Positions 1 to 32,321 of a stretch of DNA of 32,321 bases are shown one piece after another. Source of the stretch: Bacillota bacterium (GTDB lineage: Bacteria > Bacillota > Bacilli > Alicyclobacillales > SLC66); contig JAJZCB010000040.1 in the NCBI GenBank assembly GCA_021846285.1, forward strand, positions 1 through 32,321, read 5' to 3'. The position numbers and the translations under genes are program-made. Every line of letters starts with the position of its first letter. The stretch's first letter is position 1. The notes below the pieces were generated by a model. It had not been told where the DNA came from. It did no database searches and saw nothing but the letters and a program-made list of their open reading frames with translations.

Positions 1-236
1 TGCGTCCAGGAGGCATTTTGCTCTATACTACCTGTACACTGTCTCCTCTAGAGAACGCTGTGCAGATTGAGCGGTTTTTGGAACGCAGATCCGACTTCTC
101 GCCAGTTCCGGTTGTCCTTCCCGTTCCTCTCGACCTGCAGACCAGACCGCAGGACCCTGACGGACAACGCCATATCTGGCCGCAGGACTTTGACTCTGAT
201 GGATTTTTTGTCGCCAAGCTGCAACGTCACGGTTGA
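1..236 (+). CDS. rsmB: RsmB, 16S rRNA m5C967 methyltransferase, C-terminal fragment
   Basis: Only the last ~78 codons are present; the gene runs off the left edge and is read from base 3. The visible part starts RPGGILLYTTCTLSPLEN, which is the C-terminal methyltransferase motif of the RsmB/Fmu family (G-G-x-L-x-Y-x-T-C-T-L-x-x-x-E-N). The Cys of TTCTL is the family's catalytic nucleophile. The end, DSDGFFVAKLQR, matches the usual DGFF-(I/V)-A-(K/R)-L finish of these SAM-dependent enzymes, which methylate C967 of 16S rRNA. The next gene is rlmN, as in the Bacillus order rsmB-rlmN-prpC-prkC, and this supports the call. The stop codon (234-236) lies inside a short direct repeat described separately. 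Confidence 0.88.
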   Translation, partial: RPGGILLYTTCTLSPLENAVQIERFLERRSDFSPVPVVLPVPLDLQTRPQDPDGQRHIWPQDFDSDGFFVAKLQRHG

Positions 237-290
237 ATGGACAGCGCCAAGGTTGAATTGGCGACGTCACGGTTGAATCGACAGCGCCAA
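224..290 (+). repeat. Short direct repeat duplicating the rsmB stop region
   Basis: Two 27-bp units, 224-250 and 264-290, are 26/27 identical (one G/C difference) with a 40-bp period. Unit 1 holds the rsmB stop codon, so the last codons of rsmB (Arg-His-Gly-stop) are copied in the spacer before rlmN. Between them, 251-257 repeats GGTTGAA, and 245-250/258-263 form a small inverted repeat (CGCCAA/TTGGCG). It looks like a local tandem duplication, not a CRISPR array or IS end. Confidence 0.8.
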
Positions 291-325
291 TGTCGTGCCA
301 GAATTGCGGGAGGAGGAGCAGGTTC

Positions 326-1372
326 ATGACGGTCTCCCTTTATGATATGACACTCCCTGAGTTGGAGCAGTGGTTGGTGAGTCAGGGAGAAGCCAAATAC
401 CGGGCCAAGCAGGTGTTTCACTGGCTGTACAAGCGAAGGGCGGCAGATGTCGACGACATGACCGATCTGCCGCGGATCCTGCGTGATCGGTTGCGCGCGA
501 CTGCGACCATGATGACGCTCCGGGAGGTTGCACAGCAAGTATCAACGGAAGATGGAACGGTCAAGTTTCTGTTTGCCCTGTACGACGGATCGACCATTGA
601 AACAGTTATCATGCGCCACGATTACGGTATCAGCGTGTGCGTGTCGAGCCAGGTCGGCTGTAAGATGGGATGCAAGTTTTGCGCGTCCACGCTTGGCGGC
701 CTGATTCGTCATTTGAGCGCCGGCGAGATCATGCAGCAACTGCTTGCCTGCCAACGCCTGCTTGATCAGCGGGGGGAACGGGTGTCAAGCGTGGTCTTGA
801 TGGGTTCAGGCGAGCCGCTCGAGAACTACGAAGCAGTGACAAGGTTTATCGACACGGTCACGGATCCTGATGGATTGCAAATCGGGCAACGGCACATCAC
901 CGTGTCGACCGTGGGCCTTGTTCCGGCGATCTATCGTTTGGCGGACGAACGACGGGGCATTACTCTCGCTGTGTCACTGCACGCGGCGGATGACGAAACG
1001 CGTTCCAAAATGATGCCTGTAAATAAGGCGTATGATATTGCTAGTTTATTAAAGGCATGTCACTATTACTATGATCGGACTGGCAGACGCCTGTCATTTG
1101 AATATGCGCTTATTCGCGGTCACAATGACAGTTTACAAGACGCGCGGAAACTGGCAGACTTATTGGAGTCGCTGCCGTGTCACGTCAATCTGATTCCGGT
1201 CAACTACGTTCCAGAACGCAACTTGAGCCGAACGCCCCGTGAGCAGATTAAAGCTTTTGTGACAGAACTGCAACGACTCGGCGTCAATGCCACGGTCAGA
1301 CGGGAAATGGGCGCTGATATCGCGGCTGCCTGCGGGCAATTGCGGGCAGAGCACGCTCGGGAACAGGTGTAG
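326..1372 (+). CDS. rlmN: RlmN, dual-specificity 23S rRNA/tRNA adenine-C2 methyltransferase
   Basis: Radical-SAM enzyme that makes m2A2503 in 23S rRNA and m2A37 in some tRNAs. The 348-residue product starts MTVSLYDMTLPELEQWL. The radical-SAM cluster motif C-x3-C-x2-C is at C112, C116 and C119 (GCKMGCKFCAS). C105 and C336 (in the C-terminal AACGQL) match the two extra conserved cysteines of RlmN that work through a methyl-Cys intermediate. An in-frame upstream start exists at 290, but ATG 326 is chosen because a strong Shine-Dalgarno (GGGAGGAGG, from 308) precedes it and the protein then begins as the family does. It sits between rsmB and prpC, as in Bacillus. Confidence 0.96.
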   Translation: MTVSLYDMTLPELEQWLVSQGEAKYRAKQVFHWLYKRRAADVDDMTDLPRILRDRLRATATMMTLREVAQQVSTEDGTVKFLFALYDGSTIETVIMRHDYGISVCVSSQVGCKMGCKFCASTLGGLIRHLSAGEIMQQLLACQRLLDQRGERVSSVVLMGSGEPLENYEAVTRFIDTVTDPDGLQIGQRHITVSTVGLVPAIYRLADERRGITLAVSLHAADDETRSKMMPVNKAYDIASLLKACHYYYDRTGRRLSFEYALIRGHNDSLQDARKLADLLESLPCHVNLIPVNYVPERNLSRTPREQIKAFVTELQRLGVNATVRREMGADIAAACGQLRAEHAREQV

Positions 1373-1384
1373 GGAGTGAGAGAA

Positions 1385-2137
1385 ATGCAGTTGGCCGCAG
1401 CGTCCCACGTGGGCCTCGTGCGCAAAATTAATCAGGACGGATATCTGGTCAAACAGGAGTCAAGCGGCGCCTATGTGGTATGCGTCGCCGATGGCATGGG
1501 TGGGCACGTTGCAGGCGAAGTGGCCAGTGCGCTCGCGCTCAGCACTCTATGGGAGGTGCTCGGCGACCAGGCTGCGGAAACGGACCAGAGCGCACGTTTG
1601 CAGGCGGCCATTCAAGCCGCCAATGAAAAGATTCATCAGCAGGCGAACGGTTCGGAAGTGTACACAGGCATGGGTACGACCATCGTGGCTGCGGTGGCCG
1701 ATTCCACATACATATGGATTGCGCATGTCGGCGACAGCCGCGCCTACCTGTGGCGCAAGGGTGGGGATCTGACGCAATTGACGGAAGACCATTCGCTGGT
1801 CAATGAATTGGTGCGGCGGGGGCAGATTCGTCCGGAGGAGGCGTTGACGCACCCGCAAAGGCATATGTTAACGCGGGCTCTTGGAACGCTGCCTGACGTA
1901 GTGATCGAAAGCAGGCAAGTTTCCTGGAACAGAGGGGATATCCTGCTCATCTGCTCGGATGGGCTCACAACGCACGTATCGGATGACCAGGTACAGGAGT
2001 TTCTGGCGGGGGATAGCGCCCTGCAAGCCAAGCTCGATGTCCTGGTGCAGACTGCCCTGGAAAAAGGCGGACACGACAATGTGACTGTGGCGGCATTGTT
2101 CAATGATGACGGCGCACAACGGGGGAATGCATCATGA
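1385..2137 (+). CDS. prpC: PrpC (Stp), PP2C-type Ser/Thr protein phosphatase
   Basis: Metal-dependent PP2C phosphatase that reverses phosphorylation by the adjacent kinase PrkC. The standard PP2C motifs occur in order: R-K-I-N-Q-D near the N-terminus, VADGMGGH (metal-binding Asp), [37 protein letters not shown] and the final DNVTV. At 250 residues it has the usual length of the bacterial family and no membrane segment, so it should be cytoplasmic. A GTG at 1376 would add three residues; ATG 1385 is preferred because AGGGAG at 1371-1376 is then well placed as ribosome-binding site. Its stop overlaps the prkC start (ATGA, 2134-2137), which implies translational coupling of phosphatase and kinase. 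Confidence 0.95.
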
Positions 2138-4323
2138 TCGGACAGATTCTGGGCGGCCGTTATCAGATCCTGGAGAAAATTGGCGGAGGCGGTATGGCAG
2201 TCGTCTATCGGGGTCTGGACGTGCTCTTGCATCGACCGGTATCGGTTAAGACGCTGCGACCAGAGTATGTAGGGGACATGGACTTTATTAGGCGATTCAA
2301 GCGCGAGGCGCAGGCGGCGGCCAGTTTGTCCCATCCAAGCGTCGTTAACATTTACGACGTGGGTCAGGATGGCGACTTACATTATATAGTGATGGAATAT
2401 GTGGATGGCAAAACACTTAAGCAAGTCATTGAAGAGCGAGCGCCGCTGCCAGTGGACGAAGCTGTCGACATCGCCCGCCAGATTTGCGATGCATTGGCTC
2501 ACGCTCATGAGCACAACATCGTTCATCGCGACGTCAAGCCGCACAATATTCTCATCAGCAGGTCGGGCCGGGTCAAGGTGACGGATTTCGGGATCGCGCG
2601 AGCTATCTCAACGAACACGATTACGCACAGCAGCAGCGCCGTTCTCGGGTCAGTCCACTATTTTTCTCCTGAACAGGCGCGTGGCGGGATCGCCGATGCG
2701 AAGTCTGACGTGTATTCACTCGGCATTGTGCTTTACGAAATGCTGACTGGCAAACTGCCCTTTTCAGGGGAGACACCCATCAGCGTGGCGCTCAAGCATC
2801 TGCAGGAAACGTTTGTGGAACCTCGTCATCTCGCGCCGCGGATTCCCCAAAGTGTAGAAAACATCGTCCTGAGAGCGCTCATGAAAGATCCCCGTGATCG
2901 TTACCAATCGGTCAGACAGATGGCAGACGATCTGGAACGCGCCCTGCTGTTGCCTGACGCACCCAAATTCGTGTCGACCGGCAGGTATGTCGACGATAGC
3001 CCTACGATTGAGATTCCTATGATGCTAAGGAACAACAGTGCGCCTTCGCTTGAGGATGAACTGCAGGATGAGGAAATGCCGGCGCCAAGATCGTTGAAGC
3101 GCCGGGTATTGACCGTTCTTGCGTGGATCTTCGGGTTGGGAGCTCTGATCGTTTTGGCCGCTATCGCCGCATTCTATATCCTGGTGACCTTTATCCGGGT
3201 GCCGACAACGCAAATGCCAAATGTTGTGGGGATGTCCTATGCCAATGCCCGAAGCGTATTGATTGGACATGGGTTTCACTCTGACAAGATTCGTGAGATT
3301 TTTGACCAGAGCTCGACCTCGAAAGTAGGCATGGGCGATGTGGAAAGACAGAGTCCAGCGCAGGGTAATGTGATGACAGATCAGGAAGTGACCCTCGTCA
3401 TCAAGGACGGCAGCGCGCAGGTTACCATGCCGCCTTTGGCTGGGTACGCCCAGAACAGCGCTTACCAGCAGTTGATGGACCTGGGTGTTCCGGGCGGCAA
3501 CATCGCGGTGACCAATCAGCAGAGTGCTACTGTGCCGGTTAACCAGGTCATTTCGACAACCCCGGCGGCTGGCACAACATTTACCACAAACACGACTCAA
3601 GTTGATCTTGTTGTCAGTTCGGGCGCCCAATCAGCGGCGGTGCCAGATGTGCGCGGACAAACGATCAGCGCCGCTGCAAACGTACTGAAAGCCGATGGAT
3701 TTGTATTGGGGCATGTGACCAAGGTAACGTCATTCACGGCGCCTGCCAATCAGGTTATGGAACAAGCTCCGTCGCCGGGTCAACAAGCTACGGCCGGCTC
3801 CGCGGTCAAACTCACGGTGAGTTCTGGAGAGCCTGCTGGCACAACGGTCACCTCGGCCAACGTGAACGTCACGATTCCGCCTGGCACCAGTCTGCCGGTC
3901 GACGTGAAGATCGTGGTTTCAGACGCACTGGGAACGCGAACGGCGGTCACGGCTTCGCAGGCAACTCCATCCGCAACCTATCAGGTACAGGTGACGACGA
4001 CGCCAACAATTACCGGAGAAGTGAGTGTCTATGAGAATGGACAAATGGCTTCTACCAACATGATTTCCGGCGGCGGCGGCAGTACAAACATTGGTACAGG
4101 CGGAGGAACGGGAACGGGAACGGGCACAGGAACGGGAACGGGAACGGGAACGGGAACGGGAACGGGAACGGGAACGGGAACGGGAACGGGAACGGGAACG
4201 GGAACGGGAACGGGAACGGGAACGGGAACGGGAACGGGAACGGGAACGGGACCAGGAACGGGCACAGGAACGGGAACGGGCACAGGAACGGGCACCGGTA
4301 CAGGAACGGGGACAGGTCAATGA
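2134..4323 (+). CDS. prkC: PrkC, membrane PASTA-domain Ser/Thr kinase with a Gly-Thr repeat tail
   Basis: The 729-residue protein has a cytoplasmic Hanks-type kinase domain (about 10-270) with glycine loop [13 protein letters not shown]-binding K39, HRDVKPHN (catalytic D133) and DFG (D151). One transmembrane helix follows (about 324-351). Outside the cell are three PASTA repeats (about 360-565), which in this family bind peptidoglycan fragments, then an Ig-like region. The C-terminus is unusual: residues 658-727 are 35 consecutive Gly-Thr dipeptides (one Gly-Pro), encoded by a hexanucleotide repeat. Known PrkC proteins regulate cell-wall work, spore germination and translation factors, including RsgA, which is encoded next. 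The kinase and PASTA assignment is certain; the role of the tail is unknown. Confidence 0.97.
4105..4314 (+). repeat. GGAACG hexanucleotide microsatellite inside prkC
   Basis: Thirty-five in-frame hexamers. The core 4129-4248 is 20 uninterrupted copies of GGAACG (120 bp). Both flanks carry degenerate copies (GGCACA, GGACCA, GGCACC, GGTACA, GGGACA). Each hexamer is Gly-Thr, so whole-unit gain or loss changes tail length by two residues without a frameshift. The pure core suggests recent slippage expansion and the varied edges older units. The long Arg-Ser, Pro-Val, Phe-Pro and Glu-Arg open frames over this segment on both strands are by-products of the repeat. Confidence 0.98.
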
Positions 4324-4347
4324 TGTTGGAGCCAACGAATCGTGAAG

Positions 4348-4381
4348 TGATTGACGGCGCGCTTTGTGCCGCCCTCAATCA
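4348..4381 (+). other. Intercistronic hairpin between prkC and rsgA
   Basis: TGATTGA (4348-4354) pairs with TCAATCA (4375-4381), and GGCG (4356-4359) with CGCC (4370-4373), separated by one C/C mismatch, around a ~10-nt loop. There is no U tract, so it is not a standard terminator. It lies just upstream of the rsgA ribosome-binding site and could act in mRNA processing or stability; that role is inference. Confidence 0.6.
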
Positions 4382-4400
4382 CCTGGGGTGAAAGGATCGA

Positions 4401-5291
4401 TTGACATTGGATGTGCCAGGTCGGATCACTCGCGCCGTTGCGGGCTTCTATTACGTACAGACACAAGACGGCGCGGTACGCAAATGCCGCGCCCGCGGAG
4501 TGTTTAAAAAACGTGGGATCAGTCCGCTTGTTGGCGACCATGTGCTCGTGGAGTTGCATGGTGTCGACGAGGGTGTCGTGACGGAGGTCAAACGGCGGCG
4601 CAGTGAACTGATCCGGCCCCCTATCGCCAACGTGGATCAGGCCTTTCTGGTCTTTTCACTTGCTGATCCACCCCTTTCCTTCTACCAGGTTGATAAAATG
4701 CTGGCCATGATAGAATCCTATTCATTGCGGGCCCTACTCGGTTTTACAAAAGTCGATTTGCCCGAGTCGGCTGGCTTGTTTGAGAAAGTACGGACCATCT
4801 ATGAACCGATGGGATACGAAACGCTTGCCCTCAGCGTAAGGGTCGGCATTGGGTCACAGCGTGTGACGGAGTTGTTGTCCGGACGCACAACGGTGCTTGC
4901 GGGCCAGTCCGGCGTTGGCAAATCGACCATCTTAGGCGTATTGTTGCCGGATGAGGACGCCGTCACCGGCGAGGTGGGGGAACGCAGCCGCCGGGGTCGA
5001 CACACGACCCGCCACGTACAGTTGTATCCGTACGCAGGAGGGTATGTAGCCGACACGCCGGGATTCTCACAATTTGATTTTGACGCCATGGAACCTGTGC
5101 AATTGACGAGTCTGTTTCGTGATATCGCCACGGTGGCGAATGGGTGCGCGTTTCGGGGCTGTCTGCACGATCAGGCGACTGGGTGCGCCGTGCTGCAGGC
5201 CGTGTCAACGGGACGCATCGACCAGTCTCGCTACGGCAGCTACAGACAACTGCTAGCCGAATTGAAAGATGCAAAAGCGAGGCGATACTAA
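4401..5291 (+). CDS. rsgA: RsgA, circularly permuted GTPase for 30S subunit maturation
   Basis: RsgA (YloQ/CpgA) binds the nearly mature 30S subunit and hydrolyses GTP in late assembly. The 296-residue product has an N-terminal OB-fold (about 5-70, ending in NELIRPP-like SELIRPPIANVDQ) and then a circularly permuted GTPase: G4 TKVD (116-119) precedes G1 GQSGVGKST (168-176) and G3 DTPG (218-221). A C-terminal zinc site has C249, C254, H256 and C262. The TTG start at 4401 follows AAAGGA at 4391-4396; TTG 4407 is also possible. In Bacillus, PrkC phosphorylates this protein, which fits its place behind prkC. The stop overlaps the rpe ATG by one base (TAATG). Confidence 0.95.
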   Translation: MTLDVPGRITRAVAGFYYVQTQDGAVRKCRARGVFKKRGISPLVGDHVLVELHGVDEGVVTEVKRRRSELIRPPIANVDQAFLVFSLADPPLSFYQVDKMLAMIESYSLRALLGFTKVDLPESAGLFEKVRTIYEPMGYETLALSVRVGIGSQRVTELLSGRTTVLAGQSGVGKSTILGVLLPDEDAVTGEVGERSRRGRHTTRHVQLYPYAGGYVADTPGFSQFDFDAMEPVQLTSLFRDIATVANGCAFRGCLHDQATGCAVLQAVSTGRIDQSRYGSYRQLLAELKDAKARRY

Positions 5292-5944
5292 TGTTCGTGC
5301 AGATAGCGCCCTCGATTTTATCGGCGGATTTCTCCGCCTTGGGCCGCGCCGTCGAGGATCTCACAACGGCGGGAGCGGATCTCATTCACGTCGACGTCAT
5401 GGATGGTCACTTTGTTCCCAATTTGACGATTGGCCCTCCCATCGTCGCGGCGTTGCGGGAGCATACTTCACTTCCGCTGGATGTCCATCTCATGATCGAA
5501 GAACCGGAACGCTCGATTGAAGCGTATCGTAAGGCGGGAGCGGACATCATGACCGTCCATGCAGAGGCGTGCAGACATCTGAATCGCACTCTCGCCCACA
5601 TTAGAGAGACCGGCGCTGAGGCGGGTGTGGCGCTTAACCCGGCTACTTCTGAACAGGCGCTGCAGTATGTGTATGAACTCGTCGACTTAATTCTGGTGAT
5701 GAGTGTCAACCCCGGCTTTGGCGGTCAGTCCTTTATTGGCTCAAGTGTCAATAAAGTGGCGCAGATTCGGCGCCGCCTGTCTGAACTTGGACGGCGGTCT
5801 GTGCGTATTGAGGTTGACGGCGGGGTGACCTCACTCAACGCGGCCACACTGGTGTCGGCCGGCGCCTCTGTCCTGGTGGCGGGCTCACATATCTTCAATG
5901 CGCCTTCACTGAGTGAAGGGATCCGAAGTTTACGGGGAAAGTAG
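5291..5944 (+). CDS. rpe: Ribulose-phosphate 3-epimerase
   Basis: TIM-barrel enzyme of the pentose phosphate pathway that interconverts ribulose 5-phosphate and xylulose 5-phosphate. The 217-residue protein begins MFVQIAPSILSADF, the family signature start, and has HVDVMDGHFVPNLTIGP (metal- and substrate-binding Asp/His), DVHLMIEEPE, MSVNPGFGGQSF and EVDGGVT. A longer in-frame ORF starts at 5144, but ATG 5291 matches the family N-terminus and forms a tight TAATG junction with rsgA. In Bacillus, thiN usually lies between rpe and spoVM; it is absent here. Confidence 0.96.
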   Translation: MFVQIAPSILSADFSALGRAVEDLTTAGADLIHVDVMDGHFVPNLTIGPPIVAALREHTSLPLDVHLMIEEPERSIEAYRKAGADIMTVHAEACRHLNRTLAHIRETGAEAGVALNPATSEQALQYVYELVDLILVMSVNPGFGGQSFIGSSVNKVAQIRRRLSELGRRSVRIEVDGGVTSLNAATLVSAGASVLVAGSHIFNAPSLSEGIRSLRGK

Positions 5945-5973
5945 GCACATATCGTCAGTCACGTACATATAGT
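5945..5973 (+). promoter_or_regulatory. Possible sigma-E-type promoter for spoVM
   Basis: CATATAGT (5966-5973) matches the sigma-E -10 form CATACAnT at all but one position. An ATAT-containing -35-like element (5945-5952) lies 13 bp upstream. It is about 126 nt before spoVM, which is sigma-E dependent in Bacillus. The consensus is short, so a chance match is quite possible. The rest of 5974-6083 shows nothing I can identify. Confidence 0.3.
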
Positions 5974-6099
5974 GAAGTGATGGAACCGGACATGGCGACG
6001 TATATGATCAAACTGGCTTGTTAACATTTGTCCGCTCGCTGGCAGGTCTGTTCCGCTTTTGTCTATGGCTTGGGAACAGTTTGTAGGAGGGGTGTATGG

Positions 6100-6180
6100 A
6101 TGCGGTTTTACACTATCAAATTGCCTCGATTTCTCGGAGGCCTCGTCAAGGCGTTGCTCGGAGTGCGCAACCGCAATTAA
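6100..6180 (+). CDS. spoVM: SpoVM, 26-residue spore morphogenesis peptide
   Basis: Translating 6100-6177 gives 26 residues starting MRFYTIKLPRFLGG and ending LLGVRNRN. It aligns without gaps to Bacillus subtilis SpoVM (which starts MKFYTIKLPKFLGG), with conservative Lys/Arg and Ile/Leu exchanges. SpoVM is an amphipathic helix that inserts into the forespore outer membrane, recognises its curvature, and recruits the coat ATPase SpoIVA. The helix-breaking proline (P9) and the basic C-terminal end are retained. A strong ribosome-binding site (TAGGAGGGG, 6084-6092) lies 7 nt before the ATG. The position between rpe and the oppositely oriented rpmB is the same as in Bacillus. The gene is too short for ordinary ORF callers. 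Confidence 0.95.
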   Translation: MRFYTIKLPRFLGGLVKALLGVRNRN

Positions 6181-6194
6181 CATAGACCAAATAC

Positions 6195-6222
6195 AAAAAG
6201 CACCCTTTGCGGTGCTTTTTTC
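6195..6222. terminator. Bidirectional intrinsic terminator shared by spoVM and rpmB
   Basis: A perfect 10-bp inverted repeat, AAAAAGCACC (6195-6204) and GGTGCTTTTT (6211-6220), encloses a 6-nt loop. The T run on the + strand and the A run on its left side make it work in both directions: it ends spoVM on the + strand and rpmB on the - strand. Confidence 0.88.
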
Positions 6223-6251
6223 CGGTTGCTGTCATCATACTGTTGTCAGGC

Positions 6252-6291
6252 AGGGGTCAAAATCTCAACCGATCCTGTTTGACCCCTTTTT
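6252..6291 (+). terminator. Second hairpin followed by a T run (+ strand)
   Basis: A perfect 10-bp inverted repeat, AGGGGTCAAA (6252-6261) and TTTGACCCCT (6278-6287), has a 16-nt loop and is followed by five T. It reads as a backup + strand terminator that would keep transcription out of the convergent rpmB gene, and it would also form in the rpmB 3' untranslated region. The large loop makes it weaker than the first, and it could instead be a small dispersed palindrome. Confidence 0.45.
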
Positions 6292-6302
6292 CGTCGAATC
6301 TC

Positions 6303-6494
6303 CTAAATAGCCCGAGCGACTTTCCCGCCCTTTAAGCAACGTGTGCATACGCGCATGCGTTTGACTGTACCGTTCATGTTGACTCGGACAGACTGCAAAT
6401 TCGGGAGCCAGCGCCGCTTAGTGAGGATGTGGGAATGGCTGACCGCGTTGCCGACTTGCGGGCCCTTGCCACAGACTTCACAACGTCTCGCCAT
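6303..6494 (-). CDS. rpmB: Ribosomal protein L28 (bL28)
   Basis: The 63-residue protein starts [20 protein letters not shown] and has the L28 core ([14 protein letters not shown]). It is the zinc-binding form, with paired cysteines C5/C8 and C50/C53. The start three codons inside the longest frame is chosen because it gives the family N-terminus and is preceded by AGAAGGGGG at good spacing. It is a single gene on the - strand, as in Bacillus, where rpmB also lies opposite spoVM and yloU. An extended -10 promoter lies upstream and it ends at the shared terminator. Confidence 0.97.
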
Positions 6495-6532
6495 GCTGTG
6501 CACCCCCTTCTATATTCATTCGTAACTGGGTC

Positions 6533-6562
6533 ATCATAGCATATCCGCTCATTTCCGCGCAA
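6533..6562 (-). promoter_or_regulatory. Candidate sigma-A promoter of rpmB (extended -10)
   Basis: On the - strand, TTGCGC (6562-6557), an 18-bp spacer and TATGAT (6538-6533) preceded by TGC. The -10 differs from consensus at one base and has the TGn extension. The start would lie about 30 nt before the rpmB ATG. The -35 is weak. Confidence 0.5.
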
Positions 6563-6719
6563 TACACCGAGTGCAATGTTTTTTGCGTATGGGGAAAACT
6601 ACCACCACGGCGGACGCCGATTCCGGTATTGCGCTGCATCCGTTTCCAGAACCCTTTTCTTTGGCCCGAGAGGTGTAGTACACTAGAGAAAACTGTGCGT
6701 GAGTGTGAGGTGGACTTGG

Positions 6720-7085
6720 ATGCCGACTGTGATTCACAATGCATTAGGGCGCATCATGATAGCTGATGAGGTGATCGCCACTGCTTCCGGGCTTGCCGCG
6801 TTGGACTGCTATGGATTGGCAGATATGGCTCCCCGTAAAGGGATGCGAGACAGTCTGTCTGGATTTTTGGGCCGCGAAAACCCGGGGCGCGGCGTCGATG
6901 TGACGGCGTTGCCGGATCGCCTGGAAGTGGAACTGTCGATCGTCGTGAGCTATGGTACGCGAATTCCGGAAGTGGCCGCCAACCTGCGGGAGAAGGTCAG
7001 CTACACGCTGCAGGAGACGTTTGGCATTGTTGCCGACAAGATCAACATCAGTGTCCAAGGCGTGAAAGTAGCGGGGGAACGGTAA
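6720..7085 (+). CDS. yloU: Asp23/Gls24 family protein (YloU-like)
   Basis: The 121-residue protein matches Bacillus YloU: IADEVIATASGLAALDCYGLADMA, then VELSIVVSYGTRIPEVAANLREKV, and the end INISVQGVKVA. Asp23 proteins are small membrane-associated or envelope-stress proteins; their exact action is not settled. A GTG at 6699 is in frame, but ATG 6720 is preferred because AGGTGG (6708-6713) precedes it by six bases. It is followed 14 nt later by fakA, the same pair as in Bacillus and Staphylococcus, which suggests a link to membrane lipid metabolism. I found no convincing promoter in the 6563-6719 spacer on this strand. Confidence 0.93.
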   Translation: MPTVIHNALGRIMIADEVIATASGLAALDCYGLADMAPRKGMRDSLSGFLGRENPGRGVDVTALPDRLEVELSIVVSYGTRIPEVAANLREKVSYTLQETFGIVADKINISVQGVKVAGER

Positions 7086-7099
7086 GGAGGCACCGCTGA

Positions 7100-8803
7100 G
7101 TGCGGCAACGGGACAGTTTGGATAGTTTGGAATTTATCGGCATGCTGAGAGCTGGCTTCGAAGAATTGGGCAGACACAAGGATCAGGTGAATGCGTTAAA
7201 CGTGTTTCCCGTGCCAGACGGCGACACCGGCACTAACATGTACCTGTCGTATTCGTCAGGCATGGAGCATATCGGACGTCTCCCTGCGGATGCGGGCCTT
7301 GACAAGTTGATGGCTGCATTTTCGGCTGGTTTGTTGATGGGAGCGCGAGGTAACTCCGGCGTCATCCTGTCGCAACTGTTTCGCGGTTTCCAGTTAGCGT
7401 TTGGCACCGCTCAGCGCGTGGACCCGTTCTTGCTTGCCAGAGCTTTTAAAAGTGGCGTTCAGACTGCCTACAGAGCCGTATCAAGGCCAGTGGAAGGCAC
7501 CATCCTGACTGTGGCCAGAGAGGCGGCCGCGGCGACCGAACTGGCGCTCAAGAGTGCGCGCGTATCGATCGGGTCAGTGTTGGACGCGGCGATCGCAAAG
7601 GCAGAGCAGACTCTTGCGAAAACTCCGGATATGCTGCCAATTCTACGCCAGGCTGGCGTGGTTGACTCGGGCGGCCAGGGATTGGTTTACATCTACCGAG
7701 GGTTCAGGATGAGCCTGAGTGCAGGAGCCGTTGCGTTCCCGAAGTGGGAAAGCGAAGCGGTCGTGTATCCGCCGCTGCCGTACGCCGCGTCGGAATTGCA
7801 CGGAGACGGTGAGTTTGGCTACTGTACCGAATTTATCGTCCGCGCGGTTGAGAAACGCGGTGAAGAAGCGGAACTGGAGGTGCGCGACGCCATGCAGGGG
7901 CACGGCGATTCTCTGCTCGTGGTGGCAGCGGATGACCTCGTCAAAGTCCATATTCATACATTGCATCCGGGTCTGGTTTTGGAGCAAGCGTTAGTCTGCG
8001 GAAGCCTGGTTCAGATCAAGATTGATAATATGACGGAACAACATCATGAACTCGTGCAGGATGCACGAAGGGATCAGTTGGCGGTGGACGGAACGCGCGG
8101 CGCGACGAGTGATCCCGAGCGACTGTCGCATAGTGATACTGGAATCAAGAAATGCGGGCTCATCGCGGTAGTGGCGGGAGATGGGTTGACCGCCATCTTT
8201 CAGGGTCTTGGCGTTGACGAAATTGTACCGGGCGGACAGACCATGAATCCAGCGACTGAAGAGTTGCTTGCGGCCACCGTACGCACAGGCGCTGAGCATG
8301 TATTTTTGCTTCCGAACAACGGCAATGTGATTTTGGCTGCAGAGCAGGCCGCCACGGTGTCAGACGGCCGCGTGAGCGTCATTCCAACGCGTTCGATTGG
8401 CGAGGGCCTCGGGGCAACACTGGCATTTCGGCCTGATGCAGACGCAGCCGTGAATGAACGAGCGATGAGAGATGCGGCTGCCAAAATTATGACGGGCGCC
8501 ATCACGGCCGCCGTACGAGACACAAATGTGGGCGAACATGCGATTGGCGAAGGCGATTTCATGGCGATTCGCGGCGGTGACATCGCCTTTGTCGACATCG
8601 CGCGTTCGGCTGTGCTGCAACGCCTTCTGGAAGATCTGTGCGCCGACGGAGCGGAGATTTGCACAGTGTTTTATGCGCGTGAAGAACTTGTCCAGGAAGC
8701 GACAGACAGCTTTTCCAAACTCTCAGGGTCATATCCTGACGTAGAATTTGAATTGCAGTACGGTGGACAGCCGATCTATGATTTCTTGCTCGCGGCTGAG
8801 TGA
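7100..8803 (+). CDS. fakA: FakA (YloV-like), fatty acid kinase ATP-binding subunit
   Basis: The 567-residue protein has an N-terminal DhaL/Dak-type kinase domain with NVFPVPDGDTGTNMYL (about 34-49; the aspartates bind Mg-ATP) and GARGNSGVILSQL, a middle domain, and a C-terminal DegV-like half. FakA phosphorylates fatty acids carried by FakB proteins, and the acyl-phosphate feeds the PlsX/PlsY route; plsX is about 9 kb downstream. The GTG start (7100) follows AAGGAGG at good spacing. In older annotation it is called a DAK2-domain or dihydroxyacetone-kinase-like protein. No fakB is in the window. The sdaAB-sdaAA genes that often separate it from recG in Bacillus are missing. Confidence 0.92.
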   Translation: MRQRDSLDSLEFIGMLRAGFEELGRHKDQVNALNVFPVPDGDTGTNMYLSYSSGMEHIGRLPADAGLDKLMAAFSAGLLMGARGNSGVILSQLFRGFQLAFGTAQRVDPFLLARAFKSGVQTAYRAVSRPVEGTILTVAREAAAATELALKSARVSIGSVLDAAIAKAEQTLAKTPDMLPILRQAGVVDSGGQGLVYIYRGFRMSLSAGAVAFPKWESEAVVYPPLPYAASELHGDGEFGYCTEFIVRAVEKRGEEAELEVRDAMQGHGDSLLVVAADDLVKVHIHTLHPGLVLEQALVCGSLVQIKIDNMTEQHHELVQDARRDQLAVDGTRGATSDPERLSHSDTGIKKCGLIAVVAGDGLTAIFQGLGVDEIVPGGQTMNPATEELLAATVRTGAEHVFLLPNNGNVILAAEQAATVSDGRVSVIPTRSIGEGLGATLAFRPDADAAVNERAMRDAAAKIMTGAITAAVRDTNVGEHAIGEGDFMAIRGGDIAFVDIARSAVLQRLLEDLCADGAEICTVFYAREELVQEATDSFSKLSGSYPDVEFELQYGGQPIYDFLLAAE

Positions 8804-8816
8804 GGGGTGCCGATCC

Positions 8817-10877
8817 GTGAACGTGCGGGAACCTAACCCGGATCTGTTCGAGATTGATGTGACGAGGATTCCCGGAGTCGGACCCCAGCGGGCCGCGCGT
8901 CTTGCCCGTCTGGGCATCAGCAATGTCGCGGCGTTGCTTTTTTATGCCCCTTTTCGCTACGAGGAGACTGCACACACGGCGGACTCTCTCGCTGGGGAAG
9001 GGCAGATATCTGTAGCCGCGGTCGTATCCGGACCGGTGAGCGTGCGCCTGCGCGGCAAGCGATCAATGGTATACGTACCAGTAAGAGTTGGGGCGCGCGA
9101 ACTGCGCGCCCTGTTTTTCAATCAGCCGTATTTGCGCCATCAGCTCTCTGTGGGCAGGCAGGTTCGCATCACGGGGAGATATGACTCGAAAGCCAACACC
9201 CTGATTGCTTCGCGGTGTGACTTGCGCAAAGATGACCCTATGGATACGGGTCTCCTTCCCGTCTATCGTGTTACTGAAGATCTGCCCGTGAGCGCGTTGC
9301 GCTCCATCGTGGCGTCAGCGCTTCGGGCGTTTGGATCGCAACTGTCGGACGACCTTCCCGCGACGCTTCGTGAACGCTTCAAACTGATTCCGTTGCCCAC
9401 GGCGCTTCACCAACTGCATTTTCCTGCTGACGCAGAGGCGCTCAGGCAGGCGAGGCGACGCGTCGTGTTTGAAGAATTCTTGAAATTTCAGTTGCGCATG
9501 CAGGGTTTTCGCAGATGGCGTCTGAACGTACGGCGGCCCTTGCTTCACGACGATGCGCTGCGTCAGGGGGCGCGCGCATTTGTAGAGCAATTGCCGTTTC
9601 CTTTGACGCGAGACCAGGAGGCGGCGATGAGCGCGGTACTCTCGGATCTCGCGCAAGAACGGCCCATGCACCGACTTCTTCAAGGAGATGTCGGTTGCGG
9701 CAAGACCGCTGTCGCGTTTGCGGCCGCTGCGGCCGTGGCCCGAGCGGGCTGGCAGATTGCCTACATGGCTCCAACCGGCATTCTGGCGGCGCAGCAACTT
9801 GGGGAGGCGCGCAAGTTTCTCAACGTATCGGGTCTGCGCGTGGACGGGTTATTCGGAGGGCAGCCGACCGCGCATCGTCGGACTGTGGCCAGTCAACTCG
9901 CGGACGGAACGCTTGACATGGTCATCGGCACTCATGCTCTGGCTGCGCAAGGATTGCGCTTTGACCGTCTGCGTCTGGTTATTGCCGATGAACAGCATCG
10001 GTTTGGCGTGGGTATCCGTAAAATGTTGCGTGAGAAGGGACGCCAGGTGGATGTACTCCAACTCTCTGCGACGCCTATTCCGCGTACACTCGCTCTCACG
10101 CTGCATGGGGATATCGCTGTAACGACCATCCGAGAGTTGCCGCCGGGTCGCAAGCCTGTACGCACACGGTGGCTTCGACAGAGTGAAGAGGCGGTTGCGC
10201 TCAAACTCGTGCGACAGGAGTTGTCCAAGGGTCACCAGGCCTTCCTGATCGCTCCCCGCATTGACAGTGACCCAGAAGGGATCTGCCTGGAGAGCGTTCA
10301 AGCTCTATATGAGAGAATGACTGAGGAACTCGCTGGCTGGCGCATTGGACTCATACATGGGGCCATGCCTGAAGCAGACCGTGATCAGACCATGCAGTCG
10401 TTTGCCGAGGGGAAGATCCATGTCCTTGTGGCCACCACCATCGTGGAGGTTGGAGTGAGTGTGCCTAAGGCGAGCGTGATGGTGGTGTATGGCGCTGACC
10501 GTTTTGGACTGGCGACACTGCACCAGTTGCGCGGACGCATAGGGCGAGGCGCTGCAGCGGCAGAGTGCGTCCTGCTGGCTGATCCGACCACTGATGCGGC
10601 CGCCGCCCGTCTGCGCACAATGACTGAAACGCATGACGGTTTCCTGATTGCTCAACGCGATCTGATGATGCGGGGCCCCGGAGAGGTCCTGGGCGAACGA
10701 CAGAGTGGATTGCCCGAATTTGCAGTTGGCGATCCGATCCGGGATTTTAAGATTATGGAGGTTGCGCGCGACGTCGCCCGGGAACTGTTGGATGGGGATG
10801 ACTTCTGGTTGTTGCCGGAATATGGTCGTTTGCGCGCCATCGTGCTGTCTGAATACGACGTCCATTCGGATTCGTGA
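8817..10877 (+). CDS. recG: RecG, ATP-dependent DNA branch-migration helicase
   Basis: RecG remodels stalled replication forks and Holliday junctions. The 686-residue product has an N-terminal wedge/OB region (about 15-240) followed by two helicase domains: Walker A GDVGCGKT (290-297), Walker B DEQH (391-394), LSATPIPRTLAL, TTIVEVGVSVPKASVMVV and LHQLRGRIGRG. GTG 8817 is chosen over the in-frame ATG at 8748: the latter would run deep into fakA, while GTG 8817 has GAGGGGT at 8802-8808 and gives a length close to Bacillus RecG. It begins 13 nt after the fakA stop, so the two are likely co-transcribed. Confidence 0.96.
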   Translation: MNVREPNPDLFEIDVTRIPGVGPQRAARLARLGISNVAALLFYAPFRYEETAHTADSLAGEGQISVAAVVSGPVSVRLRGKRSMVYVPVRVGARELRALFFNQPYLRHQLSVGRQVRITGRYDSKANTLIASRCDLRKDDPMDTGLLPVYRVTEDLPVSALRSIVASALRAFGSQLSDDLPATLRERFKLIPLPTALHQLHFPADAEALRQARRRVVFEEFLKFQLRMQGFRRWRLNVRRPLLHDDALRQGARAFVEQLPFPLTRDQEAAMSAVLSDLAQERPMHRLLQGDVGCGKTAVAFAAAAAVARAGWQIAYMAPTGILAAQQLGEARKFLNVSGLRVDGLFGGQPTAHRRTVASQLADGTLDMVIGTHALAAQGLRFDRLRLVIADEQHRFGVGIRKMLREKGRQVDVLQLSATPIPRTLALTLHGDIAVTTIRELPPGRKPVRTRWLRQSEEAVALKLVRQELSKGHQAFLIAPRIDSDPEGICLESVQALYERMTEELAGWRIGLIHGAMPEADRDQTMQSFAEGKIHVLVATTIVEVGVSVPKASVMVVYGADRFGLATLHQLRGRIGRGAAAAECVLLADPTTDAAAARLRTMTETHDGFLIAQRDLMMRGPGEVLGERQSGLPEFAVGDPIRDFKIMEVARDVARELLDGDDFWLLPEYGRLRAIVLSEYDVHSDS

Positions 10878-10916
10878 TCACGGCGACGAGTTTCTAAATG
10901 CAATAACGATTCTGAT

Positions 10917-10945
10917 GCATGATAAAAAGACTTGGGGACACACTA
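10917..10945 (+). promoter_or_regulatory. Candidate sigma-G promoter of the SASP gene
   Basis: GCATG (10917-10921) fits the sigma-G -35 form G-M-A-T-R. CACACTA (10939-10945), 17 bp downstream, matches the -10 form CATNMTA at 6 of 7 positions. The start would be about 20 nt before the SASP ATG. Alpha/beta SASP genes are classic sigma-G targets, so position and sequence agree. Confidence 0.55.
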
Positions 10946-10970
10946 ATTCCAACAATGGGAGGTGAATCAA

Positions 10971-11192
10971 ATGGCTGCAGGACAACGTTCTAACACCCAT
11001 GTGGTACGCGGTGTCAGCAAGGCAATGGATCAGTTCAAGTATGAAGTCGCACAGGAACTGGGCATCCAACCGCCGGCTGACGGTTACTGGGGCACCATGA
11101 CCACCCGTGACACAGGCACGATTGGCGGTCATATGACCAGGAAGCTCGTGGCCATGGCAGAACAACAGTTGGCAGGTCATCAATCTTTTTAA
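10971..11192 (+). CDS. Alpha/beta-type small acid-soluble spore protein
   Basis: The 73-residue DNA-binding spore protein has the family hallmarks: MDQFKYEVAQELGIQ, which contains the cleavage region for the germination protease GPR, then DGYWGTMTTRDTGTIGGHMTRKLVAMAEQQL. SASPs coat and protect DNA in the dormant spore and supply amino acids on germination. A GTG nine bases upstream is in frame, but ATG 10971 is used because GGGAGGTGA precedes it. It is a single-gene unit: a sigma-G-like promoter lies upstream and a terminator downstream. I cannot say which ssp paralogue it is. Confidence 0.93.
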   Translation: MAAGQRSNTHVVRGVSKAMDQFKYEVAQELGIQPPADGYWGTMTTRDTGTIGGHMTRKLVAMAEQQLAGHQSF

Positions 11193-11224
11193 GGATTTGT
11201 TCTGAACGTGTTGAGCGCAGCAGG

Positions 11225-11263
11225 GCCGGTTGACGAGACGTGCCGTATTCGTCGCCGGCTTTT
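11225..11263 (+). terminator. Intrinsic terminator of the SASP gene
   Basis: GCCGG (11225-11229) pairs with CCGGC (11255-11259), and GACGA (11232-11236) with TCGTC (11249-11253), with a small internal loop and a 12-nt apical loop, followed by TTTT. It starts 32 nt after the SASP stop. Confidence 0.65.
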
Positions 11264-11315
11264 CATGTTGCTCGGGGGATCGGGGGGTGATGCACGAGTG
11301 AAATCGACGTCGCTA

Positions 11316-11324
11316 TGGTACAAT
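11316..11324 (+). promoter_or_regulatory. Extended -10 promoter element of psd
   Basis: TGG followed by TACAAT (11319-11324) is an extended -10 one base off consensus. There is no good -35. Transcription would start near 11331, after the in-frame ATG at 11323, so psd should start at ATG 11365. Confidence 0.5.
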
Positions 11325-11364
11325 GTCCGAAGCAATGGTTTTCGTGTGGGAGAGAAGTTTTCGC

Positions 11365-12207
11365 ATGAAGCGACTTTATCCGGGGCGAGTGGTGCTCAGT
11401 CTCCTCCCCAAACGGCTCCTGACTCAAACGGCTGGACACTTTCTGAGGAGTCCTGCGAGTAAGGCTTTGATCCCAGTCTTCATGCGCGTCTATGGCATCG
11501 CCGAAAGTCAGGCGGACAGACCGTGGCGGGCTTACGGTTCTCTAGCGGAGTTTTTTGCGCGCAAACTGCCTCCAGGAAGTCGCAACTTCTCTGTGCAAGA
11601 CGGGGACATCGTGGCTCCGGCCGACGGCGTCATTGTCGAACTTGGTCGTGTGGAAGCTGGACGCGCTGTACAAATCAAAGGGATATCCTACTCCATGGCC
11701 GCGCTGTTGGCAGACGCTGACGCGAGTCTGTTTGAACATGGAACGCATGTGGTCATTTACCTCAGTCCGCGCAACTATCACAGGATTCATGCCCCAATCG
11801 CCGCAATCATCCGACGGATCACTCATGTGCCTGGAACTCTGTATCCTGTAAACAGGCTTGGGTCGACGCAAATTCCCGGTCTTTATACGAAAAATGAACG
11901 CACTATATCGTGGTTCTCGCGTGATGACGGAACGTTTGCACTTGTAAAAATTGGTTCGACATTCGTCGGAAGTGTGAAACTCGCTTCCCGTCTGCAATGT
12001 CAGACTGTAAATCATAGGGCGCACGGCGAGGCGCAGATGATCTTGCCGCGAGAAGTTGCTGTGGCGCAGGGGGAAGAGTTGGCCTGGTTTGAGTTTGGGA
12101 GTACCGTAGTCCTGATCTTTCGCGAGGGTCAAGCGGAGTTGGCTGTCGCCAAGGGGGATATCGTTCAGGCGCTGCAACCGATCGGCAAATGGCTGGGGCG
12201 TCAGTGA
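11365..12207 (+). CDS. psd: Phosphatidylserine decarboxylase proenzyme
   Basis: Membrane enzyme that turns phosphatidylserine into phosphatidylethanolamine. It cleaves itself at a G-S bond, and the new N-terminal Ser becomes the pyruvoyl group. In this 280-residue form the site is FGST with S246, and the self-cleavage triad partners are D87 (PADGVI) and H142 (YHRIHAP). YLSPRNYHRIHAP and WFEFGSTVVLIF align well with Bacillus Psd. An upstream in-frame ATG (11323) lies inside the -10 element; ATG 11365 has GGGAGAGAAG before it. No pssA is nearby (in Bacillus it is next to psd). LGST at 166-169 and IGST at 197-200 look similar but are in the wrong place for the processing site. Confidence 0.93.
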   Translation: MKRLYPGRVVLSLLPKRLLTQTAGHFLRSPASKALIPVFMRVYGIAESQADRPWRAYGSLAEFFARKLPPGSRNFSVQDGDIVAPADGVIVELGRVEAGRAVQIKGISYSMAALLADADASLFEHGTHVVIYLSPRNYHRIHAPIAAIIRRITHVPGTLYPVNRLGSTQIPGLYTKNERTISWFSRDDGTFALVKIGSTFVGSVKLASRLQCQTVNHRAHGEAQMILPREVAVAQGEELAWFEFGSTVVLIFREGQAELAVAKGDIVQALQPIGKWLGRQ

Positions 12208-12357
12208 AAGTTTCACAGCCGCCATGTTCTGACGCGAACAAGCCCGCGCACGGCGCACCGCTCGCGGGCAGATCGGGAACAGTTCCCTGGGTTTCCGGGT
12301 TAGCCTCTCCTGTGGCGGAAGCGGCGTCTTGATTGACCTGGATACTCATGTTTCGAT
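12208..12357. other. Intergenic stretch with two GC-rich hairpins, no gene seen
   Basis: GCCCGCG (12242-12248) pairs with CGCGGGC (12263-12269), and GGGAAC (12275-12280) with GTTCCC (12282-12287). Neither has a U tract. They lie between the convergent psd and YjcZ-like genes and may act as termination or stability structures. A - strand frame with ATG at 12347 has no ribosome-binding site and runs antisense into psd. Confidence 0.4.
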
Positions 12358-12382
12358 GGTGATTGGCAGACGCCAATCATGC
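12358..12382 (-). repeat. Dispersed 25-bp palindromic repeat, copy 1
   Basis: On the - strand the core is TGATTGGC-GTCT-GCCAATCA, 8-bp arms around a 4-nt loop. It starts exactly 4 nt after the stop codon of the YjcZ-like gene at 12387. A second copy, 24/25 identical, is at 30911-30935 on the + strand, 4 nt after the rimM stop. Confidence 0.85.
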
Positions 12383-12386
12383 GTGT

Positions 12387-12506
12387 CTAGTAGGCGCCGC
12401 CGGCCGCCGCCGCACCGCCGTATACGCCGGGAACGAGCAGGAAGAACAGAACGAAGATGATCAGGAACACGACCGCCCAACGTGTATATCCGCCAAATGT
12501 GCCCAT
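12387..12506 (-). CDS. YjcZ-like small hydrophobic spore peptide, paralogue 1
   Basis: 39 residues on the - strand, starting MGTFGGYTRWAVVFLIIF, with one hydrophobic helix (about 11-25) and a Gly/Ala-rich end (PGVYGGAAAAGGAY). This is the pattern of the YjcZ family of tiny sporulation membrane proteins. GGGAGGG precedes the ATG by 8 nt. It shares 23 identical residues with the neighbour at 12558-12677; 12 of those 23 codons differ, all synonymously, so both are translated and under selection. The two lie 51 nt apart in one orientation and are probably co-transcribed. The molecular role of the family is unknown. Confidence 0.78.
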   Translation of the reverse strand: MGTFGGYTRWAVVFLIIFVLFFLLVPGVYGGAAAAGGAY

Positions 12507-12557
12507 GTGACTAGCCCTCCCAACAGGTAGTTTTTATTGTTGCCCGACCGCCGGGTA

Positions 12558-12677
12558 CTAGTAGACGGGCACTGTGGTGCACTGCGTCGTGTACACGGGG
12601 ATGAGCAGGAAGAAGAGAACAAAGATGATGAGAAATACGACCGCCCATCTGGTGTAACCTCCAAACGTTCCTTCCAT
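12558..12677 (-). CDS. YjcZ-like small hydrophobic spore peptide, paralogue 2
   Basis: 39 residues on the - strand, starting MEGTFGGYTRWAVVFLI, with the same single hydrophobic helix as paralogue 1 but a different end (IPVYTTQCTTVPVY). That end has Thr and one Cys instead of Gly/Ala, so the two copies have diverged outside the core. A strong ribosome-binding site (AAGGAGGT) lies 9 nt before the ATG. It is the first gene of the pair; upstream on this strand are an intrinsic terminator and a structured region (12765-12963). I see no clear spore-sigma promoter between terminator and gene. A membrane role in the spore is inferred from family resemblance only. Confidence 0.78.
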   Translation of the reverse strand: MEGTFGGYTRWAVVFLIIFVLFFLLIPVYTTQCTTVPVY

Positions 12678-12764
12678 CGCTCTGAGACCTCCTTATGACT
12701 GTCGTGCTACATCACTATTGCATGTTGAAGAGGGTCTGTGCGAAAGGGACAGCAGCCCGGGTCC

Positions 12765-12803
12765 ACAAAAAAGAAATCCCCCTCGCCCGGGTACGCGAGG
12801 GGG
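12765..12803 (-). terminator. Strong intrinsic terminator on the - strand without a gene before it
   Basis: A perfect 9-bp GC-rich stem, CCCCCTCGC (12778-12786) and GCGAGGGGG (12795-12803), has an 8-nt loop and on the - strand is followed by ATTTCTTTTTTG. It is oriented to stop transcription running towards the YjcZ-like pair. No - strand ORF I trust ends here, so it closes either a leader (attenuator) or a small RNA. Confidence 0.75.
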
Positions 12804-12812
12804 TTCTGCCTT

Positions 12813-12963
12813 GTGCGGCATATGTATGACTCCGCACGCGGCTACTGGGAGAGGAGAAACCGGAAGAGAGTGCACAGGGCAACTCTCTCTCTGGTTGCCT
12901 ATGCGACGTTGCCGTCGCTAAATGACATTCTGGCCAGAAGACGGCGAACGTATACATGGCAAC
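12813..12963 (-). other. Structured region upstream of the terminator; possible leader or small RNA
   Basis: Three stems: GTGCGG/CCGCAC (12813-12818, 12832-12837), GGCAAC/GTTGCC (12878-12883, 12894-12899) and GCGAC/GTCGC (12903-12907, 12914-12918). The hexamer pair GGCAAC/GTTGCC occurs four times (12878, 12894, 12908, 12958), which allows exclusive alternative pairings. No ORF is supported here. I checked by eye for common riboswitch and T-box motifs and found none. Strand is inferred from the terminator. Confidence 0.4.
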
Positions 12964-12978
12964 GGCGCTTCCCCGGAT

Positions 12979-13008
12979 TTGTGATGGGGAAATCGCCTGT
13001 GGTAAAGT
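12979..13008 (+). promoter_or_regulatory. Candidate sigma-A promoter of rsmD-coaD
   Basis: TTGTGA (12979-12984), an 18-bp spacer and TAAAGT (13003-13008) preceded by TGG (extended -10). Each hexamer matches consensus at 4 of 6. The start would be about 15 nt before the rsmD ATG. Confidence 0.5.
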
Positions 13009-13029
13009 AAGGAATGAGAGGGTGGAGCG

Positions 13030-13584
13030 ATGCGGGTCATTGCCGGTGAGTTTAAGGGCCGTTCCCTGTTGGCTCCAAAAGGGCAGTCGACAAGACCGAC
13101 TGCCGATCGGGTCCGAGAAGCCATATTTTCTATGCTTGGCGCCTACTTCGACGGAGGAACATGTCTAGATCTGTTTGCCGGTTCCGGTGCGCTTGGCATT
13201 GAGGCGATCAGCCGGGGCGTCAGACTTGCCGTCTTTGTAGATCGAGCGAGCGCGGGCACCGTGCAGGATAACCTGCGCAGTCTGGGCGCGCAGACGCGGG
13301 CGCGGGTATTGTCACTGCCCCATCACGCCGCGCTTTCGCGGCTTCGCCGGGAAGGCGCGCAGTTTGATCTTGTGTTTCTCGATCCACCGTATCGCTTGGG
13401 GTTATTGCCGCAGACTCTGGCCGCTCTGGTAGAGATGAAATTGCTGTGTGCGGGAGCTGCCGTGGTGACGGAAATGGACGCCAAGACTCCCGTTCCCGAA
13501 CAGCCAGCGCTGGATTTGAAGAGGATTGCTGTATACGGCTCCGTCAAAGTGGCGATTTATACATTTGATCCGCAGACAGAGTGA
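13030..13584 (+). CDS. rsmD: RsmD, 16S rRNA m2G966 methyltransferase
   Basis: SAM-dependent enzyme that methylates G966 of 16S rRNA in the assembled 30S subunit. The 184-residue product begins MRVIAGEFKGRSLLAPKG, the family start, followed by RPTADRVREAIFSML, the SAM site DLFAGSGALGIEA, and the catalytic DPPY motif in DLVFLDPPY. ATG 13030 follows a GAGGGTGGAG ribosome-binding site. The next gene is coaD, the usual rsmD-coaD pair (ylbH-coaD in Bacillus). Confidence 0.95.
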   Translation: MRVIAGEFKGRSLLAPKGQSTRPTADRVREAIFSMLGAYFDGGTCLDLFAGSGALGIEAISRGVRLAVFVDRASAGTVQDNLRSLGAQTRARVLSLPHHAALSRLRREGAQFDLVFLDPPYRLGLLPQTLAALVEMKLLCAGAAVVTEMDAKTPVPEQPALDLKRIAVYGSVKVAIYTFDPQTE

Positions 13585-13633
13585 CAACTGATGCAGCCTT
13601 TGACATACGTCGGCAGTGTGGAGCGTGTTATTT

Positions 13634-14110
13634 ATGAGAAGCGCGGTGTACGGTGGGAGCTTTGATCCGATCACAAATGGGCATGTCGATATCGTCAAAC
13701 GGGCGGCCAAGATGTTCGACACGGTAGTGATCGCGGTGCTTGTCAATGTTAAAAAGGCGCCACTCTTTAGCGTGGAGGAACGCATGCGGCTCATTGCCCA
13801 GGCGGTTCACAATCTCTCGAACGTCACTGTGGACTACTTCCCAGGTTTATTGGTCGATTATATGAAGCTGCGACAGGCCCAGGTAATCATTCGTGGGCTG
13901 AGAGCCGTCAGTGACTTCGAGAGTGAACTGCAACTTGCGTCGATGAACAGGGAACTGCATCCGGAAGCCGAGACGATCTTTATCCCAACGCATCACGAAT
14001 TCTCCTATTTGAGCTCGAGCATGATCAAGGAGATTGCGAGCTACGGGGGCAGTGTAGACCGGTTTGTGCCAGAACACGTCAGAGCAGCCTTACAGGACAA
14101 ATACAAATAG
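13634..14110 (+). CDS. coaD: CoaD, phosphopantetheine adenylyltransferase
   Basis: Fourth enzyme of coenzyme A synthesis; it joins ATP and 4'-phosphopantetheine to give dephospho-CoA. The 158-residue product starts MRSAVYGGSFDPITNGH, which contains the T/H-x-G-H nucleotidyltransferase motif, and has IIRGLRAVSDFESELQLASMN and the C-terminal YLSSSMIKEIASYGG, all standard for bacterial CoaD. ATG 13634 is the family start; the frame opens 18 bases earlier but adds nothing conserved. It lies 49 nt after rsmD. CoA supplies the phosphopantetheine arm of the ACP encoded at 20398. Confidence 0.97.
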   Translation: MRSAVYGGSFDPITNGHVDIVKRAAKMFDTVVIAVLVNVKKAPLFSVEERMRLIAQAVHNLSNVTVDYFPGLLVDYMKLRQAQVIIRGLRAVSDFESELQLASMNRELHPEAETIFIPTHHEFSYLSSSMIKEIASYGGSVDRFVPEHVRAALQDKYK

Positions 14111-14180
14111 ACACCCATTCCTGAGTTTTGCGCCGCCAACAACTGGGATGAAGAAGCGTCTGCGACGAGGAGGGAGCCGC

Positions 14181-14966
14181 ATGCAAAAACATTCCTCGGT
14201 CGGCCTCGCTTTAGGCAGTGGAGGTACGAGGGGATTCGCCCACATCGGTGTGTTGCAAGTCCTCCAGGAAGCCCGTATCGACGTGACCGCCGTCGCGGGA
14301 TCGAGCATTGGCGGTCTGATCGGAGCCGTCTATGCCACGGGGGCGCCAGTTGACCGTATGGAACAATTGGCCGTCAATCTGCCGTTGTCTCGCTGGGTCG
14401 ATGTCACGGTTCCGAGACTGGGTCTGATCGCGGGCGAACGGTTCCATCGACTGGTTAAGCTGCTCACCAAGGGAGCGGATTTTTCCGACGCCCGTGTTCC
14501 ATTGGCTATCGTGGCGACTGATCTCGAACTCGGCGAGCGGGTCGTATTTACAAGCGGCCCCATACACGAAGCAGTACGCGCAAGCATAGCTATCCCCGGG
14601 ATCTTCGTGCCCCATCGAATCGATGGTCGTATGTTGGTAGACGGCGGCGTAATCGATCGGGTGCCGATCCAGGCTGTCCGGGATCTGGGGGCCGATTTTG
14701 TAGTGGCTGTCGATGTGGGTTTGTTTGAACGTTTGCCGCCCGTGAAGCACATATGGGACGTCATCGTACAATCCATTGACATCATGGAACGGGAGGTTTT
14801 CCGCTATCGCATTCTGGACGCAGACTTTGTCGTTCGCCCCCAGTTGGATCTCATGAGTTCAACGGCGTTTTCCGGTGTGGACAAGGCAATCGAAGCAGGG
14901 CGGCTGGCCATGCGTGAAGCGCTCCCGAGACTGCTTGAGGCGCTTGAACAGCGAGGAGGAACATAG
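14181..14966 (+). CDS. ylbK: Patatin-like phospholipase family protein (YlbK-like)
   Basis: The 261-residue hydrolase has the patatin plan: oxyanion loop GSGGTRGFAHIGVL (12-25), nucleophile elbow GSSIG with S42, and the dyad Asp in VDGGVIDRVP (D154). Bacterial relatives (YlbK, RssA) are predicted acyl-hydrolases; the substrate is unknown. The open frame begins at 14064 inside coaD, but ATG 14181 is chosen because GAGGAGGGAG precedes it and the protein then starts just before the oxyanion loop. It stands next to the YlbL protease gene, as ylbK does in Bacillus, with ylbJ missing between coaD and it. Confidence 0.9.
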   Translation: MQKHSSVGLALGSGGTRGFAHIGVLQVLQEARIDVTAVAGSSIGGLIGAVYATGAPVDRMEQLAVNLPLSRWVDVTVPRLGLIAGERFHRLVKLLTKGADFSDARVPLAIVATDLELGERVVFTSGPIHEAVRASIAIPGIFVPHRIDGRMLVDGGVIDRVPIQAVRDLGADFVVAVDVGLFERLPPVKHIWDVIVQSIDIMEREVFRYRILDADFVVRPQLDLMSSTAFSGVDKAIEAGRLAMREALPRLLEALEQRGGT

Positions 14967-16045
14967 TGGTGATTGAAGTAAAGAGTGTCCGGAGGTCGGG
15001 TGGCAAGAGGATGCTGCTCTGGGTGATCGTCATGGTACTTGTGATCGTGTTCGGCGCCATGGCGGTTATACCACTGCCTTATTACATATACTCTCCAGGG
15101 TCAGCAGAGGCGCTCCAACCGCTAATCACCGTGCAAGGGGGACACAAGACGGAGAAGGGACAGTTCTTGCTGACGACCGTCTACGTCGTGTACGCGGCCA
15201 ACGTGTACGACTTTCTCTACGGGTTGCTGCTGCCGCACCATCAGATTCTGCCTGCGCAGGAAATCAATGGCGGACTGTCAAACAATGCGTATAATAACCT
15301 GGAAATGTACATGATGCACACGTCGCATCAAGATGCGGAAATCGCGGCGCTGCGTTATCTGCACAAACAAGTCACCGTGACGACCACTGGCGTGGAGGTT
15401 ATTTCGGTCGAACGAAGCTCTGCTGCGCGAGGACTGCTCAGGCCAGGGGATGTGATCACGGCTGTGAACGGTGTATCCTTGCGCGACCCGAATCTGCTGT
15501 TCTCCGAACTGCAGGGGGCAAAGATAGGTCAGACAGTGAACCTGACAGTCCTGCGCGGTACAAAAGTGCATCATCTGCATATCAGACTTGTCGCCCTGCC
15601 GCCTCTGCCAGGTCAAAAGCACGCCCGACCGGGAATCGGCATTTTGCCGATGGTGGCGCAGTCGGTGCGTACCCCTGTACACATTCGCATTGACAGCGGC
15701 GATATCGATGGCCCCTCCGCAGGGTTGATGTTCTCTCTTGAGGTCATCAACCAACTGTACACTCACGGCGACCTGACAAGAGGTTACAGAATCGCTGGAA
15801 CGGGTACGATGAGTGCGAATGGAGTGGTCGGTCAAATTGGCGGGGCGGCTCACAAAGTGATTGCGGCGGTGAATGCCGGAGCCAACTACTTTTTTGTTCC
15901 GGCGGATACAGCGCCTGGGGATACCAATGCTGCGCATGCCCTCGCCGAGGCGAAGAAACTTCACACGAGCATGCGTGTCATCCCTATTCGGACGCTTGAT
16001 CAGGCACTCTCTTTTCTGAAGGCGCTGTCGCCAAAATCGCCCTGA
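14966..16045 (+). CDS. ylbL: PDZ- and Lon-protease-domain membrane protein (YlbL/SepM-like)
   Basis: The 359-residue protein has one N-terminal membrane helix (about 16-38), a conserved extracytoplasmic region with PLPYYIYSPGSAE, a PDZ domain (about 140-210; RGLLRPGDVITAVNG), and a Lon-type protease domain with the Ser-Lys dyad: S251 in DGPSAGLMF and K297 in AAHKVIAAVNAGA. The family cleaves extracellular or membrane substrates; in streptococci SepM trims a competence peptide, and in Bacillus YlbL has been linked to removal of a cell-division inhibitor. The GTG start at 14966 shares a base with the upstream stop and is preceded by GAGGAGGA; GTG 14969 is equally possible. Confidence 0.93.
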   Translation: MVIEVKSVRRSGGKRMLLWVIVMVLVIVFGAMAVIPLPYYIYSPGSAEALQPLITVQGGHKTEKGQFLLTTVYVVYAANVYDFLYGLLLPHHQILPAQEINGGLSNNAYNNLEMYMMHTSHQDAEIAALRYLHKQVTVTTTGVEVISVERSSAARGLLRPGDVITAVNGVSLRDPNLLFSELQGAKIGQTVNLTVLRGTKVHHLHIRLVALPPLPGQKHARPGIGILPMVAQSVRTPVHIRIDSGDIDGPSAGLMFSLEVINQLYTHGDLTRGYRIAGTGTMSANGVVGQIGGAAHKVIAAVNAGANYFFVPADTAPGDTNAAHALAEAKKLHTSMRVIPIRTLDQALSFLKALSPKSP

Positions 16046-16084
16046 TTCGGGAGCCGTCGCGGCGATGGCACTCGAAACTTCTGT

Positions 16085-16113
16085 TTGACACATGCAAGTG
16101 CACCCAGTATACT
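16085..16113 (+). promoter_or_regulatory. Strong sigma-A promoter of yceD-rpmF
   Basis: Perfect -35 TTGACA (16085-16090), 17-bp spacer, and TATACT (16108-16113), one base off consensus. It overlaps the 5' part of the longest yceD frame, so the true start must be downstream. The expected leader before TTG 16145 is about 25 nt. Confidence 0.85.
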
Positions 16114-16144
16114 ATGTCGTGTTGTGATCGAGGTGAACGGGATT

Positions 16145-16657
16145 TTGAAGATCTCTTGGTCAGCAGCGGTGAAATCATCGGGGCTTACTGTTAGTGACAG
16201 TGTGGAGTTTCCGGTTGAATTGATGCGCGGAACCGACGTCACGCGCATGGATCGAATCGCCGTCACGGTTGGGGTAGAAGCGACTGCTGAACTGTGTGTT
16301 GCGGAGGGCGAACTGAAGACCGGCGTCACCTACCGATGCGCGCGCTGTTTAGCTGAATTTCCCGCTCATCTGGAAACGGGATTCAGGGAAGTGTTTTCCC
16401 GCTCGCCGCTTACATCGGAGCAGGAACAGGCCGAAGTCGTCTACTGTCCGGGAAACGAGATTGATCTGGATCCCTATGTGGAACAGGCTGTGGTTCTGGC
16501 GATTCAGACCCAACCGCTGTGCAAGACTTACTGTCGGGGACTTTGCCTCGTGTGTGGGGCCAATCTGAACACTCAGGTGTGCGGCTGTGATACCCGGAAA
16601 GTGGATCCACGGCTGGAAGCGTTGTCTCAAGTCTATGACAAACTGACGGAACAGTGA
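16145..16657 (+). CDS. yceD: YceD/DUF177 family protein (YlbN-like)
   Basis: The 170-residue protein has two cysteine clusters typical of this family: CARCLAEF in the middle and [13 protein letters not shown]...CGC near the C-terminus, plus [22 protein letters not shown]. YceD-family members are nearly always encoded before rpmF, as here (37 nt gap), and are thought to act in 23S rRNA accumulation or large-subunit assembly; the biochemical role is not settled. The start is set at TTG 16145, with GAGGTG (16130-16135) as ribosome-binding site, because the promoter at 16085-16113 rules out the longer frame. This gives an N-terminus ([10 protein letters not shown]) like Bacillus YlbN. Confidence 0.9.
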
Positions 16658-16694
16658 CGATACCGCGAGTATTTTGAAAGGGAGGTGTTTTTCC

Positions 16695-16871
16695 ATGGCA
16701 GTGCCTCAACATCGAACGTCCAAGACCAGAAAACGCCTGCGCCGCACTCATTACAAGCTAAGCATTCCCGGCATGGTAGAGTGTCCGCAGTGTCACGAAC
16801 AGAAACTCTCGCATCGGGTGTGCCCGAACTGCGGAACATACAAGAAACGCCAAGTCCTGGAGCGCGCTTAG
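16695..16871 (+). CDS. rpmF: Ribosomal protein L32 (bL32)
   Basis: The 58-residue protein starts [17 protein letters not shown], the L32 signature, and has a zinc ribbon formed by CPQC and CPNC ([17 protein letters not shown]). ATG 16695 has a strong ribosome-binding site (AAAGGGAGGTG). It is the second gene of the yceD-rpmF unit and is followed by hairpins and a T run, so it is likely the last gene before the separately regulated fapR operon. Confidence 0.97.
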
Positions 16872-16884
16872 TCGCATCGGAGGT

Positions 16885-16961
16885 TGTCCGACCAGCCTTC
16901 ATTCGGACACGCCAATGAGAGGGTCGGGACGCGATGATTGCGTCCAGGGCGCTCTTTTTTT
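16885..16961 (+). terminator. rpmF downstream hairpins and T run
   Basis: First hairpin: TGTCCGA (16885-16891) with TCGGACA (16903-16909). Second: GGACGC (16927-16932) with GCGTCC (16940-16945), followed after AGGGCGCTC by seven T (16955-16961). The outer GAG/CTC bases can extend the second stem with bulges. This is probably the terminator, although the stem-to-T spacing is longer than ideal. Confidence 0.5.
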
Positions 16962-17002
16962 ATACTAGTGCTGTTTGGAAGGCATCCAGTAGCACGCAGT
17001 AT
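16962..17002. promoter_or_regulatory. Interrupted inverted repeat upstream of fapR; candidate operator
   Basis: The left arm ATACT-A-GTGCT (16962-16972) mirrors the right arm AGCAC-GC-AGTAT (16991-17002), ten paired bases around an 18-bp centre. It lies 58 nt before fapR, where FapR is expected to repress its own operon. A TTGGAA inside the centre could be a -35, but I see no well-spaced -10. It does not plainly match the Bacillus FapR consensus, so the assignment is inference. Confidence 0.4.
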
Positions 17003-17059
17003 GGCATTGTTGTACATAGGGCAAAGAGACGCTGTTTGTTGCAGGTGAGGTGGCGCTAT

Positions 17060-17653
17060 TTGGCTCAGGACAGTAAGCGTGTGCGCCAGGAACGCTTGCA
17101 TGATACCCTTGGCAGGGAACCATTTTTGACCGATGGGGAACTCGCGTCGCGGTTTGGCGTCAGCGTGCAGACCATCCGGTTGGACAGGCTCAGTCTGGGC
17201 ATTCCCGAACTGCGTGAACGGATTCGGTCACTGGCCGTATCCCGTTATGACGACGTGCGAACTCTTGCTCCTGAGGAAGTTTTCGGCGATATCGTTGATC
17301 TTGAATTGGGGAAGTCGGGGCTGTCGGTATGGCGTGCTGACGAGGAGCATGTGTTTGCCCGTTCCTCAATCGTTCGCGGTCATTATATCTTTGCCCAGGC
17401 GAACTCCCTGGCTGTGGCTATTGTCGATGCTGCGCAGGCGCTGACAGCGAAGGCCACGATTCGCTTCCTGCGATCTGCGCGCGTCGGAGCTTATCTGGTC
17501 GCCCGGGCTCGGGTGTGCGGCGAACGCCATGGTTATGTGCTGGTGGAGGTCCGCACGAAGGTTGACGGAGAAGAGGTGCTCCGGGCGGATTTTTTGATTA
17601 TGCACGGGACCGTGGACGCGGCGGGGAGGGCTGAGTTTGAAGATCGCGATTGA
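17060..17653 (+). CDS. fapR: FapR, malonyl-CoA-responsive repressor of lipid synthesis genes
   Basis: FapR represses fatty-acid and phospholipid genes and lets go when it binds malonyl-CoA. The 197-residue product has an N-terminal helix-turn-helix (FLTDGELASRFGVSVQTIRLDRLSLGIPELRERI) and a C-terminal hot-dog domain with EHVFARSSIVRGHYIFAQANSLAVA, the ligand-binding part, closely matching Bacillus FapR. The open frame begins at 16934, but the upstream part crosses the terminator and inverted repeat. TTG 17060 is chosen for its GAGGTGG (17047-17053) and because the protein then has the family length. The end overlaps plsX by 17 nt. Confidence 0.95.
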   Translation: MAQDSKRVRQERLHDTLGREPFLTDGELASRFGVSVQTIRLDRLSLGIPELRERIRSLAVSRYDDVRTLAPEEVFGDIVDLELGKSGLSVWRADEEHVFARSSIVRGHYIFAQANSLAVAIVDAAQALTAKATIRFLRSARVGAYLVARARVCGERHGYVLVEVRTKVDGEEVLRADFLIMHGTVDAAGRAEFEDRD

Positions 17654-18620
17654 CGCGATGGGCGGGGACCATGCGCCGCAAGCGCCCGTTCAGGGAGCGC
17701 TTGCGGCGGCTCGTGAACTGAGCGCTACTGAGTTTCTGCTCGTTGGGCGGGAACAGGATATTCTTGCTGAGGCTCGCGAACTTCCCCACAACGTGCGGAT
17801 TGTCGCCGCTGCGGATGTGATCGCGGCCAATGCGGAACCGGTCAAATCGGTGCGGAGGCAAAAGGACTCATCACTCGTGGTGTGCACCTCTCTGGTCCGG
17901 GATGGACTCGCTGATGGCATGGTGTCTGCTGGCAACACCGGCGCATTTATGGTTGCGGGGCTGCTTGTCGTTGGGCGAATGGAGGGCATCGAGCGACCGG
18001 CTCTTGCGGCGGTCTTGCCGACATTTGCGGGAAGAGGAGCACTGCTTCTCGATGCTGGCGCAAACACGGATTCTTCGGCGCAGCATTTGCTGCAGTGGGC
18101 GACTATGGGCCAGGCGTATATGCGTCTGACAGAAGGTATCGAGAAACCGAGGGTGGGTCTGCTGAACATTGGAGCAGAAGCGGGGAAGGGCAACGAACTA
18201 TGCAAGGCTGCTTATCCGTTGCTGCAAGAGGCATGCCCTGGCTTTGTCGGGAATGTAGAGGCTCGCGATCTGTTGCGGGGCGTTTGCGACGTGATTGTGT
18301 GCGATGGATTCGTCGGCAATGTGCTGGTCAAATTCTATGAAGGCGCGGGGCTGGGTCTGCTGCAGTCTCTCAAACAGATGCTTCTGGCCTCGCCTGTCAC
18401 CAAACTTGCCGCACTGACTCTAAAGGGTGGATTGCGGACATTTCGAAGTCGTTTCGATTACGCGGAGTATGGAGGCGGCCCTTTTCTCGGGGTCCGGGGC
18501 GTACTTGTCAAGGCCCACGGCTCCTCAAACGCGCGCGCTTTTGAGATGGCCCTGCGGCAGGCCCACCGGATGCAGAGCGCCGGACTGGTGGGAGCCCTGG
18601 AAGAATATCTGCGGAACTGA
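17637..18620 (+). CDS. plsX: PlsX, phosphate acyltransferase
   Basis: PlsX converts acyl-ACP and phosphate into acyl-phosphate, the first step of phosphatidic acid synthesis in Gram-positives. The 327-residue protein begins MKIAIDAMGGDHAPQAPVQG and has SVRRQKDSSLV, SAGNTGAFM, the LDAGANTD motif, NIGAEAGKGNEL and CDGFVGNVLVKFYEG, all family signatures. The start is TTG 17637 with GGGAGGG six bases upstream; it lies inside the fapR end, so the two are translationally coupled. It is the second gene of the FapR operon. Confidence 0.96.
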   Translation: MKIAIDAMGGDHAPQAPVQGALAAARELSATEFLLVGREQDILAEARELPHNVRIVAAADVIAANAEPVKSVRRQKDSSLVVCTSLVRDGLADGMVSAGNTGAFMVAGLLVVGRMEGIERPALAAVLPTFAGRGALLLDAGANTDSSAQHLLQWATMGQAYMRLTEGIEKPRVGLLNIGAEAGKGNELCKAAYPLLQEACPGFVGNVEARDLLRGVCDVIVCDGFVGNVLVKFYEGAGLGLLQSLKQMLLASPVTKLAALTLKGGLRTFRSRFDYAEYGGGPFLGVRGVLVKAHGSSNARAFEMALRQAHRMQSAGLVGALEEYLRN

Positions 18621-18649
18621 AATCTGAAGCAACTTGGGGGCCGGACAAC

Positions 18650-19591
18650 GTGATTATGGCCTTTTTGTTCCCCGGACAGGGCGCTCAGTATGTCGGTATG
18701 GGCAGGGATCTGGCAGAGACGTTTAAGACAGCCAGGGAGACCCTCGCAGAAGCGGACGATGTACTGGGTTTTTCGCTGAGCCGATTGATTGATGCGGGTC
18801 CGGAGGAAGAACTGCGGCTCACCTACTATACGCAACCTGCGATCCTGGCCGTCAGCGTGGCGGCGCTGCGCGTGTTGCGCGAGCAGATCGATGTGCGCCC
18901 GCGTTTTGTAGCGGGACACAGTCTCGGCGAGTACTCCGCACTGGTCGCTGCAGGCGCTCTCGCATACGCCGACGCGCTGCGCCTTGTCCATCAGCGCGGG
19001 GTTTTCATGGACGCGGCGGTGCCCGCAGGCGTCGGTGGAATGGCGGCGGTGCTGGGTGCGGACCTCGATCTGCTGCGCGAGTTATGCCGACGCATCAGTT
19101 CTGAAGTTGGAGCGTCGGTGGAAGTCGCCAATGTCAATTGTCCGGGTCAGGTGGTGGCTTCCGGCGGATTGACGGCCGTGGATGAACTGATCAGGCGGGC
19201 GGCGGAAGCGAAGGCGCGGCGCGCAGTTCGGCTGGACGTCAGTGGACCTTTCCATTCGTCTCTGATGTCGCCTGCGGGAGATCGACTCGCGCACCTTCTC
19301 GCTGACATAAAATTGGCTGAACCATCATGTCCGGTGATTGCAAACGCGTCGGCGCAACCCGTCGACAAACCGGGAGAGATTCGCGAGACTCTTGCGCGAC
19401 AGGTGGCTTCTCCAGTACTATGGGAAGCGTCAATCAGATATATGTCTGAATCAGGCGTGAACACCTATGTAGAGTTGGGGCCGGGCACTGTACTTTCGGG
19501 ATTGGTGCGAAAGACGGATCGGCAGGCGCGGACCCTGCATGTGGACGGGGTGTCCAGCTTGCAGGAAGTTCTGGGGGCTTTGCGGGTCTGA
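18650..19591 (+). CDS. fabD: FabD, malonyl-CoA:ACP transacylase
   Basis: Moves malonyl from CoA to ACP for fatty-acid elongation. The 313-residue product has [14 protein letters not shown] at the N-terminus, the nucleophile elbow GHSLGEYSA (S91) and the catalytic His in GPFHSSLM, plus the [13 protein letters not shown] end motif. The start is taken as GTG 18650; ATG 18656 would give MAFLFPGQ and is equally plausible, since the ribosome-binding site (GGGGG, 18636-18640) is weak. It lies between plsX and fabG, with no fabH in the cluster. Confidence 0.96.
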
Positions 19592-19622
19592 CTCGGATAT
19601 ACAGGAAAGAGGTGATAGAGAC

Positions 19623-20372
19623 GTGAAGTTTGCGCTGACCGATCGAGTTGCGATTGTGACTGGCGCGTCAGGAGGGATTGGACGTGCCATTGTCGAAGAG
19701 TTAGCGGATGCGAAGGCGAAGATCGTGATCGGCTACGTCGCGAACGAGACGAGCGCTCAGACGCTTGCGGATCGTGTGACAGCAATCGGCGCGGAGGCTG
19801 TTGCGACGCAGGCCGATGTCGCGACGGCGGCAGGCGCCGCAAATCTTGTGCAGGCAGCGGTTACGAACTTCGGGCGTCTGGATATCCTCGTGAACAATGC
19901 GGGCATCACCCGTGATGGTCTCTTCCTGCGCATGAAGGAGACAGACTGGGACGCGGTGCTGTCGATCAATCTAAAGTCCGCATTTTTGTGCAGTCAGGCA
20001 GCGGCGCGTTATCTGCTCCGGTCCGAGACGGGCCGGATTATCAACATGTCGTCTGTTGCGGGCGTAACGGGAAACGTTGGTCAAGCGAATTATTCGGCGG
20101 CCAAGGCAGGCCTGATCGGTCTCACTAAAACACTCGCGCGTGAACTGGCAAGTCGCAAGATCACAGTGAACGCAGTGGCGCCCGGTTACATTCAAACCGA
20201 AATGACAGAGAAACTTGCACCTGAGCTTAAGGACCGCTTGGCAGAGCAGATTCCAATCGGTCGCTTGGGCCAGCCTGATGATGTGGCTGCGATCGTGAGA
20301 TTTCTTGTTTCCGATCAGGCGTCGTACATAACAGGGCAAGTTTTTCAAGTCGACGGCGGACTGGCTATGTAG
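19623..20372 (+). CDS. fabG: FabG, 3-oxoacyl-ACP reductase
   Basis: NADPH-dependent short-chain dehydrogenase of fatty-acid elongation. The 249-residue protein has the Rossmann motif TGASGGIG (13-20), NNAG (91-94) and the catalytic set S144, Y157 and K161 (YSAAK). It ends [15 protein letters not shown] as FabG proteins do. The GTG start at 19623 follows AAAGAGGTGA at 19606-19615; the longer frame from 19539 overlaps fabD and has no conserved residues. Its last codons contain a promoter for acpP. Confidence 0.96.
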
Positions 20373-20378
20373 TATAAT
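20350..20378 (+). promoter_or_regulatory. Internal sigma-A promoter of acpP
   Basis: TCGACG (20350-20355, 4/6 to TTGACA), 17-bp spacer, and a perfect TATAAT (20373-20378) straddling the fabG stop. The predicted start (about 20385) is only ~13 nt before the GTG, so the ribosome-binding site would sit at the 5' end of the message. Confidence 0.55.
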
Positions 20379-20397
20379 CTTGGGAGGAGGTGAGAGC

Positions 20398-20631
20398 GTG
20401 TCCGACGTGTATGATCGTGTGAAGCGCATTGTAGTGGACCGCCTCGGAGTCGAAGAATCACAAGTGTCCCCGGACGCTTCTTTTAAAGAGGATTTGGGAG
20501 CGGATTCTTTGGATGTGGTCGAATTGGTCATGGAATTGGAAGATGAATTTGACTTGGAGATTTCTGATGAAGATGCCGAGAAGATTTCCAGTGTTGGCGA
20601 TGTCGTCAAATACATTGAGTCTCATGAGTGA
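20398..20631 (+). CDS. acpP: Acyl carrier protein
   Basis: Small acidic carrier of acyl chains. The 77-residue protein has the phosphopantetheine site [19 protein letters not shown] with S37, and the acidic helix-2 region that docks with Fab enzymes and PlsX. The GTG start at 20398 sits directly after GGAGGAGGTGA, one of the strongest ribosome-binding sites in the window, which fits the high abundance of ACP. It has its own -10/-35 upstream and a strong hairpin downstream. The neighbours fabG and fabF belong to the same pathway. Confidence 0.97.
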
Positions 20632-20698
20632 TCATAACCGCAAGTAGCTGTTGTGCGGGAACAGACCGCGGCTTTTCTGCCGCTGATGTTCTTGCAGG

Positions 20699-20733
20699 CA
20701 CGAAAGCCCCGTGCGGCGCGCGGGGCTTTCGTG
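20699..20733 (+). terminator. Strong hairpin after acpP (partial terminator or processing site)
   Basis: A perfect 13-bp stem, CACGAAAGCCCCG (20699-20711) and CGGGGCTTTCGTG (20721-20733), with a 9-nt loop. No U tract follows, so termination would be incomplete. It lies in the 143-nt acpP-fabF gap, which otherwise holds only a minor GCGGC/GCCGC stem near 20670. Confidence 0.55.
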
Positions 20734-20774
20734 TAACTGTCAGAAGTGAGAACCAGGCATGAGGGGGACGCGAA

Positions 20775-22028
20775 ATGAGACGCGTGGTGGTCACGGGACA
20801 GGGGGTCTTGTCTCCTGTCGGGATTGGAACCGCTGCCTTTTGGCGGGCGCTTAAAGATGGCGTGTCGGGTGTCCGCAAGATCGACCGATTCGATGTGAGT
20901 GAATTTCCAACACAGATTGCGGGTTTAGTGACTGATTTTGATCCTGAGATGTATATGGACAGGCGCGATGCGCGCAAAATGGACCGCTTTGTGCAATTTG
21001 CCGTGTCCGCCGCCGTGATGGCCATGGAACAGGCGCAACTTGAGGTGACAGCGGAGGTGGCGCCGCGAATCGGGGTCTACATAGGGTCAGGCATTGGCGG
21101 GCTGTATACACTAGAAGACCAGCATCGGGTATTGCTTGAGCGCGGACCGAAACGGGTGAGTCCTTTCTTTATCCCGATGATGATCGGTGATATGGCCTCA
21201 GGCCAGGTATCCATACGGTTTGGGGCGCAGGGGCCAAACAGCGCGCCCGTTTCGGCCTGCGCTACAGGTTCCAATTCAATCGGGGACGCCTTCAAAATCA
21301 TCGTTCGAGGCGCGGCAGACGCGATGATCTGCGGCGGCGCTGAAGCTACCATCACACCGCTGGCGCTCGCCGGATTTTGCGCGGCCAAAGCTTTGTCAGA
21401 GCGCAATGATGAACCGCAGCGCGCCAGTCGGCCGTTTGACGGGTTGCGTGATGGATTTGTCATGGGTGAAGGCGCCGGAATTCTGGTTCTTGAAGAACTC
21501 GACTTTGCAAGAGCTCGTGGGGCGCAGATCCTTGCGGAGGTTGTGGGCTACGGGATGAGCGGCGATGCGTATCACCTCGTGCAACCGGCTCCCGAAGGCG
21601 CCGGCGCGGCGCGGGCGATGCGAGCGGCGCTCGCCGACGCCGGACTCGCTCCTCACGAGATCGGCTATATAAACGCTCATGGAACCTCGACTCCTATCGG
21701 CGACGAGTCGGAATCAACGGCCATCAGGAACGTGTTTGCAGAACACGCCAACCGTGTCGCGGTCAGTTCAACGAAATCCATGACCGGACATTTGCTGGGA
21801 GCGGCAGGGGGCATTGAAGCGGTGGCCTGTATCATGGCGATCCGCGACGGTCTGTTGCCGCCTACCATCAATTACGAGGTGACCGATCCACAGTGCGATT
21901 TGGACTATGTGCCAAATGTGGCCAGAAAGAGCGATTTGACGTATGCGATGTCGAACTCATTTGGTTTTGGCGGACACAATGCAACGTTGATCTTTAAGCG
22001 TTATGATGAACAGGAATTTACTGAATAA
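20775..22028 (+). CDS. fabF: FabF, 3-oxoacyl-ACP synthase II
   Basis: Condensing enzyme that extends acyl-ACP with malonyl-ACP. The 417-residue thiolase-fold protein has the KAS II active site C162 ([14 protein letters not shown]), H302 ([11 protein letters not shown]), K334 and H339 ([15 protein letters not shown]), and the GFGGHNA C-terminal motif. ATG 20775 follows GAGGGGGA. In Bacillus fabF is paired with fabH elsewhere; here it is placed after acpP. As the only condensing enzyme in the window it must act with a FabH encoded elsewhere. Confidence 0.96.
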
Positions 22029-22037
22029 AGCGATAGT

Positions 22038-22736
22038 GTGGTGCCAATAGTGAGCGCTCTTCCGCTGTCACGTTTATGCAGGGAATTACAGATAGCCTTT
22101 ACCGACACTGTGTTGCTGCGTTCCGCATTTACACATTCCTCCTACAAGAACGAACATCGTCGGAACGGCAGGGAAGACAATGAACGTTTGGAGTTTTTGG
22201 GTGACGCTGTGCTGGAACTGTGCGTCAGCCAGTATTTGTATAACACATTTAGGGAAGCGCCTGAAGGGGAGTTGACCAGGCTGCGGGCCGCCACGGTGTG
22301 TGAACCGTCCCTCGTGGCCATTGCCCGCGAGTTGAAGTTTCCGCTGTACCTTCGTCTTGGCAAAGGTGAGGAATTGTCGGGCGGACGAGAGCGGGCCAGT
22401 CTCATTGCGGACGTCTTTGAGGCGTTTGTCGGTGCGCTCTTTCTGGATCAAGGATTCGCCGCAGCGGACGCCTTTCTGGCCATTCATCTCTACCCGCGGA
22501 TCCAGGACGATGGACAAACTCTTCGCAAGGATTACAAAACGATACTGCAGGAGCATGTGCAGAAATCCGGACAAGGACTCCTGTCATACGATATTGTCGC
22601 GGAACGCGGTCCGGCGCATGATCGTGAATTTGTGGCCACCGTGTATGTCGGGGGCAAGGTGCGGGGACAAGGCGTGGGGCGCTCCAAGAAAGAAGCGGAG
22701 CAAAATGCGGCGCGCGATGCTCTTGCGATGGACTGA
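22038..22736 (+). CDS. rnc: Ribonuclease III
   Basis: Double-strand-specific endoribonuclease that processes rRNA precursors and, in Bacillus, the SRP RNA. The 232-residue protein has the RNase III signature NERLEFLGDAVLEL, a second metal-binding region ADVFEAFVGALFLDQG, and a C-terminal dsRNA-binding domain (KTILQEHVQKSGQG ... GRSKKEAEQNAARDAL). The start is uncertain: GTG codons at 22038, 22041 and 22050 are all in frame and none has a good ribosome-binding site. It is followed by smc as in Bacillus (rnc-smc-ftsY). Confidence 0.95.
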   Translation: MVPIVSALPLSRLCRELQIAFTDTVLLRSAFTHSSYKNEHRRNGREDNERLEFLGDAVLELCVSQYLYNTFREAPEGELTRLRAATVCEPSLVAIARELKFPLYLRLGKGEELSGGRERASLIADVFEAFVGALFLDQGFAAADAFLAIHLYPRIQDDGQTLRKDYKTILQEHVQKSGQGLLSYDIVAERGPAHDREFVATVYVGGKVRGQGVGRSKKEAEQNAARDALAMD

Positions 22737-22771
22737 TCGATGCACACTTGGATAGTGGGGGAGGCCGTATG

Positions 22772-25700
22772 ATGTTCTTAAAACGCCTCGATCTCCTTGG
22801 ATTCAAGTCATTCGCGGATCGCATTGAGCTGGAAATCGCACCCGGAGTGACTGCCGTGGTGGGGCCTAATGGGAGCGGCAAGAGCAATATTGCCGATGCC
22901 ATTCGTTGGGTGCTCGGGGAGCAGAGCGCCAGAACTCTGCGCGGCGCGAAGATGGAGGACGTCATATTTGCCGGCAGCCAGGCCCGCAAACCGGTCAATT
23001 TTTGCGAGGTCAGTTTGACGCTTGACAACAGCGATGCTGTGCTGCCCGTGGATTACGGCGAGGTTACGGTCACAAGGCGTGTATACCGTTCTGGTGACAG
23101 CGACTACCTGATCAACCGCTCTGCGTGCCGACTTCGCGACATCGCAGAACTATTTATGGATACGGGGGTCGGACGCGAAGCGTATTCCATTATCGGGCAG
23201 GGGCGGATTGAAGAGATCCTGTCTACCAAATCAGACGAACGCCGAGGTGTCTTTGAAGAGGCAGCAGGTATAGTCAAGTTTAAACTTCGGCGAAAGGAAG
23301 CCGAACGTAAGTTGGGCGATGCGGAGCAGAATCTGTTGCGTATCCGTGACCTCGTTGTGGAACTGGCCGATCAGGTTGCGCCTTTGGCGGACCAGGCTCT
23401 CGTCGCGCGCGACTACAAGGCTGTTCTGGCGCAACAGCGCACGCTGCAGATTGCTGTGTTGGCGGCTGATATCTCTGAACTTTCGGCGAACCGCGCTGCG
23501 TCCGTGCGGCAACTCGAAGCCGGGCAGGTCGAACTGCTCACGGCGCAAGGTCAGGAAGTTGACGCCCAGCAGCAGCTTTCCGTGCTGCGCGCGGCGGCTG
23601 AGGGACTGGAGAGGGAGTTTGCCCATCTCCAGGAGGCGCTGGTGGCGGTCACCGGTCAAGTCGAAAAGTGCGAAGCGGATCGTCGGGTGGCCCTTGAGCG
23701 CCTGGAACACGCGATCACAGGGTTGGAAGAGTTGCGCCTTAAGCGGGAACGTCTCGAAGGGGAAGCAGATTCGTGCGATCGCACAGTGGCGGCCGCTGAT
23801 GTTCAGATAGCTGAACTGCAGACGCGGGTGTCAGCTCTGCGCGAGGAATTGCACAGACGCATCACTGATCAGGATGGACAGGGTTTGCTGGCCGCGTTAA
23901 GGGATCGCTTGGCCGACGCGCGCGCAGGTTTGATTGAAGTGATGAGGGAACAGGCCGCTTTTCGCAATGAACTGAAGAATCTGGAGAGTGCGCAAGCGCA
24001 AACTGAACGCCGCAAAGAACGCATTGCCGAGGATCGAACCACTGTGTTGGCAGAATGTGACCGTCTGCGGACAGAACAGGCCCTTGCGAAAGAACAGGCG
24101 GCCCTGTTGCAGGTTTCTGCCGCAGAGATGCGCCAGACGACAGCGCGCATTGAGAATGGGCTTGGTCGAGCGCAGGACGAATTGGGTGAGATCCTGGCAG
24201 GGCTGGAGCAACACGAGCGTCAACGTTTGGAAGTTGTCAGTCGGTTGCGCACACTGCAGGATATGCAAATGGAGTTGGATGGGTATGCGGGCGGGCCGAA
24301 GGCGATCATTCAGGCGCATCGCCGCGGCGTCCTGAAGGGCGTGCATGGCGCAGTCGCGGATCTCCTGACGGTGCCTGCGCAATATGAACTCGCTGTCGAG
24401 ACGGCCCTCGGCGGGAGTGTGCAACACATTGTGGTGGAACGCGACAGTGATGCAAGGCAGGCTATTGACATGCTGAAAAAGCGTCAACTCGGACGGGCCA
24501 CTTTTTTGCCGGTCGATACGATCAAAGGTCGCCGGCTGGCTCCTCATGAACTGCAGATGGTAAAATCCGCGCACGGATTTATCGGAGTCGCCGCCGATCT
24601 CGCGCAGTGCGATGCAAGGTTTCGCGCGGTCGTCGATTCGCTGCTCGGAAATGTGCTCATTGTTCAATCGCTGGCGGAAGCGAATGTCATTGCGCGGGTG
24701 CTTCAACATCGTGTTCGCATCGTAACCATAGGAGGCGACGTGGTCAACCCGGGGGGGTCCATGACGGGCGGCAGTGTTGCCACACGCGGGGTGACCATCC
24801 TCGGACGCACCCGTGAGATCGCGGCCCTCACTGAACAGGGAGAGGCTCTGGCCGAGAAAGTGGTCGCCTTTGAAGGCCGCCGAGCCGCGCAGGAAGCGGC
24901 CGTTAAGAGTCTCCGTACCCAATTGACTGAAGAGCATGCGCGGATTGCCCACAATGAAGGACTCCAGCGCGAGATCGGGGCGGGCCTTCAGGTGACGGCG
25001 GCGGGCCTGGCTGCGGCGAATGAGCGAGTGACCGCTTTAAACCAGGAGTACGCGATCCACCGCGAGGAAGGTCAAGCAGTCAGCGCACGGTTTGAGGAGG
25101 TGCAAACTTCCCTTGGCCATATTGGGCGTGAAGTCGACATGGCCGAAGGAACCGTGGCGCAGTTGGAACGCGAGATCGAGGAGCACGAGACGATGATCGC
25201 TGGACACAACGACGCGCTGATGCAGGTGCGCGTCTCACTGGCCGAACAGGAAGAGGCGTTGCGCGGGGCCGATCAGGCGCGCGTGAGTCTCGCCAATCGC
25301 CGCAAGGCCATCGAGGGCGAGCATCATGCTGTGAGTGATCAGCAGCAGGCCGCCATTTTACGCATCGCCCGACTGCGCGAGGAGTTGCAACACACTGAGC
25401 ACGCCGCAAAGACCGTTTCCAGGGCGCGCGATGAGTGTCAGGCGGCGATTTCGCGAAGCAGGGATGCACGGGGCGATTGTCAGCGCAAACTGGATGAAGC
25501 GGAATGCGTGCGCGACAACTGGCGGACGCAAACTCGCCAGTTGGAAGGACGCATCAACGCGTGTGACATCGCACTCGGCAAGATCGACGTGGAGCTTGAT
25601 GCGAAACTGACGACGCTTCGAGAGGATTTTGGGCTTGGGGTAGACTTGGCCACTGAGCGATATCGGCTCGATCAACCCCTGGCGCAGGCCAGGCAGCGAC

Positions 25701-26344
25701 TGCAGGAGTTGAAGCGTAGAATCGACGCTTTCGGAGACGTTAACATCGGCGCCATCGAAGAATATGATCGCATTAGTGAGCGCCATGCGTTCCTGCAGTC
25801 ACAGGAACAGGATCTTCTGACGGCAAAAGAACAACTGCACGCACTGATTGCGGAAATCGACACAGAGATGTCCAGGCGATTTCTCGAGACGTTTGACTCG
25901 GTTCGTCAGCATTTTGGCGAAGTGTTTCGTGCGCTCTTCGAAGGTGGCCGAGCCGATGTGTTTCTTGTCGATGAGACGCAGCCATTGCTGTCTGGCATTG
26001 AGATTGTGGCGGAACCGCCGGGCAAGAAGATGCAGACTCTGTCGCTTTTGTCCGGAGGCGAGCGGGCACTCACTGCGCTCGCCCTCCTGTTCGCCATATT
26101 GCGCGTAAAGCCGGTTCCCTTTTGTGTTCTTGATGAAGTTGAGGCCGCGCTTGACGAGGCCAACGTCGCCAGATTCTCTGACTATCTGCGGGGTTTCTCC
26201 GAGCGAACTCAATTTGTGGTGATCACTCACAGACGGGGAACGATGGAGGCAGCAGATGTGCTGTATGGCGTTACCATGCAGGATTCAGGTGTATCAAAGC
26301 TGGTATCAGTGCGAGTATTGGATGATGAACCTGCGACGGCATAG
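22772..26344 (+). CDS. smc: SMC, chromosome condensation and segregation ATPase
   Basis: Condensin subunit that compacts and separates chromosomes. The 1190-residue protein has the N-terminal Walker A VVGPNGSGKSNIADAIRW, long coiled-coil arms, a hinge in the middle (about 505-680; YAGGPKAII through GGDVVNPGGSMTGGS), and the C-terminal signature LSLLSGGERALTALALL with Walker B FCVLDEVEAALDEAN. ATG 22772 gives the standard start MFLKRLDLLGFKSF and has GGGGGAGG seven bases upstream; ATG 22769 is a less well spaced alternative. Length is normal for the family. ScpA and ScpB are not in the window. Confidence 0.97.
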   Translation: MFLKRLDLLGFKSFADRIELEIAPGVTAVVGPNGSGKSNIADAIRWVLGEQSARTLRGAKMEDVIFAGSQARKPVNFCEVSLTLDNSDAVLPVDYGEVTVTRRVYRSGDSDYLINRSACRLRDIAELFMDTGVGREAYSIIGQGRIEEILSTKSDERRGVFEEAAGIVKFKLRRKEAERKLGDAEQNLLRIRDLVVELADQVAPLADQALVARDYKAVLAQQRTLQIAVLAADISELSANRAASVRQLEAGQVELLTAQGQEVDAQQQLSVLRAAAEGLEREFAHLQEALVAVTGQVEKCEADRRVALERLEHAITGLEELRLKRERLEGEADSCDRTVAAADVQIAELQTRVSALREELHRRITDQDGQGLLAALRDRLADARAGLIEVMREQAAFRNELKNLESAQAQTERRKERIAEDRTTVLAECDRLRTEQALAKEQAALLQVSAAEMRQTTARIENGLGRAQDELGEILAGLEQHERQRLEVVSRLRTLQDMQMELDGYAGGPKAIIQAHRRGVLKGVHGAVADLLTVPAQYELAVETALGGSVQHIVVERDSDARQAIDMLKKRQLGRATFLPVDTIKGRRLAPHELQMVKSAHGFIGVAADLAQCDARFRAVVDSLLGNVLIVQSLAEANVIARVLQHRVRIVTIGGDVVNPGGSMTGGSVATRGVTILGRTREIAALTEQGEALAEKVVAFEGRRAAQEAAVKSLRTQLTEEHARIAHNEGLQREIGAGLQVTAAGLAAANERVTALNQEYAIHREEGQAVSARFEEVQTSLGHIGREVDMAEGTVAQLEREIEEHETMIAGHNDALMQVRVSLAEQEEALRGADQARVSLANRRKAIEGEHHAVSDQQQAAILRIARLREELQHTEHAAKTVSRARDECQAAISRSRDARGDCQRKLDEAECVRDNWRTQTRQLEGRINACDIALGKIDVELDAKLTTLREDFGLGVDLATERYRLDQPLAQARQRLQELKRRIDAFGDVNIGAIEEYDRISERHAFLQSQEQDLLTAKEQLHALIAEIDTEMSRRFLETFDSVRQHFGEVFRALFEGGRADVFLVDETQPLLSGIEIVAEPPGKKMQTLSLLSGGERALTALALLFAILRVKPVPFCVLDEVEAALDEANVARFSDYLRGFSERTQFVVITHRRGTMEAADVLYGVTMQDSGVSKLVSVRVLDDEPATA

Positions 26345-26389
26345 CGATCGCGGCGCAGAACTCTCCAAGCAGAAGGTTGAGTGAGAGGC

Positions 26390-27319
26390 ATGGGGCTTTT
26401 TGATCGATTGAAGGAAGGATTGGCAAAAACGCGCACGGTGTTCACGGAGCGCGTCGGTAGCGCGTTGGGCCGCCGCAAGATTGATGATTCGGTATACGAG
26501 GAACTCGAAGACGCTCTACTGTCCGCGGATGTGGGCGTTGGCACCACGCAGTACCTGCTTGATCGGCTAGCGCGGGAAGCGCGGCGGCAGAAACTGGCGA
26601 CAGCCGATCAGTTGATTCCGGTCCTGCAAAGTCTGGTCAATGAGATTCTGGATCAGGGGGAAACTGAACTTCACCTCGCGCCACAGGGCTTGACGGTTAT
26701 CCTGGTGGTGGGCGTCAACGGAGCCGGTAAGACCACCACGATTGGCAAACTGGCCCATCAGTTCCGCCAGGAAGGTAAACGTGTCATACTGGCTGCGGGT
26801 GACACCTTCCGGGCGGCTGCCATTGAACAACTGTGCGTGTGGGGTGAACGCAGCGGCGCCCATGTGGTCAAACAAAATACGGGATCCGATCCAGCGGCCG
26901 TGATTTATGACGCCATTCAGGCGGCGCAGGCCCGCAAAGCGGATGTGCTGATCTGCGACACAGCGGGGCGCCTGCAAAACAAAACGCACCTGATGGCGGA
27001 ACTGGAGAAGATGTACCGGGTTATTGTTCGCGAGATCCCAGAGGCGCCTCATGAAACGCTTCTCGTGCTCGATGCCACAACGGGACAAAATGCGATCGTG
27101 CAGGCCAAACTCTTCAAAGAAATTGCCCGTGTTACGGGGATCGTCCTGACAAAACTCGATGGAACCGCCAAGGGCGGGGTGGTGATCGCCATCTTTCAGG
27201 AACTGGGCTTGCCCGTCAAATTGGTTACGGTTGGTGAACATTTGGATGATCTCGAGCCGTTTTCCGCATCGGCGTTTTCCGCAGCTCTCTTCGAAGGGGC
27301 GGATGTTTCGCGGCCATAG
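26390..27319 (+). CDS. ftsY: FtsY, signal recognition particle receptor
   Basis: SRP-type GTPase at the membrane that receives ribosome-nascent-chain complexes from Ffh. The 309-residue product starts MGLFDRLKEGLAKTR, followed by the helical N domain and the G domain with G1 GVNGAGKTTTIGKLA, the insertion-box region DTFRAAAIEQL, G3 DTAGRLQNK (canonical Ala) and G4 TKLDGTAKGG. It lacks the long acidic A domain, as is usual in Bacilli. GTG 26381 is also possible: AGAAGG (26371-26376) is better spaced to it, but ATG 26390 gives the usual family start. Confidence 0.95.
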   Translation: MGLFDRLKEGLAKTRTVFTERVGSALGRRKIDDSVYEELEDALLSADVGVGTTQYLLDRLAREARRQKLATADQLIPVLQSLVNEILDQGETELHLAPQGLTVILVVGVNGAGKTTTIGKLAHQFRQEGKRVILAAGDTFRAAAIEQLCVWGERSGAHVVKQNTGSDPAAVIYDAIQAAQARKADVLICDTAGRLQNKTHLMAELEKMYRVIVREIPEAPHETLLVLDATTGQNAIVQAKLFKEIARVTGIVLTKLDGTAKGGVVIAIFQELGLPVKLVTVGEHLDDLEPFSASAFSAALFEGADVSRP

Positions 27320-27391
27320 CGACCGGCGTGGACGAAGATGCTCTTCACACGGCGGCCTCGTGTGCGCAGTTTGGGTGACAAGTATATTTCC

Positions 27392-27420
27392 TTGACAGGC
27401 AGCTATAAACTGTGTAAGGT
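27392..27420 (+). promoter_or_regulatory. Possible sigma-A promoter of ylxM-ffh
   Basis: A perfect TTGACA (27392-27397) lies in the 131-nt gap after ftsY. At 17 bp spacing the -10 is TAAGGT (27415-27420), only 3/6 to consensus. The -35 and position favour a promoter; the -10 makes it uncertain. Nothing else is seen in this gap. Confidence 0.4.
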
Positions 27421-27450
27421 AGAGGAAACGATTCGGCGTCCAATGAAGAA

Positions 27451-27810
27451 ATGGGCGGATGCGACGTGTTTGACAAGACGATCGAAGCTCATTTGTTATA
27501 TGACTATTATGGGGCGCTGCTTACGGAGCGTCAGCGAAAGACAGTGGAGTTGCGTTTCTTTGACGATTGGTCGCTGGCCGAGATTGCGGAGGAACTCGGC
27601 ATCAGCCGGCAAGCGGTTCATGATGTCATGAGGCGAACCTTGGCACAACTGACCGAGTACGAGGAGAGACTGGGATTCCTCGCAGCTGCTGTAGACCGCC
27701 GCAAGCGTATCCTTGGGGTCGCGGAGCAATTGCGGGCGGACTATGGGGTGAGAGAAGATCTCCTCGACCGTCTGCAGGCTATCGTGGCGGGTGAAGAGAC
27801 GGATGCGTAA
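27451..27810 (+). CDS. ylxM: YlxM family helix-turn-helix protein, SRP accessory factor
   Basis: The 119-residue protein has a sigma-70 region-4-like helix-turn-helix: LLTERQRKTVELRFFDDWSLAEIAEELGISRQAVHDVMRRT. YlxM/YlxM-like proteins are encoded just before ffh in most Firmicutes; in streptococci YlxM binds SRP components and modulates GTPase activity. The start could be ATG 27451 or GTG 27466; the latter has GGGCGGA six bases upstream, and neither site is strong. It is 14 nt ahead of ffh, so they are surely co-transcribed. Confidence 0.92.
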   Translation: MGGCDVFDKTIEAHLLYDYYGALLTERQRKTVELRFFDDWSLAEIAEELGISRQAVHDVMRRTLAQLTEYEERLGFLAAAVDRRKRILGVAEQLRADYGVREDLLDRLQAIVAGEETDA

Positions 27811-27824
27811 AGGGGTGGCGCGGA

Positions 27825-29231
27825 TTGTTTGACACGTTGACGAACCGCTTGCAGTCAGCATTTCAGCGTCTGCGTGGTAAAGGACGCTTGACGGAAGACG
27901 ACGTGAGGGAAGCCTTGCGGGAGATTCGCAGAGCGTTGCTTGAGGCGGATGTCAACCATACCGTGGCCAAAGAACTGACGGATCGCATTCGTGATAGGGC
28001 AGTTGGCCAGGAGATTTTGCAAAGCCTGTCCGCTGCGCAGCAGGTGATCAAGATTGTCAATGACGAACTCACAGCGCTCATGGGCGGAGGACAGGCCAAA
28101 CTGGCGAACGCGTCCAAGCCGCCGACGGTGATTCTGCTGGCAGGTCTTCAGGGTGCGGGCAAGACAACGGCCGCCGCCAAACTTGCGCGTTATCTTACGC
28201 TCTCGGAGCATCGCCGCCCGTTGCTTGTGGCGGCGGATATTTATCGGCCAGCCGCCATTCAGCAGTTGCAGGTCCTTGGAGCGCAGATCGACGTCCCCGT
28301 ATTTGCTCCGGGGTCCGACGTGCCGCCTCCGGAGATCGCGAGGCGCGCATTGGACGAGGCGCGCCGCGGCGGGTATGATTATGTTCTTATTGACACGCGT
28401 GGGCGGCTGCACATTGACGAGGAACTTATGGACGAGCTTCGCCAGGTGCGGGCGATTGCGGAACCTGACGAGATACTGCTGGTGATTGACGCTATGACAG
28501 GTCAGGATGCGGTCAATGTCGCGAAACAGTTTCACGAGCAAATAGGGGTCACTGGAGCGATTTTAACCAAACTTGACGGCGATACGCGAGGCGGCGCCGC
28601 TCTCACCGTGCGGCACGTCACCGGATGTCCGGTCAAGTTCGTGGGGATTGGCGAGAAACCGGACGCTCTTGAGCCGTTTCATCCGGACCGCATGGCGTCG
28701 CGGATTCTCGGGATGGGGGACGTTTTGACCCTGATCGAAAAGGCGCAGGCCACCATCAACGAAGACGACGCGCGCGCGCTGGAGGCGAAGCTCAGACGCA
28801 ACGAATTTACGCTGGAAGACTTCTTGACGCAATTGCAACAGATGCGTAAACTAGGACCGCTGGATCAGCTTCTCGGCATGATTCCGGGGGTGGGGAAGCT
28901 AAATAAAAACTTGCAGGGCAATTCAGTCGATGAAGGGCAGTTCAGGAAGATCGAGGCTATTATTCTTTCCATGTCGGTTAAAGAACGACAAAATCCGGAA
29001 CTTGTGATGAAGAGTTCCGGTCGTCGTGTGCGTATTGCCAAAGGCAGCGGCACCGAAGTAAGAGATGTGAATCAGTTGCTCAGACGCTTTGATGAGATGC
29101 GAAAACTTATGAAGCAGTTTTCCGGCATGGGAAAAAATTCTGCCCGCGCGCTCAGTAATTTGGCCGGACAGGTGAAGGGCAGAAGCACTTTCGGACACCC
29201 TGGAAACGGAAAGGGAAAGCGCAGGCGTTAG
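27825..29231 (+). CDS. ffh: Ffh, signal recognition particle protein (SRP54)
   Basis: GTPase of the signal recognition particle; binds signal peptides and 4.5S/scRNA. The 468-residue product has an N domain (about 1-85), G domain with G1 GLQGAGKTTAAAKLA, the insertion box DIYRPAAIQQL, G4 TKLDGDTRGG and GIGEKPDALEPF, and a Met-containing M domain (about 295-430) with RIAKGSG for RNA binding. One odd residue: the G3 motif is D190-T-R-G-R-L, whereas SRP GTPases have D-T-A-G-R-L; FtsY in this window keeps Ala. The rest reads as an intact gene with normal length and a basic C-terminal tail, so it is probably functional. Confidence 0.96.
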   Translation: MFDTLTNRLQSAFQRLRGKGRLTEDDVREALREIRRALLEADVNHTVAKELTDRIRDRAVGQEILQSLSAAQQVIKIVNDELTALMGGGQAKLANASKPPTVILLAGLQGAGKTTAAAKLARYLTLSEHRRPLLVAADIYRPAAIQQLQVLGAQIDVPVFAPGSDVPPPEIARRALDEARRGGYDYVLIDTRGRLHIDEELMDELRQVRAIAEPDEILLVIDAMTGQDAVNVAKQFHEQIGVTGAILTKLDGDTRGGAALTVRHVTGCPVKFVGIGEKPDALEPFHPDRMASRILGMGDVLTLIEKAQATINEDDARALEAKLRRNEFTLEDFLTQLQQMRKLGPLDQLLGMIPGVGKLNKNLQGNSVDEGQFRKIEAIILSMSVKERQNPELVMKSSGRRVRIAKGSGTEVRDVNQLLRRFDEMRKLMKQFSGMGKNSARALSNLAGQVKGRSTFGHPGNGKGKRRR

Positions 29232-29276
29232 TTTCATTCAGTCGGATGCAGTTGACTTTGTAAGGAGGTGAGACAA

Positions 29277-29549
29277 GTGGCAGTGAAAATTCGCTTAAAG
29301 CGCATTGGCGCAAAGAAATCCCCGTTTTACCGAGTTGTGGTATCAGACTCCAGATCACCGCGGGATGGTCGTTTCGTAGAGGAGATTGGCACGTACAATC
29401 CTTTGACGGAGCCAGCCCAGATTGCGATCAAGGAAGAGCGGGCCATCTACTGGTTACAGACGGGTGCGCAACCATCGGATTCAGCCAGACATCTGCTGAG
29501 CCAGGTTGGAATCATGAAGAAAATTCACGAACTGCGTCAGGGAAAGTAA
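29277..29549 (+). CDS. rpsP: Ribosomal protein S16 (bS16)
   Basis: The 90-residue protein starts [32 protein letters not shown] (only part is diagnostic: [16 protein letters not shown]) and has the conserved IGTYNP. The GTG start at 29277 is set by AAGGAGGTGA (29262-29271) and by the family N-terminus; a GTG nine bases upstream lies within that site. It is between ffh and khpA, the standard ffh-rpsP-ylqC-ylqD-rimM-trmD order. Confidence 0.97.
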
Positions 29550-29598
29550 TCTGCAAGCGGGCGTTGATCCAGGAGTTTGCTGACCGGAGGCGATCTCT

Positions 29599-29826
29599 GT
29601 GAGAGAACTGGTGGAACTCATAACGCGTGGACTCGTCGATGAACCTGATCAAGTGCGTGTGTATGAGGTGCAGAGCGAGAAGGGGCTTGTGTACCAGATC
29701 TCAGTCGCTCCTTCAGATGTGGGTAAGGTGATCGGCAAGGGCGGCCGTATCGTAAAGTCGATGCGAACGGTCGTTTCGGCGGCCTCCCTGCAAGATAATC
29801 GCCGAGTCAATATCGAGATTCTGTAA
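29599..29826 (+). CDS. khpA: KhpA, small KH-domain RNA-binding protein (YlqC)
   Basis: The 75-residue protein is a single KH domain with the nucleic-acid-binding loop G-K-G-G in VGKVIGKGGRIVKSMR. KhpA pairs with KhpB (Jag) in Gram-positives and affects cell elongation and RNA levels. The GTG start at 29599 follows CGGAGG at moderate spacing. It lies between rpsP and ylqD; the location is the same as ylqC in Bacillus. Confidence 0.94.
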   Translation: MRELVELITRGLVDEPDQVRVYEVQSEKGLVYQISVAPSDVGKVIGKGGRIVKSMRTVVSAASLQDNRRVNIEIL

Positions 29827-29911
29827 GCGTGGGACGGACGGTGACGTCATGTCCCCGATTTCCCCTTTTTGGATAGCCAGGAAGTACATATTGTCTGAGG
29901 GAGTGTTTCAT

Positions 29912-30331
29912 TTGTTGACCATTCGCCAACCGGTTACCGTCAAGATGATCTTGACGGAAGAGACAAAGCAGAATTGGCTAGCGGAATTGCGCAGACTTAT
30001 AAATAGCACGATAGCAGAACTTGAGGAGCTTGAGTTTCGTTCTAAACAGCTGCTCAGAGATGCTGAAAAACAGGGCGACGCAGCCGTTAAGGCGACTGAA
30101 GAGCAGATTGAAATGGAACGTATGCAGCGTGTGCAACGGCGCGAGCAGCTCATTGCACAGTTATCGCAAATTCAGCAAATGGACCTTAACGCCGAGGTTC
30201 CAAATGGCCAGGTGGAGACGACTGTCGATGTTCAGGTGGGGGATTCTTGGGAAGCCGTTCTGCTCGGCGGCGAAATCGTGGTCAAGGACGGCGTGGTGGT
30301 TGAAATCCGCCGCAATGGGCAATCACTCTAA
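29912..30331 (+). CDS. ylqD: YlqD family protein, coiled coil, unknown function
   Basis: The 139-residue protein begins MLTIRQPVTVKMILTEETK, continues in a long charged coiled coil (about 20-90, with QRREQLIAQL), and ends in a small beta-rich part (EVPNGQVETTVDVQVGDSWEAV). This matches YlqD, a family of unknown function kept between khpA and rimM in Bacilli. The frame opens at 29849, but the start is set at TTG 29912, where GAGGGAG (29897-29903) is well placed and conservation with YlqD begins. No catalytic motif or membrane segment is visible. Confidence 0.85.
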   Translation: MLTIRQPVTVKMILTEETKQNWLAELRRLINSTIAELEELEFRSKQLLRDAEKQGDAAVKATEEQIEMERMQRVQRREQLIAQLSQIQQMDLNAEVPNGQVETTVDVQVGDSWEAVLLGGEIVVKDGVVVEIRRNGQSL

Positions 30332-30387
30332 TGGACCCCGTTCCTGAGCTTGGCAGGCATGTTACTGATGCAGGGGTGGTTGGCTGA

Positions 30388-30906
30388 TTGAAGACGGAAC
30401 CCACGTTCACGGTTGGCGTCGTGGTCGGCGCGCATGGGCTAAAGGGTGATGTGCGCGTCTTTCCCCGCACAGACTTTCCGGAACTGCGATTTGCGACTGG
30501 ATCCCAGTTGCTGCTTATGCGCTCTGATCAGACTGTCACCAACCTGGAAGTGCAGTTCGCACGCAAACAGAACCGCATTTATGTCGTGTCGTTTGTCGGG
30601 TACGCATCAATCGACGACGTACGGGCTTTTCGCGGTTGTGAACTGAAGGTTACGCAATCGCAGTTACCCGCACTGCCTCCAGGAGAGTATTTTATCCACG
30701 ATTTGATTGGGTGTGCCGTCTATACGGATGAGGATAGGCTTGGCGTGCTGGTAGATGTGCTTTCGCCCGGCGCCAATGACGTATACGTGGTCAAAACCGA
30801 AAGTGGCAGAGACATTCTGCTGCCTGCGATCCCGGACTGTATTTTACGCATCGATATCGAAGCCAAACGTATTGATGCGTACTTGATGCCCGGTTTGCTG
30901 GACTAG
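30388..30906 (+). CDS. rimM: RimM, 16S rRNA processing / 30S maturation factor
   Basis: The 172-residue protein assists folding of the 30S head. It has the N-terminal RimM domain (TVGVVVGAHGLKGDVRVFPRTDFPE) and a C-terminal PRC-barrel domain (GEYFIHDLIGCAVYTDEDRLGVLVDVLSPGANDVYVV ... shown in part: YFIHDLIG and LLPAIPDCI). The TTG start at 30388 follows AGGGGTGG at eight bases. It is followed by a short palindromic repeat and then trmD, the usual partner gene. Confidence 0.95.
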   Translation: MKTEPTFTVGVVVGAHGLKGDVRVFPRTDFPELRFATGSQLLLMRSDQTVTNLEVQFARKQNRIYVVSFVGYASIDDVRAFRGCELKVTQSQLPALPPGEYFIHDLIGCAVYTDEDRLGVLVDVLSPGANDVYVVKTESGRDILLPAIPDCILRIDIEAKRIDAYLMPGLLD

Positions 30907-30910
30907 GCCC

Positions 30911-30935
30911 GCATGATTGGCGTCTACCAATCACC
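30911..30935 (+). repeat. Dispersed 25-bp palindromic repeat, copy 2
   Basis: TGATTGG (30914-30920) and CCAATCA (30927-30933) are perfect 7-bp arms around a 6-nt loop. It begins 4 nt after the rimM stop. It is 24/25 identical to the - strand copy at 12358-12382; the single change (G to A) falls at the inner end of the stem. Confidence 0.85.
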
Positions 30936-30966
30936 GGGGAGTCGTTGAAATGAGCGTGTCAACTGT

Positions 30967-31848
30967 ATGAAGATACACGTATTGACTCTCTTTCCCGAAA
31001 TGATGACCGGAGCGCTGTCCGCCAGCATTGTGGGTCGCGCTCAGACTCAGGGCCTTGTGGACATCCATCTGACTAACTTTCGGGACTTTGCCACGGACCG
31101 ACATCGTACAGTCGATGATTCTCCATTTGGCGGCGGCGCCGGGATGGTGTTGAAACCTGAGCCTCTATTTCGGGCGGTCGAAGCGATTGCCGAGGCAGAG
31201 CCGCCCCGGCCCAGAGTGGTTCTCATGTCTCCCCAGGGGCGGCCGTTTACACAGGCTGTTGCCCACGAATTGACCCTGTACAGCCATGTGATCCTTATAT
31301 GCGGTCATTATGAGGGTTTCGACGAGCGGATAAGGGTTCATTTGGCGGACGATGAAATCTCGATTGGAGACTATGTTCTCACCGCGGGGGAACTCGCAGC
31401 TCTGGTTGTCATAGATGCCGTGGTCCGCCTTCTGCCAGGAGTGCTGGGCAATGGCGAGAGTGCGACCGCGGATTCCTTTTCCGGTGGGCTGCTTGAGTTT
31501 CCACAATATACACGTCCTCGCGACTTTCGGGGGTTGACTGTGCCCGACATTCTTCTTTCTGGGCACCATAAGGAAATGGCGAGTTGGCGACGCAGGCAAT
31601 CCATCATTCGAACGAAGATCAGACGACCGGACCTCCTGGAGAAGGCTGAGTTAACTCTTGAGGAACGCTCCTGGGTAGACAGTCTGTACGCCACGTCGGA
31701 GTTCATTTTGGAGAGGTCTCAGCCAGAACCGTTGCTGTCGCAGTCAATGGCGTCATATTCACCGGATGATAAGGCTCCCGACAAGGGAGTATCCAGCCCT
31801 CGGGACAGGGGAACTGATCTCGTTGCCAGAAAACCGGATGGCCAGTAG
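30967..31848 (+). CDS. trmD: TrmD, tRNA m1G37 methyltransferase with a C-terminal extension
   Basis: SPOUT-class knotted enzyme that methylates G37 of tRNAs to prevent frameshifting. It starts [13 protein letters not shown] and has [22 protein letters not shown], the knot loop [12 protein letters not shown]154 and catalytic D169. At 293 residues it is longer than the usual ~240-250: from about 250 a Pro/Ser/Asp-rich tail follows with no recognisable domain. Two knot positions differ from the common form: A140 in LTAGE (usually Gly) and G163 in GNGES (usually Glu). The core residues are intact, so it should be active. The ribosome-binding site before ATG 30967 is poor. The rplS gene that normally follows is not present. 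Confidence 0.95.
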
Positions 31849-31859
31849 GCCGCTATGTA

Positions 31860-31923
31860 GGTGAGCCCGCCTGGCGGCGCACTGCACTGTATCCCTTTAG
31901 CTGCACTCGCCGATGGGCTCACC
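31860..31923. other. Long nested hairpin after trmD
   Basis: GGTGAGCCC (31860-31868) pairs with GGGCTCACC (31915-31923); inside, GGCG (31874-31877) with CGCC (31909-31912) and TGCA with TGCA continue the stem around a central loop. There is no U tract. It begins 11 nt after the trmD stop. Between it and the rRNA promoters (31924-32052) I see only a small hairpin, CGACC/GGTCG at 31975-31990, and no convincing gene. Confidence 0.5.
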
Positions 31924-32052
31924 GTAGAGTATGCTTACTGGCGGCTGATCGTGAGTAAGAGAGGCTCAGTATTTCGACCAGTTTCGGTCGTGGTGATGGA
32001 ACGTGATGCGACGTGGTTCTATGACTGTGCGATCCGATCATCAGCCCGGTAG

Positions 32053-32080
32053 TTGCTGTGAAAAATGGTGGATATAAAAT
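32053..32080 (+). promoter_or_regulatory. Possible upstream rRNA promoter (P1)
   Basis: TTGCTG (32053-32058), 16-bp spacer, TAAAAT (32075-32080). The -10 is one base off consensus; the -35 is weak. Tandem promoters are usual before Firmicutes rRNA operons. Confidence 0.4.
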
Positions 32081-32112
32081 GTCCGGCCAAAGACAAAAGC
32101 GTCAAACTGCGG

Positions 32113-32142
32113 TTGACACTGCTTAGTCGGCTGTGCTATATT
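32113..32142 (+). promoter_or_regulatory. rRNA operon promoter (P2)
   Basis: Perfect TTGACA (32113-32118), 18-bp spacer, TATATT (32137-32142) preceded by TGC (extended -10). Transcription should start near 32149, about 120 nt before mature 16S rRNA. Confidence 0.85.
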
Positions 32143-32268
32143 ACGTTTTGTCGCCGCGAACGAGAGGCGAGGAAAGACCGAAAAGGTTCCCGGGAAAAGG
32201 GGAATCGGGGCGGGATTGATCCTTGAAAACTAAACACGTATCGAAGATGGAGAACGCACAGCAACACA
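32143..32268 (+). other. rRNA leader with antitermination-like segment
   Basis: GATCCTTGAAAACTAAAC (32218-32235) resembles the leader and spacer sequences with boxA-like antitermination elements in Bacillus rRNA operons. A TTCCCGGGAA palindrome lies near 32188. No ORF is expected. Confidence 0.6.
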
Positions 32269-32321
32269 ACGCTTGAGAGTTTGATCCTGGCTCAGGACGA
32301 ACGCTGGCGGCGTGCCTAATA
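32269..32321 (+). rRNA. rrs: 16S ribosomal RNA, 5' end only
   Basis: The universal 5' primer site begins at 32276 (AGAGTTTGATCCTGGCTCAG) and continues GACGAACGCTGGCGG and CGTGCCTAATA, exactly as in bacterial 16S rRNA. Counting back seven bases puts the mature 5' end near 32269. The window ends after about 53 nt, so the gene is cut by the edge. Confidence 0.97.

Follow-up and report, generated by a model that had tools for sequence, protein, structure and literature searches.

The Gly-Thr repeat at the 3' end of the prkC-like gene is a true coding microsatellite, and the reading we prefer is that it is the most recent regrowth of a disordered tail found throughout the family. The window, meaning the whole stretch of 32,321 nucleotides that was analysed, is one entire contig of a 164-contig genome assembly (G000), and its forward strand carries an open reading frame at 2134-4323 that encodes a PASTA Ser/Thr kinase of 729 residues. 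Thirty-six Gly-X hexamers, counted in the register starting at 4105, fill 4105-4320 of the forward strand. Exact GGAACG accounts for 28 of them, with three GGCACA and one each of GGCACC, GGTACA, GGGACA, GGACCA and GGTCAA, and the encoded tail reads as 34 Gly-Thr, one Gly-Pro and one Gly-Gln. The longest pure GGAACG run is 20 copies (4129-4248, 120 pure bases). The original prediction had reported this run, in frame with prkC, among 35 Gly-Thr units; the repeat is real and its sequence, coordinates and reading frame all hold, while the count drops to 34 since the Gly-Pro unit had been included. Tandem Repeats Finder places the prkC array at 4105-4310 with a score of 328 as the sole strong array in the window, and the remaining two, at 231-290 (score 71) and 22649-22679 (score 41), are weak, in agreement with the earlier statement that no other gene here has a comparable repeat. 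The array at 231-290, immediately 5' of an rlmN-like gene, has a 20-base unit present in three imperfect copies.

Codon usage within the tail departs sharply from that of the rest of the protein. GGA supplies 29 of 36 glycine codons within the tail versus 11 of 54 before it, ACG supplies 28 of 34 threonine codons versus 22 of 53, and when tails were recoded at random from the codon usage of this protein, no pure run exceeded 4 in 5000 trials. Because the bias is confined to the tail and recoding does not reproduce the run, we conclude that the DNA itself was expanded, as opposed to a Gly-Thr protein being written in its usual codons. Across the 3.89 Mb genome assembly prkC is the only site of (GGAACG)4, and the tail used as a protein query matches only prkC DNA, in frame and as one out-of-frame echo. 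When 398 genomes sampled from the phylum were searched for (GGAACG)5, one carried it, G000 itself, in a sample without its congener G001 (run of 7). Among the 18 genomes of the family, (GGAACG)3 occurs in three, namely G000 and G001, both in prkC, and G013, at two places outside prkC. These G013 sites, of (GGAACG)3 or longer, lie in L087 (C111) and L088 (C218), one of them in an ORF that is MarR-like by eye, and the reversed control pattern of the search also matches G013.

PASTA kinases have been studied mainly for their folded domains, and as judged from profile searches and structural models the folded part of this protein is that of an ordinary PrkC-type PASTA kinase, to which a disordered, uncharged Gly/Thr C-terminus is added. 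The kinase domain is N-terminal (Pfam Pkinase, residues 10-258, 5.1e-55), a hydrophobic stretch read by eye at about residues 329-353 is a candidate for the single membrane span between kinase and PASTA domains, and the PASTA domains that follow are presumably extracellular. Three PASTA domains occupy about residues 355-566 (3196-3831, forward strand; Pfam PASTA 3.2e-33 in three stretches, elements 4-209 of an AlphaFold2 model of the ectodomain fragment), followed by a seven-strand Ig-like domain at about residues 571-656 (3844-4101; model strands 217-300, mostly with pLDDT above 90). In the same model, built on 27 sequences with a mean pLDDT of 80.4 and a pTM of 0.46, every residue of the tail (657-729, at 4102-4320; fragment residues 303-375) has a pLDDT below 50 and no secondary structure. 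Positions 7-292 of the ectodomain profile match the S. aureus PrkC/PknB ectodomain 3py9 (E 2.2e-50), which shares the order of three PASTA domains and then an Ig-like domain, and the match spans both kinds of domain. 3py9 is without the Gly-Thr tail, the match stopping at residue 293 of its 294-residue chain. Foldseek likewise returned 3py9 as its top match (E 3.2e-18) with low overall TM-scores of 0.28 and 0.34, which we ascribe to domains positioned differently to one another and to the disordered tail. Pfam, the 3py9 profile and the AlphaFold2 model thus agree with the original placement of the tail after three PASTA domains and one Ig-like domain. The adjacent upstream gene encodes a PP2C phosphatase (Stp-like; 1376-2137, forward strand, Pfam PP2C_2 1.9e-20), a type of phosphatase that we take to be paired with PrkC, and directly downstream lies rsgA, encoding a GTPase (4401-5291, forward strand, Pfam RsgA_GTPase 2.4e-49).

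Tail length differs among the three species of the genus, each represented by one genome, with 36 Gly-X pairs in G000, 29 in G001 and 14 in G002. Up to the tail, the G000 and G001 genes are 96.0% identical in DNA, differing silently at 56 codons and with a change of amino acid at 18; their tails are 7 pairs (42 bases) apart and have their runs interrupted at different places. Leaving aside the terminal Gly-Gln common to both, nine of nine G001 variants are the silent GGAACA and the longest GGAACG run there is 7, while the seven variants of G000 are all other than GGAACA and one of them is the Gly-Pro. G002, at 84.7% identity to G000, has three Gly-Ala among its 14 pairs and no exact GGAACG unit. 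Because the tails of the three congeners differ in their units, the pure 20-copy block is probably younger than the split of G000 and G001, or has been homogenised since.

That the tract is an assembly artefact we consider extremely unlikely, given that the corresponding position in G001 holds a tract of this kind, which has silent interruptions of its own and ends alike. What lends the idea some weight is that 120 pure bases approach short-read length, and that two contigs of a further family genome, G005, end inside a related (GTGQ)n array: L101 (end of C61) and L092 (start of C94) both break within (GGACAAGGAACA)n, which encodes Gly-Gln-Gly-Thr. Since such arrays can break assemblies, as in G005, the tail length in the window is provisional, and contig coverage tags of the matching short-read MAG records are 1.87 (G001) and 2.2 (G002), at which the tail may have been assembled at a wrong length. 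Public MAGs may accordingly be an unreliable source of such lengths. By eye, the L101 side of the G005 break is a prepilin-like gene, and G005 may hold a type IV pilin-like gene with a long Gly-Gln-Gly-Thr insert.

A PrkC match was present in 17 of the 18 family genomes, and all 16 proteins in which the Ig-like domain lies in frame carry a C-terminal tail. Comparison of the C-termini of relatives therefore contradicts a tail confined to G000, and we rejected the view of it as a unique oddity of that genome. Counted from ten residues past a motif anchor, the 16 tails run from 10 to 115 residues and consist to 89-100% of G/T/S/P/N/A/Q, with a median of 0 charged residues (7% in G012). Tandem DNA repeats scoring at least 50 underlie ten of them, with units that differ between genera and best periods of 6, 12, 12, 12, 15, 15, 18, 18, 24 and 30, every one a multiple of 3. 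The six tails in which no repeat was detected (G005, G006, G007, G011, G012 and G016) keep the composition (89-100%); with no more than 10 residues, the one in G007 shows that length is not a requirement. Read in frame, 95.7% of the 1108 residues of the 16 tails belong to the same seven amino acids and there are 0 stops, as compared to 37.9% and 37.3% of 1092 residues each in the other two frames, with 12 and 18 stops. This excess points to selection on protein composition and not merely to repeat-prone DNA, although it is only the six repeat-free tails that show it best, because repeat ancestry partly produces the composition bias.

A tree of the kinase and PASTA domains joins G000 to G001 and then to G002. 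Five of its forks are open, so we report different units and leave independent tail origins uncounted. Collectively, these sequence comparisons establish that the tail is general among the family genomes examined, where composition and frame are kept and sequence and length are not, and that in several genera it is made of tandem DNA repeats with different units; the G000 tail exemplifies a common pattern strikingly and is no new system. The two family genomes outside the count of 16 each have a feature of their own. In G014 (L089, C48:91800-93200) PrkC loses its frame past the PASTA domains, and a different frame encodes the Ig-like domain together with a short Gly-Thr tail; either an error in sequencing or a true pseudogene could explain this, and the out-of-frame protein was excluded. 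G015, which is 65% complete, yielded no PrkC at the threshold used, and its Gly/Thr-rich fragment at a contig end (L098) was left out of the count, the stretch read there showing no recognisable rsgA.

Tails of other kinds are found outside the family. The order contains a second family with 41 PrkC proteins, of which 38 could be parsed (G049, G050 and G053 were unparsed by motif), and by eye these mostly place an Asn/Gly/Ser/Thr low-complexity segment, plausibly a spacer, between the last PASTA domain and the Ig-like domain and mostly end soon after the latter, with a low-complexity C-terminal end in eight (G018, G019, G021, G022, G023, G025, G048 and G052). L031 (G052) and other PrkC proteins of this second family carry N-S-T-G repeats (NSTGNSTGN), many resembling N-x-S/T sequons. 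Among the matches listed, the best 75 named relatives (L112-L186) comprise 41 with tails of at least 20 residues, 22 with shorter ones and 12 without a usable Ig anchor; these anchors come from a motif and are approximate, and L114 and L156, both counted among the 41 long tails, are doubtful on account of an odd C-terminus and an anchor at odds with a separate tail measurement. The 41 long tails, in the matches listed, are nearly all from Paenibacillaceae and mostly charged (median 25% D/E/K/R, range 3-38%). The PrkC proteins of Paenibacillus (such as L116-L119, L125, L126 and L134) thus resemble those of the window's family in having a long low-complexity tail past the Ig-like domain and differ in that the tail is mostly charged, with near-uncharged, Gly/Thr-rich exceptions in P. 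flagellatus (L125, 5% charged) and P. thalictri (L134, 3%). Tumebacillus, Brevibacillus and most clostridial relatives among the matches listed end at the Ig-like domain or a few residues past it. Because the named relatives differ by group, the earlier statement that the Ig-like domain lies close to the end of known PrkC proteins is true for some groups only: it describes S. aureus 3py9 and the three sets just named, but not 16 of 16 in-frame family members or many Paenibacillus.

To account for these patterns, we favor as probable a reading in which selection keeps an uncharged, disordered, wall-facing tail and replication slippage both provides it and changes its length. In-frame units would build, lengthen or shorten the tail by slippage or unequal recombination, point mutation would later erode the repeats, and selection would keep the product soluble, uncharged and disordered; a recent last expansion in the G000 species would then explain its pure 20-copy run. 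In-frame coding microsatellites of bacterial surface proteins have short units in multiples of three and change length without frameshift, and the prkC repeat, sampled from one genome per species, would resemble them in its short in-frame units. The tail itself would form a flexible hydrophilic brush in the wall, and neither a specific binding site nor a spacer, that is dispensable for catalysis and stands in a wall that is probably acid-exposed. The acid part of this functional reading rests on a guessed habitat, the congener genomes being presumably of acid mine or solfataric origin to go by their isolate names. An uncharged brush may suit an acid-exposed wall, and the charge contrast between the family and Paenibacillus is consistent with this but is confounded with ancestry and has its exceptions in L125 and L134. 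We hold as rather unlikely the wider proposal that a probably acid-loving family recurrently regrows an uncharged, Gly/Thr-rich disordered brush from its own microsatellites, with a slippage-set length that tunes wall sensing by the PASTA kinase in acid.

The original prediction had offered a wall spacer as one role, but no domain lies beyond the tail, and with nothing after it to space we disfavor that role as weakly founded. The tail could instead be a neutral by-product, in which slippage near the stop codon adds harmless in-frame residues and selection acts only against misfolding. Family tail lengths spanning 10-115 residues would sit well with this. So would the C. difficile PrkC, likewise a PASTA kinase with a low-complexity segment, which according to PMC9674922 still autophosphorylates, phosphorylates its targets and localizes to the septum when its Ser-Gly-Asn-rich region is removed, and the same result would fit a Gly-Thr tail that is not needed for catalysis. 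By that paper's description, the C. difficile protein is set apart by a segment of Ser/Gly/Asn instead of Gly/Thr and by two PASTA repeats. We regard neutrality as unlikely, though worth serious consideration, given a tail in 16 of 16 in-frame PrkC proteins and given the six repeat-free tails, whose 89-100% composition compares with about 38% in the other frames of the 16 tails. Among the papers listed, none dealt with a PASTA kinase that ends in Gly-Thr repeats, and none gave an experiment on such a tail.

Two further readings assign the tail a more specific task. (GGAACG)20 is the long pure repeat of a short unit expected of a contingency locus, and copy number might vary within a population to set the reach or strength with which the ectodomain reports wall damage. 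The pure run, the in-frame unit and the 36, 29 and 14 pairs of the three congeners all speak for such tuning, yet the interspecies difference may include assembly error, and because the tail is terminal its length cannot change PASTA reach; we think this quite unlikely. The threonines might also form a putative O-glycosylation scaffold, an idea compatible with the selected, slippage-supplied tail that we prefer and one encouraged by a threonine at nearly every second tail residue, by the Thr- or Ser-rich composition of most family tails and by a PF02366 protein in the closest congener, G001. Some family tails, however, are Thr-poor (G012 with 4% and G005 with 7%), and the family search found this PMT-family O-mannosyltransferase domain in 2 of 18 genomes (G001 and G004) and not in G000, a blunt test in that PF02366 also matches unrelated control genomes and is the one glycosyltransferase family searched. 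A scaffold role seems improbable, and phosphorylation of the tail, which the original prediction raised beside glycosylation, is conjectural. A tail that related lineages build from different repeats, keeping just composition and frame, would provide a clean natural experiment on whether the disordered ends of wall sensors have a function or are debris that the cell tolerates.

The repeat may also matter as nucleic acid, a point absent from the original prediction. Read in the shifted register GGGAAC, the pure run at 4129-4248 may form an array of G-quadruplexes on the coding strand, with five non-overlapping G3-N1-7 motifs in G000 and two in G001, and quadruplexes at the 3' end of the prkC mRNA might affect translation or the downstream rsgA. 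Recoded tails contained a mean of 1.25 such motifs, with 1 of 2000 trials reaching five, and the modelled RNA energy of the G000 tail was -95.2 with quadruplexes allowed versus -47.9 without. An effect of this kind is nonetheless very unlikely, since the motif is absent from the other 14 family tails and so is not a conserved trait, although the energy model, whose gain is strong for G000 and G001, predicts a quadruplex for G016 as well and, weakly, for G013. The array is probably a side effect of the expansion and of the codons used, and it could promote further slippage. Ordinary hairpins were rejected as a candidate (RNA fold z -2.29, a stability matched by 2 of 200 shuffles; z +2.38 for the complementary DNA strand), and because hairpin folding excludes quadruplexes, these were modelled separately. 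Between 3900 and 4600 nothing resembled a promoter, and the one terminator-like site, at 4429-4444 (shuffled sequence would give 0.5), lies past the tail and within rsgA.

Low-complexity repeats of the same style as the prkC tail were also seen in other surface proteins of the family. L095 (G009:C118) encodes a secreted protein that is chitinase-like by eye and an adjoining ORF with (STGG)n linkers, and L099 (G008:C164) encodes a large secreted protein in which an N-terminus that is SLH-like by eye is followed by a Gly-Thr/Gly-Ser linker.
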